The position numbers were made by a program, and so were the translations under genes. Below the pieces are notes generated by a model. The model saw only the letters and a program-made list of their open reading frames with translations. It was not told the origin of the DNA and did not search any database. DNA of 64,000 bases, taken from the NCBI RefSeq assembly GCF_011326755.1, contig NZ_JAAOIE010000003.1:410804-474803 (forward strand). The letters run 5' to 3'. This stretch comes from Cochlodiniinecator piscidefendens. Lineage in GTDB: Bacteria; Pseudomonadota; Alphaproteobacteria; Rhodobacterales; Rhodobacteraceae. Below, in pieces: positions 1 through 64,000 of this stretch. Position 1 is the stretch's first letter. Each line of letters starts with the position of its first letter.

Positions 1-241
1 GGGCATGATTGCCGGAAGAAAAGGCAATGACACCCTTTTTGCGGGTTTCATCATCAAGGGCTGAAATCGCTGACCACGCCCCACGGAATTTGAATGACCC
101 TGTATGCTGAAGCGCTTCTGGTTTTACAAAAACTTTGCGCCCAGCAATGTCATCCAAAAAAGGTGACGTTAAAAACGGTGTCCGGCGCGCATGTCCTTTT
201 AGGCGCTCCGCTGCGGCGTTTATCATTTGAATATCAGTCAT
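1..241 (-). CDS. Threonine/serine dehydratase-like PLP enzyme (5' part only)
   Basis: This is the N-terminal 80 residues of a fold-type II pyridoxal-phosphate enzyme of the threonine dehydratase / serine racemase family; the rest lies beyond the window edge. The motif SFKFRGA around residues 49-55 holds the PLP lysine (K51), and FSSGNHA at 74-80 is the family's phosphate/substrate loop. The ATG at 241-239 overlaps the TGA of the upstream hydrolase by 8 bases (ATGACTGA), so translation is probably coupled. The substrate (threonine, serine or a hydroxy amino acid such as 3-hydroxyaspartate) cannot be decided from this fragment. Confidence 0.85.
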   Translation of the reverse strand, partial: MTDIQMINAAAERLKGHARRTPFLTSPFLDDIAGRKVFVKPEALQHTGSFKFRGAWSAISALDDETRKKGVIAFSSGNHA

Positions 242-1058
242 TTATTTTATCCAAAAATCTGTGGATGACCGCAAGGCTTTGGGGTTCATCCAGAAAAGGA
301 ACATGGGCGCGATCAGGAACATCGGCAAACATCAGGTCGGGGCGGCGGCACTGCATTTCATCGACGGTTTCCATCGAAAGCAAATCGGAATTTTGCCCAC
401 GGATAAGCGCAAGGGGGATACCGTCTAGCGCGTCAAAGAACGGCCATAGGTCAGCACTTGGCTGTTTTGCGGCTTCTTCTACGGCTTTTCTCAGGTTGCG
501 ATCGTAGTTGATATTCAGGCCATTTTCGACCTCAATATAATGGCGGTGCGCCTCTTCCAGCCAGCGCTGATCAGAAATATTATCAAACCCAATCATGAAC
601 TTAGCGCGGGATTGCGCCACCTCTTCAAAGGTTTTTTGCGGGGGACGACGACCCAGATAGGTCATGATGTTTTTGAGACCCTCGGGGGCGAGGGAGGGGC
701 CTATGTCGTTTAGGCAGACACCAAGGAGGCATTGTTTGGCAAATGCAGCAAGGCCCATGGCGATCAGACCGCCGCGGGACGTGCCGAGGAATGCGGCCTT
801 TTGCAGGCCCAGATGGCCCATCAATTCTAGTGTGTCGCGGGCCTCAACTGGGATGGTGTAGGTCGCGTGATTGGCCCATTCTGAGGCGCCGCGCCCACGA
901 TAATCCAGCCGGATAATGCGGTTCGATTTCAGGTGCGGAACGACATAATCAAAGTCAGATGAGTTGCGCGTGAGACCAGAGAGGCAAATCAGCGGGATTC
1001 CTTCGCCTTCGTCACTGTAGGCAAGTTTAATTCCGTCGGAGGTGGTAAAATGTTTCAT
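234..1058 (-). CDS. Alpha/beta-fold hydrolase
   Basis: A 274-residue cytosolic alpha/beta hydrolase with no signal peptide. The nucleophile elbow is GTSRGG with S94, and the likely catalytic histidine is H252 in DRAHVPFLDEP near the C-terminus. The start is set at the ATG that shares its A with the TAA of the upstream dehalogenase gene (TAATG). A longer reading would run 21 residues into that gene and looks unreal. The gene sits between a haloacid dehalogenase and a PLP dehydratase in one overlapping operon, so it may act on an ester, lactone or thioester in the same small-molecule route. The substrate is unknown. Confidence 0.85.
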   Translation of the reverse strand: MKHFTTSDGIKLAYSDEGEGIPLICLSGLTRNSSDFDYVVPHLKSNRIIRLDYRGRGASEWANHATYTIPVEARDTLELMGHLGLQKAAFLGTSRGGLIAMGLAAFAKQCLLGVCLNDIGPSLAPEGLKNIMTYLGRRPPQKTFEEVAQSRAKFMIGFDNISDQRWLEEAHRHYIEVENGLNINYDRNLRKAVEEAAKQPSADLWPFFDALDGIPLALIRGQNSDLLSMETVDEMQCRRPDLMFADVPDRAHVPFLDEPQSLAVIHRFLDKIND

Positions 1059-1747
1059 TACAGGGATTTGGCCAATTCTGGTATTGTTGTGAGATCTGAT
1101 AAAATGGTTTGTGGCACCCAAGGCAGGCGATCAACTGGTTCATTTGCGCGGTTGACCCAGACAGTGTGAAACCCATAGCCTGATGCGCCGGCTGCATCCC
1201 AACCATTTGAAGATACAAACAAAATTTGATACGATGTTGTGTCAAAGCGCTGGTTCACAAGGTCATAAACCGTGCGGTGAGGTTTGAAAACGCCCACGGA
1301 CTCGACTGATAATGTATCATCTAAAACAGCGCTGATGCCTGCGGATTTCACGGCGCTCTCAAGCATTGCGGGTGAGCCGTTTGAAAGGATAGCTGTGTTC
1401 AATCCCGCAGATTTTAGGGCGGCCAGCATCGCCGGAACTTCGGGATATGCGGACAATTCCCAGTACAACTGCAAAAGACGACTGCGAAGGGTGTCATTCC
1501 CGCCTAAGCCGTTGTTTTCAATAGCCCAATCAAGCCCGTTTTGAGTCACGACCCAAAAATCGTCATGGGCACCTGCAACTGCGCGCAACCATGTATATTG
1601 GAGCTGTTTTAGGCGCCAGTCTTGGGCGAGTTTGGGCCAGATATTAAGAAGGGCTTCGTTGCCGGGTTCACCAGCGGCTTCGCGTGCGGCGGCGGACACA
1701 TCAAAGAGGGTGCCATACGCGTCAAAGATACAGGTGGTGATGGTCAT
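1058..1747 (-). CDS. (S)-2-haloacid dehalogenase type II (HAD superfamily)
   Basis: A 229-residue HAD-superfamily hydrolase of the L-2-haloacid dehalogenase type, which would replace a C2 halogen of short haloacids with hydroxyl. The motifs are complete: FDAYGTLFD with nucleophile D9, LSNGSP (S122, N123), GVFKPH with K155, and VSSNGWDAAGASG at about 179-190, the last being diagnostic of type II dehalogenases. It is the first gene of a three-gene overlapping operon. The upstream gap holds a repeated 15-bp box (1802-1849). Many such homologues in marine Rhodobacterales have untested substrates, so another phosphatase or dehalogenase activity is possible. Confidence 0.88.
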   Translation of the reverse strand: MTITTCIFDAYGTLFDVSAAAREAAGEPGNEALLNIWPKLAQDWRLKQLQYTWLRAVAGAHDDFWVVTQNGLDWAIENNGLGGNDTLRSRLLQLYWELSAYPEVPAMLAALKSAGLNTAILSNGSPAMLESAVKSAGISAVLDDTLSVESVGVFKPHRTVYDLVNQRFDTTSYQILFVSSNGWDAAGASGYGFHTVWVNRANEPVDRLPWVPQTILSDLTTIPELAKSL

Positions 1748-1801
1748 TTTGCTCTCCCATTTTGGGAAAGTGGCATAATGTCAGAGGGATGAAAAGTGGC
1801 G

Positions 1802-1849
1802 TATGGTTTCTATGCAGGAGTTATGCAGCTTTTATATGGTTTTTATGCA
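1802..1849. promoter_or_regulatory. Direct repeat TATGGTTTYTATGCA x2 upstream of the dehalogenase operon
   Basis: Two copies of a 15-bp box, at 1802-1816 and 1835-1849, differ at one base and are 33 bp apart, about three helical turns on the same face of the DNA. A partial third copy (TTATGCA) lies at 1821-1827, and the second copy extends into a TATGCATA palindrome. They lie 55-105 bases upstream of the dehalogenase start. This looks like a regulator binding site; the regulator is not identified. Confidence 0.45.
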
Positions 1850-1862
1850 TACGATTTTACGG

Positions 1863-2804
1863 CTATTGATCCGCAAACGCGACCTCTAGCCGTGCTGAAA
1901 CCCGGTCAAATTTGCGTTGTCGGGTGAGCGAGAGCGGCGCAGGTCGCGCGGCCAACGCGAGCCAATGCGCCAAGAGGCGCTGTTTGATTAGAAAGCTTAG
2001 GAGCCGTGGATCAAGGTTAGGATCATAGATGTCGCAAAATGCGGAGAGGTGATTTTCGATGATGCCGCTTGGGCCAACCTGATCAAGAGGCAGATCAAAA
2101 CGCGGATCAAGGTCGGTTAGAAAATCAACCACATCAAAGACCGCGAGACGTTCACAGGTCAGCGAAAAATCCAAGCCTAAAACGCGGTCAGGCCCAATGA
2201 GCAGGTTGCCGCCATTGAAGTCACCATGTGCGCGGGTTTTTGAGCTTGTCAGGCCGCGCAGTGGGGCGGCTTCGGCGCGCAGGGTTTCGATGCGATGACG
2301 CGCAACGGTTTTTAAGGGCGATGCGGGCAGTGCCTGAATGAGCGGTTTTAGATTTTCCAAATGGCGCTTTGGCCAAAATGGGGCAGGGGTGGCTGGTTGG
2401 GTGTTGTGCAAGGTATGAAGCCACTGCCCGGCGCGGTGAAATAGGGTGGGCTGTGGTGTGGGGCGTTTTTGATCACGGGCGATTTGATTGGCAGACGGCC
2501 AGTCATAGTGGGCAGTGACAAAAAAGCGGTGCTGGGGGTCGCAGTACACGGGACGAATGGCCAGTGTCGTGAGGTCAGACAGGGCGGCGAAATCGGCTGT
2601 GATGGCCTGCGGGCCGTCCGGTGTCAGGTCAAATTTAAGGGCATAGTCAAATCCGGGCGCCGTGAGGCGAAACACTTGGCGCTGTTCGGGGGCTGTGTTT
2701 GACGTGGCAATGCGCAAGAGGTTGAATTTTGCGGAAATGCCTTTGGTCTGTTGGAACGCGCGCAAAAAAATCTGCGCGCGTTCATATCCGGTATCCGTTT
2801 GCAA
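1863..2804 (-). CDS. Aminoglycoside/choline-kinase-like phosphotransferase
   Basis: A 313-residue protein of the APH / choline kinase superfamily. The catalytic loop AHGDFNGGNLLI corresponds to the H-G-D-x-x-x-x-N signature, followed about 15 residues later by LGLDFSLT, the metal-binding aspartate motif. The natural substrate is unknown; such proteins phosphorylate small hydroxyl compounds and need not confer drug resistance. The start appears to be TTG only 5 bases after the fabI stop, so it may be the last gene of the fab operon, although it has no obvious role in lipid synthesis. No ATG is available near the N-terminus. Confidence 0.75.
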   Translation of the reverse strand: MQTDTGYERAQIFLRAFQQTKGISAKFNLLRIATSNTAPEQRQVFRLTAPGFDYALKFDLTPDGPQAITADFAALSDLTTLAIRPVYCDPQHRFFVTAHYDWPSANQIARDQKRPTPQPTLFHRAGQWLHTLHNTQPATPAPFWPKRHLENLKPLIQALPASPLKTVARHRIETLRAEAAPLRGLTSSKTRAHGDFNGGNLLIGPDRVLGLDFSLTCERLAVFDVVDFLTDLDPRFDLPLDQVGPSGIIENHLSAFCDIYDPNLDPRLLSFLIKQRLLAHWLALAARPAPLSLTRQRKFDRVSARLEVAFADQ

Positions 2805-2809
2805 CGGAA

Positions 2810-3598
2810 TCAGAGATTGTCCGGTTGCGGCATGCCAAGGACGTGATAGCCGCCATCAACGGTGATGATTTCACCCGATGTGCAGGCACCGTAATCAGAC
2901 GCCAGATACACCGCAGTGCCGCCGATGGCATCAAGCGTTGCGTTTGAACGCAAGGGCGCATTGGCCTCTGTTTGACGGAAGGTTTTGCGCGCGCCACCGA
3001 TTGCCGCACCAGCCAGTGTTTTCATTGGGCCGGGGGAAATAGCGTTAACGCGAATGCCTTCTGGACCCAGATCATTGGCGAGATAGCGCACTGCGCTTTC
3101 CAGCGCCGCTTTGGCCACGCCCATGACGTTGTAGAACGGGGTCACGCGATTTGAGCCCTGATAGGTCAGGGTCAGGATGGTGCCGCCCTCTGTCATAAGG
3201 GGGTGGGCGCGTCTGGCCACTTCGATCAAAGAATAGCAGGAAATTTCCATGGAATTCTTAAAGTTGGCGCGGCTGGTGTCCACGAAACGACCGGTGAGTT
3301 CGTTTTTGTCGGAAAACGCGATAGCATGCACGATGAAATCGAGTTTGCCCCATTTTTCCTGCAAGGTAGAAAACGCCAAATCAAGCGATGCGTCATCGTT
3401 GACATCCACATCCACAAGAATATCAGAGCCAAGCGAAGCGGCAAGCGGTTCAACCCGCTTACCGAATGCGTCACCTTGATATGTGAAGGCAAGTTCGGCC
3501 CCCTCAGCGGCCATTGCTTTTGCAATGCCCCACGCGATTGAGCGTTCATTCGCGACGCCCATAATAAGGCCGCGCTTACCCTTCATCAAATCAGCCAT
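2810..3598 (-). CDS. fabI: Enoyl-[acyl-carrier-protein] reductase (NADH)
   Basis: A 262-residue short-chain dehydrogenase that reduces trans-2-enoyl-ACP in the last step of each fatty acid elongation cycle. The N-terminal GLIMGVANERSIAWG is the FabI form of the nucleotide-binding loop. Y146, Y156 and K163 fall at the numbers expected from E. coli FabI and form the Y-x6-K catalytic pair. The start lies 7 bases after the fabB stop. Together with fabB and fabA it makes a three-gene unsaturated/saturated fatty acid module. Confidence 0.97.
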   Translation of the reverse strand: MADLMKGKRGLIMGVANERSIAWGIAKAMAAEGAELAFTYQGDAFGKRVEPLAASLGSDILVDVDVNDDASLDLAFSTLQEKWGKLDFIVHAIAFSDKNELTGRFVDTSRANFKNSMEISCYSLIEVARRAHPLMTEGGTILTLTYQGSNRVTPFYNVMGVAKAALESAVRYLANDLGPEGIRVNAISPGPMKTLAGAAIGGARKTFRQTEANAPLRSNATLDAIGGTAVYLASDYGACTSGEIITVDGGYHVLGMPQPDNL

Positions 3599-3605
3599 CT
3601 GGCAG

Positions 3606-4829
3606 TTACCCGTGGTATTTGCTCATGATGAGCGTTGCGTTGGTACCGCCAAAGCCGAAGCTATTAGACAGAACAGTGTCAAGTTCAGCTTCGCGCATTT
3701 CGGTGACGATTTCGCCCTCATTGATCGAAGGATCAAGTTCGGTCACATTGGCCGATGCCGCGATGAAGTTGTTTTCCATCATCAGAAGCGAATAGATCGC
3801 TTCGTGTACGCCGGTGGCACCAAGGGAGTGACCGGTCAGCGATTTTGTTGAGGAAATCGGAGGTGTTGAGCCTTCGCCAAAGACGCGGCGCACGGCCTCA
3901 ACCTCGGTCACGTCGCCCGCTGGGGTCGATGTGCCGTGGGCGTTGATGTAGTCTACTTTGCGATCACCGATGGTTTCGAGCGCTTGACGCATAGAGCGTT
4001 CGCCGCCTTCGCCAGATGGGGCAACCATGTCGTGACCATCAGAGGTTGCGCCGTAGCCGGTGACTTCGGCGTAGATTTTTGCACCACGCGCTAGAGCGTG
4101 TTCCAGCTCTTCGAGAACGACCATGCCGCCGCCGCCGCCGATGACAAACCCATCGCGGGTTGCGTCGAAGGGACGAGACGCGGTTTCGGGCGCGTCGTTA
4201 TACTTGGACGACATTGCGCCCATCGCATCAAAGAGACATGACAGGGTCCAATCGACCTCTTCGCCACCACCGGCAAAGACGATGTCTTGTTTGCCCATTT
4301 GGATAAGCTCAGCACCATTGCCGATGCAATGCGCAGAAGTTGAGCACGCAGAGGTGATCGAATAGTTCACGCCTTTGATTTTGAACGGGGTCGCAAGACA
4401 GGCCGACACGGTGGACGACATGCAGCGCGTGACCATGAATGGACCCATGCGCTTTGGTGCGCCTTTTTCTTTCACGATGTTATGTGCTGAGAAAAAGTTA
4501 GATGTGGACGGACCGCCAGAACCCGCAACCAGACCAGCGCGTGGATTGGAGACCTGTTCTTCGGTCAGGCCGGAATCCTCAATCGCCTGTTCCATCGCAA
4601 GGAAGGCATAGGCCGCAGTTGGGCCCATGAAGCGCAATTGGCGTTTGTCGATGGACGCAGCCAGATCAATCTGTGGAATACCCGCAACTTGGGAACGGAA
4701 CCCGTTTTCGGCATAGACTTCTTCGGCACGAATGCCGGATTTCCCGGTTTTCAGGGATTCAAGCACTTCTGCGGCAGAGTTGCCAATCGGGGAAATAATC
4801 CCCAAACCTGTAATAACGACGCGACGCAT
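3606..4829 (-). CDS. fabB: 3-oxoacyl-[acyl-carrier-protein] synthase I
   Basis: A 407-residue condensing enzyme needed to elongate the cis-unsaturated intermediate made by FabA. The Cys-His-His triad is visible: C162 in [10 protein letters not shown]298 in [11 protein letters not shown] and H334 in [11 protein letters not shown]. The start is the ATG preceded by AGGAGG six bases upstream. An ATG five codons earlier overlaps that ribosome binding site and is unlikely to be used. It lies 24 bases downstream of fabA, in the same orientation, with fabI following. Confidence 0.97.
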
Positions 4830-4853
4830 GTCGGTCCTCCTCATTCGTTTGGT

Positions 4854-5363
4854 TTAGCTTTCGGAAAGCGCAACCTTCATATCTTTGACCATATAGATAA
4901 CTTCGCCGTCGGCTTCTACAATACCATCAGCCACACCCATGGTGAGCCGGCGGGTTTGGATCGCCTTGGTAAAGTCGATTTTATAGGTCAGCATTTTGCG
5001 TTCTGGGCGGACCATGCCAGTCAGTTTGACTTCGCCTACACCAAGCGCATAACCGCGTCCCTGCCAGCCGCGCCAACCCAAGTTAAAGCCGGTCAGCTGC
5101 CATAGGCCATCAAGACCAAGACAGCCGGGCATGATTGGGTTGCCGGGAAAATGGCAATCAAAGAACCAAAGTTCGGGCGTGATGTCGAATTCAGCGGTAA
5201 TGTGACCTTTGCCATGAGCGCCGCCATCAGCAGAAACATCTGTAATGCGGTCCATCATCAACATTGGTGGTGCAGGCAATTGCGCGTTGCCAGGGCCAAA
5301 CAATTCGCCCCGCGCACATTTCAAAAGGTCTTCTTTATCAAAGCTGCTCGGATAATCGGCCAT
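4854..5363 (-). CDS. fabA: 3-hydroxydecanoyl-ACP dehydratase/isomerase
   Basis: A 169-residue FabA of full length. It dehydrates 3-hydroxydecanoyl-ACP and isomerises the product to cis-3-decenoyl-ACP, the branch point to unsaturated fatty acids. Active-site residues H71 ([10 protein letters not shown]) and D85 ([10 protein letters not shown]) are in place. It is the first gene of the fabA-fabB-fabI operon and divergent from irr, with 177 bases between them. The synteny fits Rhodobacterales. Confidence 0.97.
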
Positions 5364-5480
5364 TTAGGCATGCCCCTTAATAGTGTCAAAGTTTTGCTTA
5401 GTCTTCGTTTAACACCCCGACAAACCCGCGCGCAAGGCAACAAAATTAGGAATTTCATACCAGTTGCGAGTGAATTTCAT

Positions 5481-5510
5481 TTGAATTTCCCCGTAAAAGC
5501 GCACTATATA
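5481..5510 (+). promoter_or_regulatory. Putative sigma-70 promoter of irr
   Basis: TTGAAT at 5481-5486 and TATATA at 5505-5510 are separated by 18 bases and lie about 30 bases upstream of the irr ATG. The assignment is by consensus only. The adjacent direct repeat GAATTTC at 5472-5478 and 5483-5489 could contribute to regulation. Confidence 0.4.
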
Positions 5511-5540
5511 GACCAATAGAGCAAACATAAGGCGTAGCTA

Positions 5541-5957
5541 ATGACATCTGTAGAAGGGGATAAAGGCACAAAGTGGCTCTCTGATGCAGGGTTGCGTCCA
5601 ACCCGGCAACGCGTTTCTTTGGCGACCTTGTTGGTTGGGGATGGCTATGACCGCCATGTCACCGCCGAGAGTTTGTTTGCCGCCTCAAAGGATGCTGGTG
5701 ACAAAGTTTCGCTAGCGACGGTCTATAACACCTTGCGCGCCTTTTGCGACGCAGGCCTGCTGCGTGAGATCAATCTAGATGGCAATAAATGCTATTTTGA
5801 CACCAATACATCAAATCACCCGCATTTTTATTGGGAAGACACCCATGAGCTTTCGGACGCGCCTGCGGATGAGTTGATGATTTCACAATTGCCAAATGCA
5901 CCGGAAGGTGCGGAAATCAGCAAAGTTGATGTGGTGATCCGGGTGCGCCGGACTTAA
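5541..5957 (+). CDS. irr: Iron response regulator Irr (Fur family)
   Basis: A 138-residue Fur-family repressor. The N-terminal winged helix contains GLRPTRQRV and the recognition segment SLATVYNTLRAF. The dimerisation/metal half contains SNHPHFYWED, with the H-x-H pair typical of Irr, and lacks the C-terminal Cys-x-x-Cys pairs of classical Fur. In Rhizobiales and Rhodobacterales Irr represses or activates iron and haem genes when iron is low and is degraded in the presence of haem; how far this holds here is inference. It is transcribed divergently from fabA and ends at a strong terminator. Confidence 0.9.
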   Translation: MTSVEGDKGTKWLSDAGLRPTRQRVSLATLLVGDGYDRHVTAESLFAASKDAGDKVSLATVYNTLRAFCDAGLLREINLDGNKCYFDTNTSNHPHFYWEDTHELSDAPADELMISQLPNAPEGAEISKVDVVIRVRRT

Positions 5958-5993
5958 GCCCGTAACGCTATTAAGGTATTCAGTTTGGGAAAA

Positions 5994-6016
5994 GGGCGCA
6001 GTTTGCGCCCCTTTTT
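5994..6016. terminator. Rho-independent terminator after irr
   Basis: A perfect 7-bp stem GGGCGCA / TGCGCCC (5994-6000, 6004-6010) with a 3-base loop is followed by C and TTTTT. It ends irr and lies just beyond the stop codon of the convergent vWA gene. Confidence 0.85.
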
Positions 6017-6028
6017 GTGTCTGGTTTA

Positions 6029-7954
6029 TTACTGGGACAGGGTGTCAGCCAAACGCATCAATGTGATGGATTCGGCGCGGTAGCCAAACGGATCATCACC
6101 GCGCGCTGCCGTGGCCATCGTGATGGCATTGTCATAGGACCAATCCCCCAGATATGTACCGTTGCGCAGAAGTTGACCAAACCCCGCAATCGCTGTTGCA
6201 AAGTTTACATCATCGGTCACAGTGCCCATTCCGCTGGTGATGGGTTGTTCGATCAACTGGCTTGTGTCCTCGCCCGGTGTTTTATAGCGCAAGCGTAGAA
6301 AACCGAGTTCGTTGGATGGGGTGTCGGTGGCGGGTTCCGCCCCATAGCGCAGTGCGTCGTTTAGGATCGCGTCAGAGCCAACAGGGGTGACTTCATAGAT
6401 CGCGGTGACAGAATGGCCTGCGCCGATTTCGCCCGCATCCACAGCGTCGTTGTTGAAGTCTTCGCGGTTTAGGGCGCGGGTTTCATAGCCGATCAGGCGG
6501 TATTCAGCAATTTGGGCCGGGTTGAATTCAACTTGGATTTTTACATCATTGGCAATGGGAAACAATGCACCAGTGAGTTGATCCACCAGCACCTTTTGTG
6601 CCTCTGACAGCGTGTCGATATAGGCGGCCTGCCCGTTGCCGTTTTGCGCAAGGGCTTGCATGGTGGCATCGTTTAGGTTCCCGCGTCCAAATCCGAGGAC
6701 AGACAGATATGTGCCGCTGTCGCGCTGGGCGGAGATGTAATCAGTGAGCGCGTCAGGATCAGAAATACCGACGTTGAAATCCCCATCCGTGGCCAGAATA
6801 ACACGGCTGACTTCGCCGTCCTGTGCCATTGCGGCGGCTGTGGCGTAGGCCTGTTGCAGTCCGGCCTGACCTGCGGTTGACCCGCCCGCATGCAATGAGG
6901 TCAACGCGTTTAGGATGGTGTCCTGTTCAGAGGCCGGGGTCGGGGCAAGCACCTGACCCGCGCTACCGGCATAGGTGACGATCGCGACCTCATCCGTGGG
7001 GCGCAGTTGTGACAGCATCAGCCGGAAACTTTGCGCCAAGAGCGGGAGTTTGTTTGGCTGGTTCATTGACCCAGAGGTGTCGATCAGGAACACCAAATTC
7101 AGCGGCGGGCGTTCTGCGATGGCAGGCAGTTCGCCTTGGATACCGATATGCACCAATTGGGTGCCTTCATTCCACGGGGTTGGTGTGACGGTCACGGTTT
7201 GGCTGAAGGGGGCGTCGCCGGTCGGAGCAGCATAGTCATAAGGAAAATAGTTGATCAGCTCTTCGACACGGATTTGATCAGGCGACGGCAGGCGGCCATT
7301 CATCAGGGATGAACGCATGATGGAATAGGAGGCCGTGTCAACATCGATGGAAAAGGTCGAAACCGGGGTGTCGGCTGTAATCTGCACCGGGTTGGCGTCG
7401 GCGTTGGCGAATTCTTCGGTGTTTGATTGCGGCTGAAGGGTTGGGGCAACTGCAATGTGATCCCCTATGATGCCAAGGGTTGGCGCTGGCGCAGTGAGCG
7501 TCGTGCGGAATTGGGGGCTGGCGGCGAACTCTTCTACAATGACGGGTGAGTCCATAACCGGGGCTTCATAGGAGAGTGCTTCTGCATCTGAGACGTCGGA
7601 TGCTACGCTGGCCTCAGCGATTTCACCGGGCGCTGCTGAGGTATCTGTCAGAGCGGGCAATGTCATGTCACCGCCTTGGGGCAGGATGATAACACCCACA
7701 AGCGCGATGGCAGCAATGCCTGTGGTGGCGGTCAGGACGGCTTTGGCGGAAATAGACTGTAGCATTTGTTTTACTCCTTGAAAGAGCCCCGGTTTTTCGG
7801 GGTGTTCAAGGGTAAGACGCGCCGCATCTTCGGTTTCTTGGTGACGGGCGAAATTTTCTTCGGCCAAACGCAAATGCGCGGCTTTGGTCTCGGCGTCGGG
7901 TTTGGGGGTGGCCGCGGTCATCGCGTCCATGAGATCGTCAAAAGGATCGCTCAT
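6029..7954 (-). CDS. Membrane-anchored von Willebrand factor A protein (YfbK-like)
   Basis: A 641-residue protein. Residues 1-70 are hydrophilic and likely cytoplasmic. Residues about 72-91 form one transmembrane helix (ATTGIAAIALVGVIIL). The rest is probably periplasmic: a YfbK-type N-domain (SIDVDTASYSIMRSSLMNG), a vWA domain with MIDAS motif DTSGSMN near residue 295, and a C-terminal DUF3520-like region. Its ATG overlaps the TGA of the upstream ECF sigma gene (ATGA). That coupling suggests it senses an envelope signal and controls the sigma factor. It shows no zinc-type anti-sigma H-x3-C-x2-C motif, so the mechanism would be unusual. Confidence 0.85.
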   Translation of the reverse strand: MSDPFDDLMDAMTAATPKPDAETKAAHLRLAEENFARHQETEDAARLTLEHPEKPGLFQGVKQMLQSISAKAVLTATTGIAAIALVGVIILPQGGDMTLPALTDTSAAPGEIAEASVASDVSDAEALSYEAPVMDSPVIVEEFAASPQFRTTLTAPAPTLGIIGDHIAVAPTLQPQSNTEEFANADANPVQITADTPVSTFSIDVDTASYSIMRSSLMNGRLPSPDQIRVEELINYFPYDYAAPTGDAPFSQTVTVTPTPWNEGTQLVHIGIQGELPAIAERPPLNLVFLIDTSGSMNQPNKLPLLAQSFRLMLSQLRPTDEVAIVTYAGSAGQVLAPTPASEQDTILNALTSLHAGGSTAGQAGLQQAYATAAAMAQDGEVSRVILATDGDFNVGISDPDALTDYISAQRDSGTYLSVLGFGRGNLNDATMQALAQNGNGQAAYIDTLSEAQKVLVDQLTGALFPIANDVKIQVEFNPAQIAEYRLIGYETRALNREDFNNDAVDAGEIGAGHSVTAIYEVTPVGSDAILNDALRYGAEPATDTPSNELGFLRLRYKTPGEDTSQLIEQPITSGMGTVTDDVNFATAIAGFGQLLRNGTYLGDWSYDNAITMATAARGDDPFGYRAESITLMRLADTLSQ

Positions 7955-8496
7955 TGTGATAGCTCCTTTTCGTGTAGGGCGCGCAGGCGCTTTTTAACCT
8001 CAGAGATGCGCCAACTGATGGTGCCTTCTGATACGTTCAAAACAGTTGCGGCCTGTGCATGTGTCATATCCTGATCCATCGTCAATGCAATGGTATCGCG
8101 CAATTCCGCAGGCAGCGCGGTCATGGCTGAGGTGAGCCAGTCCGCCTTATCTTGGGCTTCTTCATTTGCCGCGCGACGGTTGACTTCCCAATCCCCCCAG
8201 CCATCGGCGGCACGGGCATGGGTGGCAAAGCGGCGGCGGCGATCATGGGCGGCGTTGATCGTCACCCGGTAAAGCCATGTGGTGAACTGCGCATCGCCCT
8301 TGAAACTACGCAGCTTGGCCGGAAGGGCGGCGCAGATGTCTTGGGTCAGATCCTCAGCGTCAGCGCGACTGCCCGTGAGGCGAAAGGTGAGACCAAACAG
8401 CCGATCATAATGGCGCGCCAAAAGGGAAGAAAACGCGTCGCGGTCCCCATTTGCAGCGGCCATGGCCAAGTGTTTGTCATCAACTGTCATACGCAT
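7951..8496 (-). CDS. ECF-family RNA polymerase sigma factor
   Basis: A 181-residue sigma-70 factor of the extracytoplasmic function group. Region 2 includes FGLTFRLTGSRADAEDLTQDI and the following TTWLYRVTINAAHDRRRR. Region 4 includes MTHAQAATVLNVSEGTISWRISEVKKRL, its helix-turn-helix. The ATG at 8496 is used here; a GTG one codon upstream and an ATG two codons downstream are alternatives. It overlaps the vWA gene by four bases and has no separate anti-sigma gene beside it, so the vWA protein is the natural candidate regulator. Confidence 0.9.
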   Translation of the reverse strand: MRMTVDDKHLAMAAANGDRDAFSSLLARHYDRLFGLTFRLTGSRADAEDLTQDICAALPAKLRSFKGDAQFTTWLYRVTINAAHDRRRRFATHARAADGWGDWEVNRRAANEEAQDKADWLTSAMTALPAELRDTIALTMDQDMTHAQAATVLNVSEGTISWRISEVKKRLRALHEKELSQ

Positions 8497-8615
8497 CACA
8501 ATGAATAAGACGGATGGGGTAGGTCAATCCTTGGATGATGGGGGGATGCGCGAATGGGAGAGCATCATTGTCGTACAATCGACATGTCGTTATGAGTGGT
8601 GAATATTAGTATAAG

Positions 8616-8906
8616 ATGTCAGGCAGTACCTCGATGGTGAGAACAGCATTCAGAGCAGTTAGAGAGCTCGTGAAGCAAATGCAGAAACGAGATAGGTTCG
8701 CGGTTCTCAAACTTGTTGGTATACTGGCCAGCGTTTACGCTATTGGTTGTTTGGATTATTTTTACTGGGAATTTTACTTGAGGAGCCATCGGGGGTATTG
8801 GACACCAATACTCGTCTGGTTATTCATTCCGATGTGTGTTGTGGCCTTTGCCATAGGTGCGGTAATAAACGAAAAGAGCAATAATCAGAATGATGACGAT
8901 GAGTGA
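8616..8906 (+). CDS. Small hypothetical membrane protein
   Basis: A 96-residue frame with a basic N-terminus, two hydrophobic segments (about residues 33-52, LKLVGILASVYAIGCLDYFY, and 65-84, ILVWLFIPMCVVAFAIGAVI) and an acidic, asparagine-rich tail. I do not recognise the family. Base composition is AT-richer than the neighbouring operons. No strong ribosome binding site precedes the ATG, and internal ATGs at residues 7 and 22 are possible starts. It begins the accessory-looking stretch downstream of the sigma gene. Confidence 0.45.
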   Translation: MSGSTSMVRTAFRAVRELVKQMQKRDRFAVLKLVGILASVYAIGCLDYFYWEFYLRSHRGYWTPILVWLFIPMCVVAFAIGAVINEKSNNQNDDDE

Positions 8907-9080
8907 AAGATATCGTTTCTGATTGGTAGGTTTCTACTTTGGCAAAAAAATTTTACGAAAAAGCCTCGCTGGGTTAAAGATTTTGTATGCCCTGTGGAAA
9001 TGCTAAGAGTTCAAGAAAACGCGCTAGTCCAGTCGTTCGGGTTTATTTCGAAAAGCAGGTCATGTGGCGGTAGAGTATGT

Positions 9081-9311
9081 ATGAAAAATTTAATTTTTAA
9101 TTTGAGTGAAGAAATCGAACGTAGGCCTATTCGCGCCATTTTATTCTTTGGGGCCTCACATTTCGTTTTCTTTTTAATCATTGTAGCCGCGTCCGAAATT
9201 TTTACTGAATACAGATCTATTATTGGGAAAACAGGAATCTGGGTCTGGTCTTTGTGGGCGACTTATATTGGGCTTTTATTGATGCTCCATCTCCCACGGA
9301 AGAGAAAATGA
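9081..9311 (+). CDS. Small hypothetical membrane protein
   Basis: A 76-residue protein with two predicted helices (about 20-38, AILFFGASHFVFFLIIVAA, and 52-70) and a basic C-terminal end HLPRKRK. The ATG at 9081 is chosen because the longer frame starts at a GTG without a ribosome binding site. It overlaps the next gene by four bases (ATGA), so the two are probably co-translated. The function is unknown. It is AT-rich like its neighbours and may have been acquired. Confidence 0.5.
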   Translation: MKNLIFNLSEEIERRPIRAILFFGASHFVFFLIIVAASEIFTEYRSIIGKTGIWVWSLWATYIGLLLMLHLPRKRK

Positions 9312-9658
9312 GGGACTCTAAGTCTGCGCGTCCCAAAACAAAGCTTTCTCGCTTGCGAGATATTGGCTGGTCGTTCTGGGATCCCATCGGGCTTATGCCT
9401 CAAGAGGGGAATTGGGATGATGAAATTCATAAGCCCTATGTAAATGAATATGACACTTATCTTCTTCAGGCTGCGGCCGAACTACGTCGAGGTGCCTCTG
9501 ATAATGAGGTCATATCCTATTTAATGGATATAGAAGCAAACTATATGGGACTAGGGAATGTAAAGACCGCCCGTGCACGTGCAGCAAAGGTTGTTTCCGC
9601 TATTTTTGCAGATGACCTTTTATGGACTTTTCCACCGGGCGAAATGGAACGACAGTAA
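9308..9658 (+). CDS. Conserved small soluble protein with WDPIGL / NEYDTYLL motifs
   Basis: A 116-residue hydrophilic protein starting at the ATG that overlaps the preceding stop codon. It carries WDPIGL near residue 23, NEYDTYLLQAAAELRRGAS and YLMDIEANYMGL. From memory, this order (WDPIG, then DEYD-x-Y, then an I-x-x-MGL end) occurs in many short uncharacterised bacterial proteins that often sit beside toxins or other accessory genes. That resemblance is an impression, not a search result. The partner gene is a two-helix membrane protein, and no toxin gene is evident. Confidence 0.55.
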   Translation: MRDSKSARPKTKLSRLRDIGWSFWDPIGLMPQEGNWDDEIHKPYVNEYDTYLLQAAAELRRGASDNEVISYLMDIEANYMGLGNVKTARARAAKVVSAIFADDLLWTFPPGEMERQ

Positions 9659-9941
9659 CACTATTTACTCTCGGGTGCCGCGATGCAATTGGTCGCGAGC
9701 TTATCTAAGCCTGAATGGATCAGGCCTGTGGTTTGCCTTTGTAGAACGCACCCTCGTGTAAGCCTTTTAATGTTGAAAGTCCAACTTCTAAACCCGCGAC
9801 TACCCTAGCATATCGCAGGTTCCGGATACTGGCCCCTTTTTTATATCGATGATCTTTTATCCGAACCCGTTATCAAAAACAGACCAAGCGCCTACTTTCA
9901 AACATCGTTACAGCCGCATTGGATTTAGAGGCGCCTTTGTT

Positions 9942-11435
9942 TCAAAACTTGCCTTGCATGATTGCGTCGGACAACAATCGAATATCCGACGAAAGTGGGC
10001 GATCTTCGACCAATGGCATCGACAAATTGCGTATCTGAGACAATGAATTAGAAAGATGTGCGCCCATGGAACTTTGACACGCACGTAACTCAATCGCTTG
10101 AGCTGCTACAATGAATTCAATTGCTGTAAGGTTTGCAGATAAGGAAACCACATTTTCAAGTGCCCGTACCGCTGCAGGTGCAGAGGATAGGCAATCTTCT
10201 ACACCGTTTGCATTTAGACTTGGCCAGATCGAAACTGGCTGTGCGGCATGAAGCAACTCTGCCAATACAGCCTCAGCGGGTTTCATAATGGGTGCAAATC
10301 CATTTGATCCGCTTTCTGGTTTTGCCAAGAATGCAGGCAGGTCGCTAAATACTGGATTTAGTAGCTTCGAGATGCGGGCAATTTGTGCCATCGAAAGGTG
10401 AACGAATGCGCGGCTTACGCATTCGATTGCATTGGTCAATTCGGAAGTGAAATAACCTCCGCAAGAGATAATCTCATTGGTTTCTATTAAAGCGACAGGG
10501 TTGTCACTTGCCCCGTTTACTTCACACAACGCGGTAGTTTCTGCCATCTCCATGGCGGCGAACATCGTGCCATGAATTTGCGCGATGTTGCGTATTGAAA
10601 GAGGATCCTGCAAACGACGGGCTTGGCCATTGTTGAATAATTCTGAACCCTCTAGAATTTTTCGCAAACCCTGCGCTGCCTTTTGTTGACCCGGCAAAGG
10701 CTTGGCCTCTAGTGCTTTTTCACTAAACGGGCCTAAGTTTGCTCGAAAGCCCTCAATCGAAAGGGCCGCCGAGGTCTGTGCCGCTTCCAGTGCAAGACGG
10801 GCATTTGTAAGTGTAATCGCGGCGGCCCCAGCGACTGCGCTGGTGTTGTTGGCTATGGCCAACCCATCGCGGGGCGCTAATTGAAGAGGGGTGATCCCGT
10901 GATCACGCATTAAATCTCCACTGGCGCAGATATCCCCGACAGGCGATATCATTTCACCCTCACCGACCAGGGCTAATCCCAACATTGCATTCAAGGTCAG
11001 GTCCCCAGCCCCGATGGATCCGATTTCCCCTACAACAGGGGTTAAATTTGCGTTTAAACAATCTGCAAAATGAAGAGCCACCTCAGGCCGCGCCCCACTG
11101 TATCCGCTTAGCATTGAATTCAGTCTGACAATCATCGCTGCACGGACGTTTTCGCGGCTGCTGTTCTTGCCAATTGAATGGGCACGACCCCTTAACGTTT
11201 GCAAAGAAAATTTCTTCAATGTTTCCGCGTCTAAAGCTTCATTCGCGCGCGCCCCTAGGCCTGTGGTAACTCCATACACAGGAATGGAATTTTCAATCAC
11301 ATGATCCACCAAAGCCCGAGATTTTTCCATGCGAGTTAAGCCATTTGGACACAAAAGCACTTCACCTTGCCCCTTTGCAACGCGGGCTACATCACTCAGG
11401 CTTATCGATGTACCGGTCAATTTAATCGAAGTCAT
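9942..11435 (-). CDS. Aromatic amino acid lyase (HAL/PAL) family protein lacking the MIO serine
   Basis: A 497-residue homologue of histidine/phenylalanine ammonia-lyase. Conserved features are YGVTTGLG with Y54, LRGRAHSIG with the histidine, ANNTSA, QDPLSIRN, NGASDNP, GGYFTSE and a GVEDCLSSAP segment. The motif that normally gives the MIO electrophile, GS[IV]GASGDL, here reads GSIGAGDL (G139-L146), so the serine of Ala-Ser-Gly is deleted. The nucleotides at 11004-11009 read GCTGGG on the coding strand. Without that serine the classical MIO cannot form. The start directly follows the stop of the OCD-like gene (TAAATG). Ammonia-lyase activity should not be assumed. Confidence 0.8.
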   Translation of the reverse strand: MTSIKLTGTSISLSDVARVAKGQGEVLLCPNGLTRMEKSRALVDHVIENSIPVYGVTTGLGARANEALDAETLKKFSLQTLRGRAHSIGKNSSRENVRAAMIVRLNSMLSGYSGARPEVALHFADCLNANLTPVVGEIGSIGAGDLTLNAMLGLALVGEGEMISPVGDICASGDLMRDHGITPLQLAPRDGLAIANNTSAVAGAAAITLTNARLALEAAQTSAALSIEGFRANLGPFSEKALEAKPLPGQQKAAQGLRKILEGSELFNNGQARRLQDPLSIRNIAQIHGTMFAAMEMAETTALCEVNGASDNPVALIETNEIISCGGYFTSELTNAIECVSRAFVHLSMAQIARISKLLNPVFSDLPAFLAKPESGSNGFAPIMKPAEAVLAELLHAAQPVSIWPSLNANGVEDCLSSAPAAVRALENVVSLSANLTAIEFIVAAQAIELRACQSSMGAHLSNSLSQIRNLSMPLVEDRPLSSDIRLLSDAIMQGKF

Positions 11436-12443
11436 TTATTCGTCCCGATAAACAAGGCTTTGGATAATTTTCATGTCTCGTGCTTTCTCAAGAATCGCTG
11501 CCCCTAATGCGATGTCACCGGTGGACATACCGCGATGCCAAAATAAAATAGTTTCATCGTCAGATTCACGGCCAGGTTTTAACCCTGCAGCAATTTCCCC
11601 AATTTCCGCGTAAAAACTATCTTCGCTGATAAGACCTGCATCAATATGAGGGCGAAGCGCACCAAGGTGACCTGCACGCATTTGACCCAAGTCATCCATA
11701 ACAAATTTGTCAATTCCTTCAACAAAATTGAGGGGCAATGTACTCATGGTACCGTAGGGGATCACCAGTGCCCCCTTTTTCACCCAAGATCGCTCAAACA
11801 TCGGAGTTGGTTCTGTCAGGCGCGTAGCCTCGATCATGATGTCAGCACCGGATAGGCAGCTTTCCCAATCTTCAGTCACGATAACAGGTTTTCCCAAATC
11901 TTGGCTTAACTTTTCGCCGAAAGCGTCGCGACTTTCAGGTCGGCGCGAATGGACGCGGATCTCTTCGAAATCGAACAAATGATCTAACAGCCGTACATTC
12001 CAGTATGAAGTTCCGCGCGCACCAAGATGGCCTAGGATTTTCGGATTTTTCGGCCCCAACCATTTCGCTCCAAGTGCCGTTAAAGCACCTGTGCGCATAT
12101 CAGTGATACCGGCTGCATCTATTACGGCTTTGGGTGCTCCGGTACGAGGGCAAAACAAATTCAGCAGGGCTAATTCAGATGGTAAACCTTGTTTATAGTT
12201 TTCGAAGTAATCTCCTACGATTTTTACACCCGCATAGCCCAGCGGTTCGACGTATCCTCGCAATACATTAAAATGACCATTGAATGATGGATCAGGGGTT
12301 AGATGCATTCGAGGTTCGATAACCGTCTTACCCTGACCAGCAGCGACAAGCCCTGTTTCGATGGCATTCAAAATTTCATCGTTTGTGAGGTTGAGTTGAT
12401 CGATTTCTGGTTTACCTAGATATTCAATTTCCATACGCGACAT
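11436..12443 (-). CDS. Ornithine cyclodeaminase / mu-crystallin family protein
   Basis: A 335-residue member of the OCD/mu-crystallin family. Members include ornithine cyclodeaminase, alanine dehydrogenase and ketimine (pyrroline/piperideine carboxylate) reductases. Family landmarks are EPRMHL, GVKIVGDYFEN with K74, and the ITDMRTGALTALGA helix. Two motifs deviate by eye. The nucleotide loop is GARGTSYWN (141-149) rather than G-x-G-x-Q-A, and the usual GAD catalytic segment reads YGTMS (230-234). It is co-transcribed with the lyase-like gene and divergent from a GcvA-like regulator. The reaction is not predictable, and it may act on the same substrate as the lyase. Confidence 0.8.
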   Translation of the reverse strand: MSRMEIEYLGKPEIDQLNLTNDEILNAIETGLVAAGQGKTVIEPRMHLTPDPSFNGHFNVLRGYVEPLGYAGVKIVGDYFENYKQGLPSELALLNLFCPRTGAPKAVIDAAGITDMRTGALTALGAKWLGPKNPKILGHLGARGTSYWNVRLLDHLFDFEEIRVHSRRPESRDAFGEKLSQDLGKPVIVTEDWESCLSGADIMIEATRLTEPTPMFERSWVKKGALVIPYGTMSTLPLNFVEGIDKFVMDDLGQMRAGHLGALRPHIDAGLISEDSFYAEIGEIAAGLKPGRESDDETILFWHRGMSTGDIALGAAILEKARDMKIIQSLVYRDE

Positions 12444-12555
12444 AGCCTGACCTTCCCGATTTGATTTAGATTTATAGAGGGCAATTGTGAGGGAATATTC
12501 AAATCAGCAATTCTACCTCTTGCACTACAATAACTAATGCTAGAAATTCATTTTC

Positions 12556-13491
12556 ATGAAACTACCGCCCCTCAATGCGCTAAAAGCGTTCGAAGCAACT
12601 GTGAGGCATGGCAGCTTTACCGCCGCCGCTGTTGAGCTGGGGGTGTCAGCTGCAGCAGTCAGTATGCAGATAAAAAGGTTGGAAGAGTTTCTTGGTAAGG
12701 CGCTGTTTTTTAGGAAAAATAATAGTATAGTTTTGACCGACTCTGGCCATTTACTATTTCCGCAGACCACCCAGTCTTTGTCTGACATATCGCTACTCAC
12801 CGAAAGATTCATGGATAATGACATTCGGTCTCGGTTGGTTGTTAGCACAATCCAATCTTTGGCAGAGAGGTGTGCGGCACCTGCAGTTGCAGCCATGAGA
12901 ATTAAGCATCCTAACTTAGGCATAGAAGTACAAATTGAATCTGATCCCGTTGATTTAGTGAAGCAACGAATTGATTTACGCCTAACCTATGGCGACCAGC
13001 ATTACGCGGAGATTCCTAAAACTGAATTGTTTCACGAAGATGCAATTCCTATGTGTTCTCCAAATTTAGCATTGCAACTTGACCTTGATCCCACACTTTC
13101 TCACATACCTGATGAGCAGTTGATTCATGTTAACTGGGGCCAAGACTATATGTCTTACCCAACATGGGGGCTGTGGTTTGCATCTCAGGGAATTGATCGT
13201 CAACCCGACGTAACCAAAGGATTGCGCGCTGCAGGATCTGCCGTCGCCGTAGCTATGGCTTGTGCTCATGCGGGGGTCGTTTTGGCGCCGCGCCGTCTTG
13301 CCGGATATGAACATCGAGTGGATAGCTTAAAAATTATATCAAATCATATGATAAAGTTATCTCAGCCTTATTTCGGAATCGGTCCGAAGGTAATTTCTGA
13401 CGATAATGCTGTGCTTGGAAAATACAAAACCTACTTACGCGATTTGGTAGAGCTTTTGAAAACGCACCCAGTTGAAATGCCTGCTCCTTAG
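12556..13491 (+). CDS. LysR-type regulator, GcvA-like
   Basis: A 311-residue LysR regulator. Residues 1-60 form the winged helix (LNALKAFEATVRHGSFTAAA, then VSAAAVSMQIKRLEE), the GcvA-subgroup pattern. The ligand domain follows, with LEVQ/DPVDL-like segments (IESDPVDLVKQRIDLRL). It is transcribed divergently from the OCD-lyase pair, with 112 bases between. A CTAAT pentamer, the core of GcvA boxes, lies close to its start at about 12534. It most likely controls the divergent pair. It ends at a hairpin shared with the convergent solute-binding protein gene. Confidence 0.9.
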   Translation: MKLPPLNALKAFEATVRHGSFTAAAVELGVSAAAVSMQIKRLEEFLGKALFFRKNNSIVLTDSGHLLFPQTTQSLSDISLLTERFMDNDIRSRLVVSTIQSLAERCAAPAVAAMRIKHPNLGIEVQIESDPVDLVKQRIDLRLTYGDQHYAEIPKTELFHEDAIPMCSPNLALQLDLDPTLSHIPDEQLIHVNWGQDYMSYPTWGLWFASQGIDRQPDVTKGLRAAGSAVAVAMACAHAGVVLAPRRLAGYEHRVDSLKIISNHMIKLSQPYFGIGPKVISDDNAVLGKYKTYLRDLVELLKTHPVEMPAP

Positions 13492-13503
13492 CAAAGAGCA
13501 GGC
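13479..13503. terminator. Terminator-like hairpin between convergent genes
   Basis: Perfect 8-bp arms GCCTGCTC (13479-13486) and GAGCAGGC (13496-13503) with a 9-base loop span the stop codon of the regulator gene. A short TTTT run follows at 13509. It probably serves both convergent genes. Confidence 0.65.
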
Positions 13504-13510
13504 ACGGGTT

Positions 13511-15187
13511 TTAACCGTCGATCCATACATCGTTTAGATGCAGTTCAATGGCTTGGTGGGCGTTATAATTCTGGATGTTAGCCCGCTTGTGCCAGACAAT
13601 GTTACGCCAGAATGGTTGAATGATCACGCCACTATCTCGCAACATTGTTGCCATGTCTGTCATGATGATGCGACGGGCATCAGTATCAAATGTTGCGAGT
13701 GCTTCATCTAATTTTGCATCAAATTCAGGGTTGGCGTGACCAGTTTCGTTCCAGGCGACATCACTCCGATAGGCCAGAGAATAGATTTGTACGCCAAGTG
13801 GGCGTGCACCCCAACTGGTTGTAGAAAACGCATAGCTGGTCCAGCCGTTCCAAAATGTGCTGCCTGGCATCAACGTACGGGTCACGTTAAAACCAGCATC
13901 TCTGATTTGCGCGGCAGCAGCATCAGCTGTCCAACGCAACCAATCTTCATCCAGAGAAATGATTTCAATTTCTGTTTCCAATTGACCCGCTTCGGCCATC
14001 AATGTTTGAGCTTTCTCAATATTTCGTTCTTGCACCGGTAGCACTGGGTATTCAGGGTGCATTGGCCCAACATGAAAATTGTCGCCAAGCTGACCATTAC
14101 CACCAAATCCAAGTTCAAGCAGTACCGCATTGTCCACACTGGCTTGCATCGCTTGACGTACTCGTTGGTCAGTAAATGGAGGTTGATTTACATTCATACG
14201 CAACACGACCGTGCTAGCAGTCACTTGATGGGAAGGCACCAAACCTATGTTTTCTGCAACTTCTGCAAACTCGGCATTGGTGCCAATGTTGACATCAATT
14301 TCATCAGCATCAAAAGCAGCAATCATTGCGGATGGATCTGTTCCATAGTCCAGCATTTCAATGCCATCAAGGTGGGCTTCTCCGCCCCACCAGGTTCCGC
14401 TTTCACGTCGTTTGTAGACAGCTTTTTCGCCAATAGTATACGACACCAGCTCGAACGCGCCGGTCCCAATCGGAGCATCGACAATAGATCCAACTGCGGC
14501 GCTGTCAGGGTGAGAAAGGAGCGCGGTATAGTCGGCAAAAGTCGCAATTAATGTAATATCTGCAGCATTGAGATGTAAGCGAACAGTATGATCGTCAACT
14601 TTTTCAATGGCTCCAACCCGTGCTTTGCCGCTTTCTGGATCAACCAAAGCTCCCAAGCGGGTGGCCATGGCATTACCTTCGACAGTGGAATCACACCAGC
14701 GTTCGACATTATAAACAACATGATCAGATGTGAATGCGTCGCCATTTGTCCAAGTTACTCCCGGACGCAGATTCAACGTATAAGTTTTTGTATCGTCGCT
14801 GACCTGCCAACTCTCCAGCAATATCCCAGAAAAGGTAAAGTCATGGTTCCAAGAAACCAAACCTTCCAGAAACTGTCGGGCGCTATTCCCTTTCTCTGGC
14901 CAATCAAACTTCCGTGGGTCGGCGATGTCCATCACGCTCATAGCGACGCGCAGAACTCCTCCTTTTGAAGGCGTATCTGCTTGTGCCGTACTCGGAACAC
15001 TTAAGCCAAGCATCCCATACGCAATAGCGGATGATGCGCCCAACGTGCTTGCTAAAGCGAGGAATTCACGTCGGGCGAGAGTTCCTTTCTTCGCGTCATT
15101 AGCGAGCGCTTCAATATTTGGATGTAGTGCGTTTCGGTCTTTTATAATCGGTTTCATGCGTTTTCCATTCCCTTGTTGAGTAGACAT
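13511..15187 (-). CDS. ABC transporter solute-binding protein (SBP_bac_5, peptide type)
   Basis: A 558-residue family-5 solute-binding protein of the DppA/OppA kind. An N-terminal twin-arginine signal is visible: ARREFLALAS with R39-R40, a hydrophobic stretch and a probable cleavage after AQA at 68-70. Typical folds follow, including SWQVSDDTKTYTLNLRPGV and HLNAAD. The start at 15187 is chosen for AGGCGG five bases upstream; an ATG ten codons later also has a fair site. No permease or ATPase gene is adjacent, so it is an orphan here and probably borrows membrane components encoded elsewhere. It probably delivers the substrate of the neighbouring lyase/OCD/desaturase genes. Confidence 0.88.
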   Translation of the reverse strand: MSTQQGNGKRMKPIIKDRNALHPNIEALANDAKKGTLARREFLALASTLGASSAIAYGMLGLSVPSTAQADTPSKGGVLRVAMSVMDIADPRKFDWPEKGNSARQFLEGLVSWNHDFTFSGILLESWQVSDDTKTYTLNLRPGVTWTNGDAFTSDHVVYNVERWCDSTVEGNAMATRLGALVDPESGKARVGAIEKVDDHTVRLHLNAADITLIATFADYTALLSHPDSAAVGSIVDAPIGTGAFELVSYTIGEKAVYKRRESGTWWGGEAHLDGIEMLDYGTDPSAMIAAFDADEIDVNIGTNAEFAEVAENIGLVPSHQVTASTVVLRMNVNQPPFTDQRVRQAMQASVDNAVLLELGFGGNGQLGDNFHVGPMHPEYPVLPVQERNIEKAQTLMAEAGQLETEIEIISLDEDWLRWTADAAAAQIRDAGFNVTRTLMPGSTFWNGWTSYAFSTTSWGARPLGVQIYSLAYRSDVAWNETGHANPEFDAKLDEALATFDTDARRIIMTDMATMLRDSGVIIQPFWRNIVWHKRANIQNYNAHQAIELHLNDVWIDG

Positions 15188-15306
15188 GAGTTCCGCCTCT
15201 TGTTGTCGATGTTCCATCTGTATGATGATGTCAGGTGCTGGGCGGATTTCAAAAAATGTGCAGGTGTTAACGAAATTGCACAAACCACTAAAAATGAACC
15301 TTCTTT

Positions 15307-15343
15307 AAGAAATTCTTAGTCTGTCATTCGAAGAAGAATTCTT
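15307..15343. promoter_or_regulatory. Paired palindromes upstream of the solute-binding protein gene
   Basis: AAGAAATTCTT (15307-15317) and the perfect palindrome AAGAATTCTT (15334-15343) are 27 bases apart and lie about 120-156 bases upstream of the solute-binding protein start. They could be a regulator's paired half-sites; the call rests on symmetry only. The rest of the 280-base gap shows no gene. Confidence 0.3.
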
Positions 15344-15467
15344 TGTCCACCTGTACCTGCAACTTTGTAGTCGCTCATAGAAATTCAGAGGCCTTTTGGG
15401 GTGAAGCTAAATGTTGGAGGGTCTCGAGCAATTTACGCTGTCTCGGATCGACCAAGATGCAAAGTGC

Positions 15468-16361
15468 TTATTCGAGCACTTCATTTATGTAGGCTTTGTT
15501 AAAAGCTGTGTATCCTTCGGTTGTTACCAACAGATGTGGTTGAATAAGGTGATGCAAATCCGGGAGCTTATGAAAGGGCACAGATGGGTAGCTGTGGTGT
15601 TCAGTATGGTAGGGCATATTCCAAGCGATCGCGCGCACCAGAGAGTTGGTAAATGTTGTGCGTGTGTTTTCGAACATGTTTGCAACTGCAGGGCAGCGCC
15701 CATGCTCAGCTAGCAGATATAGGCGAAGAAAAGGTTGCCCCAATAACATGGGAAACAGCCAAACTTCGAGCAAAATAAAGCTTCCGGACCAGAAGCTTGC
15801 CCCTAACAATGTCACGTATCCTGCGAGATAAAGGATCGCTTCACGTTTGATTTGGGATTGGCGCGCTTCCGGAACAAATTCTTGAAATCTGTTGCCCATA
15901 GCATTCGATGCAAGTGTTTTTGCGTGGCTAATCCAGACCGGAATACCTGAAACATGAATAATGTACTGCACCCAAGTTGTTGGCTTAGGTGTATCTAATT
16001 CGGGGTCTTTGCCCGGAATTTGGGTAAAACGATGGTGGGCGAAGTGGAAGTAACGGAACCATGTTGCTGGTAAGAATAACGCGAAACCACAAACATGCCC
16101 GACCACCTCGTTGATCCACGCGCTCTTAAAGGGGGTTTTGTGGCTTGTCTCGTGCAGTAGCGTGAATAAAAATACGATTAGGACACCTAGAAAAACTGAT
16201 GCAACCTGCCATCCAAGGGCATTGGAATAAACCCAAATACTAAAAAGAATAATCGAGCCCCAATGAAATGCCAGATGCATCAAACCCTTTGTGTTGCTCC
16301 GAAGTGTAAGATTTTGGCGCTGTTCCGCCCCGAGTGAAGAAAGAAACGCTTTGTGATCCAT
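15468..16361 (-). CDS. Membrane di-iron fatty acid desaturase/hydroxylase family protein
   Basis: A 297-residue integral membrane oxygenase with all histidine boxes: HETSH (70-74), HFAHH (106-110) and HTEHH (252-256), plus H220. About four hydrophobic segments flank them. The start is the ATG after GGAGG seven bases upstream; an ATG eight codons earlier lacks a good site. The family includes lipid desaturases but also hydroxylases, ketolases and monooxygenases of small molecules. Its neighbours are an orphan binding protein and a dedicated divergent LysR gene, not lipid genes, so a small-molecule oxidation role is plausible but inferred. Confidence 0.85.
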   Translation of the reverse strand: MDHKAFLSSLGAEQRQNLTLRSNTKGLMHLAFHWGSIILFSIWVYSNALGWQVASVFLGVLIVFLFTLLHETSHKTPFKSAWINEVVGHVCGFALFLPATWFRYFHFAHHRFTQIPGKDPELDTPKPTTWVQYIIHVSGIPVWISHAKTLASNAMGNRFQEFVPEARQSQIKREAILYLAGYVTLLGASFWSGSFILLEVWLFPMLLGQPFLRLYLLAEHGRCPAVANMFENTRTTFTNSLVRAIAWNMPYHTEHHSYPSVPFHKLPDLHHLIQPHLLVTTEGYTAFNKAYINEVLE

Positions 16362-16453
16362 TGGAAACCCTCCTTCATATTTCATATTGGCAAAAATTTC
16401 ATTTCAATAGAGAGAATAATTGATCTATTGATTAGTATATCTTACCTATTGGT

Positions 16454-17362
16454 ATGGCAGGTTCTTTCTCTCTCCGTGCGCTGGAAGCATTTGAAGTCGC
16501 AGCAAGGCGAGGCAGTTTTGTTTTAGCTGCCGAAGAATTGGGAATTTCACCATCAGCGGTTAGCCAATTAATCCGAATGTTGGAAGAACAGAGTGGCCGC
16601 CGACTTTTTGAACGCGTGAAACGTGGAATTCAATTGAGTGAAGCAGGCCGCGACGCGTTCCCTCGACTACAAGCTGCATTTTACGACATACGTGAAACAA
16701 GCGAAGAACTGCGCCGTTCTGTAGGCCCATCTAGGCTGGTGATTTCAGTGCCCCCGTCCATTGCTTCGGTTTGGTTGCCAAAAAAATTGGGCGAATTTGT
16801 TGAACAATACCCAAATGTTGGATTGCGGATACGTGAGGATCACGATCCTGTGGACCTTGAGGAACAGCGCATTGATATTAGACTTTCATATGGTCCGTTT
16901 CCACAGCCTGCAGCCAAAATTGTGGCTAACCTACAGGATCACTGCGTTGCTGTGTGTGCCCCAAGTTATTTAGATAATTTTGTGGGAACAAAACATTTAA
17001 AGCACGATACTGATTGTCGCCTGATTACAACTGACTGGGGGGGCGATGCAGCACGTTTTCCAACGTGGTCGGATTTTTTTGGGCAAGAACATACCAACGT
17101 TGGGCACACCGTTTCCTCGTCGCAATCCGCAGTCTCATTGGCTCGATGTGGAATGGGCATTGCATTAGTTCAGGTACTATTTGTATCGCAATATTTACGT
17201 GAAAATCATTTGATCCTTGCTGATCAAAAGAAGCTGACAATGGATCAACCGTACTGTTTGTCGATACGGAATGTTAGCCTTCAACGCCCAATTGTGAAAC
17301 AGTTCGCCCGACACTTCGAGGCGATAATTAATAAGGCAGTTGCATCCCCAATACCCATGTAA
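16454..17362 (+). CDS. LysR-type regulator, GcvA-like (second copy)
   Basis: A 302-residue LysR regulator related to the one at 12556. The winged helix contains LRALEAFEVAARRGSFVLAA and ISPSAVSQLIRMLEE. The effector domain has EDHDPVDLEEQRIDIRLSYG, parallel to IESDPVDLVKQRIDLRL of the other copy. It is divergent from the desaturase gene with a 92-base gap that includes a GATTAG/CTAAT-like core near 16430. The likely target is the desaturase gene. Two related regulators, each divergent from one catabolic unit, suggest that the island was assembled from two modules or arose by duplication. Confidence 0.9.
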   Translation: MAGSFSLRALEAFEVAARRGSFVLAAEELGISPSAVSQLIRMLEEQSGRRLFERVKRGIQLSEAGRDAFPRLQAAFYDIRETSEELRRSVGPSRLVISVPPSIASVWLPKKLGEFVEQYPNVGLRIREDHDPVDLEEQRIDIRLSYGPFPQPAAKIVANLQDHCVAVCAPSYLDNFVGTKHLKHDTDCRLITTDWGGDAARFPTWSDFFGQEHTNVGHTVSSSQSAVSLARCGMGIALVQVLFVSQYLRENHLILADQKKLTMDQPYCLSIRNVSLQRPIVKQFARHFEAIINKAVASPIPM

Positions 17363-17441
17363 AAACAGCTATCAGGCCTGCAAATATTTCCAAATGCGTC
17401 TAAATTTCAGCTATTAGAAATGCAGTTAATAACCTTTTTTA

Positions 17442-17700
17442 ACCTATCGTGGAGTGTTCGCGTCGTGGATTGTAAAACCCGTTGATGTATTCAAAGAAAT
17501 CAAGCTCTGCTTGGTGACGTGTCCGCCAAGTATTTCTTCAAATTAGTTCGGTCTTAATTGTCTTGAAGAATGTTTCCAGTGCAGCGTTATCGTAACAATT
17601 CCCTTTTCCAGGCATTGACACTTTGAACTCATGTTTGTCGTACAAATTTTTCCGAACTTGGCCACCCGATATACTGTCGGTTAGATCTTGCCTCAAGTTG
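17442..17700 (-). pseudogene. IS3-family transposase (orfB) C-terminal remnant
   Basis: Read on the minus strand, about 85 codons match the end of an IS3-family DDE transposase: [34 protein letters not shown], then after an in-frame TGA at 17538-17540 (where homologues have Trp) TWRTRHQAELDFFEYINGFY and NPRREHSTIG. The frame is kept across the stop, so this is a nonsense mutation rather than a frameshift. The final helix, the 5' two-thirds of the gene, orfA and both terminal repeats are missing or unrecognisable. The element is dead and marks past insertion at the island edge. Confidence 0.85.
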
Positions 17701-17800
17701 ATGACGTGCATCGTACGAAACGGCCTAATTCAGCAGGCCGAGCATTCCACCCACAAAATCAGGCGACAAAGTTATTCCCAAGTCGAAATTTTCAATAAAG

Positions 17801-17833
17801 CGTTACGATAAATACTTCGTTTCGTTACGATAA
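17801..17833. repeat. Short direct repeat CGTTACGATAA x2
   Basis: Identical 11-bp copies occur at 17801-17811 and 17823-17833, 22 bases apart, between the IS3 remnant and the gabD stop. They may be debris of insertion or binding sites. An imperfect AAGGGG...CCCCTT hairpin follows at about 17831-17860 and could end gabD transcription. Confidence 0.4.
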
Positions 17834-17876
17834 GGGGTTCTTGAAAACTCAAAATCCCCTTGTTTTTAAGAGATAA

Positions 17877-19355
17877 TCAGACGGACATGCAGATGTATTT
17901 CATTTCTAGGTAATCCTCCATGCCGTGGTGGGAACCTTCGCGGCCGAGGCCGGATTGTTTGACGCCGCCAAAGGGGGCGGTTTCGGTTGAAATGATGCCT
18001 GTGTTGATCCCGACCATGCCGTATTCCAGTGCTTCGGCGACTTTGTAAACGCGGCTGAGGTCTTTGGCGTAGAAGTAGGAGGCAAGGCCAAAGATGGTGT
18101 CATTGGCCATTTCGATGACTTCGTCCACGGTTTCGAATTTAAAGAGTGGGGCGAGGGGGCCGAAGGTTTCGTCTTGGGCGACCATCATGTCTTGGGTCAC
18201 GTTGGTGACGATTGTGGGTTCAAAGTAGGTGCCGCCAAGAGCATGGGGTTTGCCGCCCATGGCAAGAGTTGCGCCTTTGTCTGTGGCATCTTTGAGATGT
18301 TGTTCCACTTTGGCAATCGCCTTGTCGGAAATGAGTGGGCCGGTGGTGACGCCATCGGTCAGACCGTCGCCAAGGGTGAGTTTCCCCATTGCGGCGGTGA
18401 GCTTTTCGGTGAAGGCGTCGTACACGCCAGCCTGCACATAAATGCGATTGGCACAGACGCAGGTTTGGCCATTGTTGCGGAATTTGCAGATCATTGCGCC
18501 TTCGATCGCGGCGTCAAGGTCTGCGTCATCAAACACGATAAAGGGGGCGTTGCCGCCAAGCTCCATAGAGCATTTCATGACTTGGTCGGCTGCTTGGCGC
18601 AGTAGGGTGCGGCCGACTTGGGTTGAACCGGTGAAAGTCAGTTTGCGCACGGTTGGGTTTTCGCAGAACTCTAGCCCGATGCCTGACGCATCAGAGGCGG
18701 GCACGACGGAAAACACACCAGCAGGGACACCGGCGCGTTCAGCGAGAACACCAAGCGCAAGTGCGGACAGCGGGGTTTCGGTAGCGGGGCGGGCGACAAA
18801 GGCGCAGCCAGCGGCCAAGGCAGGGCCTGCTTTGCGGGTGATCATCGCGTTGGGGAAATTCCAAGGGGTGATAGAGCCCACAACGCCAATCGGCTGTTTG
18901 ATGACGGTGATGCGTTTGTCGGGTTGATGGCCGGGGATGGTTTCGCCGTAAACGCGCTTTGCCTCTTCTGCGAACCATTCAATAAAGCTGGCGCCATACA
19001 TGATTTCGCCTTTGGCCTCTGCCAGAGGTTTGCCCATTTCTGCGGTCAGGATGATAGCAAGATCATCGGCGTTTTCGACCATCAGTTCATACCATTTGCG
19101 TAGGGTATTGGCGCGTTCTTTGGCGGTGCGGGCGGCCCATTCTTTTTGCGCAATGCGGGCGGCCTCAATAACATCGGCGCATTCGGCGCGGGACATGTCT
19201 GCGACTTGGGCAATGACATCCCCACGGGCAGGGTTTATCACGTCAAAGCGCGCGCCAGATTTTGCGTTGCTCCACACGCCTGCCATATAGGCCTGTGTCG
19301 CCAGAAGGCTTGGGTCATTCAGCAGGGTCGTGAGATTGGTGGCAGCATCAAGCAT
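17877..19355 (-). CDS. gabD: NAD(P)-dependent succinate-semialdehyde dehydrogenase
   Basis: A 492-residue aldehyde dehydrogenase that would oxidise succinate semialdehyde to succinate, the end of the GABA route. It has the ALDH core: TPWNFPNAMITRK, TGSTQVGR, MELGGNAP with the general-base Glu (about 263) and NNGQTCVCANR with the nucleophile Cys (about 297). The C-CxC arrangement and the C-terminal GVKQSGLGREGS match GabD more than betaine or acetaldehyde dehydrogenases. The start is the ATG with GGAG seven bases upstream. A single gene, divergent from the following hydrolase; no gabT lies nearby. Confidence 0.88.
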   Translation of the reverse strand: MLDAATNLTTLLNDPSLLATQAYMAGVWSNAKSGARFDVINPARGDVIAQVADMSRAECADVIEAARIAQKEWAARTAKERANTLRKWYELMVENADDLAIILTAEMGKPLAEAKGEIMYGASFIEWFAEEAKRVYGETIPGHQPDKRITVIKQPIGVVGSITPWNFPNAMITRKAGPALAAGCAFVARPATETPLSALALGVLAERAGVPAGVFSVVPASDASGIGLEFCENPTVRKLTFTGSTQVGRTLLRQAADQVMKCSMELGGNAPFIVFDDADLDAAIEGAMICKFRNNGQTCVCANRIYVQAGVYDAFTEKLTAAMGKLTLGDGLTDGVTTGPLISDKAIAKVEQHLKDATDKGATLAMGGKPHALGGTYFEPTIVTNVTQDMMVAQDETFGPLAPLFKFETVDEVIEMANDTIFGLASYFYAKDLSRVYKVAEALEYGMVGINTGIISTETAPFGGVKQSGLGREGSHHGMEDYLEMKYICMSV

Positions 19356-19439
19356 TTTCGTCTCCGGCAGGGAATTGTATTTGCCCAGAGCATGCACGTC
19401 CTCTAAGCCTTGTCTAGGACCAGTTGAAAGGAAATTCTC

Positions 19440-20237
19440 ATGGATTGGGATGATGCGTATGCGAATGGGAAATACATTGCGCAGGCCGAAGAGTATCCCC
19501 CGAAATGGGAAGACGAAGCCTTTGCCTATCGGGATCTGGAAAATGCGATAGGGCGCGCGCGGCTTAACATTGCCTACGGGGAGGGTGAGCGGCAGAAGCT
19601 TGATCTGTTTTTACCTGCGGGGCGGCCCGAAGGTGTTTTGATGTTTGTACATGGCGGCTATTGGATGGCCTTTGACAACAAAAGCTGGTCGCATCTTGCA
19701 CGTGGCGCTGTTGAACGTGGGTGGGCGGTTGCAATGCCGTCATATACGTTGTCGCCGGGCGCGAAGATTTCTGAAATTACCGAGGAAATTCGCCAAGCAT
19801 TGCATAAGGTTGGGTCGTTGGTGCAGGGGCCTATTTCATTGACGGGGCATTCTGCGGGCGGGCATTTGGTTGCGCGGATGTTGTGCCGGGATGTTGAATT
19901 GGCCGATGATATTGCCGCGCGCCTGCACCGGGTTGTGCCGATTTCACCGCTGTCGGATATGCGGCCTTTGATGAATACAAAGATGAACGATGTGTTTAAA
20001 ATGGATCTGGCCGAGGCGGAGGCCGAAAGCCCAATGCTGGAACAAAACCCACGCGATGCGCAGGTGACAGTCTGGGTTGGTGGGGATGAACGGCCATCCT
20101 TTATTGATCAGGCGCGTTGGTTGGCTGACGCATGGGAAAGCGCGGAAATACACATCGCGCCGGGGTTACATCATTTTGATGTCATTGATGATCTGGCCCA
20201 CACAAATAGCGCGTTGATCAAAGCGATCATTGAGTAA
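19440..20237 (+). CDS. Alpha/beta hydrolase, arylformamidase (kynurenine formamidase)-like
   Basis: A 265-residue alpha/beta hydrolase with the oxyanion motif HGGYW and the nucleophile elbow GHSAGGHL. That pair is typical of kynurenine formamidase-type and esterase/lipase-like enzymes. The N-terminus (MDWDDAYANGKYI, then AYRDLENAIGRARLNIAYGE) also fits arylformamidase-like proteins. The catalytic His is probably in the LHHFDVIDDL segment. It is preceded by a good AAAGGA site and is monocistronic. Without kynA or kynU beside it, a role in tryptophan breakdown is only possible. Confidence 0.75.
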   Translation: MDWDDAYANGKYIAQAEEYPPKWEDEAFAYRDLENAIGRARLNIAYGEGERQKLDLFLPAGRPEGVLMFVHGGYWMAFDNKSWSHLARGAVERGWAVAMPSYTLSPGAKISEITEEIRQALHKVGSLVQGPISLTGHSAGGHLVARMLCRDVELADDIAARLHRVVPISPLSDMRPLMNTKMNDVFKMDLAEAEAESPMLEQNPRDAQVTVWVGGDERPSFIDQARWLADAWESAEIHIAPGLHHFDVIDDLAHTNSALIKAIIE

Positions 20238-20336
20238 CGTAAATTCACACAGCCGTGAGAAAATCGGCTACTATCCTCTAAAAATTGGGCGAATACTGCC
20301 TATATATACCGCATAAATTCATTGTAAGGGAGCATC

Positions 20337-21413
20337 ATGTCCAATTTCGACGCGCAGATTCAAAAGACCCAAAGCGAAGTCCAAGAAGCCCAAGAAAAGA
20401 TTTCACAGCTGACCAGCCGTATCGAAACGGCGCGCAGCAAAATAGCGTCGGGCCAAGATGCCGCGATTGATATCGAAAACGCATCGCTTGAGGATGTGCA
20501 CAGTCACACAGAGGCGATGAATGCCAATATCGCTGAGTTGATTATGGGGCTTGATGATGTGACGGCGGGGTTCTCCAAAGATTTTGATGAAATGCGCAAC
20601 AAAACGGGCTGGGAAAGCTTTGTTGGGATTTTTTCATCGGGGAAATCGGAATCAATGCGTCAAGAGCGGATGCGCGAAGCAAGCGTCGATGACAAGCTGC
20701 AAGACCTGATCAGCAAATCCGATATTATCGTGACATTGCTTGAGGGACAGTTGGCTGAACTCAACACCCAAAAAGACCGGGTCGGGGCGAATTTGACCGA
20801 TACCCTTGATGAGCGCGAAGCAACGGTAGGTGAGCTGGAGTCGCTGAAAGGCGAAATTCTGGCGATGGATCCGAAGTTGATCGAGCTTGAGAACAAAATC
20901 AGCGTTGAACAGGATGCGTCTGCTCGGACCAAGCTGGAAACAGAACTGGCGGATTTGAACACCCGTTACAACGAGTTGGTGCAAGACGAACAAGTCAAAA
21001 TCGCCAAATCCCAAACGCTTGAACGCTATATCGAAAAGGGTAAAACCTGGGTCGATAGTTTGCAAAATCAGGCGGCCACACAGATGGTTTTGATCAACAA
21101 ATTGCAAACCGACACCAAACAGCGGGTTGTTCTCTATGATGCGCTGACGAAATCATTGAAAACAGCACAACAACAGGATGTTGCGCACCGGATTAATGAA
21201 ATTGGTGTTGAAACCGACCAAGAGGCCCAAACAGCGATGGCGGCTATTGGATCGGCAACCAATCAACGTATGGCCGAAATGATGGAAGCGCACGAAGATC
21301 ACATGGTTTTTGCCCGCGATGTGTTGGAGCAAAAAGCGAAATCAGACGAACGCTTTGCCCGCCGTTTTGCTAAGATCGTTGAGAAACACGACAAAAACCA
21401 ATACGGGGCATAA
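20337..21413 (+). CDS. Long coiled-coil protein of unknown function
   Basis: A 358-residue, soluble, almost wholly helical protein. Residues 1-45 and about 125-270 are heptad-rich (SQLTSRIETARSKI, GNLTDTLDEREATVGELESL-like stretches, LETELADLNTRYNEL). The C-terminal third is charged. A weak resemblance to TelA-type toxic-anion-resistance proteins (LERYIEKGKTWVDSLQ followed by a helical tail) is only an impression. A strong site AAGGGAG precedes the ATG. It opens a unidirectional cluster with a 374-residue protein and an AAA+ ATPase. A substrate or adaptor role for that ATPase, perhaps at the membrane, is inferred from context. Confidence 0.75.
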   Translation: MSNFDAQIQKTQSEVQEAQEKISQLTSRIETARSKIASGQDAAIDIENASLEDVHSHTEAMNANIAELIMGLDDVTAGFSKDFDEMRNKTGWESFVGIFSSGKSESMRQERMREASVDDKLQDLISKSDIIVTLLEGQLAELNTQKDRVGANLTDTLDEREATVGELESLKGEILAMDPKLIELENKISVEQDASARTKLETELADLNTRYNELVQDEQVKIAKSQTLERYIEKGKTWVDSLQNQAATQMVLINKLQTDTKQRVVLYDALTKSLKTAQQQDVAHRINEIGVETDQEAQTAMAAIGSATNQRMAEMMEAHEDHMVFARDVLEQKAKSDERFARRFAKIVEKHDKNQYGA

Positions 21414-21473
21414 TGTCTTTCAGCTCACGATGCCAAATGGCATGTTTTTGCACCGCAGGGTTGGGGGCCAAAG

Positions 21474-22598
21474 ATGAATGTTGATTTAACCCGCGATCAT
21501 GCGGATCTGTCGGATGCGCGGCTTGCGCGGCGATATTTTGCGAAGTTTGAACGGATCACCGGCCATTTGACCCAAGTGGCCGAGGCCATGCAAGCGGAGC
21601 GCGGATATTCCAAAGCAGAACGCACTGTACTGGCGCGGTATTTGCGGGGCGTGTCAGGTACGTTTAGCGCATTGGCCAACAAATACTTGCTGACGGGGCG
21701 TGCGGGATCGCTGGGCGGTGAATTAACCATGGATCGTCGGGAATCCGGTTTTCCGGTTTATACGGAGTTGTTGACCATGGCGAATGATGCCCAGCAGGCC
21801 GAACGCCATCTGCGTAATATGCCCGATGCAGCCACGCTAAAGGATCAGATGATCCGCCAGATTGTGGGTGATTTGCAAATCCCAACTAAACTGCAATTCG
21901 CCATGTCCCAGCGTGTTTATTACGAAGAACTGCTGCGCGGTGATTTGTTCTGGGCACAAAATGACCCTGAGGCGCTGTGGCAGGGAAATCTGGAGGATGG
22001 CCGCAAACATTTTCTGGTGCATTGGGCTGTCTACGACAGTCAGGTGAACCTGCCGGTTATTTACCTCATGGATGTGGTGGACAGTGGCCGTACAGCCCTG
22101 CCCAAAGATCAACGCCGCTGGCCCGAAGCGCAACGTCATTTGATGGCGCAATCTTCTGGCGGGTTGAAATTGGTGACAATCGCCAAAGGCTTTGACGTGG
22201 ATTTTGATGATCTCCATCCAAAGCGGCTGCGGCGTATCCATATCGGGCCGATGTATTCATCCGCGTTCACCCGTCAATCTGGCCCCATTCGCGAAGTTCT
22301 AGAACAGGCGCGTTCGCCTGTTGGCGAAGATTGGGCGTTGGCGTGGACGGTAGAAGAGCTTGAAAGTGAACGGGTGCTTGAGGAAAAATCGGGCTGGTTC
22401 TCAACTGTGGAACGCGAAGTTTTTGCGCTTGATCCATTTTCCGGGCGGGGTGTCGATACGGGCGCAACCCGAACAGAACGTGCACTGATTATGCCCGAAC
22501 GCCCCTATCAAGCGCTCGATGAAATGAACCCGCCGGGGTTTCGCAATGTGCGCAAATTTGTAGTGAACCCCAAAGGGCGCGTGCTGAGTTATCGCTAA
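21474..22598 (+). CDS. Conserved protein of unknown function, AAA-cluster component
   Basis: A 374-residue soluble protein with no signal peptide or membrane segment. I do not recognise a domain. Residues 20-75 look helical (FAKFERITGHLTQVAEAM). The middle contains a hydrophobic core (HFLVHWAVYDSQVNLPVIYL) and the C-terminal part is rich in Arg and Pro (RALIMPERPYQAL). It sits 60 bases after the coiled-coil gene and 36 bases before the AAA+ gene, so it is very likely co-transcribed with both and may be a partner subunit. Confidence 0.7.
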   Translation: MNVDLTRDHADLSDARLARRYFAKFERITGHLTQVAEAMQAERGYSKAERTVLARYLRGVSGTFSALANKYLLTGRAGSLGGELTMDRRESGFPVYTELLTMANDAQQAERHLRNMPDAATLKDQMIRQIVGDLQIPTKLQFAMSQRVYYEELLRGDLFWAQNDPEALWQGNLEDGRKHFLVHWAVYDSQVNLPVIYLMDVVDSGRTALPKDQRRWPEAQRHLMAQSSGGLKLVTIAKGFDVDFDDLHPKRLRRIHIGPMYSSAFTRQSGPIREVLEQARSPVGEDWALAWTVEELESERVLEEKSGWFSTVEREVFALDPFSGRGVDTGATRTERALIMPERPYQALDEMNPPGFRNVRKFVVNPKGRVLSYR

Positions 22599-22634
22599 GT
22601 GTCTGGGGAAATTTTAAAAATCGAGGTGTAATTC

Positions 22635-24572
22635 ATGAGCCTGTCATCTGATCAAATGGAATTGCGCGAAGACGATATTCGCAAACATTACGCTGCTGCG
22701 GCTGAAATGGTGCTTGGGTTTGATCACACGCCACGGATCGCAAAGCCCAAAGTGGATGCGCCCGCGCCTGAACGCTCCTCTGGGATTGGCACGCGACGCC
22801 GGTTTCGGTCAACCACACCCGGATTGGTGACGCGATCAACCGCGCGCCCTGAAGGTGTGCGGTTGCTGGAACGTGTGGAAAGCGTGGATCAGGATGATCC
22901 GTTGATGTCGCCCCAGCAGGCAACCGCTGTGCAATCTTTGCGCCGCGCCGTCGCGATTGCGCTGGCCGTGGGCGAGGCTGTTTCGGATCAAACGGGCCTG
23001 ACATCGCTAAAACGCGAAAATCTTGAAGGCGCGCTGGCGGCGGACAAAAAACAGGGGTTTTCTGAACTGCTAACCGCAGATGCCTTGGCCACGCTTTATA
23101 GCTTTGCCAATGCGCTGGCCTTTTTGGTGTCGCCGCATGTGGGCGAAGTGTCTGCAGAAATTGGCGATGTCGAAGAGGTGCTGACCGACAACGCGCCTTT
23201 GGCGTTGCACGGGGCCTTGTGGGAGTTGGACCAGCATTTGGCGTTGGCCGGTGATGACGAAACGCGCCTGATTGCAACGTTGGCTGCTTTTGCGGAACAA
23301 TTGATGGAAAAGGTCACGTTGCGCGCCCAAAACGCGGGGCGGCTAGAGGCGTTTCACAATACCTCTTATCGGGTTGAGGCGGATGATCTCACCATCAACG
23401 GGTTTACCCCGGCGCGCAAAGGTAAAGGCAGCGCGCTGACCATGTCGTTCAAAAAACCAAATGAGGTCGTCGGCAACCACATTGCGAAATATCAGGCGAT
23501 GAAGCTGGCCAAGATGGTGATGGCCTATGACTTTGACCGCAAGCTGAACCCTTTTGCGGAATTGGGCGGATTTATCTTTACCTTTATGGGGGATGGGAAA
23601 CCGGGCACGGGGAAAACCACGCTTATTCAGATGATGGCAGGGTTGATTAACGATTACTGTCAGGTTGCGAGTTATCCGTTTCGTTATCAAAACCTCAGTA
23701 CCGATAATATCGACAGCTATCAGGGGAAATCGGGCCAAAACGCCAAGGCTTTCATCAACAGTATCATCGACCCGAACGTGATCGGGTTTGGTACGATTGA
23801 TGACATTGACCAGCTCGCGGGCAAACGTGGGGATCGGCAATCAAGTGCTGGGCAACTTGAGATCACAGCCGTTCTGATGGAAAGCTTTGCCGGGGCCAAT
23901 ACCGTGGTGCGCGGCAATTGTACCTTTGGCATGTTCAGCAACTATCCCGAAAACGTCGATGATGCGCTGCGTCAACGGGCGGGCGCGCGGTTTTTGGTTG
24001 ATGGGCCGCAAACGCGCGACGACTACATTGATATTCTCAGCCTGTTGATGGGCAAAAATCATGACATCCCGGTGGGGGATCATGATCTCTTTGCCGCCCA
24101 AGAAATCAAAAAGGCGGTCGCGGCAAGCTTTGACAGTCACGCCCGCCCGCAAGAAACCGGGTTGGTGCAGGTGTTCGACGCGGTGCAGGGGCGCATTGGC
24201 GCGCTGGATACCATCGCGAAACTGGGGGCGTACCTAAAAGCGATCCAAGAGGCGGATGATCGGTTCACCGGACGGGCGATTAAAAACATCACAGATGCGG
24301 TCAAAGTGCGGGCGATGGATTTTGAACTGCCGGATGAATGGATGGAAAACCCGGATCTGTTTCTGTTCAAACCTTACGATGAAAAACTAACGATGATCAA
24401 AGACATGCGCCAGCCGATCACCGTGGAGATGGTGGTGCAGGAAATCAACCGCTACGCCGACAGCGAATTCCGCTATGCCGATAAATCCGATGAGGTCGCC
24501 GTCGAAAACATGGTGCGCGATTTTGGCCGTCAAGAAGAAGCCAAGCGGCGCTATCTGGATGGCAAAGCATGA
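22635..24572 (+). CDS. AAA+ family ATPase
   Basis: A 645-residue cytosolic ATPase. Residues 1-310 form a largely helical N-domain with a basic, disordered-looking patch (about 40-75). The AAA+ core has a Walker A GDGKPGTGKTT (about 319-330), Walker B VIGFGTIDDID (about 381-391), a sensor-1-like NCTFGMFSNYPE and an arginine-finger-like ALRQRAGARF. A C-terminal helical lid follows. The acidic pair is Asp-Asp rather than Asp-Glu. A GAGG site precedes the ATG. The target is unknown. Being downstream of a coiled-coil protein, it could remodel that filament-like partner; that is inference. Confidence 0.85.
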   Translation: MSLSSDQMELREDDIRKHYAAAAEMVLGFDHTPRIAKPKVDAPAPERSSGIGTRRRFRSTTPGLVTRSTARPEGVRLLERVESVDQDDPLMSPQQATAVQSLRRAVAIALAVGEAVSDQTGLTSLKRENLEGALAADKKQGFSELLTADALATLYSFANALAFLVSPHVGEVSAEIGDVEEVLTDNAPLALHGALWELDQHLALAGDDETRLIATLAAFAEQLMEKVTLRAQNAGRLEAFHNTSYRVEADDLTINGFTPARKGKGSALTMSFKKPNEVVGNHIAKYQAMKLAKMVMAYDFDRKLNPFAELGGFIFTFMGDGKPGTGKTTLIQMMAGLINDYCQVASYPFRYQNLSTDNIDSYQGKSGQNAKAFINSIIDPNVIGFGTIDDIDQLAGKRGDRQSSAGQLEITAVLMESFAGANTVVRGNCTFGMFSNYPENVDDALRQRAGARFLVDGPQTRDDYIDILSLLMGKNHDIPVGDHDLFAAQEIKKAVAASFDSHARPQETGLVQVFDAVQGRIGALDTIAKLGAYLKAIQEADDRFTGRAIKNITDAVKVRAMDFELPDEWMENPDLFLFKPYDEKLTMIKDMRQPITVEMVVQEINRYADSEFRYADKSDEVAVENMVRDFGRQEEAKRRYLDGKA

Positions 24573-24594
24573 CCACAACGCACAATAATAGGGA

Positions 24595-24649
24595 AGCGCC
24601 CGACCGCGGGTGGGGGCAAAGCACCCGCCCATGGGGGCGGTCGGGCGCT
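24595..24649. repeat. Long palindrome with nested competing stem
   Basis: Perfect 13-bp arms AGCGCCCGACCGC (24595-24607) and GCGGTCGGGCGCT (24637-24649) flank a loop that itself can pair as GCGGGTG / CACCCGC (24606-24612 with 24622-24628). Both stems cannot form fully at once. It lies between the AAA+ gene and an AT-rich membrane gene. It could be a dispersed palindromic repeat. A comparable GC-rich palindrome with a CACCCGCCC core occurs at 62197-62250. Confidence 0.6.
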
Positions 24650-24676
24650 GCCCGGCAAAATGCCAGGCTATTTTTT
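24650..24676 (+). terminator. Putative terminator after the AAA+ gene
   Basis: GCCCGGCA (24650-24657) pairs with TGCCAGGC (24661-24668) with one mismatch, followed by TA and TTTTTT (24671-24676). It would end the coiled-coil/374-residue/AAA+ transcript before the next gene. Confidence 0.65.
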
Positions 24677-24803
24677 GGTTCACGACTAGGTCAATGTTGC
24701 GCTATCCCCGTTCATGTCGGTGAGGTTGAGGATATGCGTCTCTTCTCACGGGATGAAGTAAGGCGCGCGTACAGTTTTGTTATGCTGGAGTGTGGGGTTT
24801 TCG

Positions 24804-25325
24804 ATGAGTATTGTATCTGAGGTCAATGGTTTTATTGTTGATAATAATGCACTAGTTGTTTCTGCAGCCATCCCAGTATTTGCGATTTTCCTTGGCCTTT
24901 GGGGAGGGTTTCTATCCCACCGAGCAAAGGTCAGAGAAGTAAACCTAGTGGGAAGAGCGAAGCTATCGGAATATCGGCAAAAAAACTTTGAAGCTTTGAT
25001 AACGGACATATCTGCTTTGGACGCGGTGATAGGGGCTGTTGTCTTTGAACGTGTTTTGGCATTCCAACACGAGAAGGAATATCAAATTAGTAATGCCGCG
25101 CTTTCTGATATCTTGACTAAAAGCCAATCAATAATGCTCCGCATTAGATCGGACACGGGTATGATTGATCACTTTCGTAACGCTATTAGCTTGTGTTTAG
25201 ATGAATTGTGTCAACCAGAGGATGGAAACGAAACAGGGACGGTATCTGATTTGTCTGAAATTTGTAGGAAAATCGCTAATTCAGAATGGAAACAGATAGA
25301 AGCTGAACTCAAGGGGAAAGCATAG
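24804..25325 (+). CDS. Hypothetical membrane-anchored protein, AT-rich insertion in the AAA cluster
   Basis: A 173-residue protein starting at ATG 24804. One transmembrane helix lies near the N-terminus (about residues 20-40, SAAIPVFAIFLGLWGGFLSH), then a basic stop-transfer and a helical cytosolic domain (LSEYRQKNFEALITDISALD). Pattern and size recall small single-span proteins of unknown role. Base composition is clearly more AT-rich, with codons such as ATA, TTA and AGA, than the genes on either side. Its stop immediately precedes the next start (TAGATG). It may have been inserted into an older cluster. Confidence 0.65.
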   Translation: MSIVSEVNGFIVDNNALVVSAAIPVFAIFLGLWGGFLSHRAKVREVNLVGRAKLSEYRQKNFEALITDISALDAVIGAVVFERVLAFQHEKEYQISNAALSDILTKSQSIMLRIRSDTGMIDHFRNAISLCLDELCQPEDGNETGTVSDLSEICRKIANSEWKQIEAELKGKA

Positions 25326-26675
25326 ATGAAACGTCTCATTGAACGTGGTCTGATGTTTGGCAATCTGATTGAGGTGTCCTCGCCTGCTTTGGTGGAGCGG
25401 TATAATCGTGCTTTGCTCAGTTTGACGGGCAAACGTACGGCGTTGGTTGATTTCCATATTGATATTTCGGGCTACTCCCCTGAAATCGGGGATGAGTTGG
25501 GGGACCAGCGTTATCTCAATGCCAATGGCTGCAATCGGCAGTTTATTCTGCTTACCACCGAACAAAAATCCGCACCATTGTTGAACGCGCAGTTTTCCAC
25601 GTCGCGGGGGATTTTGCGGCAGTTTATAGATGATAACGAAAGCCAGCTTTTCGCGCTCACCGCACGTGATGCGGTCGCGGGGGAGCTGTTTAATTCGGTT
25701 TATGACGTGTCTGACCCGCAGCGCCTGTTTGATATTCGCAAGATCACGATTGAGGCTGACACCACAGAGGCGCACCTGCGCGACGCGGATAAGCTAGCGG
25801 ATAAAATCGCGCGGTTTAAATCGGAAAAGGATGGCTGGTGGGATGATGTCCTGATCGCGGACATGATTGGTTTGGCAAAGAAAACTGGCGATGTGACGCG
25901 CCAGCCTTTGCAACTGAGCCAGCCAAGCATTCCGCAAGAAAATTTCTGGACTGCGCATTTTGGCGGGCTTTATCTGTTTCGCGGTGTGGATCATCCGGCG
26001 GCAATAACGGCGGCTGATAAAAATCGTTTCCGCGATCTGCCGATTAAATACACCTTTGATCTGCAGGACCGAAACCAGATCGCCAAATTCCTAGATTATA
26101 ATGATCTGGTTGAACCCATCGTCAAAGCGCGCGGCGTGGATGGGGCGGCGATTTTGCAGCAAAAGATGGATTTCATTGTCGTCGATCTGGCGGCTGACAA
26201 AGGCGAAGATTTGGCCGGCGCCACGCGACGTGATATTCGTAAATTCGCCAGTCGCTATGCGCGGGACTTGCCCGAGGAATTCCATGGGCTTGCCGCGCTA
26301 CATCGCTGGGCCGAAGGCGGCGGGCGGTGGCCTAAGATGAACTCTGACCATCCGGCCTATTTCTACAGCCTGCGGTCGCGGGATCATGAAGACCGGGATC
26401 TGGTGAATATGTTGCTGGCTGAACTTGCACCCAAAGATGTGCGGCAATTGTTTATCTGCCACAAGGAACGGTTTTATGCGGCGTACCGCACGTGGTCAGA
26501 CGCCAAAAAGACCTTTGTCGCGGAGTTTTTGGAACGCGAATACCAAGTGGACAAAGCCGGTGCGCGCGCAGCTTTGTTTGGTGCTGAAGCATCAATGGAT
26601 GATGATTACGATCAACGCGGCGATCTGATCGAAGCGGTCGGCCCTTGGGGGCGTATAGGACGGGGGCGCAGATGA
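25326..26675 (+). CDS. Conserved protein of unknown function (DUF6638-like)
   Basis: A 449-residue soluble protein that I associate from memory with the DUF6638 family found beside AAA ATPases in Rhodobacterales; the label needs a search. Visible features are the N-terminal LMFGNLIEVSSPALVERYN, acidic-aromatic blocks such as LVDFHIDISGYSPEIGDELG and a C-terminal arginine-rich tail (GPWGRIGRGRR). It has no signal peptide, transmembrane helix or enzyme motif that I can name. The start directly abuts the preceding stop with AAGGGG upstream. It overlaps the next gene by four bases. Confidence 0.7.
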   Translation: MKRLIERGLMFGNLIEVSSPALVERYNRALLSLTGKRTALVDFHIDISGYSPEIGDELGDQRYLNANGCNRQFILLTTEQKSAPLLNAQFSTSRGILRQFIDDNESQLFALTARDAVAGELFNSVYDVSDPQRLFDIRKITIEADTTEAHLRDADKLADKIARFKSEKDGWWDDVLIADMIGLAKKTGDVTRQPLQLSQPSIPQENFWTAHFGGLYLFRGVDHPAAITAADKNRFRDLPIKYTFDLQDRNQIAKFLDYNDLVEPIVKARGVDGAAILQQKMDFIVVDLAADKGEDLAGATRRDIRKFASRYARDLPEEFHGLAALHRWAEGGGRWPKMNSDHPAYFYSLRSRDHEDRDLVNMLLAELAPKDVRQLFICHKERFYAAYRTWSDAKKTFVAEFLEREYQVDKAGARAALFGAEASMDDDYDQRGDLIEAVGPWGRIGRGRR

Positions 26676-26941
26676 TCTTTGCTGTGGCACGATTGATGCT
26701 TTTCGGGTTTATAGCGCTCAGTGTGCTGTATCTGATGATTGCGTGGTATGCGCGATCTATCCGACGCGGTAATCTGGAACGCGAATTTGACGATGCAAAT
26801 ATGCCGGGTGACCGTGACGCATTTGTCAAAGAGGGCGTGAAAAACTTCACCCAGACCTTGCGCTATCGGTTGCTACTGCTGATTTATGTCATTCCGGTTA
26901 TCGTGGCGATCATGATGATCTATGTGACGAACTTTATGTGA
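26672..26941 (+). CDS. Small two-helix membrane protein
   Basis: An 89-residue protein beginning at the ATG that overlaps the preceding TGA (ATGA). Two transmembrane helices (about 2-22, IFAVARLMLFGFIALSVLYL, and 67-87, LLLLIYVIPVIVAIMMIYVT) flank a charged loop (RSIRRGNLEREFDDANMPGD). The family is not recognised. Coupling to the DUF6638-like gene and to the DUF1523 gene seven bases downstream suggests it anchors or assembles the complex in the inner membrane. Confidence 0.7.
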   Translation: MIFAVARLMLFGFIALSVLYLMIAWYARSIRRGNLEREFDDANMPGDRDAFVKEGVKNFTQTLRYRLLLLIYVIPVIVAIMMIYVTNFM

Positions 26942-26948
26942 GGGCGAT

Positions 26949-27623
26949 ATGCGCTACGTAAAATGGGCTTTGATTGCCATTTTGATCTTAACGACCTTTG
27001 GGTTTTTTCATTACACGCTGCCGCAACACGATGTTGTGCGTATCGTAAACACCGACATCCGGCGCGTTGATTTTGGGGAAAACTCTATTTTCTGGGCCTC
27101 TAGCGATACCGGTCAGGCGACAGGCGTGGTGAACCGTGATGTACGGTTTATCGAGACGTTTTATGAAAACGGTAGCCCGATGGTGTATCGGAATGAAGAT
27201 ACCGGTTGGGGATGGCCACCCTATCTAAAACTGGACAGCTCGAACCTTCAGGCTGAGGCGGGTGATCTGGAATCTACCAGCGCGGAACCGCAATGGGTGG
27301 TGATTAAACACTATGGTTGGCGCAATGAATTTCTATCGATTTTCCCAAATGCGGTATCTGTTTATCCTGTAGAAAATCCAAATGTTCGGATCATCCCTTG
27401 GGGCAATATCATTATCCTGAGTTTGATCGTGTTTTTCATTTTTTGGGTGTGGAAAGTTTGGCGTCGGTTCAAGGAACGCCGCATTGATCCAGTCTTGGAT
27501 GAGGCAAGCGTCGCCTGGGATGATGTAGAGGTGCGTGCCGAAGAGGCGGGCCAACGTGCGCGTGGTGTTTGGGGGAGGTTTAGCGCTTGGCTTGACACTT
27601 GGCGCAGCAAACGGCGGAAATAG
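26949..27623 (+). CDS. DUF1523 family membrane protein
   Basis: A 224-residue protein with an N-terminal signal-anchor (WALIAILILTTFGFFHYTL), a probably periplasmic domain with the DUF1523 hallmarks HDVVRIVNTDIRRV and GWGWPPYLKLDSSNLQ, a second helix (about 152-170, IIILSLIVFFIFWVW) and a basic cytosolic tail. The family is common in Rhodobacterales and uncharacterised. As the last gene of the cluster it gives the system an envelope-facing part. Confidence 0.85.
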   Translation: MRYVKWALIAILILTTFGFFHYTLPQHDVVRIVNTDIRRVDFGENSIFWASSDTGQATGVVNRDVRFIETFYENGSPMVYRNEDTGWGWPPYLKLDSSNLQAEAGDLESTSAEPQWVVIKHYGWRNEFLSIFPNAVSVYPVENPNVRIIPWGNIIILSLIVFFIFWVWKVWRRFKERRIDPVLDEASVAWDDVEVRAEEAGQRARGVWGRFSAWLDTWRSKRRK

Positions 27624-27641
27624 GTTGAGCTTTCTTTAAAA

Positions 27642-27691
27642 CCCTCCTAGCCATTGATCAGGGGCCAAATCTCGCCCCCTGATCAGGAGGG
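27642..27691 (+). promoter_or_regulatory. Hairpin sequestering the gap ribosome binding site
   Basis: Arms TGATCAGGGG (27655-27664) and CCCCTGATCA (27676-27685) pair perfectly around an 11-base loop. Outside them CCCTCCT (27642-27648) can pair with AGGAGGG (27685-27691), which is the Shine-Dalgarno sequence seven bases before the gap ATG. If formed in mRNA, the ribosome binding site would be hidden. It may be an RNA switch, or the end of the upstream operon; there is no T-run. Confidence 0.55.
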
Positions 27692-27697
27692 CACACA

Positions 27698-28687
27698 ATG
27701 GCGACTAAGATTGTCATTAACGGGTTTGGCCGCATTGGGCGGACCATTTTGCGGATTTTGCTGTCTACGGACGCGGGTCGTGATTTTGAGGTTGTCGCAG
27801 TCAATGACATCGAACCATTGGACACCTGTGCCTATCTTTTTCAATATGATTCCGTTTTCGGTCCGTTCCCCAAAGAGGTGCGCTCAGAACCCGGTGTGTT
27901 GATTATTGGTGATCAGCGTATTCCTTTTCACGCGGCCGAAGATCTTAGCACACTTGATTTGTCGGGTGTTGATCTGGTGATGGAATGCACGGGGCTTGGG
28001 ACAGCGCGTGCGGTTGCAACGCGGGGATTGACCGCTGGCGCGCGCAAGGTTTTGATTTCAGGACCTTCAGAAACTGCTGATGTGACGGTTGTTTTGGGCG
28101 CAAATGAAGATCAAGTTGCGGATCATACAATCGTGTCAAATGCATCTTGCACAACAAATGCGTTGGCGCCTTTGGCGCGGTTGCTTGACGACGCCTTTGG
28201 GTTGGAAACCGGGCACATGACAACTATTCATTGCTACACCGGTAGTCAGCCAACCATTGATAAACCACGGGGCGCACCTGCACGATCTCGCGCAGCAGCA
28301 TTGTCTATGGTGCCTACAACGACCAGCGCGTCAAAATTGGTGACGCGGGTTTTGCCACATCTCGAAGGTCGGCTGGATGGTTGCGCTGTACGTGTTCCAG
28401 TGGCAAGTGTTTCTGCCGTTGATCTGACGCTCCAAACCCGTGAAACGGTGAGTGTTGAGGCCGTAAATGCCCTTCTGAAACAGGCGGCAGAGCAAAGCGT
28501 TGTGTTTGGATATACCGATCAGCCTTTGGTGTCGTCTGATCTTCGAGCGCGTCCTGAATCCATCATTATGGCCGGGCCAGAAACAACTGTAACCGGCGGC
28601 GGGATGTTGCGGGTGTTTGGTTGGTATGACAATGAATGGGGATTTTCGGCGCGCATGTTGGACGTTGCGCGGTTGATGGTCAAATAG
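27698..28687 (+). CDS. gap: Type I glyceraldehyde-3-phosphate dehydrogenase
   Basis: A 329-residue GAPDH that interconverts glyceraldehyde 3-phosphate and 1,3-bisphosphoglycerate. It has the N-terminal GFGRIGR, the nucleophile C151 in SNASCTTNALAPL, the TGSQ and RAAALSMVPTTT segments and the WYDNEWGFS C-terminus. The ND motif after beta-2 (VAVNDI) suggests NAD preference. A strong GGAGGG site precedes the ATG but is within a hairpin. The gene stands alone, without pgk. E4P dehydrogenase (Epd) is a less likely alternative. Confidence 0.93.
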   Translation: MATKIVINGFGRIGRTILRILLSTDAGRDFEVVAVNDIEPLDTCAYLFQYDSVFGPFPKEVRSEPGVLIIGDQRIPFHAAEDLSTLDLSGVDLVMECTGLGTARAVATRGLTAGARKVLISGPSETADVTVVLGANEDQVADHTIVSNASCTTNALAPLARLLDDAFGLETGHMTTIHCYTGSQPTIDKPRGAPARSRAAALSMVPTTTSASKLVTRVLPHLEGRLDGCAVRVPVASVSAVDLTLQTRETVSVEAVNALLKQAAEQSVVFGYTDQPLVSSDLRARPESIIMAGPETTVTGGGMLRVFGWYDNEWGFSARMLDVARLMVK

Positions 28688-28711
28688 GCCCCTAAGCGGT
28701 GCTAAGGGGCC
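28687..28711. terminator. Bidirectional terminator between gap and the permease
   Basis: GGCCCCTAAGC (28687-28697) and GCTAAGGGGCC (28701-28711) form a long stem with one mismatch and a 3-base loop. AATTATTTTATTT follows on the plus strand, and the stop codon of the convergent permease lies 9 bases on. Confidence 0.8.
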
Positions 28712-28719
28712 CAATTATT

Positions 28720-30144
28720 TTATTTAGGTAGGCTGCCAGACCCGTGGCCTGCCATTCCGCCTGAGACTTCTTCAGTCGCTTCATCCGCCAAGTGTTCTGG
28801 CAGGATTAAGTTCAAAATGATGGCAATAAAAGCTGCGGGTAATAGGCCTGATGTCATCAGGATTTTTAGCGTAGTTGGCAGATATTGAACGGCACCTGGT
28901 TCCAGTTGCAATCCAAGACCCACAGAGAGTGCAATTGCAAAGATCACCATATTGCGGCGGTTCCAATCAACGTCAGACAACATGGAAATACCAGCTGCAA
29001 CAACCATACCAAACATCACGATGACGCCACCGCCCAGAACTTCGATAGGGACAGTGCGGATGATGGCGCCAACTTTGGGGACAAGACCACAAATGATCAG
29101 GAAAATTGCGCCGCAGGTGACGACATGACGGCTCATGACCCCGGTCATGGCGATCAAGCCTACGTTTTGGCTGAATGATGTATTTGGTAAACCACCAAAG
29201 ATACCAGCAACCGCAGAACCAAAGCCATCCGCATAGGTCGCGCCGGAAATTTCATCATCTGTTGCTTCGCGACCAGCACCACCTTTGGTGATACCAGAAA
29301 CATCGCCAACGGTTTCAATGGCTGAGATAAACGCCATGAGACAAAAGCCGATGATCGCGGCCGCAGAGAATTCAAACCCATATTTGAAAGGTTGCGGTAA
29401 AGCGAATGATGCAGCACGCGACCAGGATCCTGAGATTGCATCAAACGATAGCATGCCAACCATGAGAGCATAGATATATCCAGCAAGCAGGCCTAACAGC
29501 ACGGCTGAAATGGAAAGCATGCCGCGGGTATAGAATTTAAGGCCCAAAGTGACAAAGATCACCACCAATGCTGCAGACCAGTTCAAGAGCGATCCATATT
29601 CAGGTGTGCCTATCGTAGGAACACCGCCAGCAGCGTATTGGATGCCAACTTTTACCAAGGCTAGGCCGATCATCATCACGACGAGCCCCGTTACGAGCGG
29701 TGGAAGAGCAAACCTGATTTTACCGATGACTGATCCAAGGGCTGCGTGGAAAAGACCGCCGACCAATACACCGCCAAACAGTGCGGCCAACCCGTCAACG
29801 CCTTTCCCAGCAACAAGTGGGATCATAATTGGCAAAAAGGCAAAGCTTGTACCCTGAACAATAGGAAGTGCCGCACCGACTGGCCCGATAGTAAGGGTTT
29901 GGAGCAAGGTCGCGATGCCTGCAAACAGCATGGACATTTGAATGAGGTAGAGCAGTTCAGGAAAATCTGGAGAATTTGACCCAAACCCAAACCCAGCCGC
30001 CCCTGCAATGATAATCGCGGGTGTTACGTTGGATACAAACATTGCCAATACATGCTGGATGCCCAGCGGTATCGCTTTTGATAACGGGGGTGTGTAGTTT
30101 GGATCGCGCAGTTGTTCTGCGGTTCCGATTGAATTGTCAGCCAT
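28720..30144 (-). CDS. Nucleobase:cation symporter-2 (xanthine/urate permease)
   Basis: A 474-residue NCS2 (UraA/PbuX/UacT type) permease with about 12-14 helices. Signature segments are LPIVQGTSFAFLPIMIPLVA, FISAIETVGDVSGI (helix 8 Glu), GGLPNTSFSQNVGLI (helix 9-10 loop) and a re-entrant region with VIVMFGMVVAAG. The TSFSQN loop fits xanthine/urate carriers rather than uracil carriers. It lies directly downstream of the allA and puuE-uraD genes, so uptake of urate or xanthine for the pathway here is the natural reading. A GGGAGG site precedes the ATG. Confidence 0.9.
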   Translation of the reverse strand: MADNSIGTAEQLRDPNYTPPLSKAIPLGIQHVLAMFVSNVTPAIIIAGAAGFGFGSNSPDFPELLYLIQMSMLFAGIATLLQTLTIGPVGAALPIVQGTSFAFLPIMIPLVAGKGVDGLAALFGGVLVGGLFHAALGSVIGKIRFALPPLVTGLVVMMIGLALVKVGIQYAAGGVPTIGTPEYGSLLNWSAALVVIFVTLGLKFYTRGMLSISAVLLGLLAGYIYALMVGMLSFDAISGSWSRAASFALPQPFKYGFEFSAAAIIGFCLMAFISAIETVGDVSGITKGGAGREATDDEISGATYADGFGSAVAGIFGGLPNTSFSQNVGLIAMTGVMSRHVVTCGAIFLIICGLVPKVGAIIRTVPIEVLGGGVIVMFGMVVAAGISMLSDVDWNRRNMVIFAIALSVGLGLQLEPGAVQYLPTTLKILMTSGLLPAAFIAIILNLILPEHLADEATEEVSGGMAGHGSGSLPK

Positions 30145-30198
30145 TGGTTTCCCTCCCTTAAGACTGTCCCTTAGTCGGCTACATTTTTGCAGCTCTTA

Positions 30199-30684
30199 TT
30201 ATTGAAGAGGTAAAATGGTTACCTCCTCAGTAAGCCAAAATTCCTCTAAGTTGGTGCCGTTGCCGATCCGATCGACAACAGCAAAAAGACCGGGTGCAAA
30301 CAATGGTGTCAGCACGCCGTGCCAGATATTGCGGTGAAAGTTGATCGCTTGCCCGGGTTGCGTGATAAATGCGTGGATGGTGCCGGGCGTGCCTGCATTA
30401 TCTTCCGCGACGATCACTAAAAACGGGTCCATCGACATGGGTATAAAGCACTGCGATCCTTCCGGATGGCGTTCCACCAAATCCAGCTTCATTGGCAGTT
30501 GACGTGGCTCTGCCTTGAACAAGCTAATCCCCGCAGCGCCGTTGCTGAAATCGAGCTGTGCGCGGTCGTGAAACCGCCCGCACAGACCTTGATTGATAAT
30601 CTTGTCGGGTTCGCCAGAGGTGTCGATGATATCACCAAAGGGTGAGAATGCCGTTGCCGTTAAGGGGAGGGGGCTAAGTTCCAT
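30199..30684 (-). CDS. allA: Ureidoglycolate lyase
   Basis: A 161-residue cupin-like AllA that splits (S)-ureidoglycolate into glyoxylate and urea, the last step of allantoate breakdown. Family segments are FSPFGDIID, ERHPEGSQCFIPM, the NFHRNIWHGVLTPL block with the conserved histidines, and VVDRIGNG. Its start overlaps the preceding stop (TAATG), so it is coupled to the puuE-uraD fusion. No allantoicase gene is in view. Confidence 0.93.
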   Translation of the reverse strand: MELSPLPLTATAFSPFGDIIDTSGEPDKIINQGLCGRFHDRAQLDFSNGAAGISLFKAEPRQLPMKLDLVERHPEGSQCFIPMSMDPFLVIVAEDNAGTPGTIHAFITQPGQAINFHRNIWHGVLTPLFAPGLFAVVDRIGNGTNLEEFWLTEEVTILPLQ

Positions 30685-32102
30685 TAGGCCCCCAATGCGT
30701 CTATGAGACGGTGTAGCGCAATGCGTTCTACCTGATAGCAGGCCTGCGCAAATTCCGCGTCCCGTGTGTTTTTAATGCGCGCTTTGAACGCGGCTAGAAT
30801 ACTCGCTTTGTCATGATCGCGCACCGCGATGATGAATGGAAATCCGAACTGGTCAGTGTATTGGGTGTTGAGGGTCGTAAACAAATCGCGTTCGCCGTCG
30901 GTCAACGCATCTAATCCGGCGCTGGCTTGTTCTGAGGTGGATTCAGAAGTCAGGCGCTTGGCTTGTGCTAATTTTCCTGCAAGATCGGGGTGTGCTGTAA
31001 GTACACCCAGCCGGGCGGCGTCACTGGATGCGCGGAACACTCGGCAAAGCGCATTGTGTAACCCAATCGCAGAGTCGTGCCCCGCGCCAAGTTCCAACGC
31101 ATGTGCACCTTCGGCAATCCAAGGCGAATGTTCGAATATGCCACCATAGCTGGCCACAAATTCATCGCGTTCCATCTGCGAAGGGCGGGGTTGTTTAATA
31201 GGCGGGTGATTTTGGTGCCAATGTTCGGCGATTTCGATGCGACGTGCAAACCAAACATCTGCGTGACTTTGCGCGTATTCAATGAACTTGCGTAAGGCTT
31301 GCACACGGCCCGGACGGCCGATTAGGCGGCAATGTAGCCCGATTGACATCATTTTGGCTTGGCCCTCTTCACCCTCGGCATAGAGCGCATCAAAGCTGTC
31401 TTTGAGGTAGGCAAAGAACTGGTCGCCTGAATTAAAACCCTGCGGTGTGGCAAAGCGCATGTCGTTGGCGTCGAGCGTATAGGGGATGATCAATTGATCG
31501 CGCTCATTCGTACTTTGCCAGTATGGCAGATCATCGGCATAGCTGTCTGAGATGTAGTCAAACGCGCCGGTTTCGGTGGCAAGTTGAACCGTATTGATCG
31601 ACGCCCGCCCAGTGTACCATCCTCGCGGTGGTTGTCCGGTAACTTGGGTGTGCAGTTTGATCGCGCGTTCGATGTGATCGCGTTCTTGATCAGGGGCAAA
31701 ATCTTTGTATTCGATCCATTTTAGACCGTGGCTGGCAATTTCCCAGTTGGCCTCTTGCATAGCTGCCGTTTGTTCTGGGGATCGGGCGAGCGCGGTCGCT
31801 ACCCCATAGACCGTTAAAGGAACATTCAAGGAAGTGAACAGCTTATGCAGACGCCAAAATCCAGCACGTGCGCCATATTCATAGATCGTTTCCATGTTCC
31901 AATGGCGCTGATCGGGCCATGCGGCGGCTCCGACAATTTCGGATAGAAACGCCTCTGAGGCGGCATCTTCATGCAAAATGCAGTTTTCACCGCCTTCTTC
32001 ATAATTCAATACGAATTGCACAGCTATTTTAGCACCATTTGGCCACTGTGGGTCTGGTGGTGTTTGGCCGTAGCCACGCATATCACGAGCGTATCTTTTC
32101 AC
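30684..32102 (-). CDS. Allantoinase PuuE fused to OHCU decarboxylase (UraD)
   Basis: A 472-residue fusion. Residues 1 to about 300 are a PuuE-type, metal-dependent polysaccharide-deacetylase-fold allantoinase (RDMRGYGQTPPDPQWPNGA, WEIASHGLKWIEY, IGLHCRLIGRPGR). Residues about 310-472 are 2-oxo-4-hydroxy-4-carboxy-5-ureidoimidazoline decarboxylase (FVASYGGIFEHSPWIAEGAH, the catalytic HPDLAGKLAQAKRLTSEST, and FGFPFIIAVRDHDK). The two activities are consecutive: OHCU gives (S)-allantoin, which is then opened to allantoate. The start is GTG. This order of domains is the reverse of the reaction order. Confidence 0.9.
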   Translation of the reverse strand: MKRYARDMRGYGQTPPDPQWPNGAKIAVQFVLNYEEGGENCILHEDAASEAFLSEIVGAAAWPDQRHWNMETIYEYGARAGFWRLHKLFTSLNVPLTVYGVATALARSPEQTAAMQEANWEIASHGLKWIEYKDFAPDQERDHIERAIKLHTQVTGQPPRGWYTGRASINTVQLATETGAFDYISDSYADDLPYWQSTNERDQLIIPYTLDANDMRFATPQGFNSGDQFFAYLKDSFDALYAEGEEGQAKMMSIGLHCRLIGRPGRVQALRKFIEYAQSHADVWFARRIEIAEHWHQNHPPIKQPRPSQMERDEFVASYGGIFEHSPWIAEGAHALELGAGHDSAIGLHNALCRVFRASSDAARLGVLTAHPDLAGKLAQAKRLTSESTSEQASAGLDALTDGERDLFTTLNTQYTDQFGFPFIIAVRDHDKASILAAFKARIKNTRDAEFAQACYQVERIALHRLIDALGA

Positions 32103-32244
32103 GCGAACATGTTCCTTGTTTTGATTTTACTCTACGGCAGAAGAATAGCATAGACTTTCAAGAAAACTGAGAAAGAGTTTCCGAAAAATGGGGTTTTCCA
32201 GATTTTCAAACCTGCGACAATGGCGAAAACAGAGGAAGATATAG

Positions 32245-32601
32245 ATGTCTGGTTATCTCACGACACATGTACTTGATACCGCTCGGGGATGCCCAGCCGA
32301 GGGGATCACGATTGCACTTTACCGAGTTTCGGGCAACTCCCACAAGAAATTGGTCGAAATGAAGACCAATTCGGATGGGCGTACAGACAGCCCGATTTTG
32401 CCCGAAGGCAAATTCAAATCCGGTCAGTATGAATTAATTTTTTTCACCGGTGACTATCTCGCGCAGCATAATCTGAGCGAAGGTGAAAACAAATTCCTAG
32501 ACCACATTCCGATCCGGTTTGGCGTGGATGATGCTGATGCACATTATCATGTGCCATTGTTGCTCTCGCCGTTTGGGTATTCAACCTATCGCGGCAGTTG
32601 A
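32245..32601 (+). CDS. uraH: 5-hydroxyisourate hydrolase
   Basis: A 118-residue transthyretin-like enzyme that hydrolyses 5-hydroxyisourate to OHCU, feeding the decarboxylase domain encoded on the opposite strand. The N-terminal TTHVLDTARGCPAEG contains the conserved His, and the C-terminus is the diagnostic YRGS. An AGAGGAAG site precedes the ATG. It is divergent from puuE-uraD, with a 142-base shared promoter gap, and overlaps the convergent DUF2161 gene by 16 bases. Confidence 0.95.
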   Translation: MSGYLTTHVLDTARGCPAEGITIALYRVSGNSHKKLVEMKTNSDGRTDSPILPEGKFKSGQYELIFFTGDYLAQHNLSEGENKFLDHIPIRFGVDDADAHYHVPLLLSPFGYSTYRGS

Positions 32602-33290
32602 TCTTTGATTGATTTGAGTTCTGCGGCGTAGTCGGATAGCGCCTGTTGCCCTTTGGGGCTTAGATCGTAGATGCCGCGTTCAACACGATCAAACCAGCCG
32701 TAGTGATTGTCGGCCATCACAGTGCGTGCGCGGCTGACGTTTGTTTGGGCGGCAACAAGGCTTGCTTTGGTTGGGCCGTTGTCTGACAGGTAAGCAATGC
32801 AGCGCAGCGCGTCTTGGCGGTAAGCAGTGATCAGGGAGGTGCGGGTTGACCCCCCGGTATTTGGATCGCCCACGCGCCGCGAAAATTCCCGCAAAAGCCG
32901 GGTTGCACGCTGTTTGGATTTCATCGGCTTGTAGGGGGCGGGGTCAAGGTGCGTTTCTACAAATTGATCCTTGAGGCGCACAGTGATCAACCCAAGCCCA
33001 AGCCGTCTGCACAGGGCAATGTTGTTTTTAAGATTACCCTGAAACACACGCCCTTTGCCCCGCGGCACTGCGATGTAAACCGTATCAGTGATGGATTGGC
33101 GATCAATGCCCTGGTGAAATAGAGACAAAGAAAACCCGGTTTTAAGTTCTACAATAACCGGTGGTTCGTCAGCACGAACAGCGACAACATCCGCAGCCCC
33201 GATTTCTGCTTTGACCTCATATCCTTGACCTTCAAGCAAGGTCTTGATGGGCTGGTACAGATCCGTTTCTTTTGGGGGTTTGGTGGCCAT
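32586..33290 (-). CDS. DUF2161 PD-(D/E)XK-like protein
   Basis: A 234-residue protein of the DUF2161 family, described as putative PD-(D/E)XK-type phosphodiesterases. The core EIGAADVVAVRADEPPVIVE then LK gives the D...E-x-K metal site (D at about 33, E-L-K at about 48-50), with GQGYEVKAE before it. The C-terminal half looks like a winged-helix DNA-binding region (RQDALRCIAYLSDNGPTKAS ... VERGIYDLSPKGQQAL). Nuclease activity is predicted, not shown. The ATG at 33290 is preferred over a TTG two codons earlier. It is not obviously part of a restriction system; no methylase is nearby. Confidence 0.85.
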   Translation of the reverse strand: MATKPPKETDLYQPIKTLLEGQGYEVKAEIGAADVVAVRADEPPVIVELKTGFSLSLFHQGIDRQSITDTVYIAVPRGKGRVFQGNLKNNIALCRRLGLGLITVRLKDQFVETHLDPAPYKPMKSKQRATRLLREFSRRVGDPNTGGSTRTSLITAYRQDALRCIAYLSDNGPTKASLVAAQTNVSRARTVMADNHYGWFDRVERGIYDLSPKGQQALSDYAAELKSIKDQLPR

Positions 33291-33420
33291 AATCAATCTT
33301 TAACGCGGGATGTATAATTTCTCAATCGGTCTGGCGGATGCGTGTGTTGAGTACTTCTTTTGGAGGAGTATGCTGTGCGAGCGAAGTTGCCATTACAAAT
33401 CCATAGTTCTCGTCATGTTC

Positions 33421-33816
33421 TCATTCGGGCATGCGTGCAATGATTTGGGTAATCATTGGGTCAGTGTATTCCTTTACTGGATCGTCAGATTTGTCGGCAT
33501 TCCGATGAAACTCTCCGGCGTCGAATGCCTGAAAAATGTCCCAAAAAGGAGGTGGGAGGTCTGTTGTTTTGGCTAAGAAAATGGGCCAAAGGCAGTTCAT
33601 AATCCTATCGGCAGTGTCATAATTGATTGATTGGTCGTGATAATTTTTCGCAACTGTGATCGCGATTTCATGCAGAGCTTCAATATCCACTGCTCTACCA
33701 TACCAGTGTTCTAATGTGGTTTCGACATGCTCGCCAAATTCAAGCCAAGACTTATGATCTTTATGATGAAGGGAATAGGTCTCGAAAGTATTGGACAATA
33801 CCAAAAGTTGGTTCAT
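33421..33816 (-). CDS. Hypothetical soluble protein
   Basis: A 131-residue acidic protein preceded by a good AAGGGAG site seven bases before its ATG, which supports it as a real gene. It is His- and Trp-rich (SLHHKDHKSWLEFGEHVETT) with a helical central part (VDIEALHEIAITVAKNYHD). I do not recognise the family. It stands alone between DUF2161 and the ALDH16-deoC operon and is more AT-rich than either, which could indicate recent gain. Confidence 0.6.
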   Translation of the reverse strand: MNQLLVLSNTFETYSLHHKDHKSWLEFGEHVETTLEHWYGRAVDIEALHEIAITVAKNYHDQSINYDTADRIMNCLWPIFLAKTTDLPPPFWDIFQAFDAGEFHRNADKSDDPVKEYTDPMITQIIARMPE

Positions 33817-33944
33817 GGCGTTACTCCCTTTGCGCTTGGCTCTTAGCCCATACTCAATACGACAATGTACGCATTTGAAAGGGTTGAATAATCAGTCATG
33901 CGCCGCTCTTTCCAGTGCCTATCTTGAGTTGGCTCAATATATTT

Positions 33945-33974
33945 CCCCGGTAGGTGGCATTCCACATACCGGGG
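33945..33974 (-). terminator. Terminator-like hairpin after the ALDH16 gene
   Basis: CCCCGGTA (33945-33952) and TACCGGGG (33967-33974) pair perfectly. The loop itself contains GGTGG / CCAC, extending the stem. An AAATATATT stretch follows on the minus strand. It lies 6 bases beyond the ALDH16 stop. Confidence 0.7.
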
Positions 33975-33980
33975 GTCGCT

Positions 33981-36332
33981 TTATTCGCCGTAGGGGATCC
34001 AGATATTTTTGATCTCAGTGGCGTGTTCAAGGAATGTGCGGCCTTCGCCGTCTTTGATCCAATCTCGGGCGATACCGTTGTTGACCCAAGTGCGTTTCAG
34101 GCTGCCTGCTGAACGGCGTTCAATATCTGCGGAAACATCGCTGGAAGAGAAGCTCCAGACGGCGTCAATGTCCAAGTGATCCGCCATGGTTTTACCAAGA
34201 TCAGCATGATCACCCGTCACGATGTTCACTACACCGGCGGGCACATCTGATGTGTCTAACACCTGATAGAAATCCGTCGCGGACAAGGGATAGGCTTGTG
34301 AGGTCGCAAGAACGCAGGTGTTGCCCATCGCAATCGCAGGGGCCATCGCTGATATGAGGCCCAGCAGCGGCGCTTCGTCCGCGCAGAGTGTGCCAATCAC
34401 ACCTACGGGTTGTTTCATCGCCAAAGCGATGCCACGAATGGGAACGCCGTGTGCTTGCCCATCATATTTGTCGGCCCATGCGCCATAGGTGAACAGCCGG
34501 GAAATGGCGGCTTCGACTTCTTTATCGCCGGAGCGTTTGCCGAGCATATCATCGATACGGTCCGCAAATTCATCTGCCCGTGCAGATAGGTTTTCTGCGA
34601 TGTAGTAAAGGATTTGCGCGCGCAGGTGCCCAGTTGTTTTGCCCCATGCTTTGGCTTTGTGGGCGGCTTCGACAGCGTTGCGGATGTCTTTGCGACTGCC
34701 TTGGCCAACGTGACCCAGCAGTTTCCCTTTGGGGGACCAGATCGCATCGGAATAACCGCTATCCGGACGCGATTGTTTGCCACCGATATACATTTTGGCG
34801 GTGCGATCCAATGTGCCTGCGGGGCTAGGGTCTTTGGGCGCAGCAACGCGGCTAAGCTGTGATAGTTTTTTGCCCTGGTCGATAGGTTTGGTGTAGGCGG
34901 TCAGGCCTTCCCAACCACCTTCACGGCCAAAGCCGCTTTCGCGTGTGCCGCCAAAACCGGCAGCGGCATCAAACATATTGGTGCCATTCACCCAAACAAC
35001 GCCAGCCACCAGTTTCGGTGCAATTTCGAGCGCGAGGTTCAGGTTTTCGCTCCAGACCGACGCGGCGAGACCATAGCGGGTGTTATTGGCAACCTCGATT
35101 GCCTCAGCTGGGGTGCGGAAGGTTGTGCCAACCAATACTGGGCCAAAGATTTCTTCCTGCATCAAAGTGGCCGCCGGGTGCAATCCGGTGATCAGAGTCG
35201 GGCGGTAGTAAAAACCGCTGTCGGGCAAATCACATTTGGCGTGGTAAACGTCGCCTTCGCTGCCATGGGCATCGACCAAACGCGTGATGGTGGACAGTTG
35301 GGTTTCGTCAACAATCGCCCCAACGTCGATGCATTTGTCCATAGGATTGCCCAAACGTAGCCCATCCATACGCGCACGTAGTTTGGTATAGAAACGATCA
35401 GCGATACCCTCTTGAACCAAAAGGCGTGACCCGGCACAGCAGACCTGACCCTGATTGAACCAAATCGCGTCAACCAGACCTTCGATTGCTGAATCAATAT
35501 CGGCGTCTTCAAAAACGATATAGGGGGATTTTCCACCCAATTCGAGCGTTAGTGCTTTGCCAGACCCTGCTGTTGCTTCGCGAATTTTGCGACCAACTGA
35601 TGTTGAACCAGTGAACGCGATTTTGTCGATGTCGGGGTGCGATACGATCATTTCGCCTGTCGCACCATCCCCCGTGACAATGTTGACCACACCTTTTGGA
35701 AGGCCTGCCTCTTGGCAGATTTCGGCAAACAATAGCGCGGTCAGTGATGTGTATTCGGCAGGTTTTAGAACAACGGTGTTGCCCATCGCAATCGCGGGTG
35801 CGATTTTCCATGCTAGCATCAACAGTGGGAAATTCCACGGGATGATCTGGCCGCAAACGCCTAGGGCTTCGCGGTCTGGTAACTCGCTGTGCTGCAGCTG
35901 TGCCATCCCCGCGTGGTAATAGAAATGACGCGCAACAAGCGGGATATCAATATCGCGGCTTTCACGGATCGGTTTACCGTTATCCAGCGTTTCTAAAACA
36001 GCAAACAAGCGGGAATGTTTTTGAACCAACCGTGCGATGGCATACAGAAACTTTGCCCGCTCATGTCCTGAGGTTTTTGCCCATTTTGGTTGGGCTTTGC
36101 TTGCAGCCAAAACCGCAGCATCAACATCAGATTGTGTTGCCTGTGATAGGGTGGCCAAGATTTCACCCGTGGCTGGGTTTTTACTGTCACACCCCTCAGT
36201 TGGAGAAGTCCACGCGCCATTAATGAAATGACCAAAGTGATCACCGCGATCAACAAGCCATGCGAGAGCCTCAGATGCATTTTCTGGTGCTGGGCCATAA
36301 TCCATGCTGTCAAAAATATCTTGTACGGTCAT
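33981..36332 (-). CDS. ALDH16-type tandem aldehyde dehydrogenase
   Basis: A 783-residue protein with two aldehyde dehydrogenase domains. The first (about 30-500) is complete: IIPWNFPLLMLAWKIAPAIA, FTGSTSVGRKI, LELGGKSP with the Glu (about 266) and FNQGQVCCAGSR with the Cys pair (about 299-300). The second (about 515-783) keeps the cofactor-domain shape (PVGVIGTLCADEAPLLGLIS, GVVNIVTGDH) but has no catalytic Glu or Cys. This matches bacterial ALDH16, where the pseudo-domain is structural. The start is the ATG 4 bases after the deoC stop. With deoC it would oxidise the acetaldehyde released from deoxyribose 5-phosphate. Confidence 0.9.
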   Translation of the reverse strand: MTVQDIFDSMDYGPAPENASEALAWLVDRGDHFGHFINGAWTSPTEGCDSKNPATGEILATLSQATQSDVDAAVLAASKAQPKWAKTSGHERAKFLYAIARLVQKHSRLFAVLETLDNGKPIRESRDIDIPLVARHFYYHAGMAQLQHSELPDREALGVCGQIIPWNFPLLMLAWKIAPAIAMGNTVVLKPAEYTSLTALLFAEICQEAGLPKGVVNIVTGDGATGEMIVSHPDIDKIAFTGSTSVGRKIREATAGSGKALTLELGGKSPYIVFEDADIDSAIEGLVDAIWFNQGQVCCAGSRLLVQEGIADRFYTKLRARMDGLRLGNPMDKCIDVGAIVDETQLSTITRLVDAHGSEGDVYHAKCDLPDSGFYYRPTLITGLHPAATLMQEEIFGPVLVGTTFRTPAEAIEVANNTRYGLAASVWSENLNLALEIAPKLVAGVVWVNGTNMFDAAAGFGGTRESGFGREGGWEGLTAYTKPIDQGKKLSQLSRVAAPKDPSPAGTLDRTAKMYIGGKQSRPDSGYSDAIWSPKGKLLGHVGQGSRKDIRNAVEAAHKAKAWGKTTGHLRAQILYYIAENLSARADEFADRIDDMLGKRSGDKEVEAAISRLFTYGAWADKYDGQAHGVPIRGIALAMKQPVGVIGTLCADEAPLLGLISAMAPAIAMGNTCVLATSQAYPLSATDFYQVLDTSDVPAGVVNIVTGDHADLGKTMADHLDIDAVWSFSSSDVSADIERRSAGSLKRTWVNNGIARDWIKDGEGRTFLEHATEIKNIWIPYGE

Positions 36333-36336
36333 GTTC

Positions 36337-37344
36337 TTATCCCATTGCGTGGCGATGATTGGCCGAATAGCGACCAGTGGTGAAGTGTTCGAGTTGGCGT
36401 TCGATATCGCCCAAAAGCGATGACGCGCCAAAGCGGAAGAGGTGAGGTTGCAACCAATGATCGCCCAATTCGTCTTTGATCAGGCTCAGATAGGTCACAG
36501 CGTCTTTGGCTTTTGAAATGCCACCAGCGGGTTTGTAACCAACGCGAAAACCAGTGCGTTCATAATAATCACGAATGGCGCGGATCATCACCAAACTCAC
36601 GGGGAGCGTAGCATTCACGCTTTCTTTGCCGGTAGATGTTTTGATGAAATCGGCCCCGGCCATCATACAAACCAGCGAGGCGCGCGCCACATTGCGAAGG
36701 GATCCCAGTTCACCAGTGGCCAAAATTGCCTTAACATGGGCGTCGCCACAGGCGCGGCGGAACAGGCGCATCTCATCGTAAAGTGCCTGCCAATTTCCGG
36801 TCAGGACATGGCGGCGCGAAATAACGATGTCAATTTCAGCTGCACCAGCCGCAACGCTTTCGGTGATTTCCTGAACACGAAGATGCAGTGGGGATAGGCC
36901 TGCGGGAAATCCCGTTGAGACGGCCGCCACTGGAATACCTGTGCCTTTGAGCGCATCAACGGCGGTTTCGATCATGTCGTGATAGACACAGACAGCGCCG
37001 GTGGTGATTGGTGCCATTCCCAGATCATCCATCAGAGATGGATTAACAGGTGCACGTGCCTTGGCGCAAAGACGACGAACGCGTCCTTCGGTATCGTCAC
37101 CTGACAGGGTTGTAAGGTCGATCATGGTGATCGCTTTCAACATCCAAGCGGCCTGATATTCTTTTTTGACTGAACGACGTCCGGGCAGTGTCGCACAGCG
37201 GCGTTCGACCGCCGATGTATTGACTTGCACAGAGCTGACCCAATCTAAATCCAGTGCCATACCGGGATTACGGGGCTCATGCACTTGCGGCAGCTGCGTT
37301 GATGTCATGTCTGTCGTCGAAAGGGTTTGGTGTTCGGTTTGCAC
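36337..37344 (-). CDS. deoC: Deoxyribose-phosphate aldolase
   Basis: A 335-residue class I aldolase that cleaves 2-deoxyribose 5-phosphate into glyceraldehyde 3-phosphate and acetaldehyde. The Schiff-base lysine is in DFIKTSTGKE and the second catalytic lysine in VGYKPAGG; DIVISRR is also typical. The protein is longer than E. coli DeoC (259) owing to an N-terminal extension seen in the alphaproteobacterial type. GTG at 37344 is preferred because AGGGAG precedes it by about 8 bases. An ATG at 37383 and an ATG at 37308 are alternatives. Operon with ALDH16. Confidence 0.92.
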   Translation of the reverse strand: MQTEHQTLSTTDMTSTQLPQVHEPRNPGMALDLDWVSSVQVNTSAVERRCATLPGRRSVKKEYQAAWMLKAITMIDLTTLSGDDTEGRVRRLCAKARAPVNPSLMDDLGMAPITTGAVCVYHDMIETAVDALKGTGIPVAAVSTGFPAGLSPLHLRVQEITESVAAGAAEIDIVISRRHVLTGNWQALYDEMRLFRRACGDAHVKAILATGELGSLRNVARASLVCMMAGADFIKTSTGKESVNATLPVSLVMIRAIRDYYERTGFRVGYKPAGGISKAKDAVTYLSLIKDELGDHWLQPHLFRFGASSLLGDIERQLEHFTTGRYSANHRHAMG

Positions 37345-37400
37345 GCCGAGGCTCCCTGCTGAGGTGAAAGCGGAAATTGCCATGCGCGCAACCGTTTTGC

Positions 37401-37424
37401 AAGTTTGATCATATGGTCAAACTT
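37401..37424. promoter_or_regulatory. 24-bp near-perfect palindrome upstream of deoC-ALDH16
   Basis: Perfect 8-bp arms AAGTTTGA (37401-37408) and TCAAACTT (37417-37424) flank TCATATGG, whose centre CATATG is itself symmetric; only one position pair breaks the symmetry. It lies 57 bases upstream of the deoC start and about 90 bases before rpe, in the divergent gap. This looks like the site of a dimeric repressor of the GntR or DeoR kind. The regulator gene is not in the window. Confidence 0.55.
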
Positions 37425-37513
37425 CATATTTCTATGGTTTCCAAGCGTTAAATTTGCCGTTAGGAGGGGCGCAACCCCAATTTTGCCGTCACTGGCCCCC
37501 GAGGAGAGCTAAA

Positions 37514-38197
37514 ATGTCCTTTGATCGTTCTGTGAAAATTGCCCCGTCGATTCTATCTGCTGATTTTGCTAATTTTGGTGCCGAATGCGAAGCCGTGGAA
37601 GCGCAGGGCGCTGATTGGGTGCATGTTGACGTGATGGATGGGCATTTTGTGCCAAATATCACATTTGGCCCGGCCACCTGCAAAGCAATCCGTCCTCATA
37701 TTAAGGGCGTTATGGATGTGCATCTGATGATTTCGCCTGTCGATGCTTATATCGAGGCTTTCGCAGATTCAGGGGCCGATGTGATTACCGCCCATGTCGA
37801 AGCCGGCGCGCATGTTCACCGCACTTTGCAAGCGATCCGCGGCGCCGGGGCGAAAGCGGGTATTGCGTTGAACCCGGGGACGCCTGTGGAAAGCGTCGAT
37901 TATCTATTGGACATGGTGGATTTGGTTTGTGTCATGACAGTGAACCCCGGATTCGGCGGTCAGAAGTTCATTCACTCGCAAGTGGAAAAAGTGCGGGCTT
38001 TGCGCGCGATGATTGGTGATCGGCCAATTCATATCGAGATCGATGGTGGTGTTACGCCAGAAACTGCGCCATTGGTTGTTGAAGCAGGGGCAGATGTTTT
38101 GGTTGCAGGATCAGCGGTGTTCAAAGGTGGATCTGTTTTGAACCCAGCACCATATGGTGAGAACATTCGGGCGATCCGGGCGGCTGTTGCAGGTTAA
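37514..38197 (+). CDS. rpe: Ribulose-phosphate 3-epimerase
   Basis: A 227-residue TIM-barrel enzyme interconverting ribulose 5-phosphate and xylulose 5-phosphate. The signatures are APSILSADFANFG, HVDVMDGHFVPNITFGP, VHLMI, MTVNPGFGGQKF and EIDGGV, which contain the metal-binding His/Asp residues. The start is the ATG after GAGGAG, eight bases upstream. The gene is monocistronic, divergent from deoC and convergent with the tsaC-like gene 10 bases downstream. A pentose-phosphate role next to deoxyribose catabolism is sensible but not an operon. Confidence 0.96.
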   Translation: MSFDRSVKIAPSILSADFANFGAECEAVEAQGADWVHVDVMDGHFVPNITFGPATCKAIRPHIKGVMDVHLMISPVDAYIEAFADSGADVITAHVEAGAHVHRTLQAIRGAGAKAGIALNPGTPVESVDYLLDMVDLVCVMTVNPGFGGQKFIHSQVEKVRALRAMIGDRPIHIEIDGGVTPETAPLVVEAGADVLVAGSAVFKGGSVLNPAPYGENIRAIRAAVAG

Positions 38198-38207
38198 GCC
38201 CTGCGCA

Positions 38208-39158
38208 TTACCTTGGAGCTGCGGCGCGGGTTAAACGATCATTGATCGCAAGACCAAGGCCGGTATTGGGAATGGGCGACACGGCGATCGTGTTTGCCTG
38301 CCCGTCGAGCTGATGCATGTAATCAAACAGATTTGCTGCGGCCTCCACCATATCGGCGGATGGTGAAAGATTAAGTGTGGCGCCGTCGACAGGTCCAAAT
38401 CCGAGAAGAATTTCATCCTCGCGAACAGATTTCGCATTCAGGCGCATTATTGCGTTCGGTGCATAGTGCGACGAAAGTTGCCCGGGTGCCGTGGGTGCCG
38501 CACCCGGAATATGCGTTAGTAAAGTGCGCCCGATGCAAGCCTCAATGACTTCAACAGGAAGGCCGCCGGGGCGCAATAATGTTGGTTCAGGATCAAAGCC
38601 GATGATGGTTGATTCAACGCCTACTTCGCATGGGCCCGCATCGACAATGGCGTGAATGCGTCCGTTTAGGTCGGCCAAAACATGTTCGGCAGAGGTCGCG
38701 CTGATGTGCCCTGATAAGTTCGCGGAAGGGGCCGCGATGGGTTTGCCAAACACGCGCAGTAGGCTGGAGGCAATCGGGTGTGCGGGTACGCGTAAGCCGA
38801 TAGTGTTCAATCCGGCGCTGGTGAGGTGTGATAGGTCAGAATTTTTTTGTAATGGCACGACCAATGTCAGCGGCCCGGGCCAAAATGTTGCGGCAAGACG
38901 CAAGGCGTCTTCGCTAAATGCGCCGAATTTTTGCGCCATCTCCAGGTCAGCGACATGCGCAATAAGGGGATTGAAACTCGGGCGTCCTTTTGCCTCGAAT
39001 ATTTTTGCTACAGCCTGTCCATTGCAGGCATCACCGCCAAGACCGTAAACGGTCTCGGTCGGGAGCGCGACAAGGCCACCATTATGCAAAATGGCAGAGG
39101 CTTTTTCGAGGCCTGCCTTATCAGTTGCAAGGGTTTCCGTTTTTAGTTCAATCGACAT
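38208..39158 (-). CDS. L-threonylcarbamoyladenylate synthase (Sua5/YrdC family)
   Basis: A 316-residue Sua5-type protein, long form. The N-terminal YrdC domain (LVALPTETVYGLGGDA, KGRPSFNPLIAHV, WPGPLTLVV, GLRVPAHP, APSANLSG) makes threonylcarbamoyl-AMP for the t6A modification of tRNA. The C-terminal Sua5 domain follows after a linker with PTLLRPGG and PGQLSSHYAPNA. The length (about 310-350) distinguishes it from the short TsaC. The gene is divergent from the acyl-CoA dehydrogenase gene. Confidence 0.93.
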   Translation of the reverse strand: MSIELKTETLATDKAGLEKASAILHNGGLVALPTETVYGLGGDACNGQAVAKIFEAKGRPSFNPLIAHVADLEMAQKFGAFSEDALRLAATFWPGPLTLVVPLQKNSDLSHLTSAGLNTIGLRVPAHPIASSLLRVFGKPIAAPSANLSGHISATSAEHVLADLNGRIHAIVDAGPCEVGVESTIIGFDPEPTLLRPGGLPVEVIEACIGRTLLTHIPGAAPTAPGQLSSHYAPNAIMRLNAKSVREDEILLGFGPVDGATLNLSPSADMVEAAANLFDYMHQLDGQANTIAVSPIPNTGLGLAINDRLTRAAAPR

Positions 39159-39275
39159 TTGCGCGCCTGTGACGTTGCGTCTCTGTTGCCCCGTGGTGTG
39201 GGCAAGATACCCTAGGGGTGAAGAATGGAATTTGCGCTGTTTCTACACACTTTGGCGCATTTGGGAAGGGAACAC

Positions 39276-40994
39276 ATGGCTTATCGTGCACCGGTTGAAG
39301 AATATAAGTTCATCTATGACCATGTGGTTGGTTTTGACCAAGTGCGGGCGACGGATCAATTCGGTGAGGCAAGCGCGGATCTAACCGATGCGATCTTAGG
39401 CGAAGCAGGTAAGCTTTGTGATGAAGTATTGGCGCCGCTACAGCGCAACGGTGATCTCGATCCGGCACAGTTGGAAAACGGTGTAGTGCGCACGTCAAAG
39501 GGGTTTGCTGGCGGATACCAAGCTATCGCAGAGGGAGGCTGGGTCGGCATGGCTGCAACACCTGATTTTGGTGGAATGGGTTTGCCCATGACCGTTGCTT
39601 CAAGTGTGAATGAAATGATGGCGGGGGCCTGTCTGTCCTTACAACTCAACCCGTTGATGACACAGGGCCAAATCGAAGCGTTGGAACATCATGCGTCAGA
39701 TGAGATCAAAGACGTTTATCTGCCAAAGCTTGTATCAGGTGAATGGTGCGGCACCATGAACTTAACCGAGGCGCAGGCGGGGTCTGATGTTGGCGCGCTG
39801 TCGAGCAAAGCGATTGAGAACGGTGACGGTAGTTTTGCGGTGACCGGGCAGAAGATTTTTATCAGCTGGGGCGATAACGATTTTTCGGGAAATGTCTGTC
39901 ACTTGGTGTTGGCGCGGCTGCCAGATGGGCCAAACGGAACCAAGGGGATCAGTCTGTTTCTCGTGCCAAAATACATGCCTGATGCTGAAGGGAATCCAGG
40001 TGTTGCAAACAGTTTAAAGGTTGTTTCGCTTGAAGATAAGATGGGCCTGCACGGTTCCCCGACGGCGGTTATGCAATTTGATGGTGCAACCGGGTGGATG
40101 ATTGGCGCACCGCACAATGGAATGAAGGCAATGTTCACGATGATGAACAATGCACGCCTTGGAGTCGGGGGCGAAGGGATCGGTGCCGCAGAAGGTGCGT
40201 ATCAACATGCTGTGTCCTATGCGCTTGATCGTAAACAGGGACGTAGCCCTATTGAAGGTGGCACTGGTGCGATTATAGACCATGCGGATGTACGTCGCAT
40301 GTTAACGTCAATGAAGGCTGAAATCTTTGCTGCGCGCTCCATCGCATTGTCCTGTGCTGTTGCGATCGACATGGGGCGTGCCTCTGGAGGGCCGGACTGG
40401 GCTGCACGCGCTGCGTTTTTAACACCAATCGCAAAGGCGCATGGCACCGATATTGGGAACGAAGTGTCTTATATGGGCGTGCAGGTACATGGGGGTATGG
40501 GCTTCATTGAAGAAACCGGAGCCGCCCAATATTGTCGGGATGTTCGTGTAACTGCGATATACGAGGGCACCAATGGCATTCAGGCGATGGATTTGGTGGC
40601 ACGTAAATTGATGGACGGGGGCGAAGCGGCGTTCAGATTGCTTGAAGAGGTTGAAGAAACCGCCGAAGCCGCGCGTCTGGATCATCCTGATTTGGCTGAA
40701 CCTTTGTGGTCCGCTGCCGAAACCATGCGCGAAACTGTTGAGCTTTTTGTTGCTCAACCCGATTTGAACGAACGTTTCGCAGGGGCGGTTCCGTTTTTAC
40801 GCGCGTTTGCTCGGGTGCTTGGGGCGCATGCGCATTTAAAGGCCGCTGTCGCTGCGGGCGATGGGCCACGGGTTGCGCTGGCCGCCTTTTATATTAAGCG
40901 GCTGTTGCCTGAGGGGCTGGCTGCCATGTCACACGCACGCGAAGGGGCTTCGGGCTTGTATGCCCTAAGCGCAGATGATTTATCGGCGCAATGA
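39276..40994 (+). CDS. Acyl-CoA dehydrogenase (DmdC-like long form)
   Basis: A 572-residue FAD-dependent acyl-CoA dehydrogenase of the long class with an extra C-terminal domain. The class includes 3-methylmercaptopropionyl-CoA dehydrogenase (DmdC). Key segments are WCGTMNLTEAQAGSDVGALS, FAVTGQKIFISWGDNDF, EDKMGLHGSPTAVMQFD, QVHGGMGFIEETGAAQYCRD and AIYEGTNGIQAMDL, where the Glu of YEGTNG is the likely base. GGGAAGGGA precedes the ATG. It overlaps the MBL hydrolase gene by four bases. Its true acyl-CoA substrate is open; DMSP catabolism is only one option. Confidence 0.88.
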   Translation: MAYRAPVEEYKFIYDHVVGFDQVRATDQFGEASADLTDAILGEAGKLCDEVLAPLQRNGDLDPAQLENGVVRTSKGFAGGYQAIAEGGWVGMAATPDFGGMGLPMTVASSVNEMMAGACLSLQLNPLMTQGQIEALEHHASDEIKDVYLPKLVSGEWCGTMNLTEAQAGSDVGALSSKAIENGDGSFAVTGQKIFISWGDNDFSGNVCHLVLARLPDGPNGTKGISLFLVPKYMPDAEGNPGVANSLKVVSLEDKMGLHGSPTAVMQFDGATGWMIGAPHNGMKAMFTMMNNARLGVGGEGIGAAEGAYQHAVSYALDRKQGRSPIEGGTGAIIDHADVRRMLTSMKAEIFAARSIALSCAVAIDMGRASGGPDWAARAAFLTPIAKAHGTDIGNEVSYMGVQVHGGMGFIEETGAAQYCRDVRVTAIYEGTNGIQAMDLVARKLMDGGEAAFRLLEEVEETAEAARLDHPDLAEPLWSAAETMRETVELFVAQPDLNERFAGAVPFLRAFARVLGAHAHLKAAVAAGDGPRVALAAFYIKRLLPEGLAAMSHAREGASGLYALSADDLSAQ

Positions 40995-42034
40995 ACATGA
41001 CATTTGAACCCTTGAGATACCCGTTCCCCGAAGCGCCCGTCGAGGGCGAAGCGACAGAGGTCGCGCCGGGTGTGCTGTGGATGCGTTTGCCCCTGCCAAT
41101 GAAGTTGGACCACGTAAACGTATATGCGTTAGACGAAGGCGATAGTTGGACCATTATCGACACGGGATTTGACAGTAAGCGGACCCGCCGTGTGTGGGAA
41201 CAACTGTTGGCTGGGCCGATGCAAGGAAAACCTGTTTCGCGCGTGGTGGTGACGCACCATCACCCGGATCATGTTGGAATGGCTGGATGGTTCCAATCTG
41301 AACACGGGGCAGAGCTGTGGACTACGCGCACTGCTTGGTTGTTTTCACGTATGTTGATGTTGGATGAGCAGGACACGCCGCCAGCCGAAACCATAGAGTT
41401 TTGGCAATCCTGCGGGATGGATGCTGAGATTTTAGAACAACGCAAACAGGAACGTCCGTTTAACTTTGCCGATGTTGTGGCCCCTATGCCGCTGGGTTTT
41501 AAACGTATGAAGCAGGGGGATGTTGTTCGAATCGGCGGGCGCGATTGGGATATTCACATGGGCAATGGACATGCGCCTGAGCACCTGACGCTGTGGTCGC
41601 GCGATGACAATCTTGTGATTTCGGGCGATCAAATTATCGCGTCTATTTCGCCAAATGTAGGGGTCTATGCGACGGAGCCCGAAGCGGACCCATTGGGGGA
41701 TTGGTTGGAGGCTTGTGAACGCTTAGCCCCGCTCGCGCGTGAAGATCACCTGGTTTTAGCGGGGCATAAGCTGCCGTTTACGGGTTTGCCATCGCGTATG
41801 CGTCAATTGATTGAAAATCATCATGGGGCCTTAGATCGACTGATGGCTCACATCAAAACCCCTAAGACTGCCGGCGATTGCTTTGTGCCACTTTTCAAGC
41901 GCGCGATAGGGGCGGGTGAATATGGCCTTGCACTGGTCGAAGCAATGGCCCACGTTTCGCACCTATATCAGATTGGTAAAGCCACACGCATGCGCCGCGA
42001 TGACGGGGCTTGGTTGTGGCAGGCAAGGGACTAA
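40991..42034 (+). CDS. MBL-fold metallo-hydrolase
   Basis: A 347-residue metallo-beta-lactamase-fold hydrolase. The metal motif THHHPDHVGMAG (about 90-100) is complete, with later metal ligands in GNGHAPEHLTLWS and ISGDQI and the final His in VLAGHKLPF. The C-terminal 90 residues are helical and look like the winged-helix tail of the LACTB2-like group. The ATG overlaps the stop of the acyl-CoA dehydrogenase gene (ATGA). That pairing suggests it hydrolyses a thioester or related product of the same pathway, which is inference. Confidence 0.85.
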   Translation: MNMTFEPLRYPFPEAPVEGEATEVAPGVLWMRLPLPMKLDHVNVYALDEGDSWTIIDTGFDSKRTRRVWEQLLAGPMQGKPVSRVVVTHHHPDHVGMAGWFQSEHGAELWTTRTAWLFSRMLMLDEQDTPPAETIEFWQSCGMDAEILEQRKQERPFNFADVVAPMPLGFKRMKQGDVVRIGGRDWDIHMGNGHAPEHLTLWSRDDNLVISGDQIIASISPNVGVYATEPEADPLGDWLEACERLAPLAREDHLVLAGHKLPFTGLPSRMRQLIENHHGALDRLMAHIKTPKTAGDCFVPLFKRAIGAGEYGLALVEAMAHVSHLYQIGKATRMRRDDGAWLWQARD

Positions 42035-42036
42035 CG

Positions 42037-42498
42037 ATGGCTGACGAAATTCAAACCTCCGCTGAGGCTGCAGAGGCAGATGCGCTCCCGAGATCGCGCA
42101 AGGTACGTTGTAATCCAGACGGCAGTATCACGGCTGGTAGCGAAGAGGTCCCCGAAACGGTTGCTAAAACACCCGTTCAGCAAAAAAGCGCGGCGCAATG
42201 GGCCTATGAGCGGATCATCCTCTATATCCAAAACTTCGAAAAAACGTTGGATAACGAACAAGAAGCCGCGATGGGATTTGCGGGTGGCGATGTGGGCGTT
42301 ATGCGAATCGAAGGCATGGGGTATTTTGATCCAGACCTGATCACATTTTACGGCACAGACGAAAACGGTTCAAAAACGCAGCTTGTCCAACATGTGACTC
42401 AGCTTAATGTTATGTTACGGGCATTGCCCAAGGCTGTTGAACATGTTGAACCTAATCGAATTGGGTTTCGGTTGGCCAAAGATTTGGAAGACTCTTAA
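42037..42498 (+). CDS. DUF6173 family protein
   Basis: A 153-residue soluble protein that starts two bases after the MBL gene stop. A low-complexity acidic N-terminus (about 1-45) precedes a compact domain with AAQWAYERIILYIQNFEKTL, MRIEGMGYFDPDLITFYG and QLVQHVTQLNVMLRALP. I associate this with DUF6173, common in Rhodobacterales at this position before the small oxidase subunit. The function is unknown. Confidence 0.8.
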   Translation: MADEIQTSAEAAEADALPRSRKVRCNPDGSITAGSEEVPETVAKTPVQQKSAAQWAYERIILYIQNFEKTLDNEQEAAMGFAGGDVGVMRIEGMGYFDPDLITFYGTDENGSKTQLVQHVTQLNVMLRALPKAVEHVEPNRIGFRLAKDLEDS

Positions 42499-42576
42499 CG
42501 CATTTGGTCGCATGGGCGTGACAGAACCTTTGAAATCGTCTAAATGGACGAAAAAGCGAACTCTAAGGATATACAG

Positions 42577-42717
42577 ATGGCTGACGAAAAATTTGAACAC
42601 GGTAAAATGGATACTACTGCCCAAGAAAAAGCCTATGATGGCTTCATCAAAGGGTCCATCTATGTGTCATGCGCCGCTATCGCCGTGCTGATCATCATGG
42701 CCGTTTTTAATAGCTAA
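42577..42717 (+). CDS. aa3-type cytochrome c oxidase subunit IV
   Basis: A 46-residue protein: a hydrophilic N-terminus (MADEKFEHGKMDTTAQEKAY), then DGFIKGSIYVSCAAIAVLII as a single transmembrane helix, ending AVFNS. This is the CoxIV-like small subunit of alphaproteobacterial aa3 oxidases, a helix packed against the catalytic subunits in the inner membrane. The other subunits are not in the window. It is an isolated small gene after the DUF6173 gene. Confidence 0.9.
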   Translation: MADEKFEHGKMDTTAQEKAYDGFIKGSIYVSCAAIAVLIIMAVFNS

Positions 42718-42760
42718 TGATCTTTGGGGCTCAGGCCTCATCAAAACGGATAGATTTTCA

Positions 42761-43363
42761 ATGCGTCGTTTTCTGTTGTGTTTGTTCTTGCCGGCTCTTC
42801 TGGCTGCTTGTGGTTCCACAGCTGAGCCAAAATGGGCGCCAGACGATGAGGTCGCCCAGGCGGTTTATCGGCATGATGGGCCGACCTCTTTGACCCTTTT
42901 TACTGTGATCAGTAACCGCTCCAACGCGGGCGCGCATTCTGGTTTGATGGTGAATGGCAGCCAGCGGGTTTTGTTCGATCCGGCGGGAACATGGTATCAT
43001 CAGCAAATTCCAGAAAGAAATGATGTTCATTTCGGTGTGAATGAGCAGGTGCTTTCTTTCTATATGGATTTCCACACGCGTGAAACTTATCGCACAGTGG
43101 TCCAAACCGTTGAAGTTTCGCCTGAAGTTGCGGAATTGGCGCTGCGCATCGTTCAGAACTATGGCGCTGTTCCTAAAGCCCAGTGTTCGCGCAGCATTTC
43201 AGATGTTCTGTCGCAGCTTCCTGGTTTTGAAAGCATTTCAGTCAGTTGGTTCCCAAAGCGTACAATGAACGCTTTCGGTGAATTACCGGGTGTGAGAAGT
43301 GAAACTGTTTATGATGACGATGCCGACGACAATAGTTCTGTTTTGGCAGGGCAAGGCGCCTAA
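42761..43363 (+). CDS. Putative lipoprotein of unknown function
   Basis: A 200-residue protein with a lipoprotein signal: MRRFLLCLFLPALLAACGST, lipobox LLAAC with the modified Cys at residue 17. The mature part contains ISNRSNAGAHSGLMVNGSQR, VLFDPAGTWYHQQIPERNDV and a conserved-looking AQCSRSISDVLSQLPGF, and ends in an acidic tail (YDDDADDNSS). It probably sits on the periplasmic face of the outer or inner membrane. The middle (HSGLMVNGSQRVLFDPAGTW) recalls NlpC/P60-like or DUF4105-type surfaces only faintly. A strong terminator follows. Confidence 0.8.
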   Translation: MRRFLLCLFLPALLAACGSTAEPKWAPDDEVAQAVYRHDGPTSLTLFTVISNRSNAGAHSGLMVNGSQRVLFDPAGTWYHQQIPERNDVHFGVNEQVLSFYMDFHTRETYRTVVQTVEVSPEVAELALRIVQNYGAVPKAQCSRSISDVLSQLPGFESISVSWFPKRTMNAFGELPGVRSETVYDDDADDNSSVLAGQGA

Positions 43364-43385
43364 ATCAGTTTCGATTTTGAAAAAA

Positions 43386-43410
43386 GCCCCGCGGTTGCGG
43401 GGCTTTTTTT
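43386..43410. terminator. Bidirectional Rho-independent terminator
   Basis: GCCCCGC (43386-43392) and GCGGGGC (43397-43403) with a GGTT loop are flanked by AAAAA on the left and TTTTTTT on the right. It serves the lipoprotein gene and the convergent azlD, whose stop codon it touches. Confidence 0.92.
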
Positions 43411-43738
43411 ATGCCAGAAAATAGATCATCACCAATAATGTAATGATTCCGCTTGCGATTGAGGCAAGTACATTTTTGCTAAAATACCCGACCGCAAATG
43501 CAACAAGAGCGGCCAGTAGCCGTGACGGATCAGGCTCGCCTTGCGTTGCGGCAGGCCATAAAATGAGTGGTGCAACCAAACCAGGCAGAACGGCAACGGG
43601 TGTGTAGCGTAAATGCCGAAGAATCCAGTCGGGAATGTCGCGATCACCAATGATGCCGACGAATGAAAACCGGATGAAAAACGTGCCAATCCCGATCAAT
43701 ACGATGTTGGTCCATATTTCAAAGGTACTTAGTTCCAT
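43409..43738 (-). CDS. azlD: AzlD family branched-chain amino acid exporter subunit
   Basis: A 109-residue hydrophobic protein with three to four helices (IVLIGIGTFFIRFSFVGIIG, TPVAVLPGLVAPLILW, ALVAFAVGYFSKNVLASI, ASGIITLLVMIYFLA). The motif R-F-x-F and the proline-rich PVAVLPGLVAP segment are typical of AzlD, the small partner of AzlC. The start is the ATG that overlaps the azlC end by ten bases. Confidence 0.9.
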   Translation of the reverse strand: MELSTFEIWTNIVLIGIGTFFIRFSFVGIIGDRDIPDWILRHLRYTPVAVLPGLVAPLILWPAATQGEPDPSRLLAALVAFAVGYFSKNVLASIASGIITLLVMIYFLA

Positions 43739-44445
43739 TTTCCGCGCCTTTCTAGCCAAAGCTCGGTTTGCGCCCCGGCCATCATGGCAAGAACGGCTGC
43801 GATGAGTAATCCTAGGTTCAAAGGTAAGAATGCAAAGCCCAGTGCCGCACTGACAGACACTATGACCGCGATCATATGAGCTGGGGTTCGAATGGCTGGG
43901 CCGATTAAAGAGAGAAATGTAATCGGTAGCGCGAAGTCGAGTGCGAATGCGTCTGGTATTGCGTTGCCAACCAATGCGCCGACTAAGGTCATTCCAAACC
44001 AGAATGGTGAAATTAAGCTCGCAGCACCAAGAAAATACGCCACTTTTTGATTGGTCGGCATTTCTGGTTTCTTTTCGAATTCGGAAACAGCCAAAGCGTA
44101 GTTTTGGTCGAATAAGAAAAAACTGGCCAGTGCGCGTTGCCAGAGAGGAGCAGGGCCTAGATACGGGGCAAGTGCCGCTGAATACATGGCCATACGCAAA
44201 TTCACCGCAAGCGCTGTCGCGAGAACAATAATGGTGGGCGCGTTGTCGACCATTTGCTGAATTGCCGCGAATTGCGCCGCACCCGCGACGGCGAGCAGAC
44301 TAAAACTAAAAGTCTCCAAAATACTTAAGCCGGCTTCGGTTGCAACAACGCCAAACAGCGTGGCAAATGGGATCGCAACGAGCAAAAAAGGCGCCCCGTC
44401 GCGTAGACCGCGTAAGTAGGCGGATTTGATGGTGGAGGAAGCCAT
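43729..44445 (-). CDS. azlC: AzlC family branched-chain amino acid exporter subunit
   Basis: A 238-residue integral membrane protein. The N-terminus has AYLRGLRDGAPFLLVAIPFA then TLFGVVATEAGLS, and the middle has AGAAQFAAIQQM, LRMAMYSAALAPYLG and FFLFDQNYALAVSEF, all AzlC marks. With AzlD it forms an exporter of branched-chain amino acids or analogues. The two genes overlap. The operon is divergent from fdhD with about 55 bases between. Confidence 0.92.
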   Translation of the reverse strand: MASSTIKSAYLRGLRDGAPFLLVAIPFATLFGVVATEAGLSILETFSFSLLAVAGAAQFAAIQQMVDNAPTIIVLATALAVNLRMAMYSAALAPYLGPAPLWQRALASFFLFDQNYALAVSEFEKKPEMPTNQKVAYFLGAASLISPFWFGMTLVGALVGNAIPDAFALDFALPITFLSLIGPAIRTPAHMIAVIVSVSAALGFAFLPLNLGLLIAAVLAMMAGAQTELWLERRGKWN

Positions 44446-44501
44446 GAAGTGTCCCTAAACTATACTCGACTATCCATGCCTCTAAAGTTGGGAAGATGCA
44501 A

Positions 44502-45380
44502 ATGACAACCCGTGATGACCTCGATCATTTTTTGATCGCTCCAGATCCCAAACGGGGTGATCTAACGCGCGCCGTGATCGGGCGGGACCATAACGGAGAT
44601 GAAATCCCGCTTTCTGTTGTCGAGGAACGCCCGTTGACGATTTTCTTAAATGGCCAAGAGATCGTAACGGCCATGACGATAGGCGATTATCCTGAATACC
44701 TTGCGCTTGGTTTTTTGCGTAACCAAGGGATGCTACAGCCTGGCGAAACCGTTTTGGGGGTGGACTACGATGCTGAATTGGAAACCGCAGTGGTGCGCAC
44801 TGATGGGCAAACGACCTACGAAGAGAAGTTAAAGAAAAAGACGCGCACCTCTGGCTGTGCTGTTGGCACGGTTTTTGGGGACATGATGGAAGGGCTTGAA
44901 GGGTTGGAATTGCCGCAAACAGCGCTTCAAACTTCGTGGCTGTATCGATTGTCAGCACAAATTAATCGCACCCCGAGCCTGTATTTAGAAGCGGGTGCTA
45001 TACACGGAACTGTCTTGTGCAAAGGGGATGTTCCTCTTGTTTATATGGAAGATGTTGGGCGTCATAATGCGGTCGATAAAATTGCCGGATGGATGTTGTC
45101 TGAAGGTGTGTCAGCGGATGATAAAATTCTCTATACAACCGGTCGATTGACCTCTGAAATGGTGATTAAGACAGCGATGATGGGCATTCCGGCGCTTGTG
45201 TCCCGGTCGGGGTTTACGGCTTGGGGTGTTGAAATTGCGCGCGAAGTTGGATTGACGTTGATTGGACGTATGAAGGGCAAGCGGTTTGTTTGTTTGGCGG
45301 GAGAAGAACGTCTGGTTTGGGATGCGGACCCTAACCAGATCCCAGATGAAAATCGCAAACATGGGCGTAAGGGCAACTGA
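44502..45380 (+). CDS. fdhD: Formate dehydrogenase accessory sulfurtransferase
   Basis: A 292-residue FdhD, which carries sulfur from a desulfurase to the molybdenum cofactor of formate dehydrogenase. Conserved features are VEERPLTIFLNG, GDYPEYLALGFL, the Cys loop TSGCAVGT (one Cys, not the C-x-x-C of E. coli), ACKGDVPLVYMEDVGRHNAV (as CKGDVPLVYMEDVGRHNA), YTTGRLTSEMVIK and SRSGFTAWGVEIAREVGL. The ATG at 44502 has GGGAAG six bases upstream; one two codons earlier is too close to that site. It is the first gene of a molybdenum cofactor operon. Confidence 0.94.
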   Translation: MTTRDDLDHFLIAPDPKRGDLTRAVIGRDHNGDEIPLSVVEERPLTIFLNGQEIVTAMTIGDYPEYLALGFLRNQGMLQPGETVLGVDYDAELETAVVRTDGQTTYEEKLKKKTRTSGCAVGTVFGDMMEGLEGLELPQTALQTSWLYRLSAQINRTPSLYLEAGAIHGTVLCKGDVPLVYMEDVGRHNAVDKIAGWMLSEGVSADDKILYTTGRLTSEMVIKTAMMGIPALVSRSGFTAWGVEIAREVGLTLIGRMKGKRFVCLAGEERLVWDADPNQIPDENRKHGRKGN

Positions 45381-45997
45381 TGGATATTCTAGGTGTGATA
45401 TTGGCTGGCGGTCTGGCAACCCGTATGGGTGGCGGTGACAAAAGCCTATTGCAGTTGGGCGGGCGCTCGATCTTGTCGCATGTTATTGATCGGATTGAAC
45501 CTCAGGTTGCGGGGCTGGCTTTGAATGCAAACGGGGATGCGACCCGTTTTGATCGATTTGGCCTTCCTGTGATCTCCGATAGCATTGACGGGTTCGCTGG
45601 CCCGTTGGCTGGCGTTTTATCCGGTTTAGATTGGGCTGCGGCGCGTGGGGCATCGCACGTTGTTAGTGTTGCAGCTGATACGCCTTTTTTTCCGGCGGAT
45701 TTGGTGCCTCAGTTGCGATTGGCGGCAGAGCTAAAGGGCGTTGAAGTTGCGCTTGCTGCTTCGCCTCATCCGAAAAAAGGAGTGTTGCGCCAGCCGACGT
45801 TTGGTTTGTGGCCTGTCGCATTGCGGGATGACCTGAGGGCAGCCTTAAACGATGGTGTGCGAAAAGTTGTGATTTGGACGGAAAAGCACAACGCTTCAGA
45901 AGCGGTTTTTCCAGTATTTCGAATTGATCCGTTTTTTAATGTGAACACACCAGAAGATTTGGAAAAGGCTGCGGCGATGATGGGTGGTAACACATGA
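45380..45997 (+). CDS. mobA: Molybdenum cofactor guanylyltransferase
   Basis: A 205-residue nucleotidyltransferase that attaches GMP to molybdopterin. It has the N-terminal GTP-binding LAGGLATRMGGGDKSLLQLG, the metal-binding VAADTPFFPADLV and the C-terminal FFNVNTPEDL. It begins one base inside the fdhD stop codon (TGATG) and overlaps mobB by four bases. The presence of MobA implies bis-MGD enzymes such as formate or nitrate dehydrogenase-type oxidoreductases. Confidence 0.95.
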   Translation: MDILGVILAGGLATRMGGGDKSLLQLGGRSILSHVIDRIEPQVAGLALNANGDATRFDRFGLPVISDSIDGFAGPLAGVLSGLDWAAARGASHVVSVAADTPFFPADLVPQLRLAAELKGVEVALAASPHPKKGVLRQPTFGLWPVALRDDLRAALNDGVRKVVIWTEKHNASEAVFPVFRIDPFFNVNTPEDLEKAAAMMGGNT

Positions 45998-46497
45998 AAA
46001 TCTTTGGCGTCACCGGATGGAAGAACAACGGAAAAACCGGGCTGATGGAACGGTTGGTTTCTGAAATCATTGCGCGCGGATTTACGGTTTCTACGGTTAA
46101 ACACGCCCACCACAGTTTTGATGTTGACCAAGAAGGTCGGGATAGTTTTCGCCACCGTGCAGCTGGAGCGCAACAGGTGATGCTGTCGTCCAATAACCGG
46201 TGGGCTCTGATGACCGAACTGCGCGAAGCGGAGGAACTATCGCTCGAAGAACTGCTGAAACAGCTTAACCCGGTCGATCTGGTTTTGATTGAAGGTTACA
46301 AAGCTGATCGCCATCCAAAGATCGAAGCACATCGCGCTGAAATTGGCAAAGATTTGATCGCGCGCTCCGATGATAGCATTGTCGCGGTGGCATCGGACAT
46401 TGCCCTAGAGGGCATTGATGTACCGGTTATCGATCTAAACGACACCAATGCGCTGGCTGATTTTGTGCTGAACCACGCCGAACTGGAAAAAGTATGA
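45994..46497 (+). CDS. mobB: Molybdopterin-guanine dinucleotide biosynthesis adapter protein
   Basis: A 167-residue P-loop GTPase that assists MobA. The Walker A form GWKNNGKTGLMERLV is at residues 7-21. The HAHHSFDVDQEGRDSFRHRA block and LVLIEGYKADRHPKIE follow, both typical of MobB. It overlaps both mobA and moeA by four bases (ATGA), which indicates strict co-translation. Confidence 0.95.
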   Translation: MKIFGVTGWKNNGKTGLMERLVSEIIARGFTVSTVKHAHHSFDVDQEGRDSFRHRAAGAQQVMLSSNNRWALMTELREAEELSLEELLKQLNPVDLVLIEGYKADRHPKIEAHRAEIGKDLIARSDDSIVAVASDIALEGIDVPVIDLNDTNALADFVLNHAELEKV

Positions 46498-47759
46498 CTG
46501 AGCTAAAAGCACCGACGTTAAAAGATGATTGCTTCTCATTGCCACTAGGTGTGAATTGGACTCCTGTGGACGAGGCACTCGCGTATTTGCGCGCTGCTTT
46601 AGAGTGTGTCTGTGCAGTTGAAACTGTTGCAGTCGCAGATGCCATTGGCCGGATTTTGGCCAAAGATCACTTAGCGGTACGTTCAAATCCTCCAGCCGCA
46701 AATTCAGCCGTCGATGGGTATGGGTTTGCATTTGCGGCGATCCCATCCGGGGGGAACGCGGTTCCCTTGGTCGTGGGGCGCGCTGCGGCGGGCGCGCCTT
46801 ATGATGGGCGGGTGCCGGAGGGTGCTGCAATTAGGATTTTGACGGGGGCAGTATTACCGGAAGGGGTAGACACAGTTGTCTTGGAAGAGGACTGCAATAC
46901 GTCCGATACCGAGGTGGCCTTCGAAAAACCTAAAAGGGCCGGAGCGAACGCCCGCAAAGCGGGTGAGGATGTTGAAGCTGGTTCTGTCGCGTTTTCAAAA
47001 GGCACGAAACTGCGCTCCGTAGATTTAGCATTACTATCAGCATTGGGTTTGTCTGAAGTTCAGGTTTTCCGCCAACTTCGTGTTGGGGTGATTTCAACAG
47101 GGGATGAGTTGGTTGCGCCGGGTGCCACTCTTGATCCGGCCAAAACCTACGATGCGAACCGACCAATGTTACTCTCGATGGTGGCGCGATTGGGGTATGA
47201 AGCGCTTGATCTTGGGCATGTTGGCGATGATCGTGATGTGTTGCGCTCTGCGTTGGATGAAATGGCAACTCAGGTAGATGTTTTACTGACATCTGGCGGC
47301 GCATCTGCCGGGGACGAAGATCATATGTCTGCGCTATTGAATGAAGCTGGTGCAATGCAGATGTGGCGCATCGCTTTGAAACCCGGCCGACCATTGGCGC
47401 TTGGGCTTTGGCAGGGTGTTCCGGTTTTCGGTTTACCGGGAAACCCCGTGGCTGCCTTCGTTACTGCATTGGTTTTTGCGGTACCAGCCTGTGGAATTCT
47501 GGCGGGAAAATCTTGGAAAACACCACAGGGGTTTCAAGTGCCTGCAGCCTTTGAAAAGCGTAAAAAGGCAGGCCGTCGGGAGTATCTTCGTGCCCGTATG
47601 ACCGATGAAGGCACCGTTGAAGTGTTCGCATCTGAAGGGTCAGGTCGCATTTCGGGGCTGACTTGGGCGGATGGGTTGGTTGAGCTCAGCGATGAGGCAC
47701 AACACGTCCGTCCAGGCGATTTGGTTCGCTTTTTGCCTTACGGTAGTTTCGGGCTTTGA
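46494..47759 (+). CDS. moeA: Molybdopterin molybdenumtransferase
   Basis: A 421-residue MoeA, which inserts molybdate into adenylated molybdopterin. Landmarks are the N-terminal SLPLGVNWTPVDEALAYL, the SAVDGYGFA loop, ILTGAVLPEGVDTVV, VISTGDELVAPG, YDANRPML, DVLLTSGGASAGDEDH and the GLPGNPVAAFVTALVF segment. It is the last gene of fdhD-mobA-mobB-moeA. Its stop is three bases from the convergent membrane protein gene. Confidence 0.95.
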   Translation: MTELKAPTLKDDCFSLPLGVNWTPVDEALAYLRAALECVCAVETVAVADAIGRILAKDHLAVRSNPPAANSAVDGYGFAFAAIPSGGNAVPLVVGRAAAGAPYDGRVPEGAAIRILTGAVLPEGVDTVVLEEDCNTSDTEVAFEKPKRAGANARKAGEDVEAGSVAFSKGTKLRSVDLALLSALGLSEVQVFRQLRVGVISTGDELVAPGATLDPAKTYDANRPMLLSMVARLGYEALDLGHVGDDRDVLRSALDEMATQVDVLLTSGGASAGDEDHMSALLNEAGAMQMWRIALKPGRPLALGLWQGVPVFGLPGNPVAAFVTALVFAVPACGILAGKSWKTPQGFQVPAAFEKRKKAGRREYLRARMTDEGTVEVFASEGSGRISGLTWADGLVELSDEAQHVRPGDLVRFLPYGSFGL

Positions 47760-47762
47760 TGT

Positions 47763-48779
47763 CTAGTCAAATGTGCCAGTTACACGGCCCAATAACATAA
47801 ATGCCCGCGCGGTTCGGGTTGCTGACAGCTCAGCGATGTCTTGGTCTGTTGCTGTTTCGACAAACGTGACAAAAGATTTGTCAAACTGACGCAAGAAATG
47901 ATGGGCGACGTCGCGAAAAATTGTGTCTTTGCGCATCCGCCCAGATGTCAGCGCGAGGCTTGAACGGTCACGAATGCCGCCGAGAGCTGCGATGGTGCGC
48001 CCGCGTTCGCCGTCGGCAAACTTTCTCCAGATATCTGGGCGCGCTAGGTCTGGGCGCAGATCATCCATGTAAATCCCATCTTGCGACAGAAGGGTCAGGG
48101 CATCTTGTGCTGCCTGCACAAGTTTGGCTGTTTCGCGCGACTTTAAGGCACGGCGTAGGGCATTAAAGCCTTCGACGTCATGTTCGTTTTCGGGAAAATT
48201 CAACGCGCGGATAAAGTCTGCGGTAGACAAAGGGTTGGTTATGTCTTCTGCCGTTGTACCTAGGGCGAGTGCGGTTTGTCCCTCATCGTCAATCGGTGGG
48301 GCGGGGAGCGCTGGCTTGGCAATTGCTACATCTTCGCGTTCACGCGACGATGTAAATGTCACCAATGCCGTTTCGGTCATCCGCTGGGCTGCGGCAATTT
48401 CATCTAGCTTTTTTTCGACAGATGTTTTGTTTACACCGCCTGCGTGGCTTTGTTGAAGATAGGTTTGGCGCATGCCGTCAATCGCAGCTTGCAGGCGCGC
48501 GCTCTCTTGTTTCATCGTACGTGAACTGCGCGCCGCCATGGCCCCAATCCAAATAACGGCTATTGGTAAAAAGATCGCCAATAGTGTCATGACGAAATTG
48601 AGCGGATCAAATGTGGACGTGCTGTCTGGCGCGCTGGCAAAAAAGAAAAACAGGGCTGTTAACCCCATCCAAGCCACACTGAGAACAATTGCAATCAGTT
48701 CTGCTGGCGTCACCTTGGGGTCCTCTGGCGCGTCATACACGCCGAGGTCTATTGGTGAATCGTTTTTCCGATCAGCCAT
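47763..48779 (-). CDS. Conserved membrane protein of unknown function
   Basis: A 338-residue protein with two N-terminal transmembrane helices (about 27-47, ELIAIVLSVAWMGLTALFFF, and 62-82, FVMTLLAIFLPIAVIWIGAM), a short coiled coil (about 88-110) and a 200-residue soluble C-terminal domain (NFPENEHDVEGFNALRRALK, WRKFADGERGRTIAALGGI, RDVAHHFLRQFDKSFV). I have seen this pattern in Rhodobacterales but know no function. It lies 23 bases downstream of greA, same strand, so the two may be co-transcribed. Confidence 0.75.
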   Translation of the reverse strand: MADRKNDSPIDLGVYDAPEDPKVTPAELIAIVLSVAWMGLTALFFFFASAPDSTSTFDPLNFVMTLLAIFLPIAVIWIGAMAARSSRTMKQESARLQAAIDGMRQTYLQQSHAGGVNKTSVEKKLDEIAAAQRMTETALVTFTSSREREDVAIAKPALPAPPIDDEGQTALALGTTAEDITNPLSTADFIRALNFPENEHDVEGFNALRRALKSRETAKLVQAAQDALTLLSQDGIYMDDLRPDLARPDIWRKFADGERGRTIAALGGIRDRSSLALTSGRMRKDTIFRDVAHHFLRQFDKSFVTFVETATDQDIAELSATRTARAFMLLGRVTGTFD

Positions 48780-48802
48780 AATTGGGCCTTGCTATAACAG
48801 AG

Positions 48803-49273
48803 TTAAGAAAACACAACCTTGAGCACTTCGTAGCCGCGATCCCCACCGGGGGTTTTCACTTCTACACTGTCACCTTCTTCTTTGCCGATCAATGCGCGTG
48901 CGAGAGGCGATTTGATATTCAGCAGCCCGCGCTCGATGTCAGCTTCGTGTTCTCCAACGATTTGAAATGATTTCTCTTCGTCAGTGTCTTCGTCAACCAA
49001 GTCGATTTTTGCCCCGAATTTGATTGAGCCAGATAGAGTGGACGGATCAATGACTTCGGCCAAAGACAAAATTGCCTCTAGCTCTTTGATGCGCCCTTCG
49101 ATGAAGCTTTGTTTCTCGCGCGCCGAATGGTATTCGGCGTTCTCAGATAAATCGCCGTGTTCTCGGGCTTCGGCGATCGCTTTGATCACGGAAGGGCGTT
49201 CGACGGATTTCAAATGCTTTAGTTCGGCATCAAGCGCGGTGTGACCCGCGCGTGTCATTGGTATCTTTTCCAT
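48803..49273 (-). CDS. greA: Transcription elongation factor GreA
   Basis: A 156-residue GreA, the normal length. The N-terminal coiled coil has [20 protein letters not shown], ends in the acidic tip [20 protein letters not shown] and enters the RNA polymerase channel to stimulate transcript cleavage. The C-terminal domain has [20 protein letters not shown] and [18 protein letters not shown]. The start is the ATG with GGAG five bases upstream; the open frame upstream is non-coding in character. Confidence 0.96.
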
Positions 49274-49759
49274 AAATCTCCGGTTCCTGTTGCGGGATTG
49301 ATAAGGCTTATTGTTCTTAACCCGACTGGGCGGGATGAAGTCAAGGGGCGGTCGTCGGGTGATATGGTACCGCTCCAAGAGATCAGTGGCAATTTTCGCA
49401 CTGCTTGGCGGGGTTACGCGCAATGTATTTCTGCATGAAGTGAACCAGTTTTCCGCAGTAGTCGACCAAATCAGTTTGGGAATCACTGCTAATGTTTGCT
49501 TGGGAATTACCTTGGAATGACCGAAATTTATGTAATGGCTAAAGAAGTTTCGAAGCGCTAGTTAGCACGGGAATAACCCAGAAGCCGAACTCAGGGGATT
49601 TTGGTATAGAATTTGTCGAAAAATCAGTTTTTTGTTTCGGATTATTGTGATCTGTCGCCCGTATGTAATTGGATGTCGCGTTATAATTGACCCCGGCCCC
49701 TTGGTTGGGATAACGAGTGCGGAAGATTCAAATACCACACGCGCTGCAAGGGAAAGAAA
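49274..49759. other. Long intergenic gap between greA and the ETF-QO gene
   Basis: A 486-base gap that must hold the divergent promoters of greA and the ETF-ubiquinone oxidoreductase gene. Short open frames inside it show no coding character or recognisable product. It is AT-rich in its second half. I see no tRNA cloverleaf, strong hairpin or repeat. A small RNA or a long 5' leader cannot be excluded. Confidence 0.5.
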
Positions 49760-51412
49760 ATGACCGAGATCGAACGCGAGTCCATGGAATACGACGTAGT
49801 TATCGTAGGTGCAGGCCCTGCTGGTCTATCTGCTGCGATCAGATTGAAACAGTTGGACGCTGACCTAGAAGTTGTCGTGTTGGAAAAGGGATCCGAAGTT
49901 GGCGCGCATATTCTGTCTGGCGCTGTTCTTGACCCTGCTGGTTTGAATGCCCTGATTCCTGATTGGAAAGAAAAAGGCGCACCAATCACTGTTCCGGTGA
50001 AAGAAGATAATTTTTACGTTCTGGGTGAAGCTGGCAAAATTCGCGTTCCCAACACGCCAATGCCTCCATTGATGAACAACCACGGCAACTATATCGTATC
50101 TATGGGCAACGTGTGTCGCTGGATGGCGGAACAAGCAGAAGAACTGGGTGTTGAGATTTTCCCAGGCATGGCGTGTTCAGAGCTGATCTATGGCGATAAC
50201 GGCGAAGTCAAAGGTGTGATCGCTGGCGAATTTGGTATCGAAGCTGACGGAAGCCACGGTGCTAACTACGAACCCGGTATGGAGCTGCATGGTAAATATG
50301 TATTCCTTTCTGAGGGTGTGCGTGGTTCGTTGTCGAAGCAAGTGATCTCTAAGTACGACCTTGCCAAAGACAGCGACGTTCAAAAATACGGCGTCGGGAT
50401 GAAAGAAATCTGGGAAATTGACCCAGCCAAGCACAAAGAAGGCACCGTGACCCACACTATGGGTTGGCCTTTGGGTAGCAATGCGGGCGGTGGTTCTTTT
50501 ATCTATCACCTCGACAACAACCAAGTTTACGTAGGTTTTGTTGTTCACTTGAACTACAAAAATCCACACATGTTCCCTTACATGGAATTCCAGCGCTTTA
50601 AGCATCATCCTATGATCGCTGAGTTGTTAGAAGGTGGTAAACGCATCGCTTATGGTGCGCGCGCGATTACTGAGGGCGGTTGGCAGTCTATGCCAAAAAC
50701 CTGCTTCCCGGGTGGTGCGTTGTTGGGTTGTTCTGCCGGTATGGTTAACGTGCCGCGCATTAAGGGTAACCACAACGCAATGATTTCAGGCAAAGCGGCT
50801 GCTGAAGCGGCTTATGATGCGATCAAAGCAGGACGTTCTGGTGATGAGCTGACGGCTTATGAAACAGACGTAAAAACCGGCCCAATCGCAACTGACCTAA
50901 AACGCGTGCGCAATGTGAAACCACTCTGGTCAAAGTTTGGCCTAACTGCATCATTGATGCTCGGTGGATTTGATATGTGGGTGGCGAACCTAACTGGTTG
51001 GAACCCACTGGGAACGTTGAAACACGGTAAAAACGATGCACAAGCGACCGAAGAAGCGTCCAAGCATAAGGTCATCGATTATCCGAAACCTGACGGCAAA
51101 TTGTCTTTTGATCGTTTGACTAACGTCAGTTTCTCCATGACCAACCATGAAGAAAGCCAGCCTGCACACCTACGTTTGACTGATGAGAACGTGCCGGTGA
51201 ACGTGAACCTGCCAAAGTTTGACGAACCTGCGCAGCGTTACTGCCCTGCTGGCGTATACGAAGTGGTGCATGAAGAGGGTTCTGATCCTCGCTTCATCAT
51301 CAACTTCCAAAACTGTGTTCACTGTAAAACCTGCGATATCAAGGATCCGTCTGAAAATATCACATGGACCACACCGCAAGGCGGCGACGGACCAAATTAC
51401 CCGAACATGTAA
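49760..51412 (+). CDS. Electron transfer flavoprotein-ubiquinone oxidoreductase
   Basis: A 550-residue inner-membrane-associated flavo-iron-sulfur enzyme that passes electrons from ETF (reduced by acyl-CoA dehydrogenases) to ubiquinone. The N-terminal FAD motif is VVIVGAGPAGLSAAIRL (13-29). The middle has GCSAGMVNVPRIKGNHNAM. The C-terminus carries the [4Fe-4S] cysteines in RYCPAGVYEVV and NCVHCKTCDIKDP. Codon choice (AAC, TAC, CGT and GGT favoured) differs from most genes in the window and suggests high expression. It has its own promoter region and ends at a hairpin. Confidence 0.95.
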   Translation: MTEIERESMEYDVVIVGAGPAGLSAAIRLKQLDADLEVVVLEKGSEVGAHILSGAVLDPAGLNALIPDWKEKGAPITVPVKEDNFYVLGEAGKIRVPNTPMPPLMNNHGNYIVSMGNVCRWMAEQAEELGVEIFPGMACSELIYGDNGEVKGVIAGEFGIEADGSHGANYEPGMELHGKYVFLSEGVRGSLSKQVISKYDLAKDSDVQKYGVGMKEIWEIDPAKHKEGTVTHTMGWPLGSNAGGGSFIYHLDNNQVYVGFVVHLNYKNPHMFPYMEFQRFKHHPMIAELLEGGKRIAYGARAITEGGWQSMPKTCFPGGALLGCSAGMVNVPRIKGNHNAMISGKAAAEAAYDAIKAGRSGDELTAYETDVKTGPIATDLKRVRNVKPLWSKFGLTASLMLGGFDMWVANLTGWNPLGTLKHGKNDAQATEEASKHKVIDYPKPDGKLSFDRLTNVSFSMTNHEESQPAHLRLTDENVPVNVNLPKFDEPAQRYCPAGVYEVVHEEGSDPRFIINFQNCVHCKTCDIKDPSENITWTTPQGGDGPNYPNM

Positions 51413-51435
51413 TTCACAGTATAAATCTTTTGCGA

Positions 51436-51461
51436 GCGGGGCGTCCTTTTGGGCGCCCCGC
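51436..51461 (+). terminator. Terminator-like hairpin after the ETF-QO gene
   Basis: GCGGGGCG (51436-51443) pairs perfectly with CGCCCCGC (51454-51461), with CC/GG adding to the stem. No T-run follows, so it is either a weak terminator or a transcript-stabilising hairpin. Confidence 0.55.
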
Positions 51462-51521
51462 ATTGCGTTAGGGCTGCTGAGCTACTAGGTTTCACCTAAC
51501 GCAACATAAGGCAGGCGAGTA

Positions 51522-53216
51522 ATGACTGGAATTTTCAAAGCTTTAGCGGTTTCGATGATCGCATTGACGACCGCTTCGCAAAGTGTAGCCCAGGGCAATT
51601 CTGGCGCATATCTTGCTGCGCGACACGCGAGCTTTTATTCTGATTTTGACGCTGCTAGCCTATACTTTACGCGTGCGCTTAGCGCGGATCCGTCCAATCA
51701 AAATTTATTAGAAAGTGCCGTTACTGCTTATATGGGGTTGGGGCGTTTTGATACGACGCTGCCAGTCGCGCAGCAACTGCATATGATCAATGCGGATAAT
51801 CAAATTGCAAACCTTGCGCTGATTGCGGGTGCGTTAAACGCAGATGAATTGGATGGCTTTACTGCTGCAACTGGCCCAGAGATTAGCGTCGGACCTTTGG
51901 TGGATGGATTACTTCGGGCTTGGGCATTTGCGGCCGAAGGCCAGATGTCTGCAGCTTTTGACGCGTTTGACCTAGTTATAGCTGAACAATCGACAGCTGT
52001 TTTTGGTCTTTATCATAAGGCGCTTGCGCTAGCGAGCGTTGGAGATTTCGAAGGGGCGGATGAAATCCTATCAGGTGCAGCAGCGGGGCCATTGCCAGCC
52101 ACGCGTCGTAGCATCATGGCGCATATTCAAGTGCTTAGCCAACTTGATCGCAATGCGGATGCGCTAGAACTCCTAGGGGCAACCTTTGCTCAGGAACGCG
52201 GTAATGATGTCGCTTCGCTACGCGCGGCGTTAGAGGTGGGGGAGCGTATTCCATTTTCTGTGGTGAGCTCTGCGTCGGAAGGGTTTGCAGAAGTCTTTCA
52301 TTCTGTTGCTGCGGTGCTGGCACAGGATGCCCCGGCAAATTATACTATTCTTTATGCGCGCATTTCATCTTATCTGCGCGCTGATTTTACGGATGCGCAT
52401 CTTCTTACGGCAAACTTGCTCGAAGACTTGCAATTGTATGATCTGGCAACGGATGTATACAGCGAAATCCCGGTGGACGATCCATCCTATTTTATCGCGG
52501 CGATGGGCCGCGCAAATAGCCTTTATCAGGCTGGGCAGGGTGAGGCTGCGATCGAGGCTTTACGCGCATTGGCACGTAGCCATAGCGGGCTGGCAATTGT
52601 GCATTCAACGCTAGGTGATTTTTTGCGTCGGGATGATTTATTTGAAGAATCCGTTGCGGCTTATGATAGCGCGATTGCTTTGTATGGGACGCCGGAGCCA
52701 AACCAATGGCGGACTTACTACGCGCGTGGCGTATCTTATGAACGACTGGGGGACTGGGAGGCGAGCGAGGAAAATCTTCGCGCAGCTTTGGAGCTGAGCC
52801 CCGGGCAGCCATATGTATTAAACTATCTTGGATACTCGCTTGTTGAGAAACAGGAAAAACTTGATGAAGCGCTCAGCATGATAGAACAAGCCGTCGCGGC
52901 GCGCCCTGACGATGGCTTTATCATCGATTCCCTAGGTTGGGTATATTATCGGTTGGGTCGTTTCGACGAAGCGGTAGCTCCAATGGAGCGTGCCGTTGAA
53001 TTGGCGCCTCTTGATCCAATCCTTAATGACCACTTAGGGGATGTATTATGGGTTGTTGGACGTCACCGCGAAGCGGAATTCCAGTGGCGGCGCGCATTAT
53101 CATTTGAACCAGCCGAAGAGGATGCTGGTCGAATTCGTCGTAAGCTTGAGGTTGGCTTGGATGAAGTATTAGCAGAAGAAGAAAACGGTGATCTGGTAAT
53201 TTCTGGTGACGAATAA
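51522..53216 (+). CDS. Tetratricopeptide-repeat protein, exported
   Basis: A 564-residue protein with an N-terminal signal peptide (AVSMIALTTASQSVAQG, cleavage near residue 24). It then has at least a dozen TPR-like helical hairpins, clearest at the C-terminal end (YYARGVSYERLGDWEASEEN, then LNYLGYSLVEKQEKLDEALS, DSLGWVYYRLGRFDEAVAPM and DHLGDVLWVVGRHREAEFQW). It probably acts in the periplasm as a protein scaffold. Its end overlaps the GTG start of ispE by eleven bases, so ispE depends on its translation. A GGCAGGCG site precedes the ATG. Confidence 0.9.
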   Translation: MTGIFKALAVSMIALTTASQSVAQGNSGAYLAARHASFYSDFDAASLYFTRALSADPSNQNLLESAVTAYMGLGRFDTTLPVAQQLHMINADNQIANLALIAGALNADELDGFTAATGPEISVGPLVDGLLRAWAFAAEGQMSAAFDAFDLVIAEQSTAVFGLYHKALALASVGDFEGADEILSGAAAGPLPATRRSIMAHIQVLSQLDRNADALELLGATFAQERGNDVASLRAALEVGERIPFSVVSSASEGFAEVFHSVAAVLAQDAPANYTILYARISSYLRADFTDAHLLTANLLEDLQLYDLATDVYSEIPVDDPSYFIAAMGRANSLYQAGQGEAAIEALRALARSHSGLAIVHSTLGDFLRRDDLFEESVAAYDSAIALYGTPEPNQWRTYYARGVSYERLGDWEASEENLRAALELSPGQPYVLNYLGYSLVEKQEKLDEALSMIEQAVAARPDDGFIIDSLGWVYYRLGRFDEAVAPMERAVELAPLDPILNDHLGDVLWVVGRHREAEFQWRRALSFEPAEEDAGRIRRKLEVGLDEVLAEEENGDLVISGDE

Positions 53217-54039
53217 AGAATTTGCACCAGCTAAGGTGAATTTGGCGCTGCACATCACAGGGCAGCGCGGGGACGGGTATCATTTTCTAGATAGTCTCGT
53301 TGTCTTTGCTGGAGTCGGTGATACGCTCTCGGTGCAAGATTCTGATGTGCTTTCGCTTCAAATTGACGGGGCCTTCGGTGAAGGATTGCATGCAGAAAAA
53401 GACAATCTCGTTCTACGTGTAGCGCGTTTAATGGATATCAGTAAAGCGGCGCTTTGGCTAGAAAAGGATCTGCCTATCGCTTCTGGCATTGGTGGAGGAT
53501 CTGCCGACGCTGCTGCTGCGTTAAGATTGCTATCTCGGCATTTTGGTCAGGCGCTGCCCTCAGAAAAAGATACTCTCACGCTTGGCGCCGATGTACCTGT
53601 ATGTTTGCGAGGAACGCCAGTACGGATGCGCGGGATCGGTGATATTCTTGAGCACGTTCCGTCGTTGCCACCGTGCTTTATGGTTCTCGTCAACCCGGGT
53701 GTTGGGGTGTCGACCCCAGCTATTTTTAAGTCGCTGACACGCCGAAACAATGCGTCTATGGAGATGACTGATCAATTCAGTACCTTTGCTGAATTGATCA
53801 TTTGGTTGCGAGGACAGCGCAATGATATGCAGGCTGCTGCGATTTCAATTGCGCCGGAGATTGCAGACGTTTTGGTTGCATTGGAGGGCGTCCAAGGTTG
53901 CGCGCTGTCTCGTATGTCCGGATCAGGCGCTACATGTTTCGGTTTGTTCGAGACTAAAGAGGCTGCTGCTCAGGCTGAACAACACTTGAGGGAGCAGCAC
54001 CCTGATTGGTGGGTGCAACACGCGCCAGTCCTTAGTTGA
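53206..54039 (+). CDS. ispE: 4-diphosphocytidyl-2-C-methyl-D-erythritol kinase
   Basis: A 277-residue GHMP kinase of the MEP isoprenoid pathway. Motif 1 is FAPAKVNLALHITGQRGDGY, motif 2 the glycine-rich LPIASGIGGGSADAAAALRL, and motif 3 the C-terminal SRMSGSGATCFGLF. The start is GTG inside the preceding gene; no nearer ATG fits the conserved N-terminus. Its end overlaps the convergent polyprenyl synthase gene by eight bases. Both products serve the isoprenoid route, one making the precursors and the other the quinone side chain. Confidence 0.95.
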   Translation: MTNKEFAPAKVNLALHITGQRGDGYHFLDSLVVFAGVGDTLSVQDSDVLSLQIDGAFGEGLHAEKDNLVLRVARLMDISKAALWLEKDLPIASGIGGGSADAAAALRLLSRHFGQALPSEKDTLTLGADVPVCLRGTPVRMRGIGDILEHVPSLPPCFMVLVNPGVGVSTPAIFKSLTRRNNASMEMTDQFSTFAELIIWLRGQRNDMQAAAISIAPEIADVLVALEGVQGCALSRMSGSGATCFGLFETKEAAAQAEQHLREQHPDWWVQHAPVLS

Positions 54040-55030
54040 CGCGAGCCACCACATAATCAGCAATATCAGAAAGCATTTGACGTACAGGATGTTCAGGCAA
54101 GGTGTTGATAGCCTGTTTTGCTGCATCTGCCCACGCGAGCGCATCTTGGCGTGTTTCTTCCATCGCGTTGTGTTTGTTCAGTAAAGCGAGCGCATGCTCT
54201 AAATCGCCGTCCTGTTGGTCACCCTTTTCTATGGTCCGCTTCCAGAACGCGCGTTCGGTATCATCCGCTTTTGCCACAGCCTTGATAACTGGAAGGGTCA
54301 ATTTACGTTCACGGAAGTCATCACCAATGTTTTTTCCGATCGCATCTGAACCCCAATAATCAAGAAGATCATCAACAATCTGGAAGCTAACACCCAATGC
54401 ATCGCCATAAGTGAACAGAGCGTTTACAACGGCATCCGGGGCTGCGGCGATAACGCCCCCCACTTCGGTTGCAGCAGAGAAAAGCGCGGCCGTTTTGCCT
54501 CGAACAATCTGAAGGTAGATGTCTTCATTCGTCGAAAGGTCTTGCGCAGCAGTCAACTGTAGCACTTCGCCTTCTGCGATTGTTGCGGAGGCATTCGCCA
54601 GAATATCGAGAACCTTCAATGACCCGGTTTCGACCATCAATTGAAAACTGCGTGAAAACAGATAATCGCCAACCAGAATGCTAGATTTATTATCCCACAG
54701 CAAATTGGCTGTTGGTCGGCCACGGCGTTGACCGCTTTCGTCTACAACATCATCGTGCAGCAAAGTTGCTGTGTGAATGAATTCAACAGTTGCAGCGAGG
54801 TGAACGTGATATTCACCTTGGTACCCGCACAACTCAGCCGCAGCGAGGGTTAACATTGGGCGCAGGCGCTTGCCACCTGCTTCGACCAAGTGGGCGGTGA
54901 CCTCTGGTATGCGCGGGGCGTGTTTTGAGGCCATGCGTGCACGAATTAGATCATTCACTTTGCCCATTTCCTCAGACAGGAAATCGCTAAGTTGTTCGTG
55001 CGGTTTTACAGTTGATTTGTCCAGCACCAT
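54032..55030 (-). CDS. Long-chain polyprenyl diphosphate synthase (quinone side chain)
   Basis: A 332-residue trans-prenyltransferase, probably octaprenyl or decaprenyl diphosphate synthase for ubiquinone. The first aspartate motif is LLHDDVVDES, the second is QIVDDLLDYWGS, and EAGGKRLRPML and QLMVETGSL are family segments. The start at 55030 has GAGG five bases upstream and fits the usual N-terminus (KPHEQLSDFLSEEM). An ATG 14 codons earlier (55072) also has a site, but leaves only 12 bases to the divergent DUF2007 gene. Chain length cannot be set by eye. Confidence 0.92.
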   Translation of the reverse strand: MVLDKSTVKPHEQLSDFLSEEMGKVNDLIRARMASKHAPRIPEVTAHLVEAGGKRLRPMLTLAAAELCGYQGEYHVHLAATVEFIHTATLLHDDVVDESGQRRGRPTANLLWDNKSSILVGDYLFSRSFQLMVETGSLKVLDILANASATIAEGEVLQLTAAQDLSTNEDIYLQIVRGKTAALFSAATEVGGVIAAAPDAVVNALFTYGDALGVSFQIVDDLLDYWGSDAIGKNIGDDFRERKLTLPVIKAVAKADDTERAFWKRTIEKGDQQDGDLEHALALLNKHNAMEETRQDALAWADAAKQAINTLPEHPVRQMLSDIADYVVARVN

Positions 55031-55084
55031 CACAGCCTCGTCAGATGGGTCGACAGCGCGCCGTTCACCCATTATGTCCTCAAT

Positions 55085-55300
55085 ATGAAAGAGCTTTTAA
55101 GAACCAACGACCCGACTCTGATCGCCTATGCAAAAGCACTCCTTCAAGGGGAGGGTATAGACTGCTTTGAAATGGACGTAAATATGAGCATTTTAGAAGG
55201 TGGCATTGGCATTATGCCGCGGCGACTTATGGTTTTGAAGCAGGACCATTTTGTGGCCTCAGCTGTATTGCGGGACAACGATATTCCGTTGGGGCAATAG
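55085..55300 (+). CDS. DUF2007 family protein
   Basis: A 71-residue protein: MKELLRTNDPTLIAYAKALL, then QGEGIDCFEMDVNMSILEGG and the conserved RRLMVLKQDHFVA. This is the DUF2007 fold, with a proposed signal-transducing or ligand-binding role. It stops right before the trmN6-like start (TAGATG), so the two are co-translated. The pairing is common in alphaproteobacteria. Confidence 0.88.
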   Translation: MKELLRTNDPTLIAYAKALLQGEGIDCFEMDVNMSILEGGIGIMPRRLMVLKQDHFVASAVLRDNDIPLGQ

Positions 55301-56065
55301 ATGTTTGCACCAGATGCTTTAACGCAGGATGCTTTTCTTAATGGTGCCCTTAAAATTTGGCAACCTCGCAAAGGATATCGTGCGGGTGTGGACCCGGTAT
55401 TGTTGGCCGCAACTGTGCCCGTAAAATCGGGGCAATCCGTGTTAGAGCTGGGCTGCGGTGTCGGGGTAGCGAGCCTATGTTTGGGGCGGCGTATCAGTGG
55501 ATTACATTTGGCTGGCCTTGAGTTGCAAATGCCTTACGCCGAACTCGCACGCCGCAATGGGGTTGAAAACAACCTAAATTTTTCTGTGTACGATGGGGAT
55601 TTGCGTCAACTCCCCCAGGACGTACGCGACAACCGCTATGACCATGTTATTGCAAATCCTCCATATTATTTACGTAGTCAAGGAACGGGATCACAAGACA
55701 CCGGGCGCGATGTCTCGTTGGCAGGCGACACCCCGTTGGATGAATGGATAAAGGTCGCTGCAAAGCGTCTGTTGCCCAAAGGATATCTGAGTGTGATTCA
55801 AGATATGCGTCGTCTGCCCGAACTGCTTACAGCAATGGAAACACATGTAGGAAGCATTGAAATGCAACCTATAACGGGTCGAGAAGGGCGCGCCGCGAAT
55901 CTCGTGATTGTACGGGGGCGTAAACTAGGGCGTGCAGCATTTAAATCGCATGCGCCTATAGCGTTGCACGCCGGACAAGAGCACGAACGGGATGGTGACG
56001 ATTATGCTCTGAATATTTCTAACGTCTTACGGCATGGGGCTTTTCTTCCTTTTGCCTGCGATTAA
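55301..56065 (+). CDS. tRNA1(Val) (adenine37-N6)-methyltransferase-like
   Basis: A 254-residue class I SAM methyltransferase related to TrmN6 (YfiC). The N-terminal GALKIWQPRKGYRAGVDPVL, SAM-binding LELGCGVGVASLCLG, and catalytic ANPPYYLRSQGTGS are all typical. The NPPY motif indicates N6-adenine methylation of RNA (or DNA). It directly follows the DUF2007 gene. The target base is assigned from family knowledge only. Confidence 0.88.
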   Translation: MFAPDALTQDAFLNGALKIWQPRKGYRAGVDPVLLAATVPVKSGQSVLELGCGVGVASLCLGRRISGLHLAGLELQMPYAELARRNGVENNLNFSVYDGDLRQLPQDVRDNRYDHVIANPPYYLRSQGTGSQDTGRDVSLAGDTPLDEWIKVAAKRLLPKGYLSVIQDMRRLPELLTAMETHVGSIEMQPITGREGRAANLVIVRGRKLGRAAFKSHAPIALHAGQEHERDGDDYALNISNVLRHGAFLPFACD

Positions 56066-56176
56066 CGGATTCGCAAGGTTTTGCCGTTCAACCTGTCGGT
56101 GTCACGAAAGGGGTGACAGAACCAAAAATCTATGATCGACTGGTTTTGTAACAAACATATGAATAGGAGGACGGGA

Positions 56177-56344
56177 ATGAGCACATCTTCGCACGTGGCG
56201 GAATTGCGCAAAAAACACCAGATGCTGACGGACAAGGTAGAGGCTGCGCAACGCAGTCCCGGCTCCAGTGATTATGATATTGCATCGATGAAAAAGCAGA
56301 AACTGAAATTGAAAGAAGAAATTTCTCGTTTCGAAAGTGCCTAG
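56177..56344 (+). CDS. DUF465 / YdcH family protein
   Basis: A 55-residue helical protein, HVAELRKKHQMLTDKVEAAQ followed by MKKQKLKLKEEISRF, which is the YdcH/DUF465 coiled-coil pattern. The start is the ATG six bases after AGGAGG (56166-56171); upstream codons in the same frame overlap that site and are not used. A strong terminator follows. The function is unknown. Confidence 0.88.
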   Translation: MSTSSHVAELRKKHQMLTDKVEAAQRSPGSSDYDIASMKKQKLKLKEEISRFESA

Positions 56345-56375
56345 CGGCCTGCTAATTTAGTTGCATTGAAATAAA

Positions 56376-56404
56376 AAAAGGCCGCCCAGAACGGGCGGCC
56401 TTTT
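56376..56404. terminator. Rho-independent terminator, bidirectional
   Basis: GGCCGCCC (56380-56387) pairs with GGGCGGCC (56393-56400) with an AGAAC loop, AAAA before and TTTT after. It separates the DUF465 gene from the convergent phaB. Confidence 0.92.
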
Positions 56405-56423
56405 CAGTTTCTGATTTTTGAAG

Positions 56424-57149
56424 TTACACGACGAATTGTGCGCCATTTGCAGAAATGGTTGAGCCAGAAATAAAACCAGCATCGTCAGCAGCCAAGAACG
56501 CCACACAACGCGCGATTTCTTCTGGTTCACCAAGACGGCCTACCGGAATCTGTGGGATGATACGTTCGTTCAGAACTTTTTCGTCAATGGCGCGAACCAT
56601 TTCGGTTCCGATGTAACCGGGGCAAATTGCATTCACCGTAATGCCTGCACGCGCACCTTCTTGTGCCAATGCTTTAGTGATACCCAAATCGCCAGCTTTC
56701 GCGGCAGAGTAGTTTGCTTGGCCGGCTTGGCCTTTTTGGCCATTGATTGACGAGATGTTGATCACACGACCAAATTTGCGTTCACGCATACCCGGCCAAA
56801 TAGGGTGGGTCATGTTGAAAACACCAGACAGGTTAGTGTCGATGACTTCTTTCCACTGTTGTGGGGTCATGCGGTGGAACATTGCGTCGCGTGTGATGCC
56901 CGCGTTGTTTACCAGAACATCGATAGGCCCTAAGTCTGCTTCCACTTTAGCTGCGCCTTCGGCGCAGGCGTCGTAATCTGCGACTGACCATTTGTAAGTC
57001 GGGATGCCGGTCTCTTCTGTAAATTTGGCTGCGGCTTCGTCGTTGCCTGCATAATTCGCTGCAACGCTATAGCCCGCGTCCTTCAGAGCCTTGGAAATTG
57101 CCGCGCCAATGCCGCGGGTGCCTCCGGTGACAAGTGCTACTCGTGTCAT
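56424..57149 (-). CDS. phaB: Acetoacetyl-CoA reductase
   Basis: A 241-residue short-chain dehydrogenase that reduces acetoacetyl-CoA to (R)-3-hydroxybutyryl-CoA with NADPH for polyhydroxybutyrate. It has the N-terminal ALVTGGTRGIGAAIS, the NNAGITRDAMFHRMTPQQWK block specific to PhaB, catalytic NISSINGQKGQAGQANYSAA then K, and the C-terminal FISGSTISANGAQF. The start is the ATG after AGGAG. It is downstream of phaA in the same direction. The unlike neighbour families FabG and 3-hydroxybutyrate dehydrogenase are less likely given the motif. Confidence 0.94.
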   Translation of the reverse strand: MTRVALVTGGTRGIGAAISKALKDAGYSVAANYAGNDEAAAKFTEETGIPTYKWSVADYDACAEGAAKVEADLGPIDVLVNNAGITRDAMFHRMTPQQWKEVIDTNLSGVFNMTHPIWPGMRERKFGRVINISSINGQKGQAGQANYSAAKAGDLGITKALAQEGARAGITVNAICPGYIGTEMVRAIDEKVLNERIIPQIPVGRLGEPEEIARCVAFLAADDAGFISGSTISANGAQFVV

Positions 57150-57182
57150 ATCTTCTCCTAAATCGGCCATGCAATCAAGTTA

Positions 57183-57213
57183 CAACTTTGTTACGTTGCG
57201 CGCAACAAAGTTG
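57183..57213. repeat. Palindrome between phaA and phaB
   Basis: CAACTTTGTT (57183-57192) and AACAAAGTTG (57204-57213) pair perfectly around an 11-base loop that contains GTTGCGCGCAAC, another palindrome in register. It lies in the 80-base gap between phaA and phaB. It could be a transcript-processing or stability element, or an operator for a separate phaB promoter. Confidence 0.55.
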
Positions 57214-57229
57214 CGCGCACGAATCTTAC

Positions 57230-58405
57230 TTAGTCGCGTTCGACGCAGAGTGCAACACCCATACCGCCGCCGATGCACAATGTCGCAAGACCTTTTTTCG
57301 CGTCACGACGTACCATCTCGAAAAGCAAAGTATTGAGGACACGGCAGCCTGAAGCGCCAATTGGGTGACCGATCGCAATTGCGCCGCCGTTGACGTTTAC
57401 GATTTCGGGATTCCAGCCCATGTCTTTATTGACGGCACAGGCCTGCGCAGCGAAGGCTTCGTTTGCTTCTACGAGGTCGAGATCTTCGGCCTTCCATCCA
57501 GCTTTTGAGAGTGCCTTTTTCGAAGCAGAAATTGGACCAACGCCCATGATGGATGGGTCTAAGCCGGCTGTTGCATAGGATGCGATACGTGCCATTGGTT
57601 GAATGCCGCGTTTTTGCGCATTGTCCGCGCTCATCAAAAGAACAGCTGCTGCGCCATCGTTCAAACCAGAGGCATTGGCAGCGGTGACTGTGCCATCTTT
57701 GGTAAATGCGGGGCGCAGTTTTTGCATAGATTCCATTGTGGCACCGTGGCGGATGTACTCGTCAGATTCCACGACCGTTTCACCCTTGCGTGCTTTCACA
57801 ACGAATGGGGTGATCTCATCAGCGAATTTGCCCGCGTTTTGGGCGGCTTCCGCCTTGTTTTGCGAAGCAACAGCGAAAGCATCTTGCATTTCACGAGTGA
57901 TTTCCCACTGCGCCGCAACATTCTCAGCGGTTTGGCCCATGTGGTATCCATTAAACGCATCCCACAGGCCGTCACGGATCATCGAATCGATATACTTCAT
58001 GTCACCCATTTTTTGGCCAGCACGCAGGTGTGCGACATGGGGTGACAAAGTCATGTTTTCTTGGCCACCGGCCGCAACAACATCTGCATCGCCAAGCATA
58101 ATGTGCTGTGCACCGAGCGCGACAGCGCGCAAGCCAGATCCGCACACTTGGTTCAATCCCCAAGCAGATGATTCAACCGGGAGACCTGCATTGATATGCG
58201 CTTGGCGTGCAGGGTTTTGGCCTTGGCCTGCTGTGAGAACTTGGCCTAAAATGGTTTCAGAAACTTCGCCGGCCTCAATGCCTGCGCGTTCAACAATAGC
58301 CTTAAGAACAGTTGCGCCTAAATCATGCGCAGGGGTGTTTGCAAATGATCCCCCAAAGCTTCCGACAGCAGTCCGCGCAGCGGAGGCGATTACGACGTTG
58401 GTCAT
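57230..58405 (-). CDS. phaA: Acetyl-CoA C-acetyltransferase (beta-ketothiolase)
   Basis: A 391-residue thiolase, the normal size, that condenses two acetyl-CoA to acetoacetyl-CoA. The nucleophile Cys is in [14 protein letters not shown] (about 89), with [11 protein letters not shown] following. The C-terminal [19 protein letters not shown] holds the His, and [13 protein letters not shown] the second Cys. The start is the ATG after AGAGGAA; an upstream alternative is nine codons longer. With phaB downstream it forms the PHB precursor pair; the synthase gene phaC is elsewhere. Confidence 0.94.
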
Positions 58406-58536
58406 GTATTGGTTCCTCTTCCATCTAACCATTGGACGAGGCGTGCATCAGTTTGATGCTAAAATCCGCGTCCGTTCGAGGCTTTATGTACGAGTTGTAC
58501 GACATTTTCGCAACGGATAGGGTGTCTCATGCGCAA

Positions 58537-59391
58537 TTATCCTGCTTGACCGGCATATTCTGCGGCTAAATTTTGGGCATCAGAGGGTTTCATCATCGTT
58601 GGGGCGCTGAAATAGTAACCTTGCAGGCAATCTACCCCAATAGATGCTAAAAAGGCCGCGTCTTCAGCAGTTTCAACGTTTTCCGCTACGGTAAACATGT
58701 CAAAATGTTGGGCAATGGAAACAAGTGCACGAGTCAAAACCTGGTTGTCTGGATTTTTTGCAATGTCGCGAATGAAAACACCATCAATTTTAAGGGCATC
58801 AAAATAAAAATCTTTTAGATACCGGAATGCCGTGTAACCAGATCCAAAATCATCGAGCGCAAATGCGATTCCCCGTTCTTGCAGGTTATTCATAAATCCG
58901 GTGACCAGTTCAGGCATCTGCATTGCAGAGCCTTCGGTAATCTCCAGTATGAGTCGTTCCGCCACGCCAGGTTTTCCGGATGTGCCGAAATTTAGTGTTT
59001 CCATCCAACGTGGGTAACCGATTGAACGTGCTGACATATTGATGGAGAGGCGCAGATTGGGGTCTTCGGATAAAATTTGAAGACCTTGCTCGAGGGCGAG
59101 GCAGTCAATAATGCGCCCGAGTTCATTATTTTCCACCGCGCCGATAAACTCTCTGGCGGGAATGATCCGCCCCGTTTCGTCTAGCACGCGAATTAATCCT
59201 TCGTAGAAGGCAACACGTGTTTGATCACCAGCCAATACGATGGGTTGAAAGGCAAGTTTTACACTTTTTCGAGCTAACGCTTCTTTCACCATCTTCATAG
59301 TGTCGCGATCACGCGATTCTATTGCAGAGCCAAGCGGGCTTTGCATAACATCTGTAATTTCTGCACCTTCATTTATTCGCTCTGATTGCAT
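58537..59391 (-). CDS. EAL-domain cyclic-di-GMP phosphodiesterase
   Basis: A 284-residue EAL-domain protein without a GGDEF domain. The signature is YEGLIRVL (EGL in place of EAL). The remaining catalytic and metal residues look present: LSINMSARS, LILEITEGS, FALDDFGSGYTAFRYL (DD), ALKIDGVFI (K), TVAENVE and CLQGYYFSAP. It is therefore probably active and would cut c-di-GMP to pGpG. The N-terminal 30-40 residues have no recognised sensor. The ATG at 59391 has GGAGAG about eight bases upstream; a start 10 codons earlier is possible. Confidence 0.9.
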   Translation of the reverse strand: MQSERINEGAEITDVMQSPLGSAIESRDRDTMKMVKEALARKSVKLAFQPIVLAGDQTRVAFYEGLIRVLDETGRIIPAREFIGAVENNELGRIIDCLALEQGLQILSEDPNLRLSINMSARSIGYPRWMETLNFGTSGKPGVAERLILEITEGSAMQMPELVTGFMNNLQERGIAFALDDFGSGYTAFRYLKDFYFDALKIDGVFIRDIAKNPDNQVLTRALVSIAQHFDMFTVAENVETAEDAAFLASIGVDCLQGYYFSAPTMMKPSDAQNLAAEYAGQAG

Positions 59392-59523
59392 AACCAACTC
59401 TCCGACCCAGATAGCTGCCATTTTGTTGCCCAATATCTTAATTCAAAATGAACGTTCATATTTTGTTCAAATTTGATATAAAAATAAAACGAATAGGTAA
59501 GATATTGAGAGTAATGGATAAAA

Positions 59524-60105
59524 ATGACTGAACGCTGCGGATGGGTCGGAAAAGAAGAAATTTATCTAAAATACCACGATGATGAATGGGGTGTCCCGGA
59601 ATATGACAGTCGCGCGCTTTGGGAAAAACTTATTCTGGATGGGTTTCAAGCCGGGCTAAGTTGGCTCACTATATTGAAAAAGCGGGATAATTTTAGAACT
59701 GCATTTGAGGATTTTGATCCAAATATTATCGCTGACTGGGGGGAGAATGACGTTTTGCGGCTGTTAGATAATCCCGGCATCGTGCGTCATCGAGGAAAAA
59801 TTGAAGCCACGATCGGTAATGCGCAAGCATGGCAAAGAATCGAAGCTGCACAGGGATTCGATAGGTTTTTATGGGATTATGTAGGCGGGAAACCGTTGCA
59901 AAACCAATTTAAGACCCCTGAAGAAATCCCGACGCAAACACCTTTATCGTTACAGATTTCAAAGGATTTAAAAAAAGCGGGTTTCAGGTTCTGTGGGCCG
60001 ACGATTGTCTATGCGTTTATGGAAGCTGTCGGTATGGTCAATGATCATTTGGTGGGATGTCATTGCCATGGGCCGATTTCATGTGTACCGGCCCATAAAT
60101 GGTAA
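59524..60105 (+). CDS. tag: DNA-3-methyladenine glycosylase I
   Basis: A 193-residue helix-hairpin-helix glycosylase that excises 3-methyladenine from alkylated DNA. The zinc ligands are in the same places as in E. coli Tag: C5, H18 (YHDDEWG), H175 and C179. Family segments are DGFQAGLSWLTILKKRDNFR, RHRGKIEATI and KKAGFRFCGPTIVYAFMEAV. The gene is monocistronic and convergent with tlpA, 9 bases apart. AT-rich upstream sequence probably holds its promoter. Confidence 0.95.
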   Translation: MTERCGWVGKEEIYLKYHDDEWGVPEYDSRALWEKLILDGFQAGLSWLTILKKRDNFRTAFEDFDPNIIADWGENDVLRLLDNPGIVRHRGKIEATIGNAQAWQRIEAAQGFDRFLWDYVGGKPLQNQFKTPEEIPTQTPLSLQISKDLKKAGFRFCGPTIVYAFMEAVGMVNDHLVGCHCHGPISCVPAHKW

Positions 60106-60114
60106 GATGTAGGC

Positions 60115-60678
60115 CTACAATTCGTTTTCCATGAGCGCACTTAGAATTGCTATTGCACTTTCGCTATCCCACTCGGCGTCACCAATCAGGCGACCAATTT
60201 CCTGACCTTCAGGGTTCAGTATGACCGTGATGGGTAGGCTTAGGGCCCCGAATTCGGCCGCTAAGGCACGCGATGGGTCAAGCAATATAGGCAGGTTTTC
60301 AATTTCCTGCTGTTCGAAAAACCGGGTAATCGCAGGCATCCGGTTGTGACCAGTTGCGATTGTCACAACCTCAAATGCGTCGCCGCCAAGTTCAGTTTGC
60401 AAGCGATCCAACGAAGGCATTTCAACACGACAAGGCGTGCACCAAGTCGCCCAGAAATTTAGCACAACGGTCTTGCCCGCATATTCAGCTAAGGTGTGTT
60501 CCGTCGCATCGGCATCGACAAAAGGCGTGTCGACAAATGGCCGTGGCTCGGCGTGAAAATTTAATTTCAACATCAACCCTTCACGTAAAGCGAGAATTTC
60601 TTCGGTCGAAGTTGCGCTCGCTGACGTTGCAGTGAACGCCAGTGCAGTATAAAGGACAAGAGATCGAAAAAGACGCAT
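60115..60678 (-). CDS. tlpA: TlpA-like periplasmic thiol:disulfide oxidoreductase
   Basis: A 187-residue thioredoxin-fold protein with a signal peptide ([20 protein letters not shown]). The redox motif is [17 protein letters not shown] (W-C-T-P-C). The cis-Pro segment is [10 protein letters not shown]. It acts in the periplasm as a reductant, in this order often for cytochrome c or oxidase copper maturation. It is divergent from argH with only 21 bases between start codons; the tlpA-argH order recurs in Rhodobacterales. Confidence 0.9.
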
Positions 60679-60699
60679 AGTCCCTCCAGAGGTTTTGAC

Positions 60700-62091
60700 A
60701 TGACCAACACCAAATCAAACGCGATGTGGGGTGGCCGCTTTGCTGCCGGACCCGATGCCATTATGGAAGCCATTAACGCCTCAATCAGGTTTGATCAGCG
60801 GATGGCCGCCCAAGACATTGAAGGTTCCCGCGCGCATGCAGCAATGTTGGCCGCTACAGGCATCATTACAGATAGCGATTCTGAGGTGATCCGGGAAGGG
60901 CTTCTCACGGTATTGTCAGAGATTGAGGCTGGGAATTTTGCATTTTCTACAGCGTTGGAAGATATCCATATGAATGTGGAAAGTCGCCTTAAAGAAATCG
61001 TCGGGGAACCCGCTGGGCGTTTGCACACGGCGCGGTCACGTAATGACCAAGTTGCGACAGATTTTAAGCTTTGGGTGCGCGGTCAAATGGACGCGGTGAT
61101 CACGGGTATTGAGGCCTTGATAAAGGCGTTGATGGCGCAAGCTGAAGCCGGCGCCGATTGGGTTATGCCGGGCTTTACCCATTTGCAAACAGCGCAGCCT
61201 GTGACGTGGGGGCATCACATGATGGCCTATGTCGAAATGTTGGGGCGCGATTTGTCCCGTTTCAAAGACGCGCGTGCACGGATGAACGAAAGCCCGCTTG
61301 GCGCCGCGGCATTGGCCGGAACATCGTTTCCGATTGATCGCCACATGACGGCAGAAGCACTTGGTTTTGATCGCCCGGCAGCAAATTCATTGGACGCTGT
61401 GGCGGACCGTGACTTTGCACTTGAATTTCTATCTTCCGCCAGCATTTGTGCCATGCATCTTAGCCGCTTCGCTGAAGAATTGGTGATTTGGTCCTCGGCT
61501 CAATTTCGGTTTGTCGTGTTGTCTGATCGGTTTTCTACCGGATCATCCATCATGCCACAGAAGAAAAACCCAGATGCAGCTGAATTGATCCGTGCCAAAA
61601 TTGGTCGAATTATGGGCGCTATGGTGGGTTTGTTCACGGTGATGAAGGGGCTTCCTCTAACCTATTCCAAGGACATGCAAGAAGACAAAGAACAGGTGTT
61701 TGATGCGGCTGATAGCCTGATGTTGGCGTTGGCAGCGATGACAGGCATGGTGTCTGACATGACGGCAAACCGCGAAAGCCTTGAGGTTGCTGCAGCCAGT
61801 GGATTTTCAACGGCGACGGATTTGGCTGATTGGCTGGTGCGCGCATTGAATATGCCGTTCCGCGATGCGCACCACGTGACTGGGTCTCTGGTCGCACTGG
61901 CGGAAAGCAAAGGTTGCGATTTACCTGAATTGACGTTGGCTGACATGCAATCTGTTCACAGTGAAATCACTGCGGCTGTGTTTGATGTGTTGGGCGTGCA
62001 TAATTCAGTTAACTCACGTCAAAGCTACGGTGGTACCGCACCTGATCAAGTGCGTGCCCAAGTCGCACGTTGGAAAGAGATACTGGCATGA
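60700..62091 (+). CDS. argH: Argininosuccinate lyase
   Basis: A 463-residue fumarase-superfamily enzyme that splits argininosuccinate into arginine and fumarate. It has the N-terminal [56 protein letters not shown] and the flexible catalytic loop [20 protein letters not shown] with the Ser. It overlaps the 31-residue lipoprotein gene by four bases. Confidence 0.97.
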
Positions 62092-62183
62092 TCCGGGTTT
62101 TGCTGATCTGTAGTATCTTGGCCGTGGCAGGATGTGGTGTTGATGGAGCGCCGACGCGCCCAACAGATATTGCAGCTCAATGA
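62088..62183 (+). CDS. Small lipoprotein, LptM (YifL)-like
   Basis: A 31-residue frame that starts on the argH stop codon (ATGA overlap). It has a short hydrophobic signal ([14 protein letters not shown]), the lipobox LAVAGC with Cys 16, and a mature end [16 protein letters not shown]. The mature C-G-x-x-G-x-P pattern resembles LptM/YifL, the small lipoprotein that helps mature the LPS translocon. In many proteobacteria LptM is likewise encoded upstream of lysA. It is so short that automated annotation would often miss it. Confidence 0.75.
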
Positions 62184-62196
62184 TGTATTTTTGGGA

Positions 62197-62250
62197 CGCC
62201 CCCTTAGGGCGTTCCCACCCGCCCACCCCACGCCCTAAGGGGGCGGGTGG
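62197..62250. repeat. Long palindrome with alternative pairing
   Basis: Perfect 16-bp arms CGCCCCCTTAGGGCGT (62197-62212) and ACGCCCTAAGGGGGCG (62230-62245) form one hairpin. The sequence CCACCCGCCC (62215-62224) within the loop can instead pair with GGGCGGGTGG (62241-62250), which overlaps the right arm, so the two folds exclude each other. It lies in the gap before the DUF2834 gene. It could be a terminator without a T-run, a dispersed palindrome or an RNA switch. Confidence 0.65.
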
Positions 62251-62294
62251 TATTTACGGGACCGGTATGAAACTTTGGATCTAGGAGGTGTGAG

Positions 62295-62621
62295 ATGATG
62301 TTACGTGTTATTTATCTGGCGCTTGCCATGTTGGGTGCATGGTTTCCTCTAGGAGTCTTCTATGGGGTTCTTTCTACTGGAGTGAACCAAGAAAACCTTA
62401 TAGCGGCGTGGTACCTATCCAATATGGGCGCGCAGAACCTCGCGTCAGGGGGAATTTTAGTGATGCCAATTGCTGCGTTGGCACTCTTGGTTTGGCTCAT
62501 TTCCGAAACCTATGTCCGCAAAAACTGGGTGGCGCTTTGGGCGGTGCCTGCTACGGTATTGCTTGGCGTCAGCTGTGGGTTGCCGCTTTTTCTTTTTCTT
62601 CGAACAAGGCCTATACACTGA
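62295..62621 (+). CDS. DUF2834-like small membrane protein
   Basis: A 108-residue protein with three hydrophobic helices (about 3-24, 53-70 and 78-100), plus LGAWFPLGVFYGVL and an NLIAAWYLSN loop, in keeping with DUF2834. A near-perfect AGGAGGTG site four bases before the ATG predicts strong translation. It overlaps the lysA start by one base (TGATG). The function is unknown; it may be only translationally linked to lysA. Confidence 0.8.
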   Translation: MMLRVIYLALAMLGAWFPLGVFYGVLSTGVNQENLIAAWYLSNMGAQNLASGGILVMPIAALALLVWLISETYVRKNWVALWAVPATVLLGVSCGLPLFLFLRTRPIH

Positions 62622-63886
62622 TGGACCATTTTCTGTATCGCGATGGAACGCTTTATGCTGAGGATGTTCGGATTTCCGACATTGCCGCACAGGTAGGAAC
62701 ACCGTTTTATTGCTATTCGTCAGCGACGCTCACACGTCATTTTCGCCTGTTCGATGAGGCGTTGGACGGCACGGACCATTTGGTGTGCTACGCGATGAAG
62801 GCCAATTCAAACCAAGCCATCTTACGTCTCCTCGCTGAGCAAGGCGCAGGAATGGATGTGGTTTCTGGTGGTGAATATGCACGGGCTAAGGCCGCAGGCG
62901 TGCCTGGCGATCGGATCGTATTTTCTGGTGTTGGGAAAACCGCGGATGAAATGCGCATGGCGCTTGAGGGTGGTATTCGCCAATTCAACGTCGAAAGTGA
63001 ACCTGAGATGGTCGTGCTGAACGAGGTGGCATTGTCACTTGGCGTGACAGCGCCGATTACAGTGCGTGTGAACCCGGATGTTGACGCAAAGACCCACGCG
63101 AAGATCGCCACCGGAAAATCGGAAAACAAATTTGGCATTCCCATTTCCCGCGCCCGTGAAGTTTACGCGATGGCAGCCAGTTTGGCGGGGCTTGATGTGG
63201 TTGGGATCGATGTCCATATCGGCAGCCAATTGACTGACCTTGAACCCTATCGCATGGCCTATGAAAAAGTCGCTGAGCTGACCAAGACTCTGCGCGAGGA
63301 TGGGCACAATATCCGCAGGCTGGACTTGGGCGGCGGATTGGGTATCCCATATGAACGTTCCAACGAGGCGCCACCGTTGCCGATTGAGTACGGTCAAATG
63401 GTCAAAGAAACACTAGGTGATTTGGGCTGCGAGCTTGAGATCGAACCGGGACGTTTGATCGCAGGGAACGCCGGAATTTTGGTCAGCAAAGTTATCTATG
63501 TCAAAGAAGGCGAAGATCGCAAATTTCTGATCATCGACAGCGCGATGAATGATTTGATCCGTCCCGCGATGTACGAAGCCCATCATGATATTGTGCCTGT
63601 GACTGAGGATGTTCCGGGCGAAGAGGGTGAAAAATACGATATTGTTGGCCCAGTCTGCGAATCCGGAGATACTTTTGCCAAAGGGCGCACACTTAAATCT
63701 TTGGCACCAGACGATTTGGTCGCATTTAGATCGGCCGGGGCCTATGGGGCGGTCATGGCGTCCGAATACAATACGCGCCCTATGATCCCCGAAGTTTTGG
63801 TGCAAGGTGATCAATTTGCGGTTATTCGGCAACGTCCGACCTATGAAGAGATGATCGAACGCGATATCATCCCTGCATGGCTCTGA
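62621..63886 (+). CDS. lysA: Diaminopimelate decarboxylase
   Basis: A 421-residue alanine-racemase-fold PLP enzyme that decarboxylates meso-diaminopimelate to lysine. PLP lysine K60 is in VCYAMKANSN. The stereochemical and binding segments are GMDVVSGGEYARA, HIGSQLTDL, DLGGGLGIPYE, EPGRLIAGNAGIL and GPVCESGDTFAKG. The open frame extends upstream, but the correct start is the ATG overlapping the DUF2834 stop, as the conserved N-terminus (MDHFLYRDGTLYAEDV) begins there. Confidence 0.96.
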   Translation: MDHFLYRDGTLYAEDVRISDIAAQVGTPFYCYSSATLTRHFRLFDEALDGTDHLVCYAMKANSNQAILRLLAEQGAGMDVVSGGEYARAKAAGVPGDRIVFSGVGKTADEMRMALEGGIRQFNVESEPEMVVLNEVALSLGVTAPITVRVNPDVDAKTHAKIATGKSENKFGIPISRAREVYAMAASLAGLDVVGIDVHIGSQLTDLEPYRMAYEKVAELTKTLREDGHNIRRLDLGGGLGIPYERSNEAPPLPIEYGQMVKETLGDLGCELEIEPGRLIAGNAGILVSKVIYVKEGEDRKFLIIDSAMNDLIRPAMYEAHHDIVPVTEDVPGEEGEKYDIVGPVCESGDTFAKGRTLKSLAPDDLVAFRSAGAYGAVMASEYNTRPMIPEVLVQGDQFAVIRQRPTYEEMIERDIIPAWL

Positions 63887-63910
63887 TCAAAGATCACAAA
63901 TGATCGGGGG

Positions 63911-64000
63911 GTGGATTTGAAAAAGCACCCCTCCGATCCCGCGCTATTAGTGCGCGACACGGCGCTTATGAAATTGCGTCTGCCTATTGCTATTACTCAT
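63911..64000 (+). CDS. Start of a gene, possibly DUF4175 family (partial)
   Basis: An open frame from a GTG at 63911 runs to the window edge (30 codons: VDLKKHPSDPALLVRDTALM, then KLRLPIAITH). The position directly after lysA and the final LRLPIAITH match my memory of the DUF4175/TIGR02302 membrane proteins that follow lysA in this order. The evidence is thin: the GTG has only a weak G-rich stretch before it, and the true start could be elsewhere. Confidence 0.45.
   Translation, partial: MDLKKHPSDPALLVRDTALMKLRLPIAITH

Follow-up and report, generated by a model that had tools for sequence, protein, structure and literature searches.

A predicted MIO-free lyase of the histidine ammonia-lyase fold and its conserved ornithine cyclodeaminase-family partner in Cochlodiniinecator piscidefendens

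The window, a stretch of 64,000 nucleotides from the marine-type alphaproteobacterium Cochlodiniinecator piscidefendens, encodes a lyase of the HAL/PAL family (PF00221) in which the MIO motif is one residue short. The MIO is made from Ala-Ser-Gly and is the accepted hallmark of the HAL superfamily, with ergothionase as the exception. Judged from its sequence, the window lyase belongs to a large MIO-free branch and is no orphan, as a precedent for it is known. By analogy with ergothionase, it would on balance be an MIO-independent lyase that converts a histidine-derived betaine (hercynine or ergothioneine type) to trimethylamine and a urocanate-type acrylate. The gene and the residues discussed below are the following.

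9942..11435, minus strand: MIO-free lyase of the HAL/PAL family (PF00221, 3e-115), an open reading frame of 497 aa with ergothionase 6s7j as top PDB match
10998..11021, minus strand: GSIGA-GDL motif, residues 139-146; the HAL MIO motif GSVGASGDL is one residue longer
11274..11276, minus strand: Tyr54, counterpart of the catalytic Tyr53 in HAL and ergothionase, invariant in 37 sequences
11184..11186, minus strand: Arg84, a His in HAL and in T. denticola ergothionase; Arg in all scored members linked to an ornithine cyclodeaminase-family (OCD) gene
10281..10283, minus strand: Lys385, also found in ergothionase (K383 of the chain) and not in MIO-bearing HALs, at least 90% conserved
10197..10199, minus strand: Glu413, counterpart of HAL Glu414 and ergothionase Glu411, invariant in 37 sequences and Gln in tyrosine aminomutase

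The reading frame starts with ATG, contains zero internal stops and gives one full-length match to PF00221. The original prediction had read the Ala-Ser-Gly as reduced to Ala-Gly within GSIGAGDL (codons 11004-11009), and re-reading gave an exact match: the codon of Ala143 occupies 11009-11007 and that of Gly144 11006-11004. The genome's own HutH, encoded in the hut (histidine utilisation) operon, carries GSVGASGDL. Alignment of the two proteins requires one single-residue gap, precisely at the MIO motif and with none nearby, so that the flanks are gap-free as had been claimed. Because Ala-Ser-Gly is cut to Ala-Gly, the MIO cannot be formed in the window lyase. A separate ASGD stretch (residues 171-174) had already been dismissed as an MIO site, and rightly so. 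It aligns opposite the NAGE of HAL, at a helix N-cap after a beta hairpin, and varies in the orthologs (GPSAEM, GPSEDM or SSSAEL). In the AlphaFold2 model the region reads E169-171 / H172-178, i.e. a helix start behind a beta hairpin. A displaced MIO at A171-S172-G173 was thus rejected, given its wrong position in both alignment and model and its lack of conservation.

Whether the deletion is shared by homologues, a check proposed with the original prediction, was addressed by a scan of genome contigs. About 85,000 species genomes yielded 80 lyase loci at 33-59% identity. All 80 carry the one-residue deletion in the same register, without the serine-glycine step; a TGLG pattern from the lyase's own clade served as its seed, so this figure covers the clade and not PF00221 overall. 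The same gap is found in orthologs at 52-58% identity (GSIGAADL, GSVGVADL, GSIGPSDL), both in those from other genomes of the same family (53-57%) and in those on two Rhodobacteraceae plasmids. The gap in the orthologs and in all 80 scan loci shows that it is not a codon missing from one assembly. An assembly error, or a decaying HAL gene, is in effect refuted by these orthologs, as the deletion recurs in 80 independent contigs, the reading frame is intact and the genome holds a separate, normal HAL. Proteobacterial-type lyase loci were also found on contigs titled Oceanobacillus (L079), Mycobacterium (L104) and Mesoflavibacter (L086); these assemblies are probably mislabelled or contaminated.

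A set of 37 diverse sequences has 25 invariant columns, including Y54, D145, R282 (in QDPLSIRN) and E413 (in GVED), while K385 is at least 90% conserved. The tyrosine, arginine and glutamate that had been named as retained are thus invariant throughout. One could still imagine a paralog without catalytic activity, retained for a structural or regulatory role, since it has lost the MIO residues by which ammonia-lyase activity is defined. This is very improbable in view of the invariant Y54, R282 and E413 and the nearly invariant K385, of its conserved pairing with a gene for an enzyme and of the linkage to transporters. Moreover, ergothionase is active without MIO according to PMC13405746, where this is attributed to Maurer 2019. 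The original prediction had held that a different or cofactor-free chemistry would be needed; its MIO-free reading is supported, but it had overlooked this precedent. With the clade-wide deletion, the retained catalytic positions, the conserved two-gene module and a confident HAL-fold model (pLDDT 93.4), the prediction of a functional MIO-free enzyme rather than a decaying gene is supported.

The relation to ergothionase is seen in both sequence and structure. The best PDB sequence match is the Treponema denticola ergothionase 6s7j (5.5e-58), with tyrosine aminomutase and HAL behind. Active sites in the HAL fold are assembled from several subunits, and the AlphaFold2 model obtained here is that of the monomer. 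It adopts the HAL fold and has ergothionase as its top Foldseek match; in VIA-align, ergothionase is again the best (Z 47.1 over 494 aligned residues, compared to 43-45 for HALs). The structural comparison that had been suggested therefore recovered the HAL fold and did not place A171-S172-G173 as the MIO site. Ergothionase (PDB 6s7j/6s7q) and the window lyase have in common the fold, the absence of MIO and a deletion identical in place (SSIGEGD in ergothionase). The positions of Tyr53, Lys383 and Glu411 are retained (Tyr54, Lys385 and Glu413), and both enzymes have the Leu of QDPL where HAL has Tyr280. However, they are only 29% identical, fall into different subclades and differ at the position of HAL His83, where ergothionase has His and the window lyase Arg84.

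HutH (TIGR01225) likewise shares the fold, Tyr54, Arg282, Glu413 and QDP with the window lyase, but HAL carries Ala-Ser-Gly, Tyr280 and His83 and is without Lys385. The TIGR01225 score of 319 bits lies below the curated cutoff of 539, and with the MIO motif absent the HutH assignment was rejected. In general, PF00221 and the HAL fold are shared with the MIO-dependent ammonia-lyases and aminomutases (HAL, PAL, TAL), whereas their Ala-Ser-Gly is lacking. The same fold is found in the tyrosine aminomutase SgcC4 (PDB 2ohy, 3kdz) and the Rhodobacter TAL (2o6y), both of which contain MIO. The HAL-type Glu413 that the window lyase keeps is replaced by Gln in SgcC4.

In a tree computed without the MIO motif columns, and with the root not fixed, all 68 one-residue-short sequences fall on one side of a branch with an SH-aLRT of 100. 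On the opposite side are the MIO-bearing HALs, SgcC4 and the GSVGY-LTH paralogs. The MIO-bearing HALs are marked by ASG, QDPY and His84 and lack Lys385; the short sequences are marked by QDPL or a near variant, almost always Lys385, and VED, IED or a near variant. Ergothionase lies within the short group as a long branch, tentatively near Rhizobium members (89), and the window lyase in a subclade apart from it (45 rows, support 99). Among 83 scored locus members, residue 84 departs from Arg just three times, twice to His and once to Gln. No OCD gene lies within reach in the two Mesorhizobium loci with His84 or in the related Rhizobiales loci L166-L168 and L170. The substitution of His by Arg84 points to a pocket unlike that of HAL and ergothionase.

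The lyase is accompanied by the following genes.

11436..12443, minus strand: ornithine cyclodeaminase/mu-crystallin-family (OCD) oxidoreductase (PF02423), directly upstream of the lyase
12556..13491, plus strand: LysR regulator, divergent from the OCD-lyase pair, with an equivalently placed homolog in L034, L038, L048, L050-L052, L054 and L088
13511..15283, minus strand: SBP_bac_5 solute-binding protein (PF00496), a possible uptake component
15468..16385, minus strand: membrane diiron enzyme of the FA_desaturase superfamily (PF00487), hydroxylase-like
16454..17362, plus strand: another LysR regulator, which probably controls the diiron gene; in L059 a 41% homolog stands between diiron gene and OCD

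The OCD stop abuts the lyase start (TAA|ATG). Of 89 lyase loci, 60 have an OCD gene nearby, in several orientations; many loci end early at a contig edge. In most of the nearest relatives the OCD protein is 84-89% identical, compared to only 53-58% for the lyase. The divergent LysR gene is recurrent in rhodobacterial loci. Homologs of the diiron gene (41-53%) adjoin OCD or the lyase in L059, L066, L070, L081 and L089, and in the Gemmobacter locus L064 the lyase is immediately followed by a 45% homolog of SBP_bac_5. As these homologs adjoin the lyase or OCD elsewhere, the module in the window probably spans 9942-17362. The diiron protein itself has weak similarity to the arginine hydroxylase GntB and to DesB. 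The lyase-OCD pair recalls EutB/EutC of (hydroxy)ectoine metabolism, a lyase/dehydratase with an OCD-family partner. However, EutB belongs to a PLP-type dehydratase family, unlike the HAL-fold lyase of the window, and the window OCD scores 126 bits against the EutC model (cutoff 472).

Some Rhizobium loci are organized differently. An operon in L099, L100, L109, L116, L121 and L123 (about 4-16 kb) contains a CoA transferase, SDR, MaoC, GntR/UTRA, the lyase, an OpuAC solute-binding protein (SBP), OCD, a PhnD-like protein, permeases and an ATPase. The CoA transferase and MaoC hydratase suggest that the lyase product is broken down there in a CoA-dependent manner instead of by Hut. When the PhnD-like neighbor was sought in the C. 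piscidefendens genome, only a 30% partial match elsewhere was found, which places it outside the window module. A Rhizobium plasmid (L036, 3994-10185) combines two LLM flavin oxidoreductases, DUF427, OCD, the MIO-free lyase, DUF1684 and a glycine-betaine-type ABC transporter. This looks like a variant of the pathway in which flavin enzymes replace the diiron enzyme.

Clues to the substrate come from the loci of relatives. The lyase lies within or beside a hut cluster in four separate lineages. In L072, from the window's own 34-row subclade, the lyase, OCD, GntR, HutF, HutI, HutH and HutU follow each other consecutively, and L096 has the order MTTB, lyase, OCD, HutF, HutI, HutG, HutU. The loci L094, L095 and L107 contain HutH, HutG or HutF, the lyase and OCD, with HutG abutting the lyase in L094; L119 is also hut-linked. 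In L165, HutU, a BCCT transporter, HutH, HutI, HutG, the lyase, an OpuAC SBP, OCD and a PhnD-like gene are on one strand. If about 0.5% of loci are expected to have a urocanase within 9 kb, its presence in at least 5 of 89 corresponds to a binomial P of about 1e-4; this is a rough guide only, given that assumed rate and the kinship among the loci. Of the 89 loci, 13 encode an OpuAC SBP, a type whose closest solved relatives are binding proteins for choline-like compounds, nicotine analogues, glycine/proline betaine or ergothioneine (EgtUC). MTTB methyltransferases occur in 8 of 89 loci, two of the eight being one contig. The hut linkage, the OpuAC SBPs and MTTB together suggest a quaternary-ammonium derivative of histidine as substrate. 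The window's own cluster is neither hut-linked nor equipped with an OpuAC-type transporter. The 3.7-Mb genome does contain a hut operon, exactly one urocanase (on the hut contig) and 15 MTTB (PF06253) genes on contigs C1, C5, C12, C15, C16, C18 and C21, and no EgtD-type methyltransferase was found in it. This inventory fits the uptake and use of such a betaine rather than its synthesis.

For the conversion of a histidine betaine we infer the leaving group, the substrate, the order of steps and the roles of OCD and the diiron enzyme as follows. The substrate would be hercynine, ergothioneine or an oxidized form, taken up from outside. Arg282 would bind its carboxylate, and Glu413 and Lys385 would hold and polarize the imidazole-type side chain. 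Tyr54 would then take the beta proton, and trimethylamine would depart from the alpha carbon. Since trimethylamine is a good leaving group as it stands and needs no prior activation, the MIO electrophile would be dispensable. The urocanate-type acrylate would end in the hut pathway. The lyase, OCD, diiron enzyme and SBP would form one catabolic module. OCD may reduce the ring (e.g. removing the sulfur of a thio-imidazole reductively) or take a demethylated amine as its substrate, and the diiron enzyme may hydroxylate or oxidize the substrate beforehand. Counting against this reading, a plain trimethylamine lyase leaves the conserved OCD and the diiron enzyme without an obvious job. Further points against it are the different pocket indicated by Arg84, the lack of hut linkage and of an OpuAC-type transporter in the window's own cluster, and the CoA-related genes of the Rhizobium clusters.

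A true ergothionase would be a special case of this reading. Ergothioneine would be converted to thiourocanate and trimethylamine, after which OCD or another neighbor removes the sulfur, and the protein would be an ordinary member of a known family. Ergothionase is indeed the nearest solved structure and has the deletion, Lys and Glu in common, and relatives of the lyase are linked to OpuAC SBPs resembling EgtUC. Nevertheless, we consider it unlikely given the low identity, the other subclade and the Arg84. The single urocanase on the hut contig also means that there is no separate thiourocanate hydratase of the urocanase family; none was found beside HutU in the genome, although such an enzyme is not strictly required of an ergothionase. 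The separate subclade, Arg84 and the lack of a second urocanase led to the rejection of an outright ergothionase assignment.

A candidate for such a two-enzyme pair was seen in the actinomycete locus L110 (2468-4093 and 5473-6939). There, an MIO-less lyase with GSVGQGDL adjoins an oppositely oriented urocanase-family gene that is 46% identical to HutU, making the two a candidate ergothionase/thiourocanate hydratase pair.

The substrate might also not derive from histidine at all, which we regard as somewhat doubtful. Another betaine, a sulfonium compound or an acid pre-hydroxylated by the diiron enzyme would be converted by the lyase to an acrylate or enamine, and OCD would reduce the imine, as is thought for EutB/EutC. 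This would give the conserved OCD partner and the linked, weakly GntB-like diiron enzyme a place; Arg84 could bind an anionic side chain, and the CoA-transferase/MaoC genes of the Rhizobium clusters are in line with it. Against it speak the hut linkage, which recurs in separate lineages and extends to a member of the window's subclade, and the retained HAL-type Glu413.

Two further types of MIO-less protein were encountered. The C. piscidefendens genome encodes a third PF00221 protein (L003, 1369-2901; G000:C17) with GSVGASDL, one residue short with the Ser present. It has His at the Lys385 position of the MIO-free clade, groups with the actinomycete protein of L110 and is possibly another MIO-free lyase. 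In other Pseudomonadota, HutH-like paralogs with GSVGY---LTH (L143-L145, L147-L149, L151, L152, L154, L156) lack three residues of the MIO motif and have QDALS and ANPHG. In L171 and L172 they are found within or close to hut clusters containing another HutH-like gene. On sequence grounds, these paralogs are predicted to be a separate MIO-less branch beside HAL.

Returning to the histidine betaine lyase, we tentatively propose a second MIO-independent activity in the HAL superfamily. It would belong to a large, mostly proteobacterial clade that is marked by Arg84, coupled to OCD and sometimes hut-linked. These enzymes may release trimethylamine from hercynine or another histidine betaine that is not ergothioneine, or may with OCD and the diiron enzyme convert ergothioneine to urocanate, an undescribed route from trimethylated histidines to Hut. 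The pathway around the window lyase is apparently undescribed: a literature search with thin coverage of subscription papers returned nothing relevant on a hercynine-to-urocanate route or a lyase-OCD operon. On the present data, the MIO-free exception is an entire branch, whose conserved gene neighborhood predicts a testable betaine catabolic pathway. Its members are usually annotated as hutH or as aromatic amino acid lyase, and calling them histidine ammonia-lyase is very probably a misannotation. If the proposed reading is true, the enzymes of this branch would release trimethylamine in soil and sea without being listed among its sources.
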